A stretch of 57,251 nucleotides of DNA from Saprospiraceae bacterium (GTDB taxonomy: Bacteria > Bacteroidota > Bacteroidia > Chitinophagales > Saprospiraceae), in the NCBI GenBank assembly GCA_020629965.1, contig JAHDCG010000024.1:1-57251 (forward strand), given 5' to 3'. The position numbers and the translations under genes are program-made. A model generated the notes under the pieces. The model was not told the DNA's origin, did no database searches, and worked only from the letters and a program-made list of their open reading frames with translations. Shown one piece after another: positions 1 to 57,251 of the stretch; position 1 is the first letter of the stretch, and each line of letters begins with the position of its first letter.

Positions 1-28
1 TTAAACGCCTAAACAATTAAACTCTTTC

Positions 29-1114
29 TCAAAACCGCTCAAATGCCCGCAAAAACCGCTCGGGCAGCTCCCCGTTCACCGCTCGCGTATAGTCGCTGTA
101 CGTGCAGGGAATCAATCGGTGTCGTTGCAAATTTTTCTTTGTTTTCAGCGGCACCTGCAGCCACCATCTGCCCGTTTTGTTGCTGCGCCAAAAGGTAAAC
201 TGCCAATCGTAGCCGGGGATGTGCGTGACGTATTCCGCCATGTTATCCGTCGAGTCGGGGTAGTCGTTGCGGCGATTGTGAAAACCGTCCAAAAAGTACC
301 AAATCATTTGCGCGAGCGTCTTGGCGGTCTGCCCGGCGTGATCGTTTTCGGGCAGGAAACCGTAGAAGCCCGCTGCCGTCAGTTTTTCGCTCATGCCTGC
401 GTAGCGCGTCAGGCGGCAGCTTTCTTCGGAGGTCAAGCCGCTGGGCGAGGGATTGGTCTGCGCCGGCGCGTCGGAGGCTTTCAGCGCGGCGAGGTTAAAG
501 ACCAAAGTATCGGCGTTGCGCAGTATGGGTTCGGTGTTTTGTATCTCGGCGCGAACGTCGCCGAGGCGCATAATTTCGTGGCGGCGGTCGGTCAGCGAAT
601 CGACCACGGCGGGCGGCAAGAAGTGGGCTTGCATACCCAATGCGGAAAAATGAAACAGTTTAGAGCGGCTGTTGTCCAGCACATAATCCAACCAATTTTC
701 GTCACTTTGATACGCGATTTTTTCGTCAATGACCGTGAGGTTAATCGCGCTTTTCATCAGGCGGTGCGCTTTGTATTGTGTTAATGCCAAACCCGCGTCT
801 TTACCGATAAAAACGGGGATTATCTTGCTTTTAAACAAATCGGGAATGAGTTGTAACAAAAAATCCGGCTCGGTGCGGCGTGCATTGCCGAGGTCGGTAA
901 TGACGGTGTTTTTAAAGGCAAAAGATAAGCTGTACAACTCGCGCCGCACGGCATTCGCGGCGTCTTCATCTAAGCCGATGAGCGCGATTTGTCCCTCCTG
1001 CATTTGCGGCATTTCTGCGCCGTGTATCTGTATATTTTTACCGAAGTGAAAGTCTTTGCAGCGTGTGTCGTCACGAAATTCGGGAGCAACGGGTTTTAGC
1101 CAGTTTTCTAACAT
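29..1114 (-). CDS. Arginase/formimidoylglutamase-fold protein, probably catalytically inactive
   Basis: This 361-residue protein has the layout of the ureohydrolase (arginase, agmatinase, formimidoylglutamase) superfamily. A stretch resembling the family's PSPGGL turn (SPSGLTSEE) lies about 270 residues in. The metal-binding motifs GGGHD, DAHxD and SxDxDxxDP are not recognisable: the matching regions read FIGKDAG, VIDEKIAY and FNLAALKASDAPAQ. I therefore infer a non-hydrolytic relative. The ATG at 1114 is preferred because the open frame upstream of it runs through a low-complexity repeat. The gene lies 139 nt downstream of the RNase HI gene on the same strand and may be cotranscribed. The fold assignment is moderately secure; the function is unknown. 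Confidence 0.7.
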   Translation of the reverse strand: MLENWLKPVAPEFRDDTRCKDFHFGKNIQIHGAEMPQMQEGQIALIGLDEDAANAVRRELYSLSFAFKNTVITDLGNARRTEPDFLLQLIPDLFKSKIIPVFIGKDAGLALTQYKAHRLMKSAINLTVIDEKIAYQSDENWLDYVLDNSRSKLFHFSALGMQAHFLPPAVVDSLTDRRHEIMRLGDVRAEIQNTEPILRNADTLVFNLAALKASDAPAQTNPSPSGLTSEESCRLTRYAGMSEKLTAAGFYGFLPENDHAGQTAKTLAQMIWYFLDGFHNRRNDYPDSTDNMAEYVTHIPGYDWQFTFWRSNKTGRWWLQVPLKTKKNLQRHRLIPCTYSDYTRAVNGELPERFLRAFERF

Positions 1115-1252
1115 GGAGTAAATTTTGAAAAGGTTGAAAAGGTTGAAATGGTTGGAGTCGTTGTTCGTGAACAGATATTCGGTTATAAAATTTGCGGTCG
1201 GTCGAGAGCTGCGCCCCCGTCCCCCGTCCACCGTCCTACCGTCCACCGTTCC

Positions 1253-1900
1253 TTACTTTCTACCGAAATCCGCCGGTATTTCTCCCCACTCCGAGGTTTT
1301 CCATTTGAGCAGCGGATTTGACCACTGACCGCGGTGACCGGCGAGCCACGATTCGGCGCGTTCGACGACCTGCCACAGATTTTCCGTGGAGGCTTTGCGA
1401 GCGAGTTTGGAGCGGCATTTACCGGCGCGTACCCAGCTCATGGCAATTTTGGAGTCGCTGTAAATCGGGGTGTTTTTGCCTTGTTTGTGCAGCATGGCAA
1501 GGGCGTGTACGAGTGCCAAAAATTCGCCGACATTATTGGTGCCGAGCGGAAATTTTTGGTGGAAAATGCGCATTTCCGATTTGGTATCGACACCTTGGTA
1601 TTCCATTACACCGGGATTGCCCGCACAGGCGGCATCGACGGAAATGCTGTCCCAAACGATGGCTTGTCGTGCCGCTTCGGAGATGACGGGTTTGGCTTTT
1701 GCGCTGCGCCCCGAGAAGTCGATATGGTCGCCGTAGTTGCCGTCGTAAGCGGCTTCGGCCTCGGCGCGGGTTTTAAAACTTTTGTACTTCGCCTGCGGGT
1801 AGCCTTTGGTTTGGGCTTGGCACTCTGCCCAGGTGGCGTAGATACCGGGATTGTGACCGTCCCAGACGACGTAAAATTTAGGAGACTTTTTCTTTGCCAT
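1253..1900 (-). CDS. rnhA: Ribonuclease HI with N-terminal viroplasmin-like RNA/DNA-hybrid-binding domain
   Basis: This enzyme cuts the RNA strand of RNA/DNA hybrids during replication and repair. Residues 8-52 form a caulimovirus viroplasmin-like hybrid-binding domain (FYVVWDG then TWAECQAQTKGYPQAKYKSF), as in eukaryotic and many Bacteroidota RNases H. The catalytic domain begins near residue 85. It shows the acidic active-site set: D89 (VDAACAGNPG), E126 (NNVGEF), D149 (YSDSK) and D211 near the C-terminus. At 215 residues it has the normal size for the two-domain type. A -7 box lies about 25 nt upstream. It probably heads a two-gene unit with the ureohydrolase-like gene. Confidence 0.93.
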   Translation of the reverse strand: MAKKKSPKFYVVWDGHNPGIYATWAECQAQTKGYPQAKYKSFKTRAEAEAAYDGNYGDHIDFSGRSAKAKPVISEAARQAIVWDSISVDAACAGNPGVMEYQGVDTKSEMRIFHQKFPLGTNNVGEFLALVHALAMLHKQGKNTPIYSDSKIAMSWVRAGKCRSKLARKASTENLWQVVERAESWLAGHRGQWSNPLLKWKTSEWGEIPADFGRK

Positions 1901-1924
1901 GATGTGTAGATTTTTAGTTGCGGA

Positions 1925-1932
1925 CGAAAGTA
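1925..1932 (-). promoter_or_regulatory. Bacteroidota -7 promoter box for rnhA
   Basis: On the minus strand this octamer reads TACTTTCG, a one-base variant of the Bacteroidota sigma-A box TAnnTTTG. It lies 25 nt upstream of the RNase HI start codon. A -33 element is not obvious. Confidence 0.45.
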
Positions 1933-1962
1933 GGGGAAAAATTCGGAAGTGAAACCCCCGAA

Positions 1963-2397
1963 ATGAAAAAATTTACGAATCAGTTGACTTTGCTGTCGAG
2001 ATTGCGTAATTTGCAGAACTTAACTATTCAAAAAGTCAGAGTTATGAGCAACATAGAGTATGATATCGAAGATGATATTGCTTACCAAGAAGGGGAAGAG
2101 CGGGGAATTGAAAAGGGTGTCAAAAAAGGCAAAATTGAGGGCAAGATTGAAGGTGACATCAAAAGAAGCATTATCGGTATTCGAAATTTTACAGCCAAGA
2201 ATTTATCGGCAGATCTCATTGCGGAAGGGTTGGCTTTGGAACTAAAATTCGTCAAGGATATTCAAAAGCAATTATTACTGACAGATAAGATTACCACTCT
2301 TTTAGAGAAAAAGCAAGAGCCGAAAGCTATTGTAAAGAAGCTGAAGGTGAATGAACTTTTGGTGGCGGTGTTGAAAGAAGAGATGGAAAAAAAGTGA
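1963..2397 (+). pseudogene. C-terminal remnant of an Rpn/PD-(D/E)XK-type nuclease (putative transposase family)
   Basis: The reading frame encodes about 144 residues from the ATG at 1963. The opening (FTNQLTLLSRLRNLQNLT, then IEYDIEDDI) and the following run rich in Lys, Glu and Gly (EGEERGIEKGVKKGKIEGK) resemble the C-terminal half of Rpn recombination-promoting nucleases, where an 'eeGieeG' coil follows the catalytic core. The N-terminal PD-(D/E)XK domain is missing, and the frame is closed upstream by a stop at 1915. I read it as a decayed fragment. It could be translated from 1963 or from the ATG at 2044. A rho-independent terminator follows. Confidence 0.55.
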
Positions 2398-2414
2398 GCA
2401 ATTTACCCTAAAAT

Positions 2415-2451
2415 AAGCCTCGTATTTCCCCCGAGAAATACGAGGCTTTTT
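2415..2451 (+). terminator. Rho-independent terminator after the Rpn remnant
   Basis: A perfect 14-bp stem (2415-2428 pairing with 2435-2448) closes a 6-nt loop and runs into a T-rich stretch. It ends transcription coming from 1963-2397 and insulates tatD. Confidence 0.85.
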
Positions 2452-2479
2452 ATTTCTCCCCGCTTTCGCCGAAAAAATC

Positions 2480-2487
2480 TACCTTCG
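2480..2487 (+). promoter_or_regulatory. Possible -7 box for tatD
   Basis: TACCTTCG lies 29 nt upstream of the tatD ATG and differs from TAnnTTTG at one base. There is no clear -33 element, so confidence is limited. Confidence 0.35.
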
Positions 2488-2515
2488 CAGCACATTTTAT
2501 AAATCACCGCATTCC

Positions 2516-3292
2516 ATGATTGAAACTCACACCCATCTTTACGCCAAACAATTTGACGACGACCGCGACGCGACTATGCAACGCGCTTTCGACGCCGGCG
2601 TAGAGGAAATTTATTTGCCCGCCATCGACAGCGAAACGCACGCTGCGATGTTGGATTTGGAAGCCGCTTACCCCGACCGCGTACACGCCATGATGGGGCT
2701 GCACCCGTGCTCGGTCAAGGAAAATTATGAAGAAGAATTGGCGATTGTTAAAGAATATTTAGACGCAAGACCTTTTTGTGCCGTCGGCGAAATCGGCATC
2801 GATCTCTATTGGGATAAAAGCACTTTCGCCATTCAAAAAGACGCCTTTCGGCGACAAACGGAGTGGGCGAAAGATTTGGATATTCCGATTGTCATTCACT
2901 CACGTGAGAGTATCGACGAGGTGACTGAAATGCTGGACGACTTGAAAAGCGATAAACTGCGCGGCATTTTTCATTGCTTTACGGGCAATGCAGAGCAGGG
3001 GAGGAGGATTATCGACCTCGGTTTTTATTTGGGTATCGGCGGCGTGGTGACTTTCAAAAATGCGGGATTGGATAAAACCGTGGCGGAGTTGCCTTTGAGC
3101 AGTTTGGTTTTGGAGACCGACGCGCCGTATCTTTCGCCGGTACCGTATCGCGGGAAGCGGAACGAAACGAGTTATTTGCGTTTAATTGCGGAAAAAATCG
3201 CGGCGGTGCAAGGGGTGAGTTTTGCGGAAGTCGAACAGGTGACAACGGAAAATGCAAAAAAAGTTTTCGGGGCACACAACCAAAACGGCTGA
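2516..3292 (+). CDS. tatD: TatD-family metal-dependent hydrolase/DNase
   Basis: TatD enzymes are TIM-barrel metallohydrolases with 3'-5' DNase activity, linked to DNA repair and fragment clearance. The start shows the metal motif ETHTHL (residues 3-8). Further ligand motifs are GEIGID near residue 92, VIHSRES near 123, FHCFTG near 150 and LETDAPYLSP near 200. The length of 258 residues is typical. The gene is monocistronic, insulated by the upstream terminator. Annotation as TatD family is secure; the substrate is unknown. Confidence 0.95.
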   Translation: MIETHTHLYAKQFDDDRDATMQRAFDAGVEEIYLPAIDSETHAAMLDLEAAYPDRVHAMMGLHPCSVKENYEEELAIVKEYLDARPFCAVGEIGIDLYWDKSTFAIQKDAFRRQTEWAKDLDIPIVIHSRESIDEVTEMLDDLKSDKLRGIFHCFTGNAEQGRRIIDLGFYLGIGGVVTFKNAGLDKTVAELPLSSLVLETDAPYLSPVPYRGKRNETSYLRLIAEKIAAVQGVSFAEVEQVTTENAKKVFGAHNQNG

Positions 3293-3636
3293 TTTTTGCA
3301 TCTATCCGAATGAACCGTTAAAATCGGTGCTGCTTACCTACTGCATTCTACGAAGATTAAAAATAAAAAATCGGACTAAAATGTCCGAAAACAGGTCGAA
3401 TCGGAGAAAAAAACGGATGAAACGTGATTTTTTTATAGGAATCGGGTTTATTCTTTTGAATTATTCATTCTTTTTTTAACATTTGCGCTGTCTACGGAAA
3501 CAAAATGCAAATTTTGCCGTAGCGCATCCGCTCTGATGAAACTACACAAGGCACCCCGCGAAAGAGTTCGGGTGCAGAGAAATCAAAGACACACTTAGGT
3601 TGGATAAATTTATTTGCAAACTAAAATTTAAACTCC
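3293..3636. other. Non-coding stretch with two hairpins, possible small RNA region
   Basis: No convincing gene is present. Two dyads stand out. One pairs about 3485-3497 with 3517-3525 (GCGCT...ACGG with CCGTAGCGC) around an A/T-rich loop. The other pairs GCACCC at 3551 with GGGTGC ending at 3575. Neither has a classic U-tract. I could not match the region to tmRNA, RNase P, SRP or 6S RNA consensus motifs. Confidence 0.3.
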
Positions 3637-3666
3637 TTGCACTTTTCGTAAAAACCGCTATCTTTG
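3637..3666 (+). promoter_or_regulatory. Strong Bacteroidota promoter upstream of tRNA-Ser
   Basis: A -33 TTG at 3637-3639 is followed after 19 nt by the -7 box TATCTTTG at 3659-3666, an excellent match to the Bacteroidota sigma-A consensus. Transcription should begin near 3673. It would then run about 160 nt before the tRNA, so the precursor has a long leader. Confidence 0.7.
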
Positions 3667-3834
3667 CGCTCCTTTACGAAAAACGGCACGGAACTACCGA
3701 GTTTGCAAATTATAGCGCAGGAAGTAGTTTTTCTCCGCCGTTTGTTATTAGATACACGAAAGCTTGACCGGCTTTTGACGGTAAAATAAAAGTTCGAGAC
3801 ATTCTTGTTTTGCACTTTCTTTTACCAAATGTAC

Positions 3835-3921
3835 GGAGAGGTGCCGGAGCGGTCGAACGGGCACGCCTGGAAAGCGTGTGTACCTTTACGGGTACCCGGG
3901 GTTCGAATCCCTGTCTCTCCG
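3835..3921 (+). tRNA. tRNA-Ser (anticodon GGA)
   Basis: The 87-nt gene folds into a class II tRNA. The acceptor GGAGAGG pairs with TCTCTCC and is followed by discriminator G. The anticodon loop CTGGAAA spans 3867-3873 with anticodon GGA at 3869-3871. There is a long variable arm (GTACC...GGTACC) and a T arm with GGTTCGAATCC. The 3' CCA is not encoded. It reads serine UCC and UCU codons. Confidence 0.97.
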
Positions 3922-4293
3922 CTATTTTTTTCCTTCCTCGATTTAGCGGCTTTTCATTTTTGGTTTCGTACTTTCGGGTTTTTCCGAACGGGAAAATCTC
4001 GGGTACGAAAAAAAAAATCACACTTATTCGCTGCTTTTTTTTGTTTTCTCCTTTTCCTTCATATATTGCGAAATAATTGACTTTATCTCCTGCGGATTTT
4101 TTAACTTTGCTCGGCAAAACCTAAAAACGACTCCGACGGTTATAAAGAATTTTCGGACGTTTATTTTTGCATAAACGCCTGAAAATTAAATCATTATATT
4201 TTTAATCTCGCCCGATAATCACTGCTTTGCTTTGCTCAAAATCAAGCCGACTACCGGGTTTCATCTTTATCTTAAAACAATCGTTAAACCTTA
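3922..4293 (+). promoter_or_regulatory. Promoter and long leader of the exbB operon
   Basis: This gene-free stretch of about 370 nt contains a TTG at 4077-4079 and a -7 box TAACTTTG at 4102-4109. That predicts a start near 4116 and a leader of roughly 180 nt before exbB. The rest is A/T-rich, and I see no known riboswitch motif. Confidence 0.5.
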
Positions 4294-5076
4294 ATGACTA
4301 TGCGGAAGTTACTTGCACTCTTGCTCGTCTTTGGACTTACATCCATGTTTTTGGCAGACGCTACCTGGGCTCAGGCAGCAACGGAGGCCGAACCGGACGG
4401 ATTTCAGACACTGAAAGAAAAATTCATCGAAGGCGACTGGCGCTTCATGAGTTTGGTATTGGTATGTTTAATTTTGGGACTTGCTTTCTGTATCGAAAGA
4501 ATCATTACCCTCAACATTGCAACCACCAACACCGACAAATTATTGGAACGCATCAACGAAAACCTCGCATCCAATGACTTGGAAGGCGCGAAAGAAGTTT
4601 GCCGTTCTACCACCGGTCCTACCGCATCTATCCTGCACGAAGGATTGAAAAATGCGCACGGCGGTGCCGAAGCAGTTGAAAAAGCTATGGTTTCTTACGG
4701 TAGCGTACAGATGGGTCTTTTGGAAAAAGGACTCGTATGGATTTCACTTTTCATCGCGATTGCGCCCATGCTCGGGTTTATGGGTACGGTAATCGGTATG
4801 ATCCAGGCCTTCGACCGTATCGCGGAAGTCGGTGACCTTTCTCCTGCGGTAGTTGCCGACGGTATCAAGGTTGCCCTTTTGACCACGGTATTCGGTTTGA
4901 TTGTGGCGATTATCCTGCAAATTTTTTACAATTACATTGTCAACAAAGTAGATGGTATCACCCTGAAAATGGAAGATGCTTCTAACGGCTTGGTTGATTT
5001 GTTGGCTACGCACGGTTACTTCCGTACTGCTACGCCTCCTCCGGCAGCGCGCGGCGGTATCTCTTTGGAGAAGTAA
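4294..5076 (+). CDS. exbB: MotA/TolQ/ExbB-family proton channel protein
   Basis: ExbB proteins form the pentameric inner-membrane proton channel that, with ExbD, drives TonB or analogous motors. Residues 1-27 look like a cleavable signal peptide (cut near TWAQA), as in long ExbB variants. Membrane segments lie at about 52-68, 148-170 and 193-212. The last two carry the family signatures LGFMGTVIGMIQAF and ALLTTVFGLIVAI with the conserved pore threonines. The gene is first in an operon with a small membrane protein and two ExbD proteins. There is no tonB in the window, so the powered partner is elsewhere. Confidence 0.93.
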   Translation: MTMRKLLALLLVFGLTSMFLADATWAQAATEAEPDGFQTLKEKFIEGDWRFMSLVLVCLILGLAFCIERIITLNIATTNTDKLLERINENLASNDLEGAKEVCRSTTGPTASILHEGLKNAHGGAEAVEKAMVSYGSVQMGLLEKGLVWISLFIAIAPMLGFMGTVIGMIQAFDRIAEVGDLSPAVVADGIKVALLTTVFGLIVAIILQIFYNYIVNKVDGITLKMEDASNGLVDLLATHGYFRTATPPPAARGGISLEK

Positions 5077-5120
5077 ATTCCGTTGCGGTATAGATCGATA
5101 AGGTAACAAACGAAAATATA

Positions 5121-5160
5121 ACAAACTTCCCGGCTGCGGTCGGGAGGTTTGTATTTTCTT
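5121..5160 (+). terminator. Intra-operon terminator or attenuator after exbB
   Basis: A dyad pairs 5121-5132 with 5141-5152 (ACAAACTTCCCG with CGGGAGGTTTGT) and is followed by a T-rich run. Its position between exbB and the next operon gene suggests partial termination that raises ExbB over ExbD, matching the channel's excess of ExbB subunits. Confidence 0.65.
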
Positions 5161-5311
5161 TTTGTTTAGCATAAAATACTTATCGCATTCTTTGCCGGCG
5201 AGGTCGATCTGCGGATTTTTGTCCGTATTTATCGACTGCGTTGACTTGTCTTACTTTATTAAGACTTGCGCTATAAATCTTATTGTAAAAAATATTAAAT
5301 CATAAACCATC

Positions 5312-5779
5312 ATGTATAATACGCTTGCTAAAAACGGTACTACGATTGCCTTCGGTTTCGGCGCGTTGATTGTGGCGATTTTTTTGATTAGTGTTTTCAC
5401 CCAAATCGGTGATCGCAGCACAATCGACGAATTGGTACAAACCAACATTTTCGACCCGGGTCTGTACCTGACTATTATTCTCGCGGTGTTGTGTGCCGTT
5501 GCCATCATCGGCTTCGGTTTGTTTCACATCGTCACGGATTTAAAAGGAGCATTAAAAGGACTGATCGGTATCGGTATTTTGGCGGTTATCTTCTTCGTGG
5601 CCTACGCAATGGCTACTCCGGAAGCTGCCGGCAACCCGATTTACGACACTATGGTCAAATTTGAAATCACCGACGGTGTTTCCAAATTTGTCAGCGGTGC
5701 CATTATTGCTACTTTGGCTACTTTGGCCATCGCCGTCATTTCTTTGATCGGCTCTGCTATTCTTAATTTTATCAAATAA
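5312..5779 (+). CDS. Four-helix membrane protein of the ExbB-ExbD operon (unknown function)
   Basis: I do not recognise a named family. The 155-residue protein has four predicted membrane helices at about 10-30, 50-72, 82-101 and 127-152, joined by short loops. One loop is acidic (IGDRSTIDELVQ). It sits between exbB and the first exbD, ending 7 nt before exbD, which implies cotranslation and a role in the same complex. It carries no MotA/ExbB signature. A gene in this position is, as I recall, common in Bacteroidota exb operons. An accessory or assembly subunit is the best inference. Confidence 0.75.
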   Translation: MYNTLAKNGTTIAFGFGALIVAIFLISVFTQIGDRSTIDELVQTNIFDPGLYLTIILAVLCAVAIIGFGLFHIVTDLKGALKGLIGIGILAVIFFVAYAMATPEAAGNPIYDTMVKFEITDGVSKFVSGAIIATLATLAIAVISLIGSAILNFIK

Positions 5780-5786
5780 TCTACTT

Positions 5787-6341
5787 ATGGCTCGTAAAAG
5801 TTCGAGAGACAGAATGAAGAACGAAATCAATGCCGGCTCGATGGCCGATATTGCATTTCTGCTGCTTATTTTCTTCTTGGTAACGACTACCATTGTAGAA
5901 GATAAAGGAATACTCGTGATGCTGCCGCCGTGGTCGGAAGATGAGCCGGATATTACCAAACTGAATACGCGTAACGTGTACTCGGTATTGGTAAATGCCA
6001 ACAATCAACTTTTGGTGCGCGGTGAGGAACAAAAACTTCGGGATTTGAAAAATAATACCATCGAGTTTATCACCAACCCGCAGAATAAAGAAGACCTGGC
6101 TATCAGCCCGGACAAAGCCATCATTTCTTTGAAAAACGACCGCGGTACCAACTACAAAACGTACCTCGAAGTTTACAACGAACTGAAGGCGGCTTACAAC
6201 GAAATTTGGAACACAGAGTCCAAAAGACGCTACGACGGAAGACTGTACGAAGATTTGTTGCGGGCGGAAAAGAAGGCCATTCGCGAAGATTTTCCTCTGG
6301 TTATCTCCGAGGCGGAACCGACTGCCTTCGGTGAGGAGTAG
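5787..6341 (+). CDS. exbD: ExbD/TolR-family biopolymer transport protein (first copy)
   Basis: ExbD is a single-span protein whose helix inserts in the ExbB pore and whose periplasmic domain contacts the driven partner. A basic N-terminus (MARKSSRDRMKNEIN) precedes one membrane helix at about 20-36. That helix contains the essential proton-carrying aspartate D21 in SMADIAFLLL. The periplasmic part is longer (184 residues in total) than the usual 140, with an acidic and basic C-terminal extension. It follows the four-helix gene by 7 nt. Confidence 0.92.
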   Translation: MARKSSRDRMKNEINAGSMADIAFLLLIFFLVTTTIVEDKGILVMLPPWSEDEPDITKLNTRNVYSVLVNANNQLLVRGEEQKLRDLKNNTIEFITNPQNKEDLAISPDKAIISLKNDRGTNYKTYLEVYNELKAAYNEIWNTESKRRYDGRLYEDLLRAEKKAIREDFPLVISEAEPTAFGEE

Positions 6342-6605
6342 CAATATTCGCAGAAACGAAAAATTTCTTTAACAAATTCTGTCGTCATAGGATTTGTCGA
6401 AGGACTGTAAAACAGTGTCGGAAAGTCTTGTTGATGTTTCCGAATGTTTGCCGAAAGAAAAAGTCGTCGAAAAGCTATCTCTTTTAAGGCAAGCGGAAGC
6501 GAGTGTTTTTAATGCTTGCTTCGGACATCATCATTCTTTTCACACCGAAAACAAACAAGAAATTTGCAAAATTTTCGCGGGCGTTTTCAATAAAAACATC
6601 AGATT

Positions 6606-7082
6606 ATGTCAAGATTTAGTTCCCGACGCGGAAAAGAAAACCCGGAAGTTTCAACGGCTTCCCTGCCCGACATTATCTTCATGTTGCTGTTTTTCTTTAT
6701 GGTTGTGACGGTCTTGCGTGACTCGGAATTAAAAGTAGCGGTAGTTACTCCGAGTGCGACGGAACTCACAAAACTGGAGAAAAAATCGTTGGTCAACTAC
6801 ATCTACGTAGGAAAACCGACGAAGCAATTTCAAGAAATCTATGGTACTTCACCCCGGATGCAACTGGGCGACAAGTTTGCCATCGTTGAAGATATTCCGA
6901 TTTTCCTGCAACAACACAAACTCAACGTACCGGAAAGCCAGCACGGCGGAATCACTTCCTCCCTGCGTGTGGACGGTAACGTGACGATGGGTATCGTACA
7001 GGACATCAAAACGCAACTGCGTAAATCGGGTCAACTCAAAGTCAACTACTCCGCCAAACCGAGGGCGGAAGAATTGAAGTAA
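6606..7082 (+). CDS. exbD: ExbD/TolR-family biopolymer transport protein (second copy)
   Basis: This is a second ExbD, 158 residues long and diverged from the first. It has a basic N-terminus, one helix at about 20-37 with the conserved aspartate D22 in ASLPDIIFMLL, and a periplasmic domain ending in a strand (LKVNYSAKP). It lies 264 nt after the first copy; that gap has no gene I trust. A terminator follows at once. Paired ExbD paralogues in one operon suggest a hetero-oligomeric pore plug, as proposed for other Bacteroidota loci. Confidence 0.92.
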   Translation: MSRFSSRRGKENPEVSTASLPDIIFMLLFFFMVVTVLRDSELKVAVVTPSATELTKLEKKSLVNYIYVGKPTKQFQEIYGTSPRMQLGDKFAIVEDIPIFLQQHKLNVPESQHGGITSSLRVDGNVTMGIVQDIKTQLRKSGQLKVNYSAKPRAEELK

Positions 7083-7090
7083 GTTAAAAA

Positions 7091-7124
7091 AAAGAGCGTT
7101 TCCTTTCGGAAATGCTCTTTTTTT
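7091..7124 (+). terminator. Rho-independent terminator of the exbB-exbD operon
   Basis: A 13-bp stem (7091-7103 with 7108-7120, one G-T pair) closes a TTTC loop, with a run of T residues after it. Confidence 0.9.
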
Positions 7125-7281
7125 GTTGGTAGTTGATGGAGGGCTTTCGGTTTGTTGTTTGGGTTTCTCGTTTGCTCATACTGTTTCGTTAATTGTCTTC
7201 TGTTCTTTCTTTTAAATCTCTGCTTTTCTGCCTTCCTTTTTTGCAGAAAATCAGACGACTTACTCTTACATGAATTTTTGA

Positions 7282-7542
7282 CGACGGTCGGATATTTTTA
7301 CTACAAACAATCTTTACAAGTATAATACGGAGCTTTCAGAAGAAGAAACAGAAACAATCATTGAAAATGAAATCATTGTCGATTCCCGTGACGACGATGA
7401 GGCTGCGATGGGTTGGATAACCTACATGTGTCAAGAAATACAATTTCCCTTCAATACCGCCGCCCTCGCACATTTCAAACCGCTGCCCGTTCTAATGCTG
7501 TCTCAAAAATTTTTAACAGCAAAAAAGAATGCAAACTTATGA
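7282..7542 (+). pseudogene. Fragment resembling a small CcbP-type calcium-binding protein
   Basis: The frame following a stop at 7279 encodes an acidic segment (ELSEEETETIIENEIIVDS, then AAMGWITYMCQEIQFPFN). It resembles the start of small bacterial calcium-binding proteins, which carry an IVDAY...AMGWYYYL...LPF pattern. There is no ATG ahead of the conserved part, and similarity ends near 7460. The frame then runs into the SDR start, overlapping it as ATGA at 7539-7542. I interpret a truncated relic. The family guess rests on a short match. Confidence 0.4.
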
Positions 7543-8360
7543 CACAACAAGCCAACAATCGCCTTGCGGGGCAGACCTGCATCGTCACGGGCGGCAGCTC
7601 CGGTATCGGAAAAGAAATTGCCCTGTCGATGGGCAGAGACGGCGCGAATGTCGTGGTCAACTACTATTCGAGTGAAGAGACGGCGCAGGAAGTCGTCAAA
7701 GAAATCGAAGCGAATAATACCGTCGCCAAAGCCTTCGCTTACAAAGCCGATGTGAGTAAAGAGGACGAGGTCGAAGCCATGTTTACCAAAGCCGTCGATA
7801 CCTTCGGTACGGTCGATATATTGGTGGCTAATGCGGGTATTCAAAAAGATGCTAAGTTGCACGAAATGAGTATGGAGCAGTGGCAGCGCGTCCTCGACGT
7901 CAATCTGACGGGGCAGTTTTTGTGCGCCCGCGCTGCCGTTCGTGAGTTTTTGCGACGCGGCATGCGCCCCGATATTTCTCGTGCTTTGGGTAAAATCATT
8001 CACATCAGTTCGGTACACGAAATTATTCCGTGGGCGGGTCACGCCAATTATGCCGCTACCAAAGGTGCCGTTCGGATGCTCATGGAGTCTATCGCGCAGG
8101 GCTATGGTCGGCAAAAAATTCGTTGTAACAGCATCGCCCCCGGCGCCATTCGTACCCCTATCAATAAATCGGCGTGGGAAACGCCCGAAGCATTGGAAAA
8201 ACTGAAAGAACTCATACCCTACGACCGCATCGGCGAGACCGAAGACATCGGCGCGGCGGCGGTTTGGTTAGCCACCGACGAGTCGGATTACGTGTCGGGA
8301 ACGACGCTTTTTGTGGACGGCGGGATGACTTGCTATCCGGGTTTTGCGACGAACGGGTGA
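7539..8360 (+). CDS. Short-chain dehydrogenase/reductase (glucose 1-dehydrogenase-like)
   Basis: This is a classical SDR oxidoreductase of 273 residues. The Rossmann nucleotide motif TGGSSGIG is at residues 17-24, the NAG-type motif (VANAG) at 96-100, and the catalytic Ser-Tyr-Lys set at S157/S158, Y171 and K175. The C-terminus carries the usual VDGG motif. The sequence resembles glucose 1-dehydrogenases of this superfamily, but SDR substrate cannot be read from sequence. The ATG at 7539 is chosen because the upstream extension matches no SDR and lies in the calcium-binding-protein relic. A terminator lies 75 nt downstream. Confidence 0.92.
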   Translation: MTQQANNRLAGQTCIVTGGSSGIGKEIALSMGRDGANVVVNYYSSEETAQEVVKEIEANNTVAKAFAYKADVSKEDEVEAMFTKAVDTFGTVDILVANAGIQKDAKLHEMSMEQWQRVLDVNLTGQFLCARAAVREFLRRGMRPDISRALGKIIHISSVHEIIPWAGHANYAATKGAVRMLMESIAQGYGRQKIRCNSIAPGAIRTPINKSAWETPEALEKLKELIPYDRIGETEDIGAAAVWLATDESDYVSGTTLFVDGGMTCYPGFATNG

Positions 8361-8406
8361 GAGAGGTTTGGAGGTTGGGGAGTTGAGAGGTTTAGCGCAC
8401 CGTAGC

Positions 8407-8423
8407 ATCGACTTCAGTCGAGA
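8407..8423. repeat. Small palindrome after the SDR gene
   Basis: The segment contains TCGACTTCAGTCGA, a perfect 5-bp dyad around a short loop. I believe similar hairpins recur between genes in related genomes. No function is assigned. Confidence 0.35.
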
Positions 8424-8434
8424 AGCTAAAAAGC

Positions 8435-8474
8435 AAATGCGAGGTACTTTTCATTAAGTATCTCGCATTTTTAT
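8435..8474 (+). terminator. Rho-independent terminator of the SDR gene
   Basis: A 14-bp stem with one mismatch pairs 8435-8448 (AAATGCGAGGTACT) with 8457-8470 (AGTATCTCGCATTT) and is followed by T residues. Confidence 0.85.
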
Positions 8475-8549
8475 TTGGGAAAAGAACAAAAACGGGCAAT
8501 CGTACCGGCGGCGGGAACTTCCGTCCTATTCCTCCCGCAAATCCGCCCC

Positions 8550-8557
8550 TACCTTTG
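8550..8557 (+). promoter_or_regulatory. -7 promoter box for the SPW protein gene
   Basis: TACCTTTG matches the Bacteroidota -7 consensus TAnnTTTG exactly and lies 62 nt upstream of the ATG at 8620. Confidence 0.6.
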
Positions 8558-8619
8558 TATCATCAAACAACGAAAAAATAACCGTTGCTGTTTTTCATCA
8601 TCAAATAAAACTAAAGATT

Positions 8620-8997
8620 ATGCGCTTTATCACAAAAAAAATGCACGCTTTCATTGATTATCCCGTCGCCGTTGCCCTGATTGTTCTTCCCTTTGTGTTA
8701 GACTTGGGAGCTTCTCATCCGCTTGCTTTTTACCTTTCGGTCGGCACGGGTATCGCCGCCTTCATTCTGACTTTACTGACCAATCACCAAACCGGTGTCG
8801 TGTCGGTTTTCTCTTACCGCTTTCACCTGACTGTCGATTTTTTGGTCGGTCTCGTTTTCGTTGCCGCGCCGTTTGTCTTCGGTTTTGAAGGCATCGACGC
8901 TGTTTTTTATTGGTTAAACGGTGCTGCGGTATTGACGGTGGTCGGTTTGCAAAAACCGGAAGGGGCGGATACTGCTTCGGCTGCACTTGCTGCTTAG
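8620..8997 (+). CDS. SPW-repeat-like four-helix membrane protein
   Basis: The 125-residue protein has four hydrophobic helices at about 10-30, 33-50, 67-86 and 90-108. The region HAFIDYPVAVALIVLPFVL and its second-half counterpart (FHLTVDFLVGLVFVAAPFVF) form an internal duplication typical of SPW-repeat (PF03779-like) membrane proteins. Their biochemical role is not established. An alternative start is the ATG at 8641 (MHAF). The gene has its own promoter and terminator. Confidence 0.72.
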   Translation: MRFITKKMHAFIDYPVAVALIVLPFVLDLGASHPLAFYLSVGTGIAAFILTLLTNHQTGVVSVFSYRFHLTVDFLVGLVFVAAPFVFGFEGIDAVFYWLNGAAVLTVVGLQKPEGADTASAALAA

Positions 8998-9030
8998 TCG
9001 TGCAGAAAATTTTCCAAACAAATATTTGTA

Positions 9031-9067
9031 AAAAGTCGGGTACCGTAACGGTGGTCGGCTTTTTTTT
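9031..9067 (+). terminator. Terminator of the SPW protein gene
   Basis: An imperfect hairpin pairs 9031-9045 with 9046-9060 around ACCG...CGGT and is followed by seven T residues. Confidence 0.7.
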
Positions 9068-9129
9068 GAACGAAACAGTTTTTTGCGAACAATATTATAT
9101 TTTAAATAATTCTTCCGTAAAATTAAAAA

Positions 9130-9966
9130 TTATCTTTTTTTCCCGTCTTTCAATGCCTTTTTGGCTTCCCTGTTAATTCGACGTTTAACTTTTTTAGCGT
9201 CCTCGCCCGGCGGCAGGTCTTCAGGCTTAATACCTCGCTTAGTGAGCAATTTTCTGACATCAGAATTATTTGTAACATGTTCTTCTCTTATCGCAGCATC
9301 CCCTGTCAAATCATTTTCAATAACATTATGTGAGGTCAGTTCCGTTGCAAAGTCCTTAGCCTTAATTAGCAGAGTAGAAAGAAAATCGGCAAGCGGACGG
9401 TTTGACGGAACGCCTAATTTGTCTTTCATAGCTTGTGTCGTGTGTCCTCCAAACAATGCACGATCTCCCGAACTGCGTATGTAACCGAATGAGGCATCGT
9501 TTACTCCGCGCTCCTTAATAACTTCGGAAAGTTTCTTTTCTGATTTGGTCAGTTTATCTCGCGCCGTTACTCGGGCAACATCAAGCAAACGTTGCTGTAT
9601 GATTTCCTGTTTTCGAGTTTGTACCGCAAAGTAGGTTTGCGCAAATGCAATTTCTTTTTTGGAGGTATCGCCGCTTTGTGCTATGAGATAACAAGCGTAA
9701 CGAGTTAATGCGACATCTTCTATTTTTCTTCGTGCCCCACTACCTAAATCGACCTTTTTGCTGATACCGACAAAATGGTTTGAAACGTCATTTCCTGCAC
9801 CGGCGCAAGCGTCCGATGCTTTCAAGATTGTTTTCTTAAAGTTTCTCCATTGTGCATATCCGAGTATGTTTTGTAATTCACGGGCAGACCAACATTCTAC
9901 TCCGTTCAAATCATAGGCGGCAGCCTCGAAAACGGAGAACAGTTCTTTTATTTCCTCACTTTTCAT
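9130..9966 (-). CDS. dinD: DNA damage-inducible protein D-like
   Basis: The 278-residue protein matches E. coli DinD in length and in its conserved stretches: CWSARELQNILGYAQWRNF near residue 25, a segment with RRKIEDVALTRYACYLIAQ near 90, and FAQTYFAVQTRKQE near 120. DinD is SOS-induced in enterobacteria and inhibits RecA-mediated strand exchange in vitro. The N-terminal part is a BRO-N-like DNA-binding domain often seen in mobile or anti-phage settings. The C-terminus is very basic. The gene stands alone, with no LexA-type box that I can recognise. Confidence 0.85.
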   Translation of the reverse strand: MKSEEIKELFSVFEAAAYDLNGVECWSARELQNILGYAQWRNFKKTILKASDACAGAGNDVSNHFVGISKKVDLGSGARRKIEDVALTRYACYLIAQSGDTSKKEIAFAQTYFAVQTRKQEIIQQRLLDVARVTARDKLTKSEKKLSEVIKERGVNDASFGYIRSSGDRALFGGHTTQAMKDKLGVPSNRPLADFLSTLLIKAKDFATELTSHNVIENDLTGDAAIREEHVTNNSDVRKLLTKRGIKPEDLPPGEDAKKVKRRINREAKKALKDGKKR

Positions 9967-10066
9967 AGATTTATTTTTTGCTTGTGTTAGATTTTTCGAT
10001 TATTATCGTACAGTCCTACTTTATTACAATATAATTAAAATTACTCTCGCCAACCGTCTTACCGCC

Positions 10067-10510
10067 CTACCGTTTAGAACTAAAAAACTCTCGCATCAAC
10101 AACGCACACTCTTCGTGCATCACTCCGTACTCCACTTTCGTCTTAGGGTGCAGCATCGGCAGTCCGAAACGCATAAAGCCGCGCTTATCGTCCTGTGCGG
10201 CATAAACGAGGCGGTCGAGTTGCGCCCAAGCCAGTGCGCCGGCGCACATGCAGCAGGGTTCGAGGGTGACGTACAGCGTGCAATCGTTGAGGTACTTGCT
10301 GCCGAGGTAGGCGGAGGCGGAGGTCACGGCGAGGACTTCGGCGTGGGCGGTGACGTCGTTGAGTTGCTCGGTTTGATTGTGCGCCCGCGCAATGATGCGC
10401 CCCTGCGAGACCACAACGGCACCAACGGGTATTTCGCCTTTCATCGCCGCTTTTTGGGCTTCGATGTAGGCTTGTTTCATAAAATGAGCGTCGCTTTGTA
10501 CGGAGAGCAT
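10067..10510 (-). CDS. tadA: tRNA adenosine(34) deaminase
   Basis: TadA converts A34 to inosine in tRNA-Arg(ACG). The zinc-deaminase signature is complete: H56-A57-E58 supplies one ligand and the catalytic glutamate, and P85-C86-C87-M88-C89 supplies the two cysteine ligands. N45 in the AHNQ motif and the IPVGAVVV strand are also typical. The length of 147 residues fits the family. A start at residue 11 (MKQAYIEA) is possible. A -7 box lies about 85 nt upstream, so the gene is divergent from the mla pair. Confidence 0.93.
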   Translation of the reverse strand: MLSVQSDAHFMKQAYIEAQKAAMKGEIPVGAVVVSQGRIIARAHNQTEQLNDVTAHAEVLAVTSASAYLGSKYLNDCTLYVTLEPCCMCAGALAWAQLDRLVYAAQDDKRGFMRFGLPMLHPKTKVEYGVMHEECALLMREFFSSKR

Positions 10511-10594
10511 GCGGAAAGGGTTGAAAAGTTGTAAAAGTCGAGAGGTCGAGCAGGCTCAACGTTTTACGAGTAAAAAAATATGGATAACGGACGG

Positions 10595-10602
10595 CAAAAG
10601 TA
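10595..10602 (-). promoter_or_regulatory. -7 promoter box for tadA
   Basis: On the minus strand this reads TACTTTTG, an exact TAnnTTTG match, about 85 nt upstream of the tadA start. Confidence 0.55.
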
Positions 10603-10706
10603 TCTTTTTTGGCGTAACATTCGGGAAATGCAAACATATTTCCCTTTGTCGGGTTTTCAAAAAGCGCAAACTAAGCGGGAAACACCGTTGTTTCCTCAAA
10701 TTCGGC

Positions 10707-10714
10707 TATTTTTG
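10707..10714 (+). promoter_or_regulatory. -7 promoter box for mlaE
   Basis: TATTTTTG matches the -7 consensus, with a TTG about 16 nt upstream at 10688. It places the transcript start near 10721. This argues against a start of mlaE at the upstream ATG at 10580. Confidence 0.55.
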
Positions 10715-10780
10715 CCGAAATCGGGATTTGGAACCTTCGCATTTCTTCCAATCCGAAAACTAACCGAAAACTACTATTCA

Positions 10781-11524
10781 TTGAATATTTTCTATCATTT
10801 AGGTCGCTTTTTAACGCTGCTCGGCTCGGGATTTACCCGACCCGAGAATCTGCGTATGTATTGGAAAGAAACGCTGCGCCAAATGGACGACATCGGGGTC
10901 GGCTCCGTGATTATCGTTGCGCTGATTGCGATATTTATGGGCGCGGTGGCGGCTTTGCAGTTTGCTTATCAGTTGAGCGGGCAGCTCATTCCTTTGTACT
11001 ACATCGGTTACATCGTGCGTGATTTGGCGATTATCGAGTCCGCACCGACCATTACCTGTTTGGTATTGGCGGGGAAAGTCGGCTCTAATATGGCGGCCGA
11101 AATCGGCGGAATGCGCCAAAAAGAACACATCGACGCTATGGAAATTATGGGCGTCAACACAGCGAGTTATCTGATTATTCCGAAACTCATTGCGGCGGTG
11201 ATCGTCATTCCTTTGCTCGTCACGATTGCAGCCTGCGTGGCGATGGTCGGCGGCTACTTGGCGGTGGTACCGACGGGCTATTTGGCTGACGTAGATTATT
11301 TGCGCGGTCTGACGGCTTTTTTCGTGCCTTATAATGTCTTCATTATGTACGTTAAATCGACCACCTTTGCCTTTTTGCTCACCGCCGTGTCCTGTTATCA
11401 GGGCTACTACGTGACGGGCGGCAGCGTCGAACTCGGAAAGGCAAGCACCAACGCGGTGGTCATCAGCAACATCCTCATTCTCTTTTCCGATTATTTAATC
11501 GCCGTACTTTTGACGGGTTACTAA
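10781..11524 (+). CDS. mlaE: MlaE-family ABC transporter permease (phospholipid transport)
   Basis: MlaE permeases form the membrane core of MCE-type lipid transporters that maintain outer-membrane asymmetry. The protein shows the DUF140 hallmarks: GVGSVIIVALIAIFMGAV, a conserved central stretch near VLAGKVGSNMAAEIGGMR, and IDAMEIMGV. There are about five membrane helices. Starting at the TTG at 10781 gives 247 residues, the family norm, and puts the start just after the predicted promoter. The longer frame from 10580 would add an unrelated tail. It is followed by mlaF after 69 nt. Confidence 0.88.
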   Translation: MNIFYHLGRFLTLLGSGFTRPENLRMYWKETLRQMDDIGVGSVIIVALIAIFMGAVAALQFAYQLSGQLIPLYYIGYIVRDLAIIESAPTITCLVLAGKVGSNMAAEIGGMRQKEHIDAMEIMGVNTASYLIIPKLIAAVIVIPLLVTIAACVAMVGGYLAVVPTGYLADVDYLRGLTAFFVPYNVFIMYVKSTTFAFLLTAVSCYQGYYVTGGSVELGKASTNAVVISNILILFSDYLIAVLLTGY

Positions 11525-11593
11525 AGCAAAACAATGATGCAGCCGACAATTCAAACAAACTCAAACCACTCTAACACTTCAAACTAAAAAATT

Positions 11594-12355
11594 TTGATTC
11601 GAGCGGAAAACATACGCAAATCCTTCGGCGAAACGGAAGTCCTTAAAGGCATTACGCACACTTTCGAGTCGGGCAAATGTAACCTGATTATCGGGCGCAG
11701 CGGCGCGGGTAAGACCGTGATGCTCAAAATATTGGTGGGTTTGTTTCAGCCGACCTCCGGCAATGTTTGGTACAATGATACCAACGTTTCTTCGCTGACT
11801 AAAAAAGAACTGCGTCAAATCAGAATGCAGGTCGGCATGCTTTTTCAGGGTTCTGCCCTCTTCGACAGTATGACCGTGGAAGAAAACATTCGCTTCCCCC
11901 TCGATATGTTCACTTCCAAGACTTTGAAAGAAAAGAAAAATCGGGTGAATGAAGTTTTGGAGCGCGTGCAGTTGGAAGGTGTCAACAAAAAATATCCTTC
12001 GGAAACGAGCGGCGGGATGCAAAAGCGTATCGGTATCGCACGGTCTATCGTCATGGAACCCAAGTACCTTTTTTGCGACGAACCCAACTCCGGTCTCGAC
12101 CCCAAAACCGCCCTGCTCATTGACGAACTCATCGCCGATATTACCTACGAAAACAATATCACCACCGTCATCAATACCCACGATATGAACTCCGTGATGG
12201 GTATCGGTGACAATATCGCCCTGTTGCATCTCGGTAAACTCGTCTGGACAGGCAATAAAAAAGAGGTGATGGAAAGCGACGACGAACTGCTGCAAGCGTT
12301 CATTTTCGCCTCACCGTTTTTGCAGCGACTGCGGGATGCGGCGATTGCGAAATAG
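11594..12355 (+). CDS. mlaF: MlaF-family ABC transporter ATP-binding protein
   Basis: This 253-residue ATPase energises the MlaE permease. It has Walker A GRSGAGKT (residues 34-41), a Q-loop (GMLFQGSALFD), the ABC signature SGGMQKR, Walker B YLFCDEP, and a switch histidine in NTHDM. Start is at TTG 11594, which gives the usual MIRAENIRKSF opening; no ATG occurs before Walker A. No MCE substrate-binding (MlaD) gene follows, so that subunit must be encoded elsewhere. Confidence 0.92.
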   Translation: MIRAENIRKSFGETEVLKGITHTFESGKCNLIIGRSGAGKTVMLKILVGLFQPTSGNVWYNDTNVSSLTKKELRQIRMQVGMLFQGSALFDSMTVEENIRFPLDMFTSKTLKEKKNRVNEVLERVQLEGVNKKYPSETSGGMQKRIGIARSIVMEPKYLFCDEPNSGLDPKTALLIDELIADITYENNITTVINTHDMNSVMGIGDNIALLHLGKLVWTGNKKEVMESDDELLQAFIFASPFLQRLRDAAIAK

Positions 12356-12434
12356 TCGTAGGGTTGGGGAGTTGTGAGGTTAGGGGTTGTGAGGTTGGGA
12401 AGTTACGCGTACCGTTAAAAAATAATAGCCGTCG

Positions 12435-13133
12435 ATGCGTTTTTTTATTACCTTTTTTGTTTCCTTTTTTACGTTGCTTTCTTGCCAAAACGAGCCGCTG
12501 CCGACCGCTTCACTCAATGCTTTTCCCGTTTCCTTAGATACCGTTCAGGAAATACCCGAGCCGCTTCCCGTGGCGCCGCCGGACTACGATACGTTGCAAT
12601 GGACGGAACTCGACCGTTTGCTTCCCGATATTATTATCGACCTAAAATATGCAACCGACAGCAATTTTGTCGGCGAGCAAATGTACGCCTGCGCCCGTGC
12701 TTTCTTACGTCCCGAAGCGGCAGCGGCATTGGCAAAAGTACAATCGGAAATGAAGCAAAAGGGACTGAATTTGAAAATCTTGGATGCCTACCGTCCGCGC
12801 CCCGTGCAGCAGCGACTGTGGGATAAAGTGCCCGACCGCCGCTACGTCACCCCGCCCGCCAAAGGCTCGATGCACAACCGAGGTGCCGCCGTAGATTTGA
12901 CGCTGACCGATGCCGTCGGTCATGAATTAGACATGGGTACGGCTTATGATTTCTTCGGAAAAGAGGCTTGGTACACCTACCGCGACCATCCGCAAGACGT
13001 CTTAGATAATCGTAAACTGCTGCGTGAAACTATGGAAAAATACGGCTTTCGGGGGATTCGCACGGAGTGGTGGCATTTTTCTTTTCCCGGGGCGGGAGCG
13101 GGGTTGTCGGATTGGGAGTGGGGGTGTGAGTAA
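12435..13133 (+). CDS. VanX/DdpX-like D-Ala-D-Ala dipeptidase, lipoprotein
   Basis: This M15D-family zinc dipeptidase would hydrolyse D-Ala-D-Ala in the cell envelope. A signal peptide with lipobox LLSC places Cys17 as the lipidated residue. The catalytic domain has R120 in LDAYRPRP, zinc ligands H147 and D154 in SMHNRGAAVDLT, and E211-W-W-H214 near the end. The length of 232 residues is normal with a short linker. A role in peptidoglycan recycling is more likely than vancomycin resistance, since no vanH, vanA or regulators are near. A run of nine G residues (13135-13143) follows the stop. Confidence 0.9.
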   Translation: MRFFITFFVSFFTLLSCQNEPLPTASLNAFPVSLDTVQEIPEPLPVAPPDYDTLQWTELDRLLPDIIIDLKYATDSNFVGEQMYACARAFLRPEAAAALAKVQSEMKQKGLNLKILDAYRPRPVQQRLWDKVPDRRYVTPPAKGSMHNRGAAVDLTLTDAVGHELDMGTAYDFFGKEAWYTYRDHPQDVLDNRKLLRETMEKYGFRGIRTEWWHFSFPGAGAGLSDWEWGCE

Positions 13134-13168
13134 AGGGGGGGGGCAAAAAATGATAAAACTATAGTCTA

Positions 13169-14008
13169 TCAATGATTATTCACGGAACTCAAACCTTCTT
13201 TTAATAATCTCAACAAATTTTGCTTTTCCTGTACCGTTTCATCCGAACCCGAAACTATCATGCGCACAGCAAGTGAAGAAGATAATTGAATACCTCTTTC
13301 CAAAATGTCGTTAATTCTTGCGTGCAACTTCGGATTGTTTTCCGTTATCTTCTTTATTTCGCAACCTATAACCACCACGCCGATTTCTGAGGAGTCCAAA
13401 TCTCCGTCAAAAAATCTGTTGTACTCTTCCCATATCAAAGCATCCTCCAATAAGTGATAATGCTTCATAACAGACGAAATATCCAAAGGGTCTTTATAAC
13501 GTTGCTCGGGTCTGTCATCAAATGCTATCAATTTCAATAATACTACCGCAGGAATTGAACAGACCTTGATAGTTTGAGAATCTATGTCAACGGACCTCAA
13601 ACCGTTTTTGTAAACTTCGACAAAACCGTCTAAACTAATATCAATTAGTCCTTTCCCTTCAATCATCACTTTACCGTCATTCTCAATCTCGCCGAAGGGC
13701 AACAAATCTAATTGAATACCGTCCGGAGAAATAAGACAGAAAGCATTGTTTTCTGCTTGTACATAGCCGTATTCGTCGATGAGTTTAGACTTTAAATCGG
13801 AATACGTTTTTTCATCCGGCATATACACACCGAAGTCGATGTCTTTGGTACCGCGCGGCATTTTGTTGTTTTCGAGATACCAAATATTTTGCACGAGCGC
13901 ACCGACGCCGAAAAAATCAACACCTAATGCTGCAGATGCTGCGATTATATCCGCGAAAACTTTTTTCAAATCGGTATTGCCTAAAGCATCATAAATATTT
14001 CGGGGCAT
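13169..14008 (-). CDS. AbiEii-like nucleotidyltransferase toxin
   Basis: This 279-residue protein has the DNA polymerase-beta-like nucleotidyltransferase core of AbiEii/MenT-type toxins: GVGALVQN near residue 34 and the acidic pair D56/D58 in GTKDIDFGVY. A later stretch (VVLLKLIAFDDRPEQRYKD) is typical of the same superfamily. Such enzymes block translation by modifying tRNA 3' ends or act through GTP. It overlaps the upstream antitoxin gene by 20 nt, the usual antitoxin-first order of type IV systems. The exact subfamily is uncertain; a stand-alone transferase is the alternative. Confidence 0.72.
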   Translation of the reverse strand: MPRNIYDALGNTDLKKVFADIIAASAALGVDFFGVGALVQNIWYLENNKMPRGTKDIDFGVYMPDEKTYSDLKSKLIDEYGYVQAENNAFCLISPDGIQLDLLPFGEIENDGKVMIEGKGLIDISLDGFVEVYKNGLRSVDIDSQTIKVCSIPAVVLLKLIAFDDRPEQRYKDPLDISSVMKHYHLLEDALIWEEYNRFFDGDLDSSEIGVVVIGCEIKKITENNPKLHARINDILERGIQLSSSLAVRMIVSGSDETVQEKQNLLRLLKEGLSSVNNH

Positions 14009-14996
14009 ATTTTTCGTAGATTATTTTTGCCGTTTCAAAATTTCGCGGTTTCGGGTCGGAAATCAGATCCGCGTAAACAAGAGGCATCGGTGCGATTTCG
14101 GGTTTGTCAAAAGAAGTGTCTTCGACATCCGATTTCCAAAATTGCTCGATTAAAGTTATCGAACCGTTTTTATCGGGAATTAAATTTAAGTCAAAAGCGA
14201 ATTTTGCAAAAGAGTCATGTAGGTATATATTTACTTTTTCAGCAATCAAATATTCGGATAATTCTTCCGCCGCTAATTCGCCTCCGATTGTTGCTCGGAA
14301 ATTCTCAAGCTGTAAAAGTTGCTGTAAATTTTTTTGTCGTTTAAAACTAAAATTTCGCTTCCTCAATTTAGGTCGGAGCGTTTTATTAAAAATAGTGACC
14401 CAATCATTGAACAAACGCTTGTAGTCGAGAACCTGTAAATCACGCTTATTCAACCGTACCAAATATTTTTCTCGCACTAATTCTTTATATACTCTGCTGA
14501 CCGTATCAATCGAAACCCGAGCCGCACTGCCCAAATCCCGATAGTTCATTTTGACAGCCTCATCGTTAATCAGCAACTGATAAATAATTTTGAGCCCGGA
14601 TTTTGAAAAAGCCGCTCCCGCACTGTCGCTGTTCAATTTTACTCTCTTTTGTGAGTCTATAAAAATGAAATTATGAGCGTCGTTAATATAAGTATTACCC
14701 GAAATTTCTAAGTAATTGATGCCTGATTCACGCAGTTGCTTTTTAATCGGCTTCGCCAAATATTCACACACAAATACCACTTGTCTGCCCGCGTACTCTT
14801 GCAAAAAAGGAATATCTGCCGCCGTTATTCTTTTCTTGACAATGTAAGGTAACCGAAAAGAAGCTTCACTTTTCAAAAAGTTTATTTCACCGCTTGAATA
14901 ATTCAAATCTACACTTTCTGCCTCTTTGACCTTAGTTGTCATATTGGTAAGCGCGGAAAAATTATCAACCGCAGTTGTTATTATTTCTTGTTCCAT
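13989..14996 (-). CDS. AbiEi-like winged-helix antitoxin/transcription repressor
   Basis: The 335-residue protein has a winged-helix DNA-binding segment at about residues 145-200 (YRDLGSAARVSIDTVSRVY). This lies inside a larger protein rather than at the very N-terminus, as in the AbiEi-like family met in Bacteroidota. AbiEi proteins counter the nucleotidyltransferase and repress their own operon. The ATG at 14996 (MEQEIITTAV) is preferred. It lies within 5 nt of the -7 box, so the mRNA may be leaderless. The downstream toxin gene overlaps by 20 nt. Confidence 0.7.
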   Translation of the reverse strand: MEQEIITTAVDNFSALTNMTTKVKEAESVDLNYSSGEINFLKSEASFRLPYIVKKRITAADIPFLQEYAGRQVVFVCEYLAKPIKKQLRESGINYLEISGNTYINDAHNFIFIDSQKRVKLNSDSAGAAFSKSGLKIIYQLLINDEAVKMNYRDLGSAARVSIDTVSRVYKELVREKYLVRLNKRDLQVLDYKRLFNDWVTIFNKTLRPKLRKRNFSFKRQKNLQQLLQLENFRATIGGELAAEELSEYLIAEKVNIYLHDSFAKFAFDLNLIPDKNGSITLIEQFWKSDVEDTSFDKPEIAPMPLVYADLISDPKPRNFETAKIIYEKYAPKYL

Positions 14997-15000
14997 ACGG

Positions 15001-15050
15001 CAAATATACGAAAAAGTATTTAAATCGTACAAGTGAAATTGTCGTACAAG
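15001..15050 (-). promoter_or_regulatory. Promoter of the AbiE pair with tandem direct-repeat operator
   Basis: On the minus strand a -7 box TATATTTG (15001-15008) is preceded after 21 nt by TTG. That TTG lies inside CTTGTACGA (15025-15033), which is repeated exactly at 15042-15050 with a 17-nt period. Direct repeats on the -33 element are what an autorepressor site would look like. Predicted transcription starts at about the antitoxin ATG. Confidence 0.6.
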
Positions 15051-15086
15051 ATAAGAAGATAATTTTCTTCAAGGTTAAAATTAATT

Positions 15087-17930
15087 TCACCCCAACTTCT
15101 CCCCCAAAAACTCCCCCGTAAAACTCCCCTCGACCTCCGCCAAAGCCTCCGGCGTACCCTGAAAAACCAAGTTGCCGCCGTGCTTTCCGCCGCCCGGTCC
15201 CAAGTCCACGACCCAATCCGCCGACTTAATCACTTCCATGTTGTGTTCGACCACGAGGACGGTGTGCCCTTTTTCCACGAGCGCATTCAACGCCGTCAGC
15301 AGCTTGCGAATGTCGTGAAAATGCAGCCCCGTTGTCGGCTCGTCGAAGATGAAAAGTATTTTTTCCTTCGTGTTTTCTTTCGTCAGAAAACTTGCCAATT
15401 TTACTCGCTGTGCCTCGCCGCCCGAGAGGGTAGAGGAGGACTGCCCCAGCTGCACGTAACCCAATCCGACATCGTACAGCGGCTTGATTTTCTTGACAAT
15501 ATCTTTTTTGTCTTTGAAAAATTCGAGCGCCTCTTCGATGCTCAATTCCAAGATTTCAAAGATGTTTTTTTCGTTGTAGCGCACGTCCAAAACCTCGCGT
15601 TTGAACTTATGCCCGTTACACTCCTCGCAAACCAAACGCACGTCCGCCAAAAACTGCATTTCGACCACTTGTTCGCCTTCGCCCTTACAGGTGTCGCAGC
15701 GACCGCCGTCCACATTAAAACTGAAATGCTTCGGCTGATAACCGCGAATGCGCGACAGTTGTTGATTGGCCATCAGATTACGAATCGAGTCGTAAGCCTT
15801 CACGTAAGTCACCGGATTGGAGCGCGAAGACTTACCGATCGGGCTTTGGCTAATCATTTCGACCTGCGTGAGTTGGTCGAGGTCGCCCGTCAGTTCGCGG
15901 TGCAGACCCGGCGAGGAAGTGTAACTTTCTCCGAAATGCTGTTTGAGTGCCGGATACAAAATTTGCTTTACCAAAGTTGTCTTGCCCGAGCCGGAAACCC
16001 CCGTCACGACCGTCAGCGTATTCAGCGGAAATTTCGCGTCGATGTTCTGTAAATTATTTTGGTTCGCGCCTTTGACCCAAATTGCATTCGCGGATTTACG
16101 GCGCATTTCGGGCAGCGGAATTTGCATCGTACCGTTCATGTATTTCGTCGTCAGACTGTCCGTCGCTTCATTGTAAATATCTTCGTAGGGGCCCGCAAAA
16201 ACGACGTGACCGCCGTTAATGCCCGCCTCCGGTCCGATGTCGATGAGGTAGTCGGCGGCGGCAATGACGTCTTCTTCGTGCTCGACGACGATGACCGTAT
16301 TGCCGAGGTCGCGCAGGTCTTTCAGCACCTTGACGAGGCGACCCGTATCGCGCGGGTGCAGTCCGATACTCGGCTCATCGAGGATGTACATGGAGGCGGT
16401 CAGGTTGCTGCCGAGGGTGCGCGTCAGGTTGATGCGCTGCGTTTCGCCGCCGCTGAGGGTGTTCGATAAGCGATTGATAGTCAGGTAACTGAGTCCGACG
16501 TTGACCATAAATTCCAAGCGCGTTGTGACCTCCAACAGCAGTCGTTTGGCAATCGTGCTGTCGTGTTCGTTCAGTTCCATACTTTGAAACCAAGCCAACA
16601 ATTCGTCAATCGGCATTTCCGTCAAATCGACGATGCTTTTGCCCGCGATTTTCACGTAAGTCGCCTCGATGCGCAGTCTGCCGCCGTCACAAGTATGACA
16701 AGTCGTGCGCCCGCGATACCGTGCCAACATCACCCGATTTTGGATTTTGTACATCTTCTTTCTGATTTCATCGAAGAAACCGTCGATGCCTTTCCAACGC
16801 CCTTTTCCGCGCCAAATATTGCGTTTTTGGTCTTTCGGTAAATCTTTGTAAGGCTTATGTACATCCAAACCAAAAGTGTGCGCCGCCTCGATTAAACGCG
16901 TCTGCCATTGGCTCGCTTTATCCCCGCTAAAGGCTGCAATCGCCCCGTCATAAATCGACTTTGTCGGGTCGGGAATAACCTTTTTCTCATCAATGCCCAT
17001 CACTTTACTGAAACCCTCGCAGGTCGGACAAGCCCCGAACGGATTATTAAAATTAAAAAGCTGCGGCGTCGGGTCTAAAAATTCGATACCGTCCGCCGTA
17101 AAGCGGTTGTTAAATTCGCGCTCTTCCACGCCCATAAAGTCGATGATGCACTCGCCGCCCGCCTCGTAAAATGCCGTCTGCACCGAGTCGGCAATCCGTT
17201 TGTCATTCTCTTCATCGTCCTTTTTTACCACAAAACGGTCGATGAGAATGCGAATGTCTTTCTTCGCAAAGTCCTGCACTTTTCCCGCAAATCGCTTTTT
17301 ATCACCATCCAAAATATCTTCCACGCGGGTCGTTTCGCCTTCCCACACCAAGCGCGTATAACCTTTTTGCAAAAGCAATTTTAACTCCGTATCCATGGCG
17401 CGATCGGGGTATTTTTGCTGCAAAGGAATGAAGAGTTGCACCTTCTGTCCCTCCTCGTGCGCCGTGATGTAGTCCGTCACATCCGCAATCGTATCGCGCT
17501 TCACCTCCGTGCCGCTCACGGGCGAGTAGGTACGCCCGACGCGTGCGTAGAGCAGGCGCAGGTAGTCATAAATTTCCGTCAAAGTCCCCACCGTCGAGCG
17601 CGCATTCGAGGTGCTGACCTTTTGCTCGATGGCAATCGCCGGGCAAATGCCTTTGATATAATCGACCTCCGGTTTCTTCATCCGCATCAAAAACTGCCGC
17701 GCATAACTTGACAAACTTTCCACGTAACGGCGCTGACCCTCGGCGTAGAGCGTATCCATGGTGATACTCGACTTCCCCGAGCCGGACACACCCGTGACCA
17801 CCACGAATTTATTTTTCGGAATGGCTAAATCGACATTATTCAGATTATTGCTGTTGGCGCCTTTGATAAATATTTCTTCGCGCAGTTGCTTTTTGGTGGG
17901 TTCGAGGATAGCGGATGTGTTTTCTTTCAT
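15087..17930 (-). CDS. uvrA: Excinuclease ABC subunit A
   Basis: UvrA recognises bulky DNA lesions in nucleotide excision repair. At 947 residues it has family length. The two ABC modules carry Walker A motifs GVSGSGKSS (47-55) and GVSGSGKTT (in the C-terminal half), and signatures LSGGETQR and LSGGEAQR. Zinc-finger cysteines appear as CPTCEGF, CHTCDGG and CDTCKGEGE...CEECNGHKF. No uvrB or uvrC is in the window. A promoter box lies about 170 nt upstream. Confidence 0.98.
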   Translation of the reverse strand: MKENTSAILEPTKKQLREEIFIKGANSNNLNNVDLAIPKNKFVVVTGVSGSGKSSITMDTLYAEGQRRYVESLSSYARQFLMRMKKPEVDYIKGICPAIAIEQKVSTSNARSTVGTLTEIYDYLRLLYARVGRTYSPVSGTEVKRDTIADVTDYITAHEEGQKVQLFIPLQQKYPDRAMDTELKLLLQKGYTRLVWEGETTRVEDILDGDKKRFAGKVQDFAKKDIRILIDRFVVKKDDEENDKRIADSVQTAFYEAGGECIIDFMGVEEREFNNRFTADGIEFLDPTPQLFNFNNPFGACPTCEGFSKVMGIDEKKVIPDPTKSIYDGAIAAFSGDKASQWQTRLIEAAHTFGLDVHKPYKDLPKDQKRNIWRGKGRWKGIDGFFDEIRKKMYKIQNRVMLARYRGRTTCHTCDGGRLRIEATYVKIAGKSIVDLTEMPIDELLAWFQSMELNEHDSTIAKRLLLEVTTRLEFMVNVGLSYLTINRLSNTLSGGETQRINLTRTLGSNLTASMYILDEPSIGLHPRDTGRLVKVLKDLRDLGNTVIVVEHEEDVIAAADYLIDIGPEAGINGGHVVFAGPYEDIYNEATDSLTTKYMNGTMQIPLPEMRRKSANAIWVKGANQNNLQNIDAKFPLNTLTVVTGVSGSGKTTLVKQILYPALKQHFGESYTSSPGLHRELTGDLDQLTQVEMISQSPIGKSSRSNPVTYVKAYDSIRNLMANQQLSRIRGYQPKHFSFNVDGGRCDTCKGEGEQVVEMQFLADVRLVCEECNGHKFKREVLDVRYNEKNIFEILELSIEEALEFFKDKKDIVKKIKPLYDVGLGYVQLGQSSSTLSGGEAQRVKLASFLTKENTKEKILFIFDEPTTGLHFHDIRKLLTALNALVEKGHTVLVVEHNMEVIKSADWVVDLGPGGGKHGGNLVFQGTPEALAEVEGSFTGEFLGEKLG

Positions 17931-18100
17931 ATTTATGCTGAATAACTTTTTACGCTGATTGCTAAGATTGTTTATGATAAACGCTGAAAAATTTGCACAA
18001 GCGTTTTACCTCTTTTGGTAACAAGAGAGGGGGAACTAAGGTTTTTATTTTGCGGAAGTTAGTGTGGCGGCGGAAATGCCGTTTTGATGTGTTAACGGGG

Positions 18101-18108
18101 CAAAGGTA
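18101..18108 (-). promoter_or_regulatory. -7 promoter box for uvrA
   Basis: On the minus strand it reads TACCTTTG, an exact consensus match, about 170 nt upstream of uvrA. The segment between it and the RloB stop codon at 18178 holds no gene. Confidence 0.5.
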
Positions 18109-18177
18109 GGGAAAAAGGGGGAGTTATTGCTTAGGTGCATTCTGTTTCGGTGAGAAGAGCAAGCAAAAACTTTTACG

Positions 18178-18846
18178 TCAAGCTTTGTATTTGTTTAGTC
18201 TTTCTACTAATATATGTACGCGTGTAGAAGGCTTTGCATCCGACGGTGTTTTGTCGACAGCGTTTTCCAACAAGCGTTTAGCATGTTTTATTGCCGTTTT
18301 TTCATCCCCTGTCTGTTGCAGAATTTCGTAAATATCATCGCTGTTTTTAGCGTAGTCTCCCAATCTCTGTTTTAGTATTTCAATATAACGGTTCCGTGTT
18401 ACACCGGTGTCCAAATACTGAAAATGCAGTATGTACCATAATTCAAAAGCCTCGTTAGAGTAGGCTGTACCGATGTCCTGACGTTCACCAAGCAGCATGG
18501 CTTCGTTGAAGTGTGCCGCAGGAAAACTGTCTCTGTCAAAGACTGCCCAAACTTCGTCAAAGTCGGGGAGCAGTTTATCTTTAGCACGTTTATTACGGAG
18601 TTCGATTGCCTTATTGACTACACTTAATGTATTGGTCCCTTCTCCCTCTATTTCGACTTTTACCGACTCCGGCGGCAGATGAGCTACCAAAGCATTAAAA
18701 TAATTCGGTTCGGTCTTCTCACCTTCGCACACGAGCAAAAAATAGTGCCGTTGCTCTTCTTGACGCACAACTCGCTTACTGCTTTCCGACTTCTTCAGTT
18801 CTGCAAGCATTTCCGCAAAAGTAGTTTTGTTTTTCTTCTTTGCCAT
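18178..18846 (-). CDS. rloB: RloB-like TOPRIM-type protein (AbiL-like defence partner)
   Basis: RloB-family proteins are small predicted TOPRIM-fold nucleases found beside RloA-type ATPases in Abi/defence loci. The 222-residue sequence shows the TOPRIM-like acidic motif LLVCEGEKTEPNYF (E41, E43), then VWAVFDRDSF with D104 and D106, then SNEAFELWYILHF with E135 and H141. The N-terminal 30 residues are basic. Its start lies 3 nt after the stop of the ATPase gene, so the two are translationally coupled. The name is by similarity; nuclease activity is inferred. Confidence 0.82.
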   Translation of the reverse strand: MAKKKNKTTFAEMLAELKKSESSKRVVRQEEQRHYFLLVCEGEKTEPNYFNALVAHLPPESVKVEIEGEGTNTLSVVNKAIELRNKRAKDKLLPDFDEVWAVFDRDSFPAAHFNEAMLLGERQDIGTAYSNEAFELWYILHFQYLDTGVTRNRYIEILKQRLGDYAKNSDDIYEILQQTGDEKTAIKHAKRLLENAVDKTPSDAKPSTRVHILVERLNKYKA

Positions 18847-18849
18847 GAC

Positions 18850-20076
18850 CTAAAATTGTTGAATAAAAGGAATGGCACCGTAGCGACCACGCAAATAATT
18901 AGCTTCGTAATCCGCATCTTTTCTGATTTTTTGTTGGTCTGCGGTTTTAAAATCCGCTAAAGAATAGAGCCTGCCCGCACCGTATTTATCTTTTTCCGTA
19001 AAGTAAATTTGGTCACGTCGCAGCAGCTCATTATCAAGGAGATTGGTATCGTGGGTCGTAAAAATAAGTTGTGCTTTCCGATTTTGTTCGGAATTGAAAT
19101 ACAGTACGATTGCCTTTGACAGCAGAGTGTGCATCATAGTACCGATTTCATCGATAACGATAATTTTTCCGTTGCGTACAGCATCTATCAGATAACCGGC
19201 GAGATTAAAAAACTTGGCGGTACCGCGTGATTCTTTTTGATACAAATCGAAATTAACGGAGTCAGCCGGTTTGTTATTTTCGTCGTAAACAGTATGCAGC
19301 AACTCGACCGAGTTTTCACGCAAAGTATCAAGAAAGCCGGAACTGTCCCCCTTTTCTACCCGAACATCTTCAATTCCGACATCCGCTTTTTTAAGCAATC
19401 CTAATATTTCCAAACGATTCTCTTCATTTTCCGTGAGAAAATTTTCGGAAAATTTACCTTCGTCATAAAAGCCCGCTCGCAAATTATCGCTGACAAACAC
19501 TAAATCGGCAAACCAATCAATAATCGTCTGCGATATCTGACCGTTAAGTTGTGCACATAAAGACAAGAACAGAGCATTTTTCCGTGTCCATTCTTCCTTG
19601 TTTTTTCCTTCCGAAAATTTCCTTCCGTTAATTTCAAAACTATCATGTACACGCAAAAACAGCGGATATTCTTTAGTTTTTACACGTTCTAACAGCCACT
19701 CTTTGGTGACTCTGTCCTTATTTACTTCAAATCCGTAGCGGTAAATTTTTTCGCTTATACAAACAGATATTTCAAAATGACTGTCAGCTTGCTTTGTTTC
19801 GGAATTTAATAAAAACGGGTCTATGGAAATTTTCTCATTACTCTGTGTGTCTTTTGCCGATGAAATAACAAAAGACGACATAAAGGATAAAGCATTCAAT
19901 AAATTACTTTTTCCGCTTGCATTTTTTCCGTAAACAGCAACGCTTTTCAGAAGTTTTTCGCGCTCAGTCAACAACAGATTAGTTTCGGAAAGCTCACTAA
20001 CCGTGGCTGCCCGCATGTCTAAGGTGTTTTTTTCTTTGAAGACTTTAAAATTACCGACCGTGAATTTTGACAGCAT
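18850..20076 (-). CDS. rloA: RloA-like AAA (ABC-type, AAA15/21) ATPase
   Basis: The 408-residue protein belongs to the OLD/RloA/PrrC-like ATPases. It opens with the typical FTVGNFKVFKE strand, followed by Walker A GKNASGKS at residues 50-57. A Walker B-like IIVIDEIGTMMH lies about residue 310 and an H-loop IFTTHDTNLLD near 345. Such ATPases sense phage or DNA damage and gate a partner nuclease, here RloB. The same ATPase-plus-TOPRIM logic occurs in AbiL and PARIS systems. Two direct repeats overlap its promoter. Confidence 0.85.
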   Translation of the reverse strand: MLSKFTVGNFKVFKEKNTLDMRAATVSELSETNLLLTEREKLLKSVAVYGKNASGKSNLLNALSFMSSFVISSAKDTQSNEKISIDPFLLNSETKQADSHFEISVCISEKIYRYGFEVNKDRVTKEWLLERVKTKEYPLFLRVHDSFEINGRKFSEGKNKEEWTRKNALFLSLCAQLNGQISQTIIDWFADLVFVSDNLRAGFYDEGKFSENFLTENEENRLEILGLLKKADVGIEDVRVEKGDSSGFLDTLRENSVELLHTVYDENNKPADSVNFDLYQKESRGTAKFFNLAGYLIDAVRNGKIIVIDEIGTMMHTLLSKAIVLYFNSEQNRKAQLIFTTHDTNLLDNELLRRDQIYFTEKDKYGAGRLYSLADFKTADQQKIRKDADYEANYLRGRYGAIPFIQQF

Positions 20077-20102
20077 ATTTCTAAATTTTTGAAATAATTT
20101 CT

Positions 20103-20175
20103 CAAAATTAGTTATTTTTATTGAATTTATATCAATTAGTTTAAATTTTTTGCGATTGTATCAATTAATTTAAAT
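20103..20175 (-). promoter_or_regulatory. rloAB promoter with two 17-bp direct repeats
   Basis: On the minus strand the -7 box TAATTTTG (20103-20110) has a TTG 22 nt upstream. That TTG lies inside a 17-bp element (20130-20146) which recurs with one change at 20159-20175, a 29-nt period. On the plus strand each reads TATCAATTA(G/A)TTTAAAT. This looks like an operator, although neither RloA nor RloB has an obvious DNA-binding domain. Confidence 0.5.
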
Positions 20176-20416
20176 AAATCAAGAGCAAAAAGGATACAGA
20201 AGTACGGAAAGTATCTGTCGTATGCATTTTCGAAACAAACGCCGTATTCTACCCTAAAAACCGCCCAACCTACCCCCTCCCGACAAAAATTCCCTCTCAC
20301 CGCAATTCCTCCTCTTAACAACAAAATAAATCCCCGTCATTTCAGTTTAATAAACCGACCTTTCCGCACAAGTAAAAGCAACTAAAGCGCGACTTTTCAC
20401 GTAACAGAAAAGCGTA

Positions 20417-20574
20417 GAGCTTATTATGACTTTTATAATCGGCTGCAAACGGAAAATTTCATCCTGTTCCGCGTTAAAAATGCTCGACGTAGCTAAGGCT
20501 ATGTCTGTGCTTTTTGCCTTGAACAGAATAAAATTTTCTCGTTTTCGCTCGACCCTAAAAGTCAAAATAAGCTC
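20417..20574. repeat. 158-nt imperfect palindromic element upstream of porW
   Basis: The left half starts GAGCTTATTATGACTTTTA and the right half, reverse-complemented, starts GAGCTTATTTTGACTTTTA. The two arms align along about 75 nt with scattered mismatches, and the centre at 20495/20496 is AGC-TAAG-GCT. Both strands therefore show similar short open frames, which I treat as artefacts. The structure resembles a MITE or a large REP-type hairpin. It ends 44 nt before the porW start. Confidence 0.75.
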
Positions 20575-20617
20575 TTACTTTTGCGGAAAAAATGCAGAGC
20601 ATTTTAAAAAGAACAGA

Positions 20618-23600
20618 ATGACGAATTTTTTAAAAATATACGCCCTTTTATTTGTCTTGGCAGCGGCCTGGATAATCAGCGGATGTACGACGCAAAAGGT
20701 GCGCGGCGAGTATAAGGGACTGAAAAAAGTGTATCACAACACGACGCAGCGGTATAACGGCTACTTTAATGCAACGGTGCTGCTGGAGGAAAGTCGCTTG
20801 GCTTTGGAACAGCAACATCGGGATAATTACAATAAAATTCTGCCGATTTTTCCGGCTACGGAAGCGGAAAATGCGCAGGCGGTCGCCGAACCTCTGGACG
20901 AGGCGATGAAAAAAGTATCGGTGGCGGTCAATCTGCACCGGGGCGCAAATTGGACGGACGACTGTTATTTTCTGTTGGGGCAAGCGCAATATTTTAAGCA
21001 GGATTACGAAGCGGCGGAAGAGACTTTTGAATTTATGGAAGTCGAATTCAGTAATGATTTGCGGAAGCGCGGTCAGTTTTCGCAGCGCGCCCGCGACCGT
21101 GAGGCTAAAACCAAAGCAGAAAAGGAACAGTACCGAAAAGAACGACTGAAAGAAGCGCAACGCGACCGCAAGGAAAAAATGGACGAGCGCGACGATAAAA
21201 TTAAGCAACGCAAAAAAGACAAAAAAACGAAAGATAAAGCCCGCAAAAAGGAGCGTAAGCGCCGCATCAAAGAGCAAAAGGCATATAAAAAAGCCTTGGC
21301 GATAGCTCGCAAAAAAGGTACAAAACCGCCGCCGCGCCCGAGTTCTCGCAAGAAAAAAGAAGAAGAACCGGACAAAACCGTAGAGAATAAAGAGGAGGAG
21401 AAAGTACAAGAACAAGAAGAAGTAGCAGAGGAGAAAAAAGAAGAAGAGAAGAAGGATGAACCGAACATGCTGCAAGAGCCGGAGTCTTACTTTTTGAAGC
21501 ACCGCCCCGCGCTGCGCGAGTCGCAACTCTGGTTGGCGCGGACGTACATCGAGCGCGATAATTTCCTGTTGGCGGATAAAAAAATGTCGGATTTGGAGTC
21601 AAATCCTAAGTTGTCGAAAGAAGTAGCGGCGCAAATTCCGGCGGTGCGGGCGCACTACTTCATGGAGCAAAAGAAGTACAACGATGCGCTGCCGTGGTTG
21701 GAAAAAGCTATCGAAGCGGCGAAAGACCGCACGGAAAAAGCGCGTTACGCTTTCATCATCGCGCAGATTCAGGACAAATCGGGCAACAACGTCGCGGCTT
21801 TGGACAGCTATCAACGGGTGTTGAATTTCCGTCCGGGTTACGACATGGCATTTTCGGCGCAGTTGAACGTTTTGAACAGCAAATACGCCAACGGAAAACT
21901 GACTGCCGCCCAAGCCGATAAGGAATTAAATCGCCTGCTGAAAGACATCAAAAACGAAGAATACCAAGACCAAATTTATTACACTTTAGCGCAAATTGCT
22001 TTCGCGGACAAGCGCACGGACGAAGCAATTGCCTTCTTGGAAAACTCGCTGTCGGTGCCGAGCAGCAACAAAGCCAACCAAGCGGAGGCTTACTATCAGC
22101 TCGCTAATGTCTATCTGGAGCGCGAAGATTACGTGAATGCCAAAAGCTATTTTGATTCGGTCATCGGTACGCTGCCCAAGTCGGACGAACGCTACGAACA
22201 GTCCGAAATTTACGCGAAAAATCTGACGGAAATCGCGACCAATCTGGAGACGATTACGCTGCAAGACAGTCTGCTGCGTATGAGTAAACTGACCGACGAA
22301 GAGCGTCGCACCCGCGCTTTTGAAAAGAAAAAAGCGGACAACGAAGCCCGCCTGGCAGCCATTCTCGCCAAGACGCAGGGCGGCGGTGCGGTCGGTAATA
22401 ACATCGGTGCGGTGCGTGCCGGCGGCAAGCCGAGTTCTTTCTTTGCTTACGACGACCGTGCGGTGAAAAAAGGCGCGCGTGAGTTTGAAAGAGAGTGGGG
22501 TGGTCGCCCGCTCGGTGACAACTGGCGCACGGACGACGGCGAGGCTATTGCCGAAGAACAAGAGCAAGCCGTAGAAAATTTAGCGGAAACGGTCATCACT
22601 GATGAAGACGTGGAAAAGATGTTTAAAAACGTGCCCGATACACCCGAGCAAAAGGCGGAAGCGGAGCAAAAAATCGAGGAAGCGATGTTTAATCTCGGTC
22701 GTCTGTACCGCGATAAATTGGGCTACAACGAAAAGACCGTCGAGACGCTGGAAGAACTGCTGAAGCGCAACCCGAACACGGAATTCGAGCCGGACGCTTT
22801 GTATTATCTGTACCTCGCGCATCAGGATTTGGGCAACACGGCAGCGGCGCAGCAGGTGAAAAACAAACTGCTCGCCGATTACGCGGAGACGACTTTTGCA
22901 CGGGTAATTAAAGACCCCGATTACGTCAAAAATGCGCTCAATCAAGATTACAAACTCAATCAGTATTACGACGAGACGTACAGCGATTTCAAAAAAGGCG
23001 ATTACCAAATCGTCAAAGTGAAGCTGGATAAAGTGCCGAGCGAGTTCGGTGCGCAGAACACTTTGGCACCGCGTTTTGCGCTGTTGAATGCCATGACTAT
23101 CGGAAATTTGCAGGGCAAAGACGAGTACGTCAAAGCCCTGAAAGATGTCATCGCCAAATTTCCGGACACGCAGGAACAGACCCGCGCCAAGGAAATTTTA
23201 CGCCTCCTGGGTGTCAAAGGCAGCAGCGGTGCAGTCGTAGCCGGCGGTGCGAGTGACGGCAAATACACCGTCGAAGATGACAAGCTGCACTACATGATTG
23301 TTGTCTTCAACGAGCCGGATATTTCACTGACGGAGGCCAAAGTAAAAGTCAGCGACTACCACAATAAGTACCACAAGTTAGACAAACTCCGCATTTCCAA
23401 TATCTATCTCGGCGGCGGCGACGGCAAAATTCCGTTAATCGTCGTGCGTCGCTTCAAAGACAAAGCCAAAGCGATGGAATACTACGACGGCTGGGAAAAG
23501 AATAAAAAGGACTATGCAGAGGGCAATTATAACCTGTACCCGGTGACGCAGGGCAACTACCGCGAGATTTTGAAATCGAAATCGGTGGACGGCTACGATG

Positions 23601-23629
23601 CCTTTTTTGAGGAGAATTATCGGGAGTAG
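20618..23629 (+). CDS. porW: T9SS-associated TPR lipoprotein PorW/SprE
   Basis: PorW/SprE is a large TPR lipoprotein required for type IX secretion and gliding. The chosen start at 20618 gives a lipoprotein signal with lipobox ISGC (Cys23) and 1003 residues. The conserved N-terminus contains YNGYFNATVLLEESRLALE, followed by TPR helices. An extremely charged stretch rich in Lys, Glu and Arg spans about 157-283 and splits the TPR region. The C-terminus carries a conserved globular part (HYMIVVFNEPD...). The longer frame from 20426 is rejected because it runs through the palindrome. A terminator follows. Confidence 0.88.
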   Translation: MTNFLKIYALLFVLAAAWIISGCTTQKVRGEYKGLKKVYHNTTQRYNGYFNATVLLEESRLALEQQHRDNYNKILPIFPATEAENAQAVAEPLDEAMKKVSVAVNLHRGANWTDDCYFLLGQAQYFKQDYEAAEETFEFMEVEFSNDLRKRGQFSQRARDREAKTKAEKEQYRKERLKEAQRDRKEKMDERDDKIKQRKKDKKTKDKARKKERKRRIKEQKAYKKALAIARKKGTKPPPRPSSRKKKEEEPDKTVENKEEEKVQEQEEVAEEKKEEEKKDEPNMLQEPESYFLKHRPALRESQLWLARTYIERDNFLLADKKMSDLESNPKLSKEVAAQIPAVRAHYFMEQKKYNDALPWLEKAIEAAKDRTEKARYAFIIAQIQDKSGNNVAALDSYQRVLNFRPGYDMAFSAQLNVLNSKYANGKLTAAQADKELNRLLKDIKNEEYQDQIYYTLAQIAFADKRTDEAIAFLENSLSVPSSNKANQAEAYYQLANVYLEREDYVNAKSYFDSVIGTLPKSDERYEQSEIYAKNLTEIATNLETITLQDSLLRMSKLTDEERRTRAFEKKKADNEARLAAILAKTQGGGAVGNNIGAVRAGGKPSSFFAYDDRAVKKGAREFEREWGGRPLGDNWRTDDGEAIAEEQEQAVENLAETVITDEDVEKMFKNVPDTPEQKAEAEQKIEEAMFNLGRLYRDKLGYNEKTVETLEELLKRNPNTEFEPDALYYLYLAHQDLGNTAAAQQVKNKLLADYAETTFARVIKDPDYVKNALNQDYKLNQYYDETYSDFKKGDYQIVKVKLDKVPSEFGAQNTLAPRFALLNAMTIGNLQGKDEYVKALKDVIAKFPDTQEQTRAKEILRLLGVKGSSGAVVAGGASDGKYTVEDDKLHYMIVVFNEPDISLTEAKVKVSDYHNKYHKLDKLRISNIYLGGGDGKIPLIVVRRFKDKAKAMEYYDGWEKNKKDYAEGNYNLYPVTQGNYREILKSKSVDGYDAFFEENYRE

Positions 23630-23690
23630 GGTGGTTGAAAGGTGCCGGGTGCGTCAGAAACTTCGACGCCGCATCACTTTTTCTTGAATT

Positions 23691-23734
23691 AAAAAAACGA
23701 GCAATTTCCTTGCGGGGAGGTTGCTCGTTTTTTT
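23691..23734 (+). terminator. Rho-independent terminator after porW
   Basis: A 14-bp perfect stem pairs 23691-23704 with 23721-23734, with A residues on one side and T on the other. It could work for both the porW transcript and the convergent gene ending at 23809. Confidence 0.88.
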
Positions 23735-23808
23735 GTGGCTTTAATCGATAATTTTTATAATAGTCAGGGGTGATATAATTTGCTGCTATACCTTGTTGAA
23801 GGGGTGTG

Positions 23809-25221
23809 TCATCGTTTAACAATTTTCTTCTTAAACAGAACATCACCGTTTTTATCTGTTCCTGCTAAAATAAATAATCCGGCAGGTAACGAGGTTGTAT
23901 TTAATATCGATGAAAAATTATCAAGCGAAAGCAAAATTTCTCCCTTGAGATTGTAGATTTTCAATGTGGCTATTTCGCTTGAAAATTCCGAAACTAAGTG
24001 AATTTGATTGTCAAACGGATTAGGAAAAACGGCGAAATCTTTTTGTTGTATCGGTGCGGAGAAGGAGGAAACAATATCTCCGTTCTCGTCCGCTTTCAGT
24101 ACATACAACTCAATTACGCCCGGATTATTAACAAAATCGTGTCTTCTGCCGTAAATCATACAACCGCCGTCTTCCGTGGCTAATACGCCGTACATGACAT
24201 AAAAAGCATCGCCGCCGTAATAGTTTTCCCAATTTATATTCATCTCATTATCTAATTGAGCTATGAAAAAGCGGGTATTTACTTCTAAATAAGGGTCTAA
24301 ATTTATTACGACATCCGTATGTCCGCCGCAATAAATTTTGTTTTGATACTTAATATCCAATGCTTTGAACCTTGCAGTATGGTCAATAATTTCTCCGGGT
24401 TGCCCGAGAATATTAAAATTCACTTCTTCGCCTGCATTATTGATAGTGCCTATACCAATGTCTCGGATTCCGCCGGGTTGATATTTTCTGCCGGTAATTA
24501 CTATCAAGCTGTCATTCAGGCGCATAAAACCTCCTTCCGGCGACAAATTAAAGGGAGAAGGAGCTTGTGTTTGGATAACCGAAAAGTCGATATTCAGTTG
24601 ATAAAAAGAGAAACCATCTACCCAATAATAATCTTCTTCCGGAACGGATGCTATGCCTGTGAAAAATTCTCCCGAAACGTATAGTTCAGAGTCAAAGTTT
24701 ACATCATCGGTTATTCTGAAAACAAAGGGTTTTCTTTCAAACGGAGAAAAATCTTCTGCAATGCCTGCACAAAGAAGGGTATCCGCGCCGGAACTTTCAC
24801 AGGTAAAAGAAAATACCCTGCCGGAGGTTTCCATATAAAATGGTGTATCGGACAGTATTTCCAAATCTTCGGAAACCGTTATCAGATTCATAAACAAGGA
24901 ATCTCGGTCGGGGAAAGTAGTGGTAGTTCCGATAAGACGATAATCACCGGACTCTTTTTGGTCGATAGAAAAAATTTGTGTTTCGTAGCCGGCAAAATCA
25001 AGCACGGCAGAGTTTATTAATTCTCCCTGACTGTTCAATTTATAAAGAGCAGTAGTGAAATCGCTGCTTGCTGCAATAATAAAATTACCGTTTTCATCTT
25101 CAAATGCGGCAGAACCGATTTGAAACTCCAAATCGTTATTTATATATCTGAATGTTCCTTCTTGGGCGTGAGTGATGTTGATTGAAAATAGAATAAGAAA
25201 AAGGTGAAATTGATTTTTCAT
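23809..25221 (-). CDS. Secreted protein with T9SS type A sorting domain
   Basis: A signal peptide (cut after HAQ, residue 19-20) precedes about 370 residues of repetitive beta-strand sequence of the kind found in beta-propeller or WD-like reporters, with no catalytic motif that I recognise. Residues about 395-470 form a T9SS type A sorting tail: VFPNPFDNQIHL, a central LKIYNLKGE strand, and a basic ending KKKIVKR. It is expected to be exported to the surface by the system that includes PorW. It is convergent with porW. Confidence 0.82.
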   Translation of the reverse strand: MKNQFHLFLILFSINITHAQEGTFRYINNDLEFQIGSAAFEDENGNFIIAASSDFTTALYKLNSQGELINSAVLDFAGYETQIFSIDQKESGDYRLIGTTTTFPDRDSLFMNLITVSEDLEILSDTPFYMETSGRVFSFTCESSGADTLLCAGIAEDFSPFERKPFVFRITDDVNFDSELYVSGEFFTGIASVPEEDYYWVDGFSFYQLNIDFSVIQTQAPSPFNLSPEGGFMRLNDSLIVITGRKYQPGGIRDIGIGTINNAGEEVNFNILGQPGEIIDHTARFKALDIKYQNKIYCGGHTDVVINLDPYLEVNTRFFIAQLDNEMNINWENYYGGDAFYVMYGVLATEDGGCMIYGRRHDFVNNPGVIELYVLKADENGDIVSSFSAPIQQKDFAVFPNPFDNQIHLVSEFSSEIATLKIYNLKGEILLSLDNFSSILNTTSLPAGLFILAGTDKNGDVLFKKKIVKR

Positions 25222-25426
25222 GGTAAAATTATTTTTCGTTTTGTGTAATTCGATGAACTATGTAAAGGATGAACAGAGAAATCGCTGTGATATTTTTTCG
25301 GTTCACAACAATAACATTACCGTGAACTCTTTTATGGAGAAGAAGCAGAAGGATGCTGTCTCAAATTTTTTTTGTCTTTCGCTAAACGCATCCGCACAAA
25401 AATTTCCCGCAACAATTCATACCGCC

Positions 25427-25434
25427 TATCTTTG
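25427..25434 (+). promoter_or_regulatory. -7 promoter box for the pentaheme cytochrome gene
   Basis: TATCTTTG is an exact -7 match, 93 nt upstream of the cytochrome ATG. The rest of the 25222-25526 gap holds no gene; just before the start there is a low-complexity TTAAA-rich stretch. Confidence 0.55.
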
Positions 25435-25526
25435 AGAAAATATCGAGCTATCAGGTTTTGGAGTTTAAAGGTTTAGCGACAGAGCGCGTTTTAAACGATT
25501 AAACGACTAAACTATTAAATAACAAA

Positions 25527-27458
25527 ATGAAATTTTACATCTCCTTCGGCATTCTCGCTTTCATCCTCGGCGTTTCGATTTTTTCGGTCGATAACGAGAC
25601 GACCTCGTTTCATACCGATGCCGAGCGCGCGCATTTCAAAACGATGGCAATGATGCCTCCGCCGCCGCCCGTTGACTCTAATTTGATTTTTCCGAAATCT
25701 ACCGCTTGCGAAGGCTGTCACGGCTTCGATGAAAATGAATTTGCTTACATCACGGCAGCGGGTGACGAGGTAAATGTCTTCGACGATTGGCAATCGAGCA
25801 TGATGGCCAACTCTGCGAAAGACCCGTTTTGGCGCGCCAAAGTGAGCCACGAAACGCTGTTGCACCCCGCCGAAAAAGACGAAATCGAAACGAAATGTAC
25901 CTCTTGCCACGCGCCGCAGGGTCACTACACGGCAATATTGCGCGGCGAGCCGCACTATACGATGCAGGATTTGCTGTTGGACACCATCGGACTCGACGGG
26001 GTCGGCTGCGGCGGTTGTCATATGATGAGCGCGGAGGGCTTGGGCGATTTAAACAGCGGTCTGATAAATTACGATACGACACGCACGATTTTCGGGCCGT
26101 TTGCGGGGCCGTTTGCCGGACCGATGGAGGAGTTTCTGGGCTACACACCCGTTTATGCGCCGCACGTGCAGGACGCGGGCATGTGTGCTTCCTGTCATTC
26201 GCTGCTGACGGAAACGCACGATTTGGAAGGTAATAATTTGGGGACAAAATTTGTCGAGCAAGCCACTTATCAGGAGTGGCAAAATTCTTTTTACGAAGAG
26301 GAGCAGACCTGTCAGGATTGTCACATTCCGCAGTTGGAAGAAGAAATCGTCATCTCTTCGGGCTATTCTTTTTTGGAAGGTCGCTCGCCTTTCGGCCGCC
26401 ACGATTTGGTCGGCGCGAATACGCTGATGTTGGATTTGATGCGGGTAAATAAAGACGCACTCGGCATCGAGGCAAGCACGCAGGACTACATTCAAACCAT
26501 TGAAAAGACCTTCGACATGTTGCAGCAGCAGTCTTTGGATTTGACTTTAGACTATCGCGGCGACACGGCGGACTCGCTGTTTTTTGCTTTGGAATTGAAA
26601 AATAAAGCGGGGCATAAATTCCCCTCGGGCTATCCTTCGCGCCGCGCTACCGTCGAGTTTGTGGTCTTGGATGCGGCGGGTGATACCCTCTTTCAATCAG
26701 GGGTACACGAACCGGATTTCGAGGTCAAAGGACGCGACGCCGATTACGAAGAGCATTACGACATCATCAATTCGGAAGAGCAAGTACAGATTTATGAGTT
26801 CGTTATCGGTGACGTCAACGGCGACCCGACAACCGTACTCGAACGCGGCGCAATTAATCTGAAAGACAACCGCATTGCACCTTTGGGCTTCACGACGAGC
26901 CACGCGGTGTACGACACGGTGCGCATCTCGGGCAGGGCGGAAATCGACCCGAACTTCAACATCACCGACGGCGCGGAGGGCAGCGGCACGGACTCGCTTT
27001 TCTACCACATTCCGCTCAACGGCTACTCGGGTGCGGTCTCGGTCAGCGCGAAGGTCTGGTATCAATCGCTGCCGCCGGCGTGGATGAAAGAAATGTTTGA
27101 CGAAAGCACACCCGAAATCGAGACGTTCCGTACGATGTTCGATGCGGCGGACAGGTCGCCCGTTTTGGTGCAAAGTCAGCAAACGGAAATTCCTTTCGTT
27201 GGGGTCAGCACGACGGAAGAGCCTGCTTTTGCGCGTAATATGCGTGTCTATCCTAATCCGATGAGCAGTGTTTTTAACTTAGATTTACCGGAAGATGTGC
27301 AGGTGAAAAGTTTAGTGTTGTATGATGTACGCGGGGAGATTATGCGGTGTTTTTCGGAAAATGAGCGGATTTTTGAGATTGGAGTAAAAGGGGTTTATTT
27401 TTTGAAAATTGAGACGACAGGAGGTGAGTTTGTGGTGCGAAGAGTGGTGGTGGAGTAG
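25527..27458 (+). CDS. Pentaheme c-type cytochrome with T9SS sorting tail
   Basis: The 643-residue protein has an N-terminal signal or anchor helix (residues 4-21) and five CxxCH haem-binding sites: C61-H65, C124-H128, C161-H165, C220-H224 and C262-H266. The remainder contains a beta-rich domain (about 310-530) and a C-terminal T9SS tail from about 570 (VYPNPMSSVFNLDLPED, then LYDVRGE and a strand ending VVRRVVVE). The haem part resembles multihaem reductase or electron-carrier modules; no specific substrate can be named. The combination implies periplasmic haem attachment followed by surface export. Confidence 0.86.
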   Translation: MKFYISFGILAFILGVSIFSVDNETTSFHTDAERAHFKTMAMMPPPPPVDSNLIFPKSTACEGCHGFDENEFAYITAAGDEVNVFDDWQSSMMANSAKDPFWRAKVSHETLLHPAEKDEIETKCTSCHAPQGHYTAILRGEPHYTMQDLLLDTIGLDGVGCGGCHMMSAEGLGDLNSGLINYDTTRTIFGPFAGPFAGPMEEFLGYTPVYAPHVQDAGMCASCHSLLTETHDLEGNNLGTKFVEQATYQEWQNSFYEEEQTCQDCHIPQLEEEIVISSGYSFLEGRSPFGRHDLVGANTLMLDLMRVNKDALGIEASTQDYIQTIEKTFDMLQQQSLDLTLDYRGDTADSLFFALELKNKAGHKFPSGYPSRRATVEFVVLDAAGDTLFQSGVHEPDFEVKGRDADYEEHYDIINSEEQVQIYEFVIGDVNGDPTTVLERGAINLKDNRIAPLGFTTSHAVYDTVRISGRAEIDPNFNITDGAEGSGTDSLFYHIPLNGYSGAVSVSAKVWYQSLPPAWMKEMFDESTPEIETFRTMFDAADRSPVLVQSQQTEIPFVGVSTTEEPAFARNMRVYPNPMSSVFNLDLPEDVQVKSLVLYDVRGEIMRCFSENERIFEIGVKGVYFLKIETTGGEFVVRRVVVE

Positions 27459-27572
27459 GGGGGAATGACCGCAGACCTTGAGAGCTGAGGACGCGAAGAA
27501 TGGGAAGAAAAATCCTAAAAATCCCGTTAATCCTGTCTGAAAAATCGTCTCGTTTTTGTGTTGTCGTGTTTT

Positions 27573-28175
27573 TCAATTCAAATCTGCAAACAAATCTTTT
27601 GCGGAAATACGAAACTCGTCGGAAACCGGAATGGCTTCGCACACTGTTTTACCCTGACAAATTGTGACCTTGTCGATAGCTGTGTAAACGTAAACTTGTT
27701 GCAATTCGGGGAAAATGTGCCAAACGCATTTTACGCCGGCTCTGAAGTATTCAACGAGTTTTGTGTGAATGTGGCTTGACTTATCCGAAGGTGAAATTAC
27801 CTCACCTACCCATTGGGCAATTTCAGTATTTTCTTTAGAAAAGTTTGCTTTTTGCTTAGCGGAATAAATAGCCAAGTCAGGTCTGCGTAGTTGAAATTGG
27901 GAAGTACGCATATCTGTTTCAATATTAAAAACGCTGCCTTCTTGAGCCATTTTAGTTTGAAAAAAGAGTCTCAACAATACATTATTAATCAACGATTGAA
28001 ATTGATTCATGGAAGGGGATTTTTCTACAACACCGTCATTCCACTCGTATTTATAAGCGTCGTCCGTATCGTTAAATTCATTATAAAAGTTTTCCAAAGT
28101 AATATAACGATGACCTTGTACCTCTGTGGTAACTTCCTCTGCTTGTTGCGTTTGTACTTTTCCGATAGAAGCCAT
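27573..28175 (-). CDS. Uma2-family (DUF820) restriction endonuclease-like protein
   Basis: Uma2 proteins have a PD-(D/E)XK nuclease fold of unproven function. The catalytic region shows RRPDLAIYSA near residue 105-115 and EVISPSDKSSHIHTKL near 130-145, then WHIFPELQQVYVY. The length of 200 residues is typical. The ATG at 28175 is chosen. The frame could extend to a TTG at 28196, but that triplet is part of a perfect -7 promoter box. It is isolated; Uma2 genes often occur in multiple copies in a genome. Confidence 0.85.
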   Translation of the reverse strand: MASIGKVQTQQAEEVTTEVQGHRYITLENFYNEFNDTDDAYKYEWNDGVVEKSPSMNQFQSLINNVLLRLFFQTKMAQEGSVFNIETDMRTSQFQLRRPDLAIYSAKQKANFSKENTEIAQWVGEVISPSDKSSHIHTKLVEYFRAGVKCVWHIFPELQQVYVYTAIDKVTICQGKTVCEAIPVSDEFRISAKDLFADLN

Positions 28176-28193
28176 ATTAGATTTCTTTATTGA

Positions 28194-28201
28194 CAAAGAT
28201 A
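28194..28201 (-). promoter_or_regulatory. -7 promoter box for the Uma2 gene
   Basis: The minus strand reads TATCTTTG, an exact match 19 nt upstream of the ATG at 28175. It decides the start codon because it overlaps the alternative TTG. Confidence 0.6.
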
Positions 28202-28322
28202 ACGTTTTTATTCAACAATCAACAAAAAAATCCCGAGCCTCCCCAAAAAGGAAAACCCGAGATTTTATATCTGTCACAGCGGCTCGACACCCCAACCTCT
28301 CAACCACCAAACCGCTCAACGT

Positions 28323-28925
28323 TTATTTCTTAGCCTTCTTTTTCGGTGCCAACATGACCGACATGCGGCGACCCTCCATTTTAGGCAGCGCCTCCGCCGA
28401 GCCGAGGTCTTCCAATTCTTTCATAAAGCGCAACAGCAACAACTCACCGCGGTCTTTAAAGACGATAGTCCGACCGCGAAAGTGCACGTATGCGCGAACC
28501 TTACTGCCTTCTTCGAGGAAAGCGCGGGCGTGGCGTGTTTTGAACTCAAAATCGTGGTCGTCCGTATTCGGTCCGAAACGAATTTCTTTGATGACCGTCT
28601 TGGACTGCTTCGCTTTCAGTTCCTTTTCTTTCTTTTTCTTGTTGTACAAGAACTTGCGGAAATCCTCGATTTTGACCACGGGCGGCTTTGCCTTCGGCGA
28701 AATCTCGATTAAATCTAACTGTAATTCCTGTGCCCAACGAATGACCGTGCGGATGTCATGTACATTGCCGGGACCGATTTCCTGTCCGGCGGCTTCACTG
28801 ATTTTGTCAAAGTTATCACCGACGAGGCGCACCTCGGGTACGTTTCTGATTTGTCGGTTTACCCGGAATGCCGCACCCGGGTCTTCTCTGCGTGCGTTGC
28901 GATTGTTTCTTCTTCTTATTGCCAA
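28323..28925 (-). CDS. infC: Translation initiation factor IF-3
   Basis: IF-3 binds the 30S subunit and selects the start codon. The N-terminal domain has VNRQIRNVPEVRLVGDNFDK, a linker with KAKPPVVKIEDFRKFLY, and the C-terminal domain contains KEIRFGPNTDDHDFEFK and VRAYVHFRGR. At 200 residues it is slightly long, with basic ends. No ATG is available: the frame begins at TTG (28925), with an in-frame ATT five codons upstream (28938-28940). Non-AUG starts allow IF-3 autoregulation, as with AUU in E. coli. L35 and L20 do not follow. Confidence 0.95.
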   Translation of the reverse strand: MAIRRRNNRNARREDPGAAFRVNRQIRNVPEVRLVGDNFDKISEAAGQEIGPGNVHDIRTVIRWAQELQLDLIEISPKAKPPVVKIEDFRKFLYNKKKKEKELKAKQSKTVIKEIRFGPNTDDHDFEFKTRHARAFLEEGSKVRAYVHFRGRTIVFKDRGELLLLRFMKELEDLGSAEALPKMEGRRMSVMLAPKKKAKK

Positions 28926-29028
28926 ATTTTTATATTTAATGAATGTTTACGTCTGACTGAATTTACCTTTTTCATTGACGGCAATTCGTTTGTCTGTCCG
29001 ACGTTTTTTATTGTTTAAGGTTGATTTT

Positions 29029-29058
29029 CAAAATTATTTCGCAAGATATTGAAATCAA
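29029..29058 (-). promoter_or_regulatory. Promoter and leader of infC
   Basis: On the minus strand TAATTTTG (29029-29036) is preceded after 19 nt by a TTG, a near-consensus pair. The predicted leader is about 98 nt. The gap to clpC (28926-29313) also contains the clpC terminator and a low-complexity C/A-rich repeat near 29155-29190. Confidence 0.6.
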
Positions 29059-29207
29059 TCAATATCGGGTTAATTTTTTAGGATGTTTTTGCGAGAGAAT
29101 GTGAAACAAAGGAAATTTTCTATGAAAATAATGCAGTAAAAAAAAGCTGCAACCACCACTCAAACTATTCCAACCACTCCAACCCGCAACCCCTCCCTAT
29201 TAAAAGC

Positions 29208-29264
29208 AAAAGTCGCCCGAAATAGTTCACCCCTAAGGATAAAAAACTACTGCGGACGACTTTT
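29208..29264 (-). terminator. Bidirectional terminator-like hairpin after clpC
   Basis: A stem of about 20 bp with a few mismatches pairs 29208-29227 with 29245-29264 (AAAAGTCGCCCG with CGGACGACTTTT). It lies 50 nt beyond the clpC stop. T-rich runs occur on both flanks, so it may work in both directions. Confidence 0.65.
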
Positions 29265-29313
29265 TTATAGGATTGCACGGCAAAAAAGCAATTTCACCGC
29301 GCAATCTGTATGT

Positions 29314-31899
29314 TTACGAAGCACTGCTGACTTCGCCTTTCTTCAAAACAATCTTCAACCCGTCTTCCTCCTCATTCATCACTGCTTCAAAAACCGAACC
29401 TTCCGCCGGGTTTTCAGCGAGGATAAATTCCGCTAAGGGGTCTTCGATGTATTTCTGCACCGCACGGTTCAGCGGGCGCGCGCCGTACTGCGGGTCGTAA
29501 CCCTTCTCGGCAACAAAATCCTTCGCTTCTTCCGACAATTCCAAGCTGTATTCCATACCTTCCAAACGACCGTAAAGGTCTTTCAAAGTGATGTCGATAA
29601 TCTTGAAAATGTGCTCGCGGTTCAGACTGTTAAAGATAACCACGTCGTCGATACGGTTCAAAAACTCGGGCGAGAACGTGCGTTTCAGCGCATTCTGAAT
29701 GACGGCTTTACTTGCATCTTCCGAGCTGTCTTTCCGCGCTTGCGTTTGGAAACCGACACCCTGACCGAAGTCTTTCAACTGACGCACCCCGATATTCGAG
29801 GTCATAATAATCATGGTGTTTTTGAAATCGACCTTGCGACCCAATCCGTCCGTCAACTGTCCGTCGTCCAAGACCTGCAACAAAATATTGAACACATCCG
29901 GGTGTGCTTTTTCAATCTCATCCAACAAGATGACCGAGTACGGTTTGCGGCGTACTTTCTCCGTCAACTGACCGCCTTCTTCATAACCGACGTAGCCCGG
30001 AGGCGCACCGATTAAGCGACTGACGCTGAATTTTTCCATGTACTCCGACATGTCGATGCGAATCAAAGCATCTTCACTGTCGAATACCTGACGCGCCAAG
30101 ACCTTCGCCAACTCGGTTTTACCGACACCCGTCGGGCCCAGGAAGATGAAGGAACCAATCGGCTTCGACGGGTCTTTCAAGCCCACGCGATTACGCTGTA
30201 TAGCTTTCGAGATTTTGACAATCGCCTCGTCCTGACCGATGACACCCTTTTTGAGGTTGTCGCCCATTGCCACGAGTTTCTTGCTTTCGTTGGTCGCCAC
30301 GCGCTGTACGGGTATGCCCGTCATCATCGCCACCACTTCCGCGATGTCCTCTTCGTTGACGGGGTAGCGTGCCGTTTTGGCTTGCTCTTCCCATTCTACT
30401 TTCGCAAATTCGAGGTTGCGTACCAACTTACTTTCGTCGTCGCGTAAATCCGCGGCACGTTCGTATTGTTGGTTTTTAACCGCTTGATTTTTGCTTTCGC
30501 GGATTTCTTCGATTTTCTTTTCCAAGTCCTCGATGTGTTTCGGAACGTGGATATTTTTCAAGTGTACGCGCGCACCGACTTCGTCCATGACGTCGATTGC
30601 CTTGTCCGGCAAAAAGCGGTCGGTGATGTAGCGGTCGGAGAATTTCACGCAGCTTTTAATCGCATCGTCGGAATATTCGACGTTGTGAAATTCTTCGTAT
30701 TTTTCTTTGATATTTTCCAAAATGTGGACAGCCTCTTCCGGACTCGGCGGCTCGACCAATACTTTTTGGAAACGACGGTCTAAGGCGCCGTCTTTCTCGA
30801 TGTGCTGACGGTATTCGTCCAAAGTCGAAGCACCGATGCACTGCAGTTCGCCGCGCGCCAAAGCCGGCTTGAAAATATTGGAAGCGTCTAAGGAACCCGT
30901 CGCACCGCCGGCACCCACTATCGTGTGAATCTCGTCGATGAAAAGAATAACGTCGCGCGTTTTTTCCAACTCATTCATAATCGCCTTCATGCGCTCTTCA
31001 AACTGACCGCGATACTTCGTACCTGCCACCAAAGCTGCCAAATCCAACATCACCAAACGCTTGTTAAACAAGGTGCGGCTCACTTTTTTCTGCTGAATGC
31101 GCAGTGCGAGACCTTCGACAATCGCCGTTTTACCCACACCCGGCTCACCGATGAGAATCGGATTATTTTTCTTACGACGCGACAAGATTTGGCTCACGCG
31201 CTCAATTTCCTGCTCCCGTCCGATAATCGGGTCTAAACGACCTTCATCGGCGAGTTTGGTAATGTCGCGCCCGAAGTTATCGAGTACCGGCGTCCGCGAT
31301 TTGGCTTGACCGCCGCCTTTGCGTGCGCCGCCCTGTCCGCCTTGCTGACCGCCCTGCCCGCCGTAGCCGCCGCGTCTTTTTTCTTCATCGTCAAAAGTAT
31401 CGTCGTCGGCTGCCGCAAAGGGTGTTTCCATGCCCGAGGTAAAATCCTGCTCGGTGCGCACGTATTCCAGTTCCGCTTTGTACATATCGTAGTCCACGTC
31501 AAATTGCGCGAGAATTTTGGATGCCATGTTTTCCTTGTGCTTCAGTATCGAGAGCATCAGGTGTTCGGGCGCAATTTCTTCCGCCTTCAGCATTTTCGCT
31601 TCCAAAAAAGTTACTTTCAGCACTTTTTCGGCTTGTTTGTTGAGCGGCAAATTACCGACGTTTAAGACGGTATGCGCTGCGGGTCTGCGCTGAATGCTGT
31701 CCTCGACGGTCTCGCGGAGGTCACTGATTTCAACGCTGAGTGAGGATAAAGTCCTCACGGAGAGGCTTTTACGTTCTTTGATAATGCCGAGCAGTAAATG
31801 CTCCGTGCCGATATAATCGTGCCCGAGTCTGACGGCGATATCGCGGCTGCGCGAAATCACTTCTTTTACTTTCGGCGAAAATTTTTTATTGTTCATCAT
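29314..31899 (-). CDS. clpC: ATP-dependent Clp protease ATP-binding subunit ClpC
   Basis: ClpC is a two-ring AAA+ unfoldase that feeds ClpP and handles stress-damaged proteins. The 861-residue sequence has duplicated Clp_N repeats ([16 protein letters not shown]; then [11 protein letters not shown]), a Gly/Gln-rich linker (about residues 172-190), D1 Walker A GEPGVGKT and Walker B ILFIDEIH, a UVR-like motif ([19 protein letters not shown]), and D2 GPTGVGKT with [12 protein letters not shown]. clpP is not nearby. Start could be at either of two adjacent ATGs (31899, 31896). It is probably transcribed from the box at 32044. Confidence 0.97.
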
Positions 31900-32220
31900 A
31901 ATATCAGTTCTTCTTGTTGATAGTTTCCTTGCGCCGCGTGTGCTGTTGAATTGTTGAGCTGTTGAATTGAAACACTACACTCAAATTCACCGCACTTCTG
32001 TTCTTATCTTAATTTATTTCTTTGGGTTTTTCAAAATGAGATTCAAAAGTATGCTTTTTTCACTAAAATTTTTACGTTGCATATAAAAAAAACATATTCA
32101 CTCCTTCTCTTTGGCAACAATATTAAATCATATTTTGTGAGAAGGCAAGAGTAAAACGAAAATAACGGGAAAAAAGTTAAAAATTTAGATTTTGAAAGAC
32201 AGATTCATCAGTAGGGAATG

Positions 32221-32297
32221 GTGTCAGACACTTTTTACTCTCAAATTCTCGATAAATCTTAACTTTAAAGGTTTTGCTCAAAATTAGTGTCAGACAC
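32221..32297. repeat. Pair of GTGTCAGACAC palindromes
   Basis: The 11-nt palindrome GTGTCAGACAC occurs twice, 66 nt apart. The first is preceded by G and followed by T, the second preceded by A and followed by C, so they lie in opposite orientation. Sequences of this type are known as REP-like palindromes in some bacteria. Confidence 0.6.
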
Positions 32298-32680
32298 CTT
32301 AATAACGCATTACCGCTTCGTACATCGTAAATCGTACATCGCCTAAAAAACAGACGAGTAAAAGATAGGTTTAACTCTAATTTGTCGCTTTATTTTGCAT
32401 AAGTCCGAATTTAACGCAGTTTCTGTATATATAATGTGTGTAAAAGTCATGCCGGCGCATAAAATGTAAGCCGGGCGGCGTATTTGTCAGGACATAACGG
32501 CGGTTTCGGCAATAAAGGCAGAAAAACCGGAAAGAACTTTATGTTTTTGATAACAGCTAAGACACGGCGAAAGCGGACAAAACCGGTCGTTTTCGCTTTC
32601 CTTTCTCTATTTTTGCCCGCCCCGGAAACCGGATGCGGTTTATCTGCGTTTGTGTTGAACCTATGCGGGGCATTTTGGCG

Positions 32681-32963
32681 TATGATTTTTTTGAACCTGA
32701 CCCCGTACAGTTGTCGGGGTGATGATTATGATTTGTTATGATTAGGATTTTACTTCGTAAAATCTTTTGGTCCTTAGGTTTTTTTTATTTCATGAAGCAC
32801 AGCCTTTATCTAAAATAAATAAGCGTTTCAAGTGCAATACAGCTACAACATTTCTCAAAAAACAGATACTAAGTTTTGCCAAATTAAGAAAATCAGAGAG
32901 AAAACCGTACTCAAATCATAACCAATCAGGAAAATCTTAATTATCAGGTTCAAAAAATCATAA
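32681..32963. repeat. Inverted repeat of a 19-20 nt A/T-rich motif
   Basis: TCAGGTTCAAAAAATCATA ends at 32963 (start about 32945). Its near-exact reverse complement (one extra T) occupies about 32681-32700. Related ATCATAATC words surround both. It may be one degenerate repeat family or a MITE-like element about 280 nt long. Confidence 0.5.
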
Positions 32964-32995
32964 TCAAAAAGGCAAAAAAAATCATAGTCTAAAGA

Positions 32996-35092
32996 ATGGA
33001 CAACATCACGTTTCAATACCCGACTTACTACCTCCTCTTCTGCCTTCTCGCAGGTTTGGCTTATGCACTATTGCTTTATTTTCGGGACGATACCTTTAAA
33101 GAAAAAGCAAGTTGGCTCAATTGGCTGCTCGGCGCGGCGCGATTCCTCGCCGTGACGACGATTGCGACTTTACTGCTGTCGCCCTTACTCAAATCCGTCA
33201 TTTCCGAAACCAAAAAGCCCGTCGTTATTCTGGCGCAGGACGTTTCGGAGTCGGTCGGCACGGCTTTAGACTCGACGCAGCGCGACGGCTACCGGGCGGA
33301 GTTCGAGCAAATGCGCGATAATCTTTCCGAAAAATATGAGGTAAAAACTTACTCCTTCGGTAATGAAGTGCGCGAGGGCATCGACTTTGATTTTACGGAC
33401 AAGGTGAGTAACATTTCCGATATGCTTGGCTCGTTGTATGATTTGTACAGCAACCAAAATTTGGGCGCGGTCGTCTTGGCCACCGACGGCATTTACAACG
33501 AAGGCAGCAACCCGATTTACGCAAGTACGAAATTGACCGCACCTGTCTATACAGTCGCGCTCGGCGATACGACGGCGCAGAAAGACTTGGTTTTGAAGCG
33601 TGTTTTTCACAATAAAATCGCTTACCTCGGTGACCGTTTCAGCATTCAAATCGACCTCGCAGCGACAAATGCCACGGCACAGGCGACTAATCTGACTGTT
33701 TCTAAAATCGTCGGCGGCAAAGCGAATCGCTTGCAGCAAATTCCGATTACGATAAATAAAAACGACTTTTTTACGACCAAAGAAATCGTTTTGGATGCAG
33801 ACGCGGCGGGTGTGCAGCGTTACCGCGTCAGCGTGTCGCCGGTAGCGGGGGAGGTGACGACGCAGAACAATTACAAGGATATTTTTGTGGATGTCTTAGA
33901 TGCGCGACAGAAAATACTGCTGCTCGCCGACTCGCCGCACCCGGATATTTCGGCGATTAAGCAAAGCATTCAGAGCAACAAAAACTATCAGGTGACGACG
34001 GGTTATGCGCGTAATTTTGCGGGTAACTTAGCTGACTTCGATTTTGTGGTTTTGCACCAATTGCCTTCGGCGAAACATGACATTGCGGGCATTATGAATA
34101 AACTGAACGAGCGCAAAACGCCGCGTTTGTTCATCGTCGGTACGCAGACGACGCTCGCGGGTTTAAACAAATACCAAGACCTGCTCAACATCAGCGGCAA
34201 CGGCAGTCAGACCAACGAAGTGCAGGCGGCTATCGACCCGACTTTCAGCCTCTTTACCCTCGGTGATAATGTACGCAATAATCTGCGCACCTTCGCGCCG
34301 CTGACTGCGCCTTTCGGCGAATATCGGGCGGGCGCATCGGGTTCGGTGCTGCTCAAACAGCGCATCGGTAAGGTCGATACGGACTATCCGCTGCTCATCA
34401 TCGGCGAAGACCGAGGCGTAAAAACGGGTGTACTCGCGGCGGAAGGACTGTGGAAATGGCGACTGTTCGATTATCTGCAATACCAAAATCACGACATTAC
34501 GGAGGAGGTCATCGCCAAAACGGTACAATATCTGACGCTGAAAGAGGATAAACGAAAATTCCGCGTAACGGCCGCAAAAAACATTTTTAACGAAAACGAA
34601 CCGCTCATTTTCGACGCGGAATTGTACAATAACAACTACGAACTCATTAACGAACCCGATGCGGGTCTGACGGTCAAAGACGCGGACGGCAGAGACTACA
34701 ATTTTACCTTCAACAAAACCTCGAATGCTTACACGCTCAATGCGGGCATTTTGCCGACGGGCAGTTACAGCTACACGGGTAAGGTATTCAGCAACGGCGA
34801 AAATTTGACTTACAACGGTCAGTTTAGCGTGCAGCCCGTACAGTTAGAGGCTTTTCAGACGACGGCGGATCACGGTTCATTGCGCCTGCTCAGCGAAGAA
34901 TACGGCGGCGAACTTTACTACCCAAACCAACTCGCGGCACTCAGCGCGAGCCTGTCGGCAAAAGATATCAAGCCGATTTTGTACCAAACGAATAAGACAC
35001 GCTCGGTCATCAACTTAAAGTGGATTTTCTTTTTGGTCTTAGGGCTGTTGGTTTTTGAGTGGTTTATGCGGCGGTATCACGGCGGGTATTAG
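32996..35092 (+). CDS. Membrane protein with VWA-like domain (unknown function)
   Basis: I recognise no named family. The 698-residue protein has two N-terminal helices (about 9-27 and 41-62), a central soluble part, and a C-terminal helix near 672-690 followed by a short basic tail. The region from residue 73 (VVILAQDVSESV) through VVLATDGIYNEGS near 160 resembles a von Willebrand A fold, with the D-x-S-x-S-type site partly kept (DVSES). This resembles BatA/BatB-type and other Bacteroidota surface-stress proteins. No AAA ATPase or transglutaminase gene is next to it. Confidence 0.75.
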   Translation: MDNITFQYPTYYLLFCLLAGLAYALLLYFRDDTFKEKASWLNWLLGAARFLAVTTIATLLLSPLLKSVISETKKPVVILAQDVSESVGTALDSTQRDGYRAEFEQMRDNLSEKYEVKTYSFGNEVREGIDFDFTDKVSNISDMLGSLYDLYSNQNLGAVVLATDGIYNEGSNPIYASTKLTAPVYTVALGDTTAQKDLVLKRVFHNKIAYLGDRFSIQIDLAATNATAQATNLTVSKIVGGKANRLQQIPITINKNDFFTTKEIVLDADAAGVQRYRVSVSPVAGEVTTQNNYKDIFVDVLDARQKILLLADSPHPDISAIKQSIQSNKNYQVTTGYARNFAGNLADFDFVVLHQLPSAKHDIAGIMNKLNERKTPRLFIVGTQTTLAGLNKYQDLLNISGNGSQTNEVQAAIDPTFSLFTLGDNVRNNLRTFAPLTAPFGEYRAGASGSVLLKQRIGKVDTDYPLLIIGEDRGVKTGVLAAEGLWKWRLFDYLQYQNHDITEEVIAKTVQYLTLKEDKRKFRVTAAKNIFNENEPLIFDAELYNNNYELINEPDAGLTVKDADGRDYNFTFNKTSNAYTLNAGILPTGSYSYTGKVFSNGENLTYNGQFSVQPVQLEAFQTTADHGSLRLLSEEYGGELYYPNQLAALSASLSAKDIKPILYQTNKTRSVINLKWIFFLVLGLLVFEWFMRRYHGGY

Positions 35093-35612
35093 GTGACGGG
35101 TGGTAGGTGGTTGTTGGTGGGCTGCTTTTGTTTGGAGTGAACGGGACTGCTTGAATTTTTGTATTTTTGCTTTGAAGAGACATTTTTATTTATTCCAAAA
35201 CGACATCAGATGTTAGCAGTCAGAGAACCTATCGGGAAGTTTATTGCTTTAGCCAATCTTGAATCAGCATGCAAATTCTCGCGGCAACTTTAGATTTTGA
35301 ACACGGTACTTACTACAAAACGACCAAAGACGGACTCTTCGAATTGATAAATAATTAGTCTGTGTACCCAATTCGATTGAGTAAAAAAGCCGTAGCTGAT
35401 ATTCCGCGATTGAAAAAGAAAACCCCGAAACCAACCCCGACTCACCGTTCAAATAATTTTGCGCGAATTTCAGACGCCTATCGGGTGATAGTTTTTCCGC
35501 GCGTCTGAAATCGGAGGGGTGCAAAATATTTCGTCGATAAACCTGCGGCTGCTTTCAGGGCATTCCGAGACTCAAAACCTAATTTCTGAATTTGTATATG
35601 AAATTCTTGTCG
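35093..35612. other. Gap after the VWA gene with decayed small ORFs and an 11-bp stem
   Basis: No intact gene is seen. A -7 box TATTTTTG lies at 35162-35169. Short frames occur at 35210-35293 (27 aa), 35269-35358 (29 aa) and 35362-35508 (48 aa, GTG start, opening YPIRLSKKAVADIPRLKKK, faintly like RelE/ParE-type toxin N-termini). Arms ATTTCAGACGC (35467-35477) and GCGTCTGAAAT (35501-35511) form a perfect 11-bp stem. I treat the stretch as decayed sequence. Confidence 0.35.
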
Positions 35613-37046
35613 CTACTGACCCTGTCCGAGAGAGTAGCCTTTTTTACCGTCAAACTCATATAAGTTTTCCGATTTTACAATGTCTATTTTCTCATCGACC
35701 GCCTTGTTAAAGATGGCGGGAATAGTGCTTTGCGGTACAGTTTGTCCGACTTTATCTTCAAAGCGGCAACGCCAGTGGTCGGTGCAAAAAGTCTCGTCAA
35801 AACCGTTGGGCCAAACTTTCACGCCCCGGTTGGTAATCATCGTCAACTCGATGCCGTTGTTGAGTTTTTGCAGTGATTTTGCCAAATCTTCCACGTTTTC
35901 TCCGCGCCAATCGACGAATACATCCACGCCGCGCAACACTTTTTCGGCTGCTTTTCTGCGCTTGTAGGTCGGCAGATTCATCTTCACGCCGCGTTTGTAC
36001 ACGACGGGTTTGAGTTGCTGCGGTTGCTTACCCAGTCGCTCGATAACTGCCTGTCCGAACTCTGCCGTACCGACGAGTTTTTTACTGATACCTTCTTTAT
36101 AAATGTCGGCGGTGTGAATGCCGTCTTCGATGGTGCAAGCCCAGGCGTTCTTGATTTTTTCGGCGACGTCCTGCTGTCCGATGTGGTTGAGCATCATGAC
36201 GGCAGCCTGCAAGAGGCCCGAGGGGTTAGCGATGTTTTGCCCCGCGATGGTGGGTGCCGAGCCGTGAATAGCTTCAAACATCGCGCATTTTTCTCCGATA
36301 TTCGATGAGCCGGCAAGCCCGACGGAACCCGAAATTTGCGCGGCAATATCCGAAATGACATCACCGTAAAGATTGGAAGTCACGATAACATCGAAAATTT
36401 CCGGCGTGTCGGCAAGGCGGGCGGCGGCAATGTCGATAATCATGCTCTCTGTTTCAATGTCCGGGTACTCTGCCGAAATTTCTTTGAAAACCTGCTGAAA
36501 CAGACCGTCGGTTTGCTTCATAATATTGTCTTTGACAAAGCAACTGACTTTTTTGCGGTCGTACATGCGGGCGTACTCAAAAGCGTAGCGAATGATTTTC
36601 TCGCAGCCCGGGCGCGAGATTAATTTGAGGCACTGCACCACTTCGTCGGTTTGTTGGTGCTCGATACCGGCGTACAAATCTTCCTCGTTTTCGCGCACGA
36701 TAACCACATCCGTCTGCGGGTGTTTGGTTGCTACGAAAGGCGCGTAACTTTTGCAGGGGCGCACGTTGGAATACAGACCGAGCGTCTTGCGCAGGGTAAC
36801 GTTCAGGCTTTTGTAACCGCCGCCCTGCGGGGTGGTGATGGGCGCTTTCAAAAACACTTTATTACTGCGAATGGAGTTCCAAGCCTCCTTGCTGATGCCG
36901 GTTGTGTTACCGGCGAGATACACGTTTTTACCGATTTTTACTTCGTCGATTTCGATTCTTGCTTCGGCGTGTTTGAGAATGTCGAGTACGGCGTCCATGA
37001 TTTCGGGGCCGATACCGTCGCCTTTTGCTACTGTGATTTTAGTCAT
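35613..37046 (-). CDS. icd: Isocitrate dehydrogenase with C-terminal extension
   Basis: This TCA-cycle enzyme decarboxylates isocitrate to 2-oxoglutarate. The isocitrate-binding stretch (SLNVTLRKTLGLYSNVRP, residues 80-97), the metal aspartates (NLYGDVISDIAAQ), and the cofactor region EAIHGSAPTIAGQNIANPSG near 258-277 are present. After about residue 345 there is a C-terminal extension of about 130 residues (KRGVKMNLPTYKRRKAAEKV...), as in Thermus/Rickettsia-type enzymes. Total length 477 agrees. NADP is usual in that group but cannot be proved here. Confidence 0.93.
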   Translation of the reverse strand: MTKITVAKGDGIGPEIMDAVLDILKHAEARIEIDEVKIGKNVYLAGNTTGISKEAWNSIRSNKVFLKAPITTPQGGGYKSLNVTLRKTLGLYSNVRPCKSYAPFVATKHPQTDVVIVRENEEDLYAGIEHQQTDEVVQCLKLISRPGCEKIIRYAFEYARMYDRKKVSCFVKDNIMKQTDGLFQQVFKEISAEYPDIETESMIIDIAAARLADTPEIFDVIVTSNLYGDVISDIAAQISGSVGLAGSSNIGEKCAMFEAIHGSAPTIAGQNIANPSGLLQAAVMMLNHIGQQDVAEKIKNAWACTIEDGIHTADIYKEGISKKLVGTAEFGQAVIERLGKQPQQLKPVVYKRGVKMNLPTYKRRKAAEKVLRGVDVFVDWRGENVEDLAKSLQKLNNGIELTMITNRGVKVWPNGFDETFCTDHWRCRFEDKVGQTVPQSTIPAIFNKAVDEKIDIVKSENLYEFDGKKGYSLGQGQ

Positions 37047-37174
37047 TAGTTGATTTTATTTAGTCAGAAGGATGGTGGTTGTGTTTGGAAAAAAACAGAC
37101 CGGTAAAGCAGAGTGAAATTCGACCACGATGAGGAAAATCTCCTTTCACTTCTGCCTTTTAATACCGATAATAT

Positions 37175-37465
37175 TTAGTCTTCCATGCTCATTTGCAAGG
37201 TGCCGCTGATGGTGATTTTGCTGCCCGTTGCGCGTGCTTCGGCGGCAAAAGCCTTCATTTTTCTTCTTTCCTCTTCCAATTCGGCGATGCGGCGGTGAGA
37301 GTCGGTATCGCTTGATTCGCAGTTACCGATAAACTCACTCAATCGCTGAACTTTATGAAATTTGATTTTCTCGGTGAGCATTCCGCAGATGATGTCGGAT
37401 GCTTCGGAAGGTGTAAATTGACCTTCGATTAACTGAATTTTTTGCGTAGCAGGTGCAATAGTCAT
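37175..37465 (-). CDS. Conserved hypothetical protein (96 aa)
   Basis: The protein is small and soluble, with no recognised domain. Residues 1-50 contain a conserved-looking stretch (FTPSEASDIICGMLTEKIKFH), and 55-80 form a charged helix likely to coil (RIAELEEERRKMKAFAAEAR). The C-terminus reads SKITISGTLQMSMED. It lies 43 nt after a small membrane protein gene on the same strand and 128 nt upstream of icd, so the three may form an operon. Confidence 0.65.
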   Translation of the reverse strand: MTIAPATQKIQLIEGQFTPSEASDIICGMLTEKIKFHKVQRLSEFIGNCESSDTDSHRRIAELEEERRKMKAFAAEARATGSKITISGTLQMSMED

Positions 37466-37507
37466 TTTTGATTTATTTTGAAATGAAACAAATTGGTTTG
37501 GTTGAAT

Positions 37508-37774
37508 TTAAGCGCGGGGCGACTTAATGTGTAATGCGGTCAGTATCGCGATGACGATAAGTGCCGGAATGCTTTCGCGCAGCAGAAAAAAATCGGTAGC
37601 AACAGCACCGTACATCCAAATTGCCGACAGTAATACGCCGCCGGCAAGGGGCAGGTAGCTTTTACGGGCGGAAGAACGCGGTACGATTTTGCCGGATTGC
37701 TCGCTGTGTTGTTCGGTTACGGACATCTGTTTTTGTTTGATGTCGTCGTAAACCGATTTAATCGGATTTTCCAT
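37508..37774 (-). CDS. Small two-helix membrane protein
   Basis: Starting at the ATG at 37774 (MENPIKSVYDDIKQKQ) gives 88 residues: a polar N-terminus, then two close hydrophobic helices (LPLAGGVLLSAIWMYGAVA and IPALIVIAILTALHI) and a basic end. The longer frame from 37828 is rejected because it overlaps the promoter region. No function is recognised. It is divergent from the LysR gene. Confidence 0.6.
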   Translation of the reverse strand: MENPIKSVYDDIKQKQMSVTEQHSEQSGKIVPRSSARKSYLPLAGGVLLSAIWMYGAVATDFFLLRESIPALIVIAILTALHIKSPRA

Positions 37775-37806
37775 AGAGTTGAAAAGTTTATTTTTAAATT
37801 CTGCGG

Positions 37807-37847
37807 CAAAGATGAAGAGAAATTTCATAACAAAAGATTTATCTTTG
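37807..37847. promoter_or_regulatory. Divergent promoter region: lysR and small membrane gene
   Basis: On the plus strand TATCTTTG (37840-37847) lies 25 nt before the LysR ATG. On the minus strand CATCTTTG (37807-37814) faces the small membrane gene. LysR regulators often control such divergent neighbours. Confidence 0.5.
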
Positions 37848-37871
37848 CTATGGAAAACATAAACAAAACTT

Positions 37872-38795
37872 ATGAATTACACATTCAGGCAATTAAAAAT
37901 ATACGTGCAAATCGTTGAAAGTCAGAGTATTACTAAGGCTGCGGAAGTGCTCTTTTTGACACAGCCGGCGGTGTCTATGCAACTGAAAAATTTTCAGGCT
38001 CAGTTCCCGATTCCTCTGACGGAGGTGGTCGGGAGGCAACTTTTTATTACGGATTTCGGAAAAGAGATAGCTAAAACCGCCCAAAAAATACTGGACGAGG
38101 CAGAGATGATAAGCTATCAAAGTATGACGTATAAGAAGTTATTGGCGGGGAAATTGAAGATTTCGGTGGCTTCTACGGGGAAGTATGTGCTGCCTTATTT
38201 TCTCTCTGATTTTATGAATTTACACCGAGGAGTAGATTTGATAATGGACGTGACCAATAAGACTTTGGTAGTGGAAAGTTTGGCAAAAAACGAGGTCGAT
38301 TTTTCCTTCGTCTCCATACTGCCGGAGGGTTTGAATATCCGGCATTTGTCGCTCTTGGAAAACAAATTGTTTTTAATCGGCAGCACAAAGTTTAAGGACA
38401 AAAAGCCCAAACAAATCAGGAATATTTTCAAAAAATACCCGCTGTTGTTGCGCGAACCCGGCTCGGCTACCCGAAAATCCATGGAAAAATTTATCAAAGA
38501 AAACAACCTTCCCGTTTTCAAAAGAATAGAATTGACCTCGAATGAAGCCGTGAAGCAATCGGTTATTGCCGGTCTCGGTTATTCGGTGATGCCGCTGATC
38601 GGTATTCGGGATGCGCTGAAAAATAAAGAGTTGGAAATTATTCCGTTCAAAGGATTGCCCGTGGTGACAGACTGGAATTTAGTATGGCTGAGCGAGAAAA
38701 AACTCTCGCCCGTAGCCAAGAGTTTTCTCGCTTATTTAGAGGAGGAGAAGAAGAGAATAAAGACGGAGAAGTTTGCTTGGTGCGATGCGTATTGA
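37872..38795 (+). CDS. LysR-family transcriptional regulator
   Basis: The N-terminal winged helix-turn-helix (residues 1-62) contains FRQLKIYVQIVESQSITKAA then LTQPAVSMQLKNF, the standard LysR signature. Residues 90-295 form the effector-binding domain. The 307-residue length is typical. Resemblance to CysB/CbbR-type regulators is only general. The gene diverges from the small membrane gene at 37508-37774, a candidate target. A terminator follows. Confidence 0.92.
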   Translation: MNYTFRQLKIYVQIVESQSITKAAEVLFLTQPAVSMQLKNFQAQFPIPLTEVVGRQLFITDFGKEIAKTAQKILDEAEMISYQSMTYKKLLAGKLKISVASTGKYVLPYFLSDFMNLHRGVDLIMDVTNKTLVVESLAKNEVDFSFVSILPEGLNIRHLSLLENKLFLIGSTKFKDKKPKQIRNIFKKYPLLLREPGSATRKSMEKFIKENNLPVFKRIELTSNEAVKQSVIAGLGYSVMPLIGIRDALKNKELEIIPFKGLPVVTDWNLVWLSEKKLSPVAKSFLAYLEEEKKRIKTEKFAWCDAY

Positions 38796-38812
38796 CTTTT
38801 AAGAAAGCAAAA

Positions 38813-38847
38813 AAGGGAAACAACCAAAGTCATTTCCCTTTCTTTTA
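38813..38847. terminator. Bidirectional terminator between lysR and rplT
   Basis: A perfect 9-bp stem AAAGGGAAA/TTTCCCTTT (38813-38821 with 38834-38842) carries A- and T-rich flanks. It separates the convergent lysR and rplT genes. Confidence 0.8.
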
Positions 38848-38867
38848 TCTTTAAAAAAAGATTTTGC

Positions 38868-39212
38868 TTACTTCACACTATTCACTACCGCCGTAAAAGC
38901 AGCGGGGTGATTCATCGCCAAGTCCGCGAGGACTTTGCGGTTGAGGGTGCTGCCGGCTTTATTCAAACCGTGCATCAAGCGGCTGTAAGTCGTACCGTTC
39001 AAACGCGCAGCGGCGTTGATACGTGCAATCCACAAACGGCGGAAAACGCGTTTTTTGTTACGGCGGTCACGGTAAGAGTACTGCATACCCTTTTCGACTG
39101 CGTTTTTCGCAACCGTGTAAACTTTCGAGCGGGCACCGAAGTAACCGCGCGCTTGCTTCAAAATCTTTTTACGGCGTGCTCTTGACGCTACCGCATTGAC
39201 TGAACGTGGCAT
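38868..39212 (-). CDS. rplT: 50S ribosomal protein L20
   Basis: The 114-residue basic protein has the L20 signature: [20 protein letters not shown] at the N-terminus, [19 protein letters not shown] and [13 protein letters not shown] in the globular domain. L20 is an assembly protein of the large subunit and a classical translational autoregulator. It follows rpmI but is separated by about 250 nt containing low-complexity repeats and a weak stem (AATACAGG...CCTGTATT). infC is not adjacent. Confidence 0.98.
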
Positions 39213-39463
39213 ATTTTGTTGTTTTTAGTACAATACAGGGGCTGAAAATGCAAAATCGCAAGCTCTTGATTGTCCTGTATTCTCGTTAAAAAATTAGTTG
39301 TCGGTTGCCGGTTGCCGGTTGTCAGTTGACCGTTGGCTTTCGCAACTAAAAAATAAATAGGAACAGCAACTCTTTAGCTGCTAAAAAAATCAATGTGAAA
39401 GTTGAGAACTAAAGGCGAAAACTCGAAAGCCGTCCACCGTTATCCGTCAAACCGTCCACCGTC
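39213..39463. other. Unusually long rpmI-rplT intergenic region
   Basis: It holds an 8-bp stem (39232-39239 with 39274-39281) just before rplT, and GGTTGCCGGTTGTCAGTTG-like repeats at about 39303-39332 related to the palindrome at 40501-40566. L20 leader elements of other phyla are not recognisable. Confidence 0.4.
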
Positions 39464-39658
39464 TTACAAGCACAAAAGGTCTTTAATACGCTTCTCATCG
39501 GCTTTGGAAACCAAAGTACCGTCGCGCAGACGCAATTTTGCTTTCTTGCTTTTGTTACGCATCATGTGCGAAGTGTAAGCCTGAAAACGCTTGATTTTTC
39601 CCGATCCTGTCACTTTAAAACGCTTTTTTGCGCTGGAGTGAGTCTTCATCTTTGGCAT
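39464..39658 (-). CDS. rpmI: 50S ribosomal protein L35
   Basis: The 64-residue basic protein starts at 39658 with [20 protein letters not shown] and shows the L35 core [19 protein letters not shown]. The longer frame from 39694 is discarded because the canonical L35 N-terminus begins at MPKMKT. It is transcribed from a clear promoter box at 39709-39716, leaving a leader of about 45 nt. Confidence 0.97.
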
Positions 39659-39708
39659 AATATCATGCTTTTTTAACGGATTTAACCGTCTCATTTATAA
39701 AAGGAGCG

Positions 39709-39716
39709 CAAAGGTA
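39709..39716 (-). promoter_or_regulatory. -7 promoter box for rpmI-rplT
   Basis: TACCTTTG on the minus strand, with a TTG about 20 nt upstream, matches the Bacteroidota consensus. Confidence 0.6.
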
Positions 39717-39805
39717 AGGTTTTGCGAGAGGAAGGACAAGTATTTTCGCGGGAAAATTGTTGATTGTTTTTTGGATATTTGCGGCTTTGTCAAAATTCGG
39801 TAGCG

Positions 39806-39868
39806 GGTAAACTCATGCTTACTCACAGGAAGACTCTTAGTCACCTTTTGAGTAGGCATGAGTTTACC
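39806..39868. repeat. 63-nt hairpin element
   Basis: GGTAAACTCATGC at the left end pairs perfectly with GCATGAGTTTACC at the right end; after one mismatch TACTCA pairs with TGAGTA. It contains no T-run. It lies between divergent rpmI and the DinB-like gene. Confidence 0.65.
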
Positions 39869-39915
39869 AACCGATTTAATCCGCAACCCGAAATTTCTTT
39901 TCAAAAATACCGTCC

Positions 39916-40500
39916 ATGAAATTTACCGTCTTCCTATTCTGCTTAACTCTCTCCCTCATGCTCAACGCCCAAACCGACACCTTACCCTACTACGAAATAC
40001 CGCCCGCACCGCAGACCTACTCGGCAAATGCCGTGCTCGCCCGCACCATCGACGGTCTCGGCTACCGCTACTTTTGGGCGACGGAAGGACTCACCGCCGC
40101 CGACCTCGAATATACGCCCGGCAATCACGGTCGCAAAACCGAAGTCGTTTTAGAACACCTCAACGGTCTTTCCGAAGTCATCATGAACGCCGCCCTCGGT
40201 AAGCCGAACGTGCGCCCGCGCCCGGAAAGAATCCTGACTTGGGAAGAAAAAAGAGTCGAAACCCTGCACAATCTCAAAGCCGCAAGCGACTACCTGCGCA
40301 CCGAAAAAAGCAACATCGAAGATACCAAAGTTATCTTTCAACGCGGCGAACAAACTTCCGAATTTCCCGTGTGGAACCTACTCAACGGCCCGCTCGCCGA
40401 TGCGATTTACCACGTCGGTCAAATAGTCTCCTTCCGCCGCTCCGCCGGTAATCCGATGAACCCGAATGTGAATGTCTTTATCGGTAAAACGGGGAGTTAG
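39916..40500 (+). CDS. Secreted DinB-like protein
   Basis: The protein has 194 residues with a signal peptide (cleavage near LNAQ, residue 19). The mature part resembles the DinB/YfiT four-helix fold: GLGYRYFWATEGL near residue 48, VVLEHLNGLSEVI near 76, and a C-terminal ADAIYHVGQIVSFRRSAGNP in which the family's third metal histidine (H166) is kept. DinB proteins are metal-dependent thiol transferases or of unknown role; a periplasmic member is less usual. It converges with the App1 gene. Confidence 0.75.
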   Translation: MKFTVFLFCLTLSLMLNAQTDTLPYYEIPPAPQTYSANAVLARTIDGLGYRYFWATEGLTAADLEYTPGNHGRKTEVVLEHLNGLSEVIMNAALGKPNVRPRPERILTWEEKRVETLHNLKAASDYLRTEKSNIEDTKVIFQRGEQTSEFPVWNLLNGPLADAIYHVGQIVSFRRSAGNPMNPNVNVFIGKTGS

Positions 40501-40578
40501 TTGCCGGTTGTCAGTTGCCCGTTGCCGGTTCGAAAACGGAGCCGACGGACAACTGACAACCGGCAACGGACAACTAAC
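40496..40578. repeat. Palindrome spanning two convergent stop codons
   Basis: Arms 40501-40521 and 40546-40566 pair over 21 bp with one mismatch (TTGCCGGTTGTCAGTTG with CAACTGACAACCGGCAA). Outer GTTAG (40496-40500) and CTAAC (40574-40578) extend the symmetry and contain the stop codons of the two convergent genes. It could be a bidirectional terminator made from a dispersed repeat whose half-unit also occurs near 39310. Confidence 0.7.
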
Positions 40579-41644
40579 TTATCCCCACCGGCAAATACCC
40601 TTTCTCTATCGCGTGCTGTGTAATCTCCGCCGTCTCGTGCATCAGCACCACTTCGATATCGGAGTTGGCTTCGATGAGACGAGCAATGCGACGGGCATTT
40701 TTGGTATCGCGGGTTTGGCGAATATAAATCGCTGCCACGCGACCCGGATATTTTCTTGCCAATTCAATATAAAAATCCGCATCTTCCGCAGCGGTATCGC
40801 CGAGCAAAACGGCGGGTAAATCGGGATAAGTTTCAATGATACGCGAGATTTGGTTCATCTTGTGACCGCCGAAATCCTCACTCGGGCGGATGCCGTAATC
40901 GCGCAGTAAAATCGGTCCTTTCGGCAGGTTTTGTACATCCATAAATTCCTCCAAGAGGTCATAAAGATTCCACGGGCTGTTGGAAACGTAAAAAATCGGA
41001 TTTTCTTTTTTGCCGTTACCGCCTTTGACAAAGGCCTGAAACAATTCGCGCACACCCTCCATCGGCAGGCGTTCGTGCGAGTCTTTGAGGAAGGTCGCGT
41101 ACAGCATTTTTAATTTAAAAAGGGAGGTAACGTGCGTTTGCAGCACCGTGTCATCGACGTCCGTGATAATCATATAATCCGCACTGCGCGCCGGCAGATA
41201 CACCTCGCCGAGAACGCGGGTTTGTACGTTTTCCATTTTTTCGTACTCGGGACGCAGGGTGATTTCGGCTTCCAACCAAGCATTTTCGCGTTCTTTTTGC
41301 GGCGCATTCCAGAGGCTGTCTAAAGTAAAATAGCCCTCGCGGTCGGTCGTCACTTCAAAAGTTTGCCCCGCGATTTTAATTTCCAGTTCCGCATTCGCGA
41401 TTTCGTCCGTTTCAAAACGCTTGATGCTGTCCAGCAGATTACGGATTTCGCTGTCGCTTTTGCCGTCGAAAATGTTTTCGTTTTCCAAAAGGCGACCGCG
41501 CAGATAAAGGCGATTTTCGTTGGCGTAGCCGCGATAGGGCAGGATGAGCAGCGGGTCGTCGGGGTTCAGAAAATTTTGGACTTCGTTGATACCGGTGTTG
41601 ATTTTGCCGCGTGCTTTTCTGAAAATGCGAGACAGGTTTTCCAT
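40574..41644 (-). CDS. App1/DUF2183 phosphatidate phosphatase-like protein
   Basis: App1-family proteins have an HAD-like catalytic site and hydrolyse phosphatidate in yeast; bacterial members are uncharacterised. The 356-residue protein has a beta-rich N-terminal domain (about 32-150) and then YMIITDVDDTVLQTH with the nucleophile D162 and acid D164. It continues with VSNSPWNLYDLL (motif II) and ILLRDYG, with HKMNQISRI and LLGDTAAEDADFY supplying motifs III and IV. The ATG at 41644 is well placed. Confidence 0.88.
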   Translation of the reverse strand: MENLSRIFRKARGKINTGINEVQNFLNPDDPLLILPYRGYANENRLYLRGRLLENENIFDGKSDSEIRNLLDSIKRFETDEIANAELEIKIAGQTFEVTTDREGYFTLDSLWNAPQKERENAWLEAEITLRPEYEKMENVQTRVLGEVYLPARSADYMIITDVDDTVLQTHVTSLFKLKMLYATFLKDSHERLPMEGVRELFQAFVKGGNGKKENPIFYVSNSPWNLYDLLEEFMDVQNLPKGPILLRDYGIRPSEDFGGHKMNQISRIIETYPDLPAVLLGDTAAEDADFYIELARKYPGRVAAIYIRQTRDTKNARRIARLIEANSDIEVVLMHETAEITQHAIEKGYLPVGIS

Positions 41645-41914
41645 GTAAATTTACTTGTTTTTGTCGGTTAGAAAATTGATGTCGGTACAACGGGCGGCGG
41701 CGGGAAAATGTTGAAAAAAGTCGGAAGATCACCTGTCGGAAAAACTACGAATGTTTCCGGTCGTCTCATTCGGTCGGTCATAAACTTAAATACCGTTTCA
41801 CAGGTTATTAAAATGAGCATTACAATTGTCTCGAAATACTATCGTTAATCGGAAAATTTCGGCAAAAAAACCGTCATGTACCACCGCTCTAACCGGCGAT
41901 AAAAAACCTTTCTT

Positions 41915-42319
41915 ATGAAAAACTTACTCTTTCTCTTGACTTTATTCTCCGGCCTGCTGTTTACCTCTTGCAACGACGACGATGCAGCCGTACCGGATAA
42001 CGATTACCCCGTAACGGTCACGATTGTCAAGCCGCTTGCGGATGTCGATTTGCCGCTCAATACACCCGTCAACGTCAAGGTCGAAATGACCCACGAAACG
42101 GGCGGCACGGTACACAACGCAAGAATTCAAGTGCTGAAAGATGATGCGGTGATTGCGACCCTGATTAACACACAGGTGCAGCAGGAAGACGGAAATTACG
42201 TTTTCGTCAACACGATTTTTACGCCGACCACGGCAGGCACTTACACGCTGCGTGCGCGCTCGACCGATGAAAATGACGAGTCGCCCGTAGAGGCGGTGCG
42301 GGAGTTTGTGGTAGAGTAA
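41915..42319 (+). CDS. Small lipoprotein with Ig-like/cadherin-like fold
   Basis: The signal peptide ends in lipobox LFTSC (Cys19), followed by acidic NDDDAAVPDND. Residues 30-134 form predicted beta strands (VTVTIVKPLADVDLPLNTPV then GTYTLRARSTDENDES) of immunoglobulin-like type. It is similar to many small Bacteroidota surface lipoproteins without known function. A terminator follows. Confidence 0.72.
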   Translation: MKNLLFLLTLFSGLLFTSCNDDDAAVPDNDYPVTVTIVKPLADVDLPLNTPVNVKVEMTHETGGTVHNARIQVLKDDAVIATLINTQVQQEDGNYVFVNTIFTPTTAGTYTLRARSTDENDESPVEAVREFVVE

Positions 42320-42340
42320 CCGCGATTTTTAAGTTGTGGT

Positions 42341-42380
42341 AAAAAAAGGCGACCGTCGAGTATATCGGCGGTCGCTTTTT
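42341..42380. terminator. Bidirectional terminator after the lipoprotein gene
   Basis: AAAAAGGCGACCG pairs with CGGTCGCTTTTT around a small loop, with A- and T-runs at the ends. It separates convergent genes. Confidence 0.85.
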
Positions 42381-42384
42381 AGTT

Positions 42385-43812
42385 TTAAAATAAACTATCC
42401 AAAGTCAATTCTTTATCGACAAGCGCCGAGCGGTATTGATTACTCGCCAGACCGAAGGTAGTAATAAAATAAAGGAAAACCTGTTTTTTGGTATCCGTTG
42501 CGTCTTTAAAAACCGATATTTTCTTCGATAGATTTTCGAATTCGGCTTTAGAAATCGAGTATAGACTATTGCTGAATTTGACTTCAAAAAGATTGACGGT
42601 TTGGTCATTTCTGTCCAATACGAGGTCGATTTGCGCACCCTTTTCTTCCGTATTTCCTCTTTTATAAAAAGAAGAAAGTTCGGAGTAAATTCCTGTGATG
42701 CCGAGTGCCCGTTTAATCGACCCGATGTGTTTTAAACAGATATTTTCGAAAGCGTAACCGCTCCACGTTTTGAAGGCTTGCGTTTGACTTAAATGATTCC
42801 AAGTGTCTTCGCCCTGATAGGTGTTCTTTTCGATGAACTTCAAATAAAACAGAGAATATTCATCGGTCAATCGGTAAAGTTTATCCTTCTTTTTTTTGCC
42901 GAAAGGATAGTATTCACTGATAAAACCCGAATGCAACAGTTCTTCCGTAATGCGTGACAGTGTACCGCCTTCCGAGAGGTTTGTGGCTGCGTTCAGTTCG
43001 CGGCGCGTCAAACCCTGTCTTTTTTTCGCCAATGCCCGAATGATTTCGATATGTTTTTCGGCATTGGAAAAGAGAGCCGGGTACAATTTGTCAAACTCCG
43101 TGCGCAGCAATCCGGTGCGTGAAAAACAGATGCGATTGATATTTTCAACGGCACTTTCACCCTTTTCTACCGCTTCCAGATAGTGCGGAATGCCGCCCAT
43201 CGCCATGTACATTTGCACGATGTGATAACGGTCGAAGTTCAAATTTTTGCTGCGCAGGTACTCTTCCGTTTCCGACAGACTAAAAGGGTCTAAAATAATA
43301 TTTTTGGTAATGCGATTGTGCAGTCCGCCGCGATGATTAACCACTTTTTTTATCATCCAAGATGCCGCTGAACCACAAATGACGACTACAATATTTTTCT
43401 TGACCGCCCAGCTGTTCCAAAAGAAGCTCAGTCCCCGCAGAAAGCCCGATTTGTGAGTGGAAAGCCACGGTAATTCGTCTAAGAAGACGGTTTTCTTTTC
43501 GGATAAATCTAAGCTTTCGAGATAGTTAATCAGCAGGATAAAAGCCTCCATCCAATCTTTCGGAACTTTGAGAGGAATTGCGGACTTTGTGTATCGCTGC
43601 ATTTCAAAAGCAAAATTTGTCAGTTGCTCCTTAATCGGCGCATTTTGTATGCCCGTGACGGAAAAAACGACTCGCTCGGCAAAAAAGGTATCAATCAAAA
43701 AAGTCTTGCCGACGCGTCGCCTGCCGATGACGGAAATCATCTCGGCTTTATCGGAGTCCAATGCTTTTTGTAAAATTTTCAACTCCGCTTTTCTGCCCGT
43801 TATTTTTTGCAT
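42385..43812 (-). CDS. AAA ATPase with C-terminal DUF234 nuclease-like domain
   Basis: The 475-residue protein belongs to the archaeal-type ATP-binding family common in Bacteroidota. Walker A is GRRRVGKT near residue 30, Walker B is KTVFLDELPW near 110. A winged-helix segment follows (LTRRELNAATNLSEGGTLSRI, about 275-295). The C-terminal DUF234 region has GAQIDLVLDRNDQTVNLFEVKF, a PD-(D/E)XK-like D...EVK arrangement. The role is unknown; defence or mobile association is suggested. Its upstream region has 53-nt tandem repeats. Confidence 0.88.
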   Translation of the reverse strand: MQKITGRKAELKILQKALDSDKAEMISVIGRRRVGKTFLIDTFFAERVVFSVTGIQNAPIKEQLTNFAFEMQRYTKSAIPLKVPKDWMEAFILLINYLESLDLSEKKTVFLDELPWLSTHKSGFLRGLSFFWNSWAVKKNIVVVICGSAASWMIKKVVNHRGGLHNRITKNIILDPFSLSETEEYLRSKNLNFDRYHIVQMYMAMGGIPHYLEAVEKGESAVENINRICFSRTGLLRTEFDKLYPALFSNAEKHIEIIRALAKKRQGLTRRELNAATNLSEGGTLSRITEELLHSGFISEYYPFGKKKKDKLYRLTDEYSLFYLKFIEKNTYQGEDTWNHLSQTQAFKTWSGYAFENICLKHIGSIKRALGITGIYSELSSFYKRGNTEEKGAQIDLVLDRNDQTVNLFEVKFSNSLYSISKAEFENLSKKISVFKDATDTKKQVFLYFITTFGLASNQYRSALVDKELTLDSLF

Positions 43813-43824
43813 AATCGTTTATTC

Positions 43825-43946
43825 GTGGAAAAAATGTAGGTAAAAGTAGTACATTTTTCCGCCAAATAAAACTTATCGGTGGAAAAATCTACCCAAATAG
43901 ACCATATTTTTCCACCAAATAAATTTTATCTGCGGAAAAATCTATC
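43825..43946. repeat. 2.5 tandem 53-nt units with internal dyads upstream of the DUF234 gene
   Basis: ATTTTTCC(G/A)CCAAATAAA at 43853 and 43906 starts two units with a 53-nt period, each ending in (G/T)G(T/C)GGAAAAATCTA. The arms TTTTTCCGCC and GGTGGAAAAA form a dyad. A third half-unit (GTGGAAAAAATGTA) begins at 43825. The cluster sits directly before the ATPase start and touches the end of the MFS gene. An autoregulatory operator is inferred. Confidence 0.7.
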
Positions 43947-45111
43947 TGAAAAACGCTTTTCGCAGGGACAACACACCCATAACCGCCCCCGCACTCAAGA
44001 CTAAAAACAGACAGGAAAAATCGACAATCTCCGTCAGATTACCGAGCAACTGAATACTGAAAACCGTCAAAGCAAAGCCGACACAGTTTACTAAGGTTAG
44101 TGCCGTTCCCCGCGTTTCGGGTTGTGCATTTTGCGCGACTAGTGTGGAAAAAAGGGGAGAGTCCGCCACTACGGTCATTCCCCAAAAAATTAAAAAGACG
44201 AGATAAATGACAGACGAATTTTGTAAAAAGAAAAACGGCGAAAGCAAACAGCACAGACCCGACAGCGTTAAAAATCCCGCCGCCGTCCGTGCCGTACCGA
44301 GTCTTTTTGCGGCATAACCGCCGAGTACACAAGAGACCGCCCCGCTGCCGATGACGAGAAAAGCACTTTGCGAAACGTCTAAATTTTCGGTGAGATTTGT
44401 TGCATTGTAAGCCGAAATCGCCAAAGGCACAAAAGCCCAAAAGGCGTACAATTCCCACATGTGACCGAAGTAGCCGAAAGCCGCGCCGCGTAGTTTTTTG
44501 TCTTTAAATATTTGCAAAAAAAGACGCGGGTTGACACGTTGACTTGCTTTGCGAAACGGGCCGTTCGGTACGAAAAGCCACATCAGCAGTCCGCCGCCGA
44601 GAGCTAAACCGGAAACGGCAAGCAAGACCCCTTTCCACGGCAGTCCGCCCGAAAAACCGCGAATAAAATGCGGAAAGGCCGTACCCAAAACCAAAGCACC
44701 GACGAGCCAACCCAAAGATTTGCCGAGTCCGGCGGCAAAATAATCGGCGGCGATTTTCATACCGACGGGGTAGATGCCCGCCAAACAAAAGCCGGTCAAA
44801 AAGCGCAGCAGCAGCAAGCTGCCGAAAGTATTCCCTTCCCAAATTGCCGCCGCATTGAACACCGCGCCGCAGACCGCACTCCCCAGAAATACCCGCGCCG
44901 GCGGAAATCTGTCCGCCAACATTAACAACGCAAACACGAGTGTACCGACGATGAAACCGAACTGCACCGCCGAAGTCAAATGCCCCGGAGCGGAGGCGGG
45001 AAAACCGAACACGGCGGTCAGCTCCGGCAGGACGCTGTTGCCGGCAAACCACAGGGAAGTGCAGCAAAATTGGGAGAAGACGATGACGGGGAGGATGTGC
45101 TTTTTGTGCAT
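43942..45111 (-). CDS. Major facilitator superfamily transporter
   Basis: The 389-residue hydrophobic protein has about 12 membrane helices. MFS motif A survives weakly between helices 2 and 3 (ALLMLADRFPPARVFL), and a second-half counterpart is present (GGYAAKRLGTARTA). Helix 1 begins HILPVIVFSQFCCTSLWFAG, reminiscent of MFS drug/anion carriers related to YnfM. The substrate cannot be assigned. The gene ends next to the 53-nt repeats and lies 97 nt upstream of nothing coding before the restriction gene. Confidence 0.9.
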   Translation of the reverse strand: MHKKHILPVIVFSQFCCTSLWFAGNSVLPELTAVFGFPASAPGHLTSAVQFGFIVGTLVFALLMLADRFPPARVFLGSAVCGAVFNAAAIWEGNTFGSLLLLRFLTGFCLAGIYPVGMKIAADYFAAGLGKSLGWLVGALVLGTAFPHFIRGFSGGLPWKGVLLAVSGLALGGGLLMWLFVPNGPFRKASQRVNPRLFLQIFKDKKLRGAAFGYFGHMWELYAFWAFVPLAISAYNATNLTENLDVSQSAFLVIGSGAVSCVLGGYAAKRLGTARTAAGFLTLSGLCCLLSPFFFLQNSSVIYLVFLIFWGMTVVADSPLFSTLVAQNAQPETRGTALTLVNCVGFALTVFSIQLLGNLTEIVDFSCLFLVLSAGAVMGVLSLRKAFFR

Positions 45112-45208
45112 GAAAGACGCCGGGTTTGTCGCGTTTTTATATGACGATGGCGAAGAAGGGGGTAAGTGGAAGCGGTATCGAGGGCGGTGAAGTAAAGCAA
45201 GAATTTAA

Positions 45209-46288
45209 TTACTCGGAGAGTATTTCCTGCAATAACATTTGCATTCGCTTTTTCGTTGCGGGTTTAGCATTTATTTCATTTGCTGTATCTTGTAACGCCC
45301 CGACAAATTTTTGTTTTTCAATCGAGTCGGTTTTGAAAAGCATAATTTTTGCGTAACTCAAAATGTCTTGAAAAAGTATAAAAAAACCTTTCTGTTCATA
45401 TTTTTTCAGAGTCGCTTCAATCTTTTTTGCATTGTACTTCACGTTCTGCCCAAAAATAAATTGACCCTTTTTTGCGGAGTTTTTAATCATTTTGTCGAAG
45501 GCGTGTTGCACATCGTAGGAAGTAAAATCTTTATCTTTTACTTCAATCGCATAGGAAAAAACTCCGTTCCGAAATACATCTATGTCACCGATTTCTTGTG
45601 AGGAAACACCGCTTTGATTGATTTTGTGAGTGAGAACAGAATATGGCTCCTGCAAACCGAAATGATATATTTTTTCCAAGGCAGCTACTGTCAAAACTAA
45701 GTTTTCACCTTCATTCGATTGCTCACAAAATTTTGTGATGAACTCATAAATTTCAATCAAATCAGGATTATAGGCAGAGGTTTTCTCATTTATGATTCGC
45801 AATTTTTCTATCCTGTCGTGCAGATAATGTAACGCGCAAGCCAAATATGCTTTTGCTGCTGCGGAAGATTGTATTGTAGTAAAAATGTGAATGAGCGAGA
45901 GTAAAGCTTCTTTATCCTTTTCTCTGCGCACCGCATTCTTCGGACTTAGTTCCGTGAAACGAGCGGGTTTGTTCAGAAAGGGTTCGTTAGATCCTCCCAA
46001 TGCATTATGCAAAAAATCTTTTTCAAAAGGCACAACTACTTTATGACACAAACTTCTTGCGTCAAATGCTCCTTTTACCTCGGATCCGGCTTGCAGTGCT
46101 AAAGGATTAACGGCAGCGCTCGTTGCTTTCGCCAATAAACCGTTGACAAGAATATAACGGTACGTCTTGTGCGTTCCGTTCAGAATAGCTTCTATGCGTT
46201 CGCACAGGTCATCGTTTTTGGTGCAGCGCATTCTAAACGCTGCAAGCAGCACCTTTTCTGCCTGCCCTCTGTCAATTGAAATTGCCAT
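45209..46288 (-). CDS. SacI-family type II restriction endonuclease
   Basis: The 359-residue protein resembles the SacI restriction endonuclease family. Conserved features include YILVNGLLAKATSAAVNPLA near 45-65 and RSLCHKVVVPFEKDFL near 78-93. The PD-(D/E)XK-like active site is D235/D237 (IGDIDVFR) with E249-V-K251. SacI cuts GAGCTC; similar specificity here is an inference. The start overlaps the methyltransferase gene by 17 nt, the arrangement of a type II system. Confidence 0.82.
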   Translation of the reverse strand: MAISIDRGQAEKVLLAAFRMRCTKNDDLCERIEAILNGTHKTYRYILVNGLLAKATSAAVNPLALQAGSEVKGAFDARSLCHKVVVPFEKDFLHNALGGSNEPFLNKPARFTELSPKNAVRREKDKEALLSLIHIFTTIQSSAAAKAYLACALHYLHDRIEKLRIINEKTSAYNPDLIEIYEFITKFCEQSNEGENLVLTVAALEKIYHFGLQEPYSVLTHKINQSGVSSQEIGDIDVFRNGVFSYAIEVKDKDFTSYDVQHAFDKMIKNSAKKGQFIFGQNVKYNAKKIEATLKKYEQKGFFILFQDILSYAKIMLFKTDSIEKQKFVGALQDTANEINAKPATKKRMQMLLQEILSE

Positions 46289-47378
46289 GTGCTAATTCTA
46301 ATTGGTGAGGTAAAGCAATCATCAACCTGTTCACTTCATCTTGTAACAAGCAATCCATGACCATTTTTCCGATGCGATACCCTAAGTTACACGGCACGGC
46401 ATTTCCTATTTGCTTAAAAATCGCGGATTGAGAACCCCGCCAATCGTAACCGACCGGAAAGGTCTGTAACACTGCGGCTTCTTGATAAGTAAGTCTTCGC
46501 AACCTTGCGGGAACTTCCGGACAATCGCTCGTTTCCTTCCCTGCAAGGAGTCCGCGATGATAATTTTCTACCCAACTTTCTTTGTTTTCGTATAATTCGG
46601 CAGCATCGAGGATGGGTGTTTTATTTCCGCCCATCGAAGCGGGCAAAGTGGCGGAGTAATCGTCGATGCGTGTCGGTCTGCCCGCGCCGTTAAACAGCAT
46701 TCCGGCGTAAGCGGATTTGCGCATGACGGGTTTTGCGGCAAAAGTTATTTTGGCTTTGCAAAGCCCGGTATTATTGCCGGTACCGGCGCGGTCTAAAACG
46801 GAAAGCGACTCTCTGACGGTTTTCGCTCGTTTTTTATACGGTTCAAGCATTTGGTTTAAATCGGGAATCAGTATTCTGTTGGTCTTAAAGCCGATGAAGA
46901 AAACGCGGTATCTGTTTTGCGGTACATCGAAATCGGAAGCATTCAATACCACAAAATTCGCAGCATATCCGGCTGCACGAAATTTCTTTAAAAGAGCTTG
47001 ACGGAGCGGTTGCCATTTGCTTAAAGTACCGAGGGCTTTGACATTTTCCATGATGAAAGCATTCGGTTGAATTTCGGCAACCAATTCCGCAAAAGTCCAA
47101 ACGTGTTTGCTGCGCGGATCATCGGGGTTCATTTTGCCCGCCACGGAAAAACCCTGGCACGGCGGACCGCCGGCGATTAAATCTACCTTTCCTTTAAAAT
47201 TAAGCAGGTTGTTCTTATAATCGTCGATGTCGCCCTGTACAATATGTTTTCCGATGTTCGCAGCGTAAGTTTTACAAGCATTTTTATCGTAATCATTTGC
47301 AAAAACTACTTCAAAACCTGCCTCGGTCAATCCGACGTCGAGTCCGCCTGCTCCGGAAAATAAGGAAATAGCTTTCAT
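46272..47378 (-). CDS. DNA (cytosine-5) methyltransferase of the SacI-like system
   Basis: The 368-residue C5-methyltransferase protects host DNA from its partner endonuclease. Motif I is LFSGAGGLD (6-14), motif IV GGPPCQGFS with catalytic C74, motif VI MENVKALG, and motif X QIGNAVPCNLG. The target-recognition domain lies between about 190 and 300. The gene precedes the endonuclease by a 17-nt overlap, so the methyltransferase is made first. The target sequence is not readable directly. Confidence 0.93.
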   Translation of the reverse strand: MKAISLFSGAGGLDVGLTEAGFEVVFANDYDKNACKTYAANIGKHIVQGDIDDYKNNLLNFKGKVDLIAGGPPCQGFSVAGKMNPDDPRSKHVWTFAELVAEIQPNAFIMENVKALGTLSKWQPLRQALLKKFRAAGYAANFVVLNASDFDVPQNRYRVFFIGFKTNRILIPDLNQMLEPYKKRAKTVRESLSVLDRAGTGNNTGLCKAKITFAAKPVMRKSAYAGMLFNGAGRPTRIDDYSATLPASMGGNKTPILDAAELYENKESWVENYHRGLLAGKETSDCPEVPARLRRLTYQEAAVLQTFPVGYDWRGSQSAIFKQIGNAVPCNLGYRIGKMVMDCLLQDEVNRLMIALPHQLELAHGNFN

Positions 47379-47437
47379 TTGTTTGTCTTTACATTTTAGC
47401 GAAATAATACTTTCAAATCAGCCCGAAAAAACAGTAC

Positions 47438-49354
47438 CTACCCCGCAAACCTCCGCTCCAGCTCCTCCAAATCAATCGTCACAAAGCAATTCCGACCGCG
47501 CGGACTCTTGTACGGCACCGCGCAGGCAAATAATTTGTCCGTCAGCTCGCGCATTTCGTCGTCGGTCAGCGGGGTGCCGCGTTTGGTGGCGGCGGACTGT
47601 GCCATGCCGCGCGCGATATTCTCGCCGATATTCAGTTTAAAATCCACATTCATTTTTGCCTGCTCGATGAGGCTTTCGATGACGCGCTGCTCGTTAATGT
47701 TATTGCCCAAATCTGCCGGCACGCCGTTGATAACGAAGTTGGTTTGCCCGAATTGCTGAATGTCGAAACCGAGCCGGTTGATTTGCGGCAGCAGGTCTTT
47801 CAGCAGGTCGCCGTCGGCGGGGGAGAGGGTCAATGTGCGCGGGAAAAGCTCCTGCTGGGTGAGCGATTTTTTGTTTTCTAAAATGCCCAAATACTTTTCG
47901 TACAAGATGCGTTCGTGCGCCGCTTGTTGGTCGATGAGCAGGAAGCCCGACTTGATTTGACTGACGATGTAGGAGGCGTGAATCTGATACGGTGCCTTGC
48001 GCTGCTGCGAAAAAGTGCCGTCCTTATCATCCAATTCTTCGCCGGTCGAGGCGGACATGCCGCTCGCTATCGTCACCGAGCCGACCGGAGCCTCGTGCGC
48101 GGGCGGCGGCGGAGAAGAAGGCACCGGTTTATTTTCCAAACCTTCGTACAGCGACTGCCAATTTTTCAGATTGTTATCCGTATTACCGCGACTCGGCATG
48201 GTGTAATAATTACCGCCGGTGTCGGTGTTGCCGACCGTCTGACCGTTGTAATTGTCCTGCGGCGGGCGGGGTGTATTGCGCTCGCGCATGCCGCGTCCGT
48301 TGTTACCGAAACCCATTGCAGAGTTAATGCCCGCCTCGCTTTCAAAGTCTAAAGTCGGCACGATGCTGTACTGTCCGAGACCGTGGCGCACGGCGACTTT
48401 GAGGTAATTATAAATAATTTTTTCGTCCTCGAATTTAATTTCCTGCTTCGTCGGATGCACGTTAATGTCGATGCGCGCCGGGTCGATGTCCATGAAAATA
48501 ACGTACAAAGGATAGGTGTCTTTCGGCAATAAATCATCGTAAGCCGTATAAACCGCGTGGTTGAGGTAAGAACTTTTGATAAAGCGATTATTGACAAAAA
48601 AGTACTGCTCTCCGCGTGATTTTTTGGCAAATTCGGGCTTGCCGACAAATCCCTGAATGCGCAAAAAGTCCGTTTCTTCTTCAATCGGCACGAGTTTTTT
48701 ATTGGAGTGCGAACCGAAAACGGCGACGATGCGCTGACGAATTTTGCCCGCCGGCAAATGAAAAATCTCCTGTCCGTTATGATGCAGCGAAAAGAAAATA
48801 TCTTCGTGCGCGAGGGCGATGCGCTGAAATTCATCGAGAATATGACGAATTTCGACGGCGTTGGATTTCAAGAAATTACGTCGCGCCGGCACGTTATAAA
48901 ACAGGTTTTTGACCGAAATATTCGTCCCTTTGATACACTGACACGGCTCCTGCACGCGCACCTCCGAGCCTTCGATGACGAGGCGCGTACCGAGTTCTTC
49001 TTCTGCCGTGCGCGTCCGCATTTCTACCTGCGCGACGGCGGCGATAGATGCCATGGCTTCGCCCCGAAAACCCATGCTGCGTATTGCAAAGAGGTCTTGG
49101 GCGGCGCGAATTTTGGAGGTTGCGTGCCGCTCGTAGCACATCCGCGCGTCGGTTTCGGACATACCTTTTCCGTTGTCGATGACCTGCACGAGCGTTTTGC
49201 CCGCGTCTTTGACGATGAGTTTAATTTCGGTCGCTCCTGCATCAATCGAGTTTTCCAACAACTCTTTGACGATAGACGCCGGACGTTGAATAACTTCACC
49301 CGCCGCAATTTGATTGGCAATGGAATCGGGAAGAAGCTGAATGATATCAGCCAT
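47438..49354 (-). CDS. mutL: DNA mismatch repair protein MutL
   Basis: MutL links MutS mismatch recognition to excision. The N-terminal GHKL ATPase has NQIAAGEVIQRPASIVKELL (residues 13-32), DNGKGM and RGEAMASI. The C-terminal endonuclease motif reads DQQAAHERILYE, with Q where most nicking MutLs have H. The usual CPHGRP near the end is replaced by a degenerate KSPRGR. The 638-residue length is normal. A small membrane-protein gene lies upstream on the same strand (185-nt gap). Confidence 0.95.
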   Translation of the reverse strand: MADIIQLLPDSIANQIAAGEVIQRPASIVKELLENSIDAGATEIKLIVKDAGKTLVQVIDNGKGMSETDARMCYERHATSKIRAAQDLFAIRSMGFRGEAMASIAAVAQVEMRTRTAEEELGTRLVIEGSEVRVQEPCQCIKGTNISVKNLFYNVPARRNFLKSNAVEIRHILDEFQRIALAHEDIFFSLHHNGQEIFHLPAGKIRQRIVAVFGSHSNKKLVPIEEETDFLRIQGFVGKPEFAKKSRGEQYFFVNNRFIKSSYLNHAVYTAYDDLLPKDTYPLYVIFMDIDPARIDINVHPTKQEIKFEDEKIIYNYLKVAVRHGLGQYSIVPTLDFESEAGINSAMGFGNNGRGMRERNTPRPPQDNYNGQTVGNTDTGGNYYTMPSRGNTDNNLKNWQSLYEGLENKPVPSSPPPPAHEAPVGSVTIASGMSASTGEELDDKDGTFSQQRKAPYQIHASYIVSQIKSGFLLIDQQAAHERILYEKYLGILENKKSLTQQELFPRTLTLSPADGDLLKDLLPQINRLGFDIQQFGQTNFVINGVPADLGNNINEQRVIESLIEQAKMNVDFKLNIGENIARGMAQSAATKRGTPLTDDEMRELTDKLFACAVPYKSPRGRNCFVTIDLEELERRFAG

Positions 49355-49539
49355 AAGAGTGATTTAGACTTTAGACGTTAGATGTTAGACGTTAGACTGC
49401 TGTGTTAACTTGTACGTGATTTGTGAAAGGAAAAGTATTTCGGAACGAAATTAAATGTTACTCATTGTCAATTAGAGGAAGCTATGCAGCCTGAGACGCA
49501 AAGCAGTCTAAAATCTAATGTCTGACATCTAATATCTCC

Positions 49540-49869
49540 CTACAGCCCCAACGCCGGCAAATATACGTTAAGCGCGACATAGCAGATAAAAGAAAGCACG
49601 ATAATTAAGGCCAAGAGGATAAAATTGGAGCGGCGGGTTTCGCGCTGCCGCATTTTTGCCGCACCGAAATAGTCACCGCCGCCGCCGCGACCGTTGCGGT
49701 TAAATGCGCCCGTGATGCCTTCTTTGATAGCCTCCGGGTCATTATTTTTCAATCGCTCGAAGCGATTGATACGCTTTTCCAATTCTTCTTTTTTCGCGTC
49801 GTAAAAACGCGGTTTATATTCGTGCTTTTTGGGTTTGGGTAAATTGAACATCCTTCTGCCGAAAGCCAT
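49540..49869 (-). CDS. Small basic protein with one C-terminal membrane helix
   Basis: The 109-residue protein is basic at the N-terminus (FNLPKPKKHEYKPRFYD), has a Gly-rich patch (NRNGRGGGGDYFG), and ends with a helix (FILLALIIVLSFICYVALNVYL). I believe such proteins commonly lie beside mutL in Bacteroidota; no function is known. A promoter box is at 49906. Confidence 0.75.
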   Translation of the reverse strand: MAFGRRMFNLPKPKKHEYKPRFYDAKKEELEKRINRFERLKNNDPEAIKEGITGAFNRNGRGGGGDYFGAAKMRQRETRRSNFILLALIIVLSFICYVALNVYLPALGL

Positions 49870-50189
49870 AATTTGTATTTTTGATTGAGAAAATATCGCT
49901 TGTCGTAAAGATAGCGAGTTTTTAGGAGAGATGCGAAATCAAGGCAGTTTTGACGGACAAACAAGCAGCTTTTAACCGAAATTTAATAGTTACTTTTTGC
50001 ATCGAAACGTGTCATAAGAAGGAGTGAGCGGAAACTTCACCCGTGCGGTTTTAGGGTTGAAATTTTACGAAAAACACAAAAAAACCGACATTTTTTTTAT
50101 ATTGCACGCTGTCCGCCGCATAAGCAGACGGGCGCAAATTTATTTTCCGCACACGGAAAAATTCACAACTGAAAAAAACTAATCGTAAT
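49870..50189. other. Gap before the DUF937 gene, with promoter box and possible group II intron relic
   Basis: A -7 box for the upstream small gene reads TATCTTTA on the minus strand (49906-49913). Around 50019-50055 the sequence GGAGTGAGCGGAAACTTCAC and then CGTGCGGTTTTAGGG resembles a conserved segment seen in bacterial group II introns. The match is short and no reverse-transcriptase frame is near. Confidence 0.25.
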
Positions 50190-50813
50190 ATGGCAAATTT
50201 AATGGAAATGCTGCAAAGTCAAATGACGCCGCAGATGATTACACAACTCTCCCAAAAAATCGGCGGTGCAGACCGGGAGCAAACCGCTTTGGCAGCCAAC
50301 GGAATCTTAGCGGCACTGACCGGCGCATTAGCCAAAAATGCAACCAATGAAGAAGGTGTGCGTCAACTCGACAACGCCCTCGAACGCGACCACGACGGCA
50401 GCATCCTTGATAATTTTATGGACTTAATCGGCGGCAATCGTCAGCCGGAACCTCAACAGCAGCGCGCGATGAACGGCGCGGGCATTCTCAAGCACCTGCT
50501 CGGCGACCGTCAAAGCGGTGCAATGGATATGATAAGCAAAATGAGCGGTTTGGACTCCAACAAGACCGGCGGATTGATGCAAATGTTGGCACCGATGGTA
50601 CTCGGTATGCTCGGCAAGCAAAAACGCTCGCAGGGTTTGGATTTGGCGGGTTTGGCATCTTTGCTGTCGGGTACGGTGGCTTCCGAAAAACAACAAAACC
50701 CTGCCATGAGCTTGATTTCGGGCTTTTTAGACCAAAACAACGACGGCAATGTCATGGACGACGTAGCCGGTATGGGAATGAAAATGTTGGGCAACTTTTT
50801 TAAAAACCGCTAA
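50190..50813 (+). CDS. DUF937 domain protein
   Basis: The 207-residue protein begins with a helical domain of the DUF937/YidB type (MLQSQMTPQMITQLSQKIGG; TALAANGILAALTGALAKNA) and has two glycine- and methionine-rich regions with GxxMxGMxG-like turns. A calcium-like loop occurs near residue 183 (DQNNDGNVMDD). The function is unknown. The gene has a terminator behind it and lies apart from mutL, in the opposite direction. Confidence 0.83.
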   Translation: MANLMEMLQSQMTPQMITQLSQKIGGADREQTALAANGILAALTGALAKNATNEEGVRQLDNALERDHDGSILDNFMDLIGGNRQPEPQQQRAMNGAGILKHLLGDRQSGAMDMISKMSGLDSNKTGGLMQMLAPMVLGMLGKQKRSQGLDLAGLASLLSGTVASEKQQNPAMSLISGFLDQNNDGNVMDDVAGMGMKMLGNFFKNR

Positions 50814-50924
50814 GGACCGGTTGGTAGTTGATAGTTGATGGGAGGCTTTCGGGTTTTTTTAAGGATACTTTTATATCCTTTGACTTCGCTTTCTTTTTGC
50901 CGATTTGCTATTCACTGTTGCCAC

Positions 50925-50972
50925 AAAAAAAACGGTCATTTTTCCTTTGGAGGAGAAATGACCGTTTTTTAA
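50925..50972 (+). terminator. Strong terminator after the DUF937 gene
   Basis: A long stem (AAAACGGTCATTTTTCC with GGAGGAGAAATGACCGTTTT, a few bulges) is followed by T residues. It precedes the gene starting at 51043. Confidence 0.85.
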
Positions 50973-51042
50973 ATTTTTTTTGATTTTCTTACAACGGAAT
51001 TTTACCGACTGTACGCATTTACAAACCAAAAAACAACAAACC

Positions 51043-51462
51043 ATGCCCTTGACCCGAAAAGACCGCTTCGACCGAAAAATCGGTGAATACGAAATATCTT
51101 ACCACGGCTTTGCCCGTTACATAGAACGTTGTCACACGAAAGAGTACCTTCGGATTTTCAATGTGGCACAAGTACTCATCTCGCAGATTAACCTCGAACC
51201 CGATGTTGCTTTTCTGTGCGCCTATCGGATGCTGCTCGACCCGAAACGTTTTGAATTTATCATCAATAAAATCGGAGAAACTATTACCTCTGCCCGTGAG
51301 GTAGAACCCATTGACGACTCCATTCGCTTGCGCTACGAAATTATCAACGACTTTCGAAAGACAAAATACCTATACACTAAAAGGGTGCTGTTTGTCGTCA
51401 GGGAGCAGGTTATTGTTACTGTGGTCGTCGGTTTGCTGCACGAGTTGTTTAAAGTGAAATGA
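51043..51462 (+). CDS. Hypothetical protein (139 aa)
   Basis: I recognise no family. Starting at the ATG at 51043 gives a basic soluble protein (MPLTRKDRFDRKIGEYEISY...), with a conserved-looking middle (NVAQVLISQINLEPDVAFLCAYRMLLDP) and a strand-rich end (VLFVVREQVIVTVVVGLLHEL). Codon use looks coding. It starts 70 nt after a terminator. Confidence 0.55.
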   Translation: MPLTRKDRFDRKIGEYEISYHGFARYIERCHTKEYLRIFNVAQVLISQINLEPDVAFLCAYRMLLDPKRFEFIINKIGETITSAREVEPIDDSIRLRYEIINDFRKTKYLYTKRVLFVVREQVIVTVVVGLLHELFKVK

Positions 51463-51551
51463 GAGAAATAACCGGAAGTTTTCCCGCGTCTCGGCAAAAG
51501 ATCTTCGCTTTATGCGGTATAAAAGTCTTGAATTTTACTGCTCGCTCCGGG

Positions 51552-51579
51552 GTAAGACGTCGCAGTGCAACGTCTCTAC
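51552..51579. repeat. 28-nt dispersed palindrome
   Basis: GTAAGACGTCGCAGTGCAACG then TCTCTAC forms an imperfect palindrome around GCAGTGC. The form (G)AGACGTTGCA...TGCAACGTCTC is a widespread intergenic palindrome in Bacteroidota and cyanobacteria as I recall it. Confidence 0.5.
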
Positions 51580-51700
51580 AAAAGTTCAGAGTTTTATTCC
51601 GGTGAGGAGAAAGGAAACGGCATCATTTTCGGTGCAATCTTTCGACCTCTCAACTTTCGCAACTACTCAAACTACTCAAACTCACAAACAATTCCAATCC

Positions 51701-53377
51701 TCAACCTTTCCTCTTCCCCCAAGTATCCCGCAGCGTCACCGTCCGGTTGAAAATCAATTTTTCCGGCGTACTTTCCGTGTCCGTTGCGAAGTAACCGAGA
51801 CGCATAAATTGGTAGGTCGTGCCGGGTTCCGAGGTTTTCAAACTCGGCTCCACGTAGGCGGTCGGGATGACTTTGAGGCTCTCTTCGTTGTAAAATTCCA
51901 AAAAGTCTTTGTCCTCGTGCATCGTCGGCGTCGGGTCGGTGAACAGGCGGTCGTAGAGGCGAACCTCTGCCGGGACGGCGTGCTCGATGCTGACCCAGTG
52001 CAGTGTACCTTTGGCTTTGACACCCGAGGTATCTGCGCCGCTGCGGCTGTTGTCGTAGTAGGTGCAGTTGATTTGCGTGACTTTGCCTTCGGCATCTTCC
52101 TCAAAACCTTCGCAGTGAATAATGTACGCGCCTTTCAGACGGACATCTTTGCCGGGGGCGAGACGGAAATACTTGCGGTTTTGCGGTTCTTTTTTAAAAT
52201 CCGCGCGCTCCACGTAAATCTCACGGGTAAACGGCACTTCGCGGTAGCCGCCGTTGTCCTCTTCCTCCGGGTTGTTTTCGACTGACATCATTTCCGTTTC
52301 ACCTTCCGGGAAGTTGGTAATAACGACCTTAACCGGGTCTAAAACCGCCATCACGCGGTCGGCGGTTTTGTTGAGTTCCTGCCGGGTGCAAAAGTCGAAC
52401 AGCTCGGCTTCTATCACATTTTCCCGCTTGGCAACGCCGGCCTTGTCGCAAAAGGTGCGGATAGCGGCGGCGGGTACACCGCGACGGCGCATCCCGGAGA
52501 GGGTAGGCATGCGCGGGTCGTCCCAGCCGATGGTCAGCCCCTCATCGACGAGGAGTTTCAGTTTCCGTTTCGAAGTAATCATGTGCGCGACGTTCATGCG
52601 CGCAAATTCGATTTGACGACTGGGGAAAATGCCGAGTTGCTCGATTAACCAATCGTACAGCGGGCGGTGGTGTCTAAACTCCAAACTACACAGCGAGTGT
52701 GTGATGTGTTCGATGGAGTCGCTCTGCCCGTGCGCAAAATCGTACATCGGATAGATGCACCACTCGTCGCCCGTCCGGTGGTGGGTTTCGTGCTTGATGC
52801 GATATAAAACGGGGTCGCGAAAGTGCATATTCGGGTGCGTCATGTCGATTTTGGCGCGCAGGACGCGGGAGCCGTCGGGAAATTCGCCTTCCTTCATGCG
52901 GCGAAATAAATCCAAATTCTCTGCAATCGGACGGTCGCGGTAAGGGCTGTTGACACCGGGTTTGGTGGTGTCGCCTTTTTGCAGCGCGATTTCTTCGGGC
53001 GTGCTGTCATCCACGAATGCCAAGCCTTTTTCAATCAAAGTCGTCGCAAAAGCGTAGAGCTGCGGAAAGTAGTCGCTGGTAAAAAGTGCTTCGTTTTGCC
53101 ATTCGTAACCCAACCATTTGATGTCGCGCTTAATGCTGTCCACGTACTCGGTTTCTTCGGTCGTCGGGTTGGTATCGTCGAAGCGCAGATTGGTGGTGCC
53201 GCCGTATTTTTTTGCAATTTCAAAGTTGATACAAATCGCCTTGGCGTGACCGATGTGCAGGTAGCCGTTCGGCTCGGGCGGGAAACGCGTAGCCGGCGCG
53301 GTATATTTGCCGTTCTTTAAATCCTCTTCAATTATTTCCTCGATAAAGTTGAGCGACTCTCTTTTTTCTTCTGACAT
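51701..53377 (-). CDS. glnS: Glutaminyl-tRNA synthetase
   Basis: GlnRS charges tRNA-Gln. Start at 53377 gives 558 residues: PPEPNGYLHIGHAKAICINF contains HIGH at 41-44. The KMSKS-equivalent is seen as ITSKRKLKLL in the middle, with WDDPRMPTLSGMRRRGVP after it. C-terminal anticodon-binding barrels follow (VDPVKVVITNFPEGE...). The additional 56 codons to 53545 are not used because they lie in the palindromic leader. Presence of GlnRS argues for direct charging of glutamine. Confidence 0.96.
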   Translation of the reverse strand: MSEEKRESLNFIEEIIEEDLKNGKYTAPATRFPPEPNGYLHIGHAKAICINFEIAKKYGGTTNLRFDDTNPTTEETEYVDSIKRDIKWLGYEWQNEALFTSDYFPQLYAFATTLIEKGLAFVDDSTPEEIALQKGDTTKPGVNSPYRDRPIAENLDLFRRMKEGEFPDGSRVLRAKIDMTHPNMHFRDPVLYRIKHETHHRTGDEWCIYPMYDFAHGQSDSIEHITHSLCSLEFRHHRPLYDWLIEQLGIFPSRQIEFARMNVAHMITSKRKLKLLVDEGLTIGWDDPRMPTLSGMRRRGVPAAAIRTFCDKAGVAKRENVIEAELFDFCTRQELNKTADRVMAVLDPVKVVITNFPEGETEMMSVENNPEEEDNGGYREVPFTREIYVERADFKKEPQNRKYFRLAPGKDVRLKGAYIIHCEGFEEDAEGKVTQINCTYYDNSRSGADTSGVKAKGTLHWVSIEHAVPAEVRLYDRLFTDPTPTMHEDKDFLEFYNEESLKVIPTAYVEPSLKTSEPGTTYQFMRLGYFATDTESTPEKLIFNRTVTLRDTWGKRKG

Positions 53378-53419
53378 GAGCGGGTTTTGCTTTTGAATTT
53401 GTTGACCGATTGATTTGTC

Positions 53420-53494
53420 AAAAGTACGAGGCACTTTGCAAATGCCCCGTACTTTTTGCGCAAGTGCGGGGCACCTCCGAGGTGCCTTGCACTT
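53420..53494. repeat. Two tandem REP-like hairpins in the glnS leader
   Basis: 53420-53456 and 53462-53494 each are palindromes of the pattern AAGTRCGNGGCA...TGCCNNGYACTT. They lie between the predicted glnS start of transcription and its ATG, and are separated by 5 nt. They look like one repeat family, not like a T-box. Confidence 0.7.
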
Positions 53495-53531
53495 TAAGTT
53501 CCGTTGACTTCTCGGTATTTTACCAAAAGCG

Positions 53532-53539
53532 CAAAAGTA
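53532..53539 (-). promoter_or_regulatory. -7 promoter box for glnS
   Basis: TACTTTTG on the minus strand, about 155 nt upstream of the glnS ATG, matches the consensus. The leader would include both hairpins. Confidence 0.55.
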
Positions 53540-53654
53540 GCGCATTCGGTGATTATGTGGGTTTTAAAACAGAGAAAAGACTCGAAAAGTTACAAAGGGC
53601 GCAGATTTGTTTACAATCTGTGAGCAAACGTAAATTTTGAGTATAAATCGCCCT

Positions 53655-54182
53655 CTACTTCTTCGGTATCCTCTTCCTGAACTCTCCCAAAACCGCCCGA
53701 ATATCATAGTTGTCTTCCGAAAAAACGTGGGTCTTGCCGCTCGTTTCCACCACCACCAAAAGTCGGGTCGAACCGCCGCGCGCAGACGACGGGCGACGCG
53801 CGGAACTGCCTCCCGCCGAGGGATTATTTTGCGTGGTATTTCCCAACAGAGCGCCCAAAGCCGTTTGCCCTTCGACGCGGATGCGGGCGTCGCGGATGTT
53901 GTTATAATTCAGAGTGCCGTAGGCGGTTTCCACGCTTGTTTCTTTAAAGACGAGGTCGATGGCTTTGGCATTATTCCAATAACTGAAAATTGCTGTGCCG
54001 ATTGACATCAATACGCCGTAAAAAATCAACATGGCGCCGACCTGTCGCAGGATTTTGTTTTCTTTTTTGTCTTTGATTTTGTATAAATAAACCAAAATCG
54101 CGGACAAAATAACCGCTATAGCAACGGCGGACCACATTGTAACGGAATGTGCATCCGTCGCGGTAAAAATTTTTTCGTTCAT
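53655..54182 (-). CDS. Membrane protein of unknown function (175 aa)
   Basis: The protein has two helices (residues 15-33 and 47-67), followed by a soluble domain with a Ser/Arg/Gly-rich low-complexity stretch (SAGGSSARRPSSARGGSTR, about 120-138) and an end (HVFSEDNYDIRAVLGEFRKR). It resembles PH-like membrane proteins only weakly. A -7 box lies only 5 nt before the ATG, so its mRNA may be leaderless. Confidence 0.65.
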   Translation of the reverse strand: MNEKIFTATDAHSVTMWSAVAIAVILSAILVYLYKIKDKKENKILRQVGAMLIFYGVLMSIGTAIFSYWNNAKAIDLVFKETSVETAYGTLNYNNIRDARIRVEGQTALGALLGNTTQNNPSAGGSSARRPSSARGGSTRLLVVVETSGKTHVFSEDNYDIRAVLGEFRKRIPKK

Positions 54183-54186
54183 GGTG

Positions 54187-54194
54187 CAAAATTA
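54187..54194 (-). promoter_or_regulatory. -7 box adjoining the start of the 175-aa gene
   Basis: TAATTTTG on the minus strand ends 4 nt before the start codon. No good -33 is seen. Confidence 0.4.
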
Positions 54195-54838
54195 CGGAAA
54201 AAGCCGAAAGCGTTGCGTCAGCAGTTTGTAGAAAAACCGTAAAGAGACGGCGATATTATGTTATAATTTTTATTTCGGATAATTTTAAAAAAATAAATAT
54301 AAAGAGTGAACACTCAAGCAGTTAACCTCGTTCCAAACACAAATGCCGACCGAATAATCAAGTAATTAAGGTCGGTAATTATCCCCCGAAAAACTTCGAC
54401 GAGTCACACTTTTCTCGTCCTTTCACACATCACGTACATTTTCCAAAGGGGATTTCCTTAATCCCGCCGACACCCCCGAATAACTACCGTTTAGGCGGTC
54501 ATACACAAAAATTAAATCGAATATATCTGCGGAATATTTCTTTCCGCCTTACGCATTTTTAGTCGAATTGAAAATTTTCAAGCGAAGCTAAAAGTGCCGA
54601 TACTCGTATCCCGTCGCGGATACAGGCTAAACGTACTATTTCCTAAAACTACGCATACAATTTATTTTTTCACCCGGCAAATTTTTCACAATTGCCTACG
54701 GAAATGAAATCGGTATTTTTTTCGAACGTGCTTTAAAATTTACTCTATCCAAAAAAATTAAATTTTAGCCGTGTTTTACTGTAAAAAACTTATTCGAAGA
54801 AACTACGGCATCATTCCGATTTAAACTTTACCTGTTAT
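54195..54838. other. 640-nt leader/spacer before the large secreted protein
   Basis: No gene is seen. Several short dyads occur: GAGTG/CACTC near 54305, CCGACC (54346-54351) with GGTCGG (54370-54375), and TATCC...GGATA near 54610. There is no recognisable riboswitch signature. The A/T-rich last 200 nt is likely to contain the promoter. Confidence 0.4.
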
Positions 54839-57251
54839 ATGAAAACATTTTTTACCCTCTTGGCGGTGGCTTTTTTAAGCTTCTTTGCCAATGAGACATT
54901 TGCCCAAACGGCGCAAATTACGACCATCAATGTAAACGGTGCAGAAACGGTTTTTACCTGCCCGGACGACGGAGAGTCGGATGTCATTACCTTTGAAAAC
55001 AATGACACCTCCGGCGCAAATTACGTTTACGTAGTAACCGATCAAAACTACATTATTACCCGTTTTTTAGACGGAAACAGCCTTGACTTTGAAGACGAAG
55101 AAGAAGGCATTTACATCGTATGGGGTTTCTCTTACACCGGCGAAATACTCGCGGAGGTAGGAGATTCTGCTTTTAACGTCTTTTTCTCGACCGGCGGCTG
55201 GCACATTTCTCAAAACTGTGTCATGGTCATCAACAACTGCAGCGGTGACGGCGGAAACGGCGGCGGAGGCGGCGGTAACGACGGTCCCTGTACGGGAAGC
55301 ACCGTCAGCCTGACCGACGGCGGCACCTCGCTCATTTACTGTAGCGAAGACGATACGGATGACATTTTTAATTTTATTAACTCCGGCAGCAGCACCGATT
55401 ATACTTATGTGCTGACCAACGGAGAGGGTACCGTTTTGGATATTTCGCAAGACGGTTCTTTTAACTTTGACGAAGGCAGCGACCAAATTACCGTCGTGTG
55501 GGGTGTTTCTTACGAAGGTAATTTTACTTTAAACACCGGCGATAATTTATTCGGTGTGAATGTGTCCGATGATTGTTTTGTCATTTCTTCCAATGCTGTT
55601 TCGGTTTTCGAATTTTGCTCGGACGATGACAATAACGAAGACCCCTGTGATGAAAACGTAGTCAACGCGGGTACCGTGATGACGGAAGACGGCGAAACCG
55701 TGGTCACCTTTAACATGGTAGGCGACGGCAACCCCGATATTGTCAATTTGGATAGTATGGGCATCAACGAAAATGCAAACTTTACTTATATCGTCACCGA
55801 CGGTAACGGTATGGTCTTGGGCATTCCTATGGGCGATGTGGTCGATGTGGACGGTGCCGGACCGGGTAACTGCCGCATTTACGGTTTGTCCTACACCGGT
55901 AACCTGACCGTAGAGGTAGGCGACATGCTTTTTAATACCGACCTTTCGGACGACTGCTTCGACCTTTCGGATAACTTTGTAGAAACTATCAGAACAACCG
56001 ACGGAAATAATGAAGACTGCGACGAAGAAGACGTATTCGCAGGTACCGTAATGACCGAAGACGGCGAAACCGTAGTCACCTTCGATATGGTAGGCGACGG
56101 CATTCCCGACATCGTGAATATGGACAGTATGGGTGTCAATCAAGACGCAAACTTTACTTATATCGTCACCGACGGTAACGGTATGGTCTTGGGCATTCCT
56201 ATGGGCGATGTGGTCGATGTGGACGGTGCCGGACCGGGTAACTGCCGCATTTACGGTTTGTCCTACACCGGTAACCTGACCGTAGAGGTAGGCGACATGC
56301 TTTCCGATACCGATTTATCGGACGACTGTTTCGACCTTTCGGATAACTTCGTGGAGACCATCAGAACGACTGACGGCATTGAAGAATGTACTGCGGATGC
56401 AGGTTCTTTAATTGCGGGTCAAAGCACGGTAGAATTAGACTCGAACGGTATGGCAATGATTTTTGCTACGGTAGAAAACGAAGCTACGGTACCGGAAGAC
56501 TTTGAAATTATTTATGTCTTGAGTTTGAACGGCGTAATTATTGCGACAAACGACTCTCCCGAATTTACGGTCGGTCAGGCGGGTGATTACCAAATCCACG
56601 TTTTGATTGCCGAAACATCAGACTCTGATGACGATAACTTTTTGGACTTAACAACTATCGTATTCGGTGAAACTACCGGTGCGGACATCGCCGCTATTTT
56701 CGGTAACGGTGACATTTGCGGTGACTTGCTGATTGACGGCGCGCCGATTACCGTGAACGAAAACGGTACGAATGCTTGTGAAGCGACGGCGGGTACGATA
56801 TCTTTGGATGAGACTGATTTTGAATTGGATACCGACGGCACTGTGACCGTAACGGGTGTCGATAATAATGACTCGGTTATTCCCGACGGTTTTGAAGTGA
56901 CTTACGTTTTGACAACGGGCACGGATGCTACGATTGTAGCGGTCAGTGACACTCCCGAATTTGACATCGACGCGGAAGGTGACTTTACCTTGCACATTTT
57001 GATTGCCGAAACAAGCGACTCCGGCAGTGATGATTTCTTGGACTTGTCGGGTGTAGAATTCGGCGTGACAACTGCTGCCGATGTGTTGGCTATTGTTGCC
57101 GATGCGGGTATTTGTGCAGACTTGAATGTAACGGGTACACCGTTCAGCGTGAGTGCTGACGGTGGCGAAGATTGCGAAGCAGACGCAGGTACTTTAACCG
57201 CAGATGCAACGACCGTTGTTTTGGATGAAACGACCGGTACGGCAATTATTT
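54839..57251 (+). CDS. Large repetitive secreted protein (partial, N-terminal 804 codons)
   Basis: The frame runs open to the window's edge. A signal peptide ends near ANETFAQ (residue 23). Residues 25-280 hold two or three diverged acidic beta repeats and a Gly-rich linker (GGNGGGGGGNDG). Residues about 285-515 hold two nearly identical 124-residue units beginning AGTVMTEDGETVVTF. From about 518, a second unit type of about 128 residues (CxADAG...VPEDFEIIYVL...HVLIAETSDS) begins and its third copy is cut off. The composition is acidic and low in Lys. It looks like a surface adhesin, probably with a T9SS tail beyond the window. Confidence 0.88.
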   Translation, partial: MKTFFTLLAVAFLSFFANETFAQTAQITTINVNGAETVFTCPDDGESDVITFENNDTSGANYVYVVTDQNYIITRFLDGNSLDFEDEEEGIYIVWGFSYTGEILAEVGDSAFNVFFSTGGWHISQNCVMVINNCSGDGGNGGGGGGNDGPCTGSTVSLTDGGTSLIYCSEDDTDDIFNFINSGSSTDYTYVLTNGEGTVLDISQDGSFNFDEGSDQITVVWGVSYEGNFTLNTGDNLFGVNVSDDCFVISSNAVSVFEFCSDDDNNEDPCDENVVNAGTVMTEDGETVVTFNMVGDGNPDIVNLDSMGINENANFTYIVTDGNGMVLGIPMGDVVDVDGAGPGNCRIYGLSYTGNLTVEVGDMLFNTDLSDDCFDLSDNFVETIRTTDGNNEDCDEEDVFAGTVMTEDGETVVTFDMVGDGIPDIVNMDSMGVNQDANFTYIVTDGNGMVLGIPMGDVVDVDGAGPGNCRIYGLSYTGNLTVEVGDMLSDTDLSDDCFDLSDNFVETIRTTDGIEECTADAGSLIAGQSTVELDSNGMAMIFATVENEATVPEDFEIIYVLSLNGVIIATNDSPEFTVGQAGDYQIHVLIAETSDSDDDNFLDLTTIVFGETTGADIAAIFGNGDICGDLLIDGAPITVNENGTNACEATAGTISLDETDFELDTDGTVTVTGVDNNDSVIPDGFEVTYVLTTGTDATIVAVSDTPEFDIDAEGDFTLHILIAETSDSGSDDFLDLSGVEFGVTTAADVLAIVADAGICADLNVTGTPFSVSADGGEDCEADAGTLTADATTVVLDETTGTAII
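55775..55931 (+). repeat. 157-bp exact repeat, copy 1 (inside the secreted protein gene)
   Basis: This segment is identical to 56147-56303, offset by 372 nt (124 codons). Nearby parts of the unit are similar but have diverged, so the identity looks like a recent duplication or gene conversion. Confidence 0.9.
56147..56303 (+). repeat. 157-bp exact repeat, copy 2 (inside the secreted protein gene)
   Basis: This is the second copy of the segment at 55775-55931. Both keep the reading frame. Confidence 0.9.

Follow-up and report, generated by a model that had tools for sequence, protein, structure and literature searches.

An AbiL-type ATPase-RloB gene pair

The window, by which we mean the whole 57,251-nt stretch of Saprospiraceae DNA that was analysed, carries on one strand a gene pair with the RloA/RloB gene order, in which the gene for an ABC ATPase comes first in the operon and is followed, after a gap of only 3 nt (18847-18849), by the gene for the TOPRIM protein RloB (Table 1). 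Searches with family models bear out the AbiL-type architecture proposed in the initial annotation: the ATPase matches the PADLOC AbiLi model (3.9e-92) and Pfam AAA_21 (6.6e-39), and the RloB protein matches PADLOC AbiLii (1.3e-30) and PF13707 (1.1e-45), the latter being its sole Pfam match above cut-off. The Walker motifs of the ATPase (G49, N51, G54-K55-S56 and D308-E309) are invariant across 20 sequences, and the acidic TOPRIM residues of RloB are likewise kept, with E46 and D104 invariant and E41 and D106 nearly so across 22 sequences (numbering without Met1 in both proteins). The pair is a new member of the AbiL family, which is itself already known. As initially annotated, neither protein has an obvious DNA-binding domain: the Pfam and NCBIfam models for such domains all stay below their cut-offs. 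Below threshold, the ATPase matches the NCBIfam model for recF at 1.3e-5 and, at 0.018, an HU-related one.

Table 1. Features of the ATPase-RloB locus, in window coordinates
Feature	Positions	Strand	Basis or remark
uvrA	15087-17930	-	Downstream neighbour of the RloB gene
AbiLii/RloB TOPRIM protein, 222 aa	18178-18846	-	ORF, Pfam and PADLOC
AbiLi/RloA-type ABC ATPase, 408 aa	18850-20076	-	ORF, PADLOC and Pfam
Putative operator TTTTGAGAAATTATTTCAAAA, 21 bp	20087-20107	-	8 of 10 pairs complementary, odd centre
-7 box TAATTTTG	20103-20110	-	Sequence, Bacteroidota consensus
-33-like TTG	20133-20135	-	22 nt upstream of the -7 box; sequence, consensus
17-bp direct repeat, promoter-proximal copy	20130-20146		Private to this locus
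17-bp direct repeat, distal copy	20159-20175		Private to this locus

A resemblance to PARIS had also been suggested. It extends to the general architecture, and the ATPase does match the AriA models (5.4e-36), more weakly than AbiLi; the TOPRIM partner in the window, however, is RloB (PF13707) and not AriB, which belongs to a different TOPRIM family, DUF4435. The window RloB gave no match to any PADLOC AriB model at E<=1; the absence of AriB from the 50 fold matches listed for the RloB structure model carries no weight. The PADLOC candidate PDC-M12 may represent a related pair: compared by models alone, the ATPase matches PDC-M12A (5.7e-24) and RloB matches PDC-M12B (0.0025), both far more weakly than the AbiL models.

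Sequence searches revealed no solved structure matching the full length of either protein, and for the ATPase profile the structure matches were only partial, with E from 1.4e-4 to 8e-4 for PtuA and retron ATPases. AlphaFold2 models of the two monomers were confident, with pLDDT values of 86.3 (ATPase) and 91.4 (RloB). In Foldseek comparisons the ATPase model is similar to the heads of Rad50/SMC proteins, to PtuA and to the ATPases of retrons. The RloB model matches the TOPRIM region of OLD (6nk8, Z 8.1), a match that we treat as supportive only because other folds, among them many lumazine-synthase-like entries, match at similar Z.

The window promoter and its direct repeats

The Bacteroidota -7 box has the consensus TAnnTTTG, and a box of this type precedes the ATPase gene. 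The two 17-bp direct repeats reported for this leader are present with one mismatch (16 of 17 positions identical) and a start-to-start period of 29 nt, and the reported overlap with a -33 element is a fair description, the -33-like TTG falling inside the promoter-proximal copy. Within this leader, 84% A+T over 120 nt, equally high-scoring direct repeats arose in 16 of 2000 shuffles, and in 1 of 500 shuffles of the 349-nt leader.

The initial annotation took these repeats for an operator, and conservation in homologous loci speaks against this. No other leader among 190 relatives of the locus contains the 17-mer within 3 mismatches (controls, 3/271), not even those of ATPases at 47-55% identity (L041, L042, L087 and L089), and direct repeats of score at least 13 show no enrichment in the relatives, with 5/191 against 16/271 control promoters. 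A genome-wide search found 6 other sites with 2 mismatches, against 7 for a reversed control, which is background and gives no sign of a 17-mer regulon. The repeats are promoter-proximal and rarer than expected from most shuffles; their period of 29 bp is a non-integral number of helical turns, and we regard an operator role for them as very improbable. The direct repeats were rejected as operator, being private to the window locus in a family that lacks direct-repeat enrichment. Elsewhere in the window, a strong direct repeat of a 39-nt stretch with a period of 53 lies in A+T-rich DNA at 43831-43950.

A palindrome of fixed geometry in the leaders of ATPase relatives

A different element, an inverted repeat at the -7 box, was first suggested by side-by-side reading of the relatives' leaders. 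Comparison of 191 non-redundant relatives revealed a conserved 21-bp palindrome, W-TTTG-NN-N7-NN-CAAA-W. The earlier idea of a leader element whose reader was left open stands insofar as a conserved element exists; that element is the palindrome at the -7 box and not the repeats. The 191 relatives are what remained of 223 ATPase ORFs once sequences had been collapsed at 85% identity and those with less than 90 nt of upstream sequence set aside; three duplicate IMG/VR loci, and short copies of loci that overlapped, had been removed before that step. Their start codons were set by a motif rule. The 271 control promoters are the leaders of ORFs no shorter than 120 aa, called by a crude longest-ORF rule in 33 stretches of DNA of 20 kb each, 13 from the host genome and 20 from twenty other ATPase-holding genomes. 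Because the relatives' leaders are more A+T-rich than the controls (mean 70% against 63.5%), shuffle and spacer controls were also used.

The strict form of the motif, TTTG-N11-CAAA, is present in 75 of the 191 relatives and in 5 of the 271 control promoters (Fisher 1.8e-27), and 50 shuffles of the same 191 leaders yielded a mean of 2.4 and a maximum of 6. The other TTTG/CAAA spacers counted (3-10 and 12-19) reached at most 11/191, with 1-3 loci for each spacer from 5 to 10 and 8, 5, 6 and 11 loci for spacers 12, 13, 18 and 19, respectively. Of the TAnnTTTG sites, in which the left arm is anchored in a -7 box, 26 out of 57 in ATPase leaders continue into N11-CAAA, as compared with 4/698 in 660 kb of control DNA, and none of the sites in ATPase leaders has CAAA at spacers 5-10 or 14-18. 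The N11 spacing came to light in the discovery set (20/55) and the first replication set (24/49), which are therefore not independent; the sets fetched after the rule had been seen are independent, and gave 22/54, 3/13 (other phyla) and 6/20 (IMG/VR). Palindromes of score at least 6 anchored on TAnnTTTG were found in 19/46 discovery loci against 3/39 control promoters of the host genome and, with wider controls, in 19/42 discovery and 16/40 later loci against 8/100.

Single-locus inverted-repeat statistics had proved weak (p<=0.05 in 9 of 64 leaders) before the tests of position and spacer were carried out. The count of plain palindromes with 7-bp arms is raised at gap 7 (46/191 relatives; controls 12/271), and since it is also raised at gaps 5 and 9 (33 and 35 of 191; controls 14 and 12 of 271), we rely on the TTTG-N11-CAAA motif and on the covariation described below. 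The median distance from site start to ATG is 32 nt, with quartiles of 38.5 and 29; in Bacteroidota the -7 box often includes the left TTTG, and about half of the relatives (101/191) are without a site of score at least 6.

In the window, the left-arm TTTG (20103-20106) is part of the -7 box, and the arms TTTTGAG and TTCAAAA flank the spacer AAATTAT. This copy is imperfect and unremarkable alone, the best inverted repeat of its leader being another one (p 0.785); it was called because three relatives whose half-sites belong to the AG class (L041, L042 and L087) carry TTTTGAG-N7-CTCAAAA almost equally far from their ATG.

Some leaders have more complex arrangements. Those of L016, L021, L049 and L113 contain two palindromes of score at least 6 each, which share their half-site class in three of the four leaders. 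In the leader of L015, an inverted repeat of 45 nt with arms of 20 bp and nested TGCA palindromes lies about 39-83 nt upstream of the ATG.

Half-site covariation and spread of the palindrome

To assess symmetry beyond the fixed letters, the right-hand letters of 74 sites were reshuffled 2000 times. Complementary pairs exceeded the highest of the 2000 shuffles at positions -1/19 (61 against 36.3 expected, maximum 52), 4/14 (48 against 24.9, maximum 38), 5/13 (52 against 31.1, maximum 45) and 6/12 (40 against 25.2, maximum 39), and the two innermost pairs, at the centre, did not rise above the shuffles; these shuffles ignore relatedness, and shared ancestry therefore explains part of the signal. 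The half-sites fall into classes AG, CA, TG and TA, of which AG and CA recur in distant loci, and the class is alike between nearest-neighbour ATPases in 37 of 54 cases, against 12.0 expected. Judged from the leader sequences, covariation of this kind is as expected of a symmetric reader whose specificity has changed among loci.

The 7-bp arms and 7-nt loop could also be those of a hairpin in the leader RNA, and the frequent inclusion of TTTG in the -7 box could reflect two divergent -7 boxes. The inner mismatches, however, show no sign of wobble tolerance (18 of the G.T type, 23 of the C.A type), and the left arm is untranscribed where the -7 box is used. For divergent promoters, the asymmetry of the flanks is adverse, with TAnnTTTG on the left in 38/72 sites and the mirror-image CAAAnnTA on the right in 3/72. 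We consider both of these readings extremely improbable.

The same geometry recurs outside the Bacteroidota. The strict motif precedes RloA-RloB pairs on Psychrobacter and Variovorax plasmids and on IMG/VR (virus/prophage) contigs L243, L252, L255, L256, L259 and L260; over other phyla and IMG/VR, with a Klebsiella plasmid counted, it is found in 9/33 loci (p 9.7e-7). The pair on E. coli plasmid L267 has TTTTCGC-N7-GCGAAAA, of the same length, with C replacing the conserved G. In the host genome, neither of the two palindrome forms searched revealed a regulon: GTGAGA-N5-TCTCAC occurs at one AbiL promoter only, the second match having another spacer.

These observations bear on whether a regulator encoded outside the locus reads the palindrome. 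Such a reader would require no new DNA-binding fold, and versions of the palindrome with TGTGA-N5-TCACA resemble CRP/FNR-type sites. A host regulator is difficult to reconcile with half-site bases that covary, vary among loci and track ATPase relatedness, with the recurrence of one geometry on proteobacterial plasmids and virus/prophage contigs, with the confinement of GTGAGA-N5-TCTCAC to a single AbiL promoter, or with the scarcity of TAnnTTTG-N11-CAAA in the control DNA counted above, and we judge it quite improbable. Because the motif recurs across phyla and follows ATPase relatedness, and the two forms searched gave no regulon in the host genome, the reader probably lies inside the locus.

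Two partner types and the candidate reader

RloB lies directly downstream of the ATPase gene in 152 of the 191 relatives; 12 have a protein of about 147 aa (P147) in its place (L015, L029, L037, L050, L055, L070, L115, L132, L217, L219, L269 and L270), and 27 have neither, some of these being broken or cut. The P147 proteins inspected share a C-terminal motif like (I/V/L)VF(L/F)D(K/R)(D/N)H.FW. The one P147 protein searched has no Pfam match, a five-sequence P147 profile showed no similarity to RloB (hhalign probability 1.7%), and the Klebsiella copy gave a weak PADLOC NsnC match over 30 residues. The ATPase family thus has two unrelated partner types, and P147 is likely an alternative effector.

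Sites of score at least 6, a threshold that like the P147 comparison itself was framed after examples had been seen, occur in 69/152 RloB loci, 6/12 P147 loci, 15/27 of the others and 2/271 controls, and the strict motif in 3/12 P147 loci (p 0.003). Most P147-type sites are positioned 50-80 nt upstream of the ATG, away from the -7 box, and most of them are among the 22 of 82 sites that start more than 50 nt upstream. The Klebsiella plasmid locus L270 has perfect 7-bp arms and a second, imperfect site beside them. Being common to RloB and P147 loci, the ATPase is the likeliest reader of the palindrome, alone or as the core of a complex.

The palindrome might instead be read by a RloB TOPRIM dimer, or by a basic N-terminal tail of both partner types, with the ATPase as modulator. 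A Lys/Arg-rich N-terminal stretch is often present in both partner types, the first inner operator base shows an association with RloB alignment columns close to the N-terminus, and nearest-neighbour concordance of half-site class is the same for ATPase and RloB (30/44 each). The scan for associations between residues and operator bases flagged segments in both proteins. The site is nevertheless as frequent with the unrelated P147 as with RloB, though the strict motif is limited to 3 of 12 P147 loci, and we regard a partner-encoded reader as unlikely. For the ATPase, the C-terminal segment 376-400, where model confidence is very low at 376-385, offers a lead only.

The more general proposition is that AbiLi/RloA ATPases are sequence-specific DNA-binding autorepressors without a known DNA-binding domain, that each reads a 21-bp palindrome of fixed geometry whose half-sites have co-evolved with it, and that the ATPase regulates the operon whether the toxin is RloB or the 147-aa protein; we would put its chances at about even. 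Phage sensing, toxin control and transcription would then be joined in one ATPase. A shared operator also provides a handle for footprinting and for finding diverged systems and partner swaps, and it allows one to ask whether a Rad50/SMC-like ATPase head reads DNA sequence.

Comparison with known systems and proposed mechanism

The closest known counterpart is AbiL of L. lactis (abiLi-abiLii), a two-gene abortive infection system (PMC10440598, PMC3985639) with the same two families in the same order and adjacency as the window pair. Similarly, the NetFlax pair D29 (AAA)-D44 (RloB) of Clostridium algidicarnis, reportedly validated by toxicity-neutralisation assays, combines an AAA neutraliser with a RloB-domain toxin, and NetFlax AAA antitoxins take several partners (PMC10440598), as the AbiLi ATPases do with RloB or the 147-aa protein. 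The portion of that article available to us describes no DNA element for D29-D44 (PMC10440598). A toxin-antitoxin reading has to accommodate the F. nucleatum system, in which AbiLii is toxic in E. coli and AbiLi gave no antitoxicity, and the AbiLii of L. lactis, which is not toxic in E. coli, both as given in the accessible part of PMC3985639.

PARIS (AriA-AriB) is alike in action, pairing an ABC ATPase sensor with a TOPRIM nuclease: the ATPase hexamer retains the TOPRIM tRNase, and a phage trigger liberates it, according to the sections available (PMC12409363). The words 'operator' and 'repress' are absent from the main text of that paper. For autorepression, the closest parallel is AbiE (AbiEi-AbiEii), an Abi system of two genes; AbiEi, the product of the first, binds inverted repeats of its own promoter via a winged helix-turn-helix (PMC3985639, in the part accessible), whereas nothing in the AbiL ATPase is recognised as a DNA-binding domain. 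Open-access literature, searched by title and start of abstract, contained no account of an operator or of autoregulation for AbiL or RloA-RloB; most subscription papers, and the 1999 AbiL paper itself, fell outside this scope. As far as we have seen, the putative palindromic operator is a previously undescribed feature of the AbiL family.

On balance we favour, as rather probable, the interpretation that the window pair is an AbiL toxin-antitoxin-like anti-phage operon that represses itself through the 21-bp palindrome at its promoter. We propose RloB as a toxic nuclease effector, and the ATPase as its neutraliser, as sensor and as reader of the operator. The ABC ATPase would keep RloB inactive until a phage-made trigger frees it, and the freed RloB might then cut nucleic acid and abort the infection; the analogy to PARIS AriB suggests RNA as its target, perhaps tRNA. 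A symmetric assembly, most likely an ATPase dimer or an ATPase-RloB complex docked via the ATPase, would bind the palindrome, and since the site covers the -7 box and the presumed start, its occupation should block transcription. Titration or disassembly of the complex during infection would in turn let transcription rise. Self-repression of this kind would bear on how two-gene ATPase-TOPRIM immune systems hold their own expression low.

Occurrence and genomic context of the pair

The host draft genome (6.5 Mb) contains six RloB loci, all six with an ATPase gene directly upstream. ATPase relatives at 54% and 47% identity were found in uncultured Saprospiraceae, and a match at E<=1e-10 in 16 of 60 close-relative genomes, the host genome counted in. 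In wider samples, the ATPase was detected in 59/298 genomes of the family and 69/396 of the order (both at E<=1e-40), and in 28/296 across the phylum (E<=1e-30). The single genome of the same genus (89% complete) holds it only as a broken fragment. This patchy distribution is in keeping with a mobile defence module, to which the ATPase may belong.

The initial annotation had placed the pair beside uvrA and read this as a possible link to damage sensing. The gene does adjoin the pair downstream; the damage link, which was lightly tested, is unsupported, and in the same-genus genome there is no ATPase beyond the broken fragment. Homologues of the two genes that flank the pair, uvrA and a TPR-repeat gene, are on separate contigs both in the same-genus genome (G001) and in G002, an arrangement that in draft assemblies speaks neither for nor against adjacency.

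Several individual loci have features of their own. In the host genome, L007 (G000 C113:13000-32000) carries two intact ATPase-RloB pairs about 6.4 kb apart with differing leader palindromes, and at L010:7393-7812 (G000 C236) a TAG codon shortens the RloB frame to 139 aa, the ATPase frame upstream being fully open. L267 and L268 are on small E. coli plasmids, about 3.9 kb in length, for which the ATPase-RloB pair and few other genes are listed, nikA being one of these in one plasmid; the leader palindrome here is TTTTCGC-N7-GCGAAAA.
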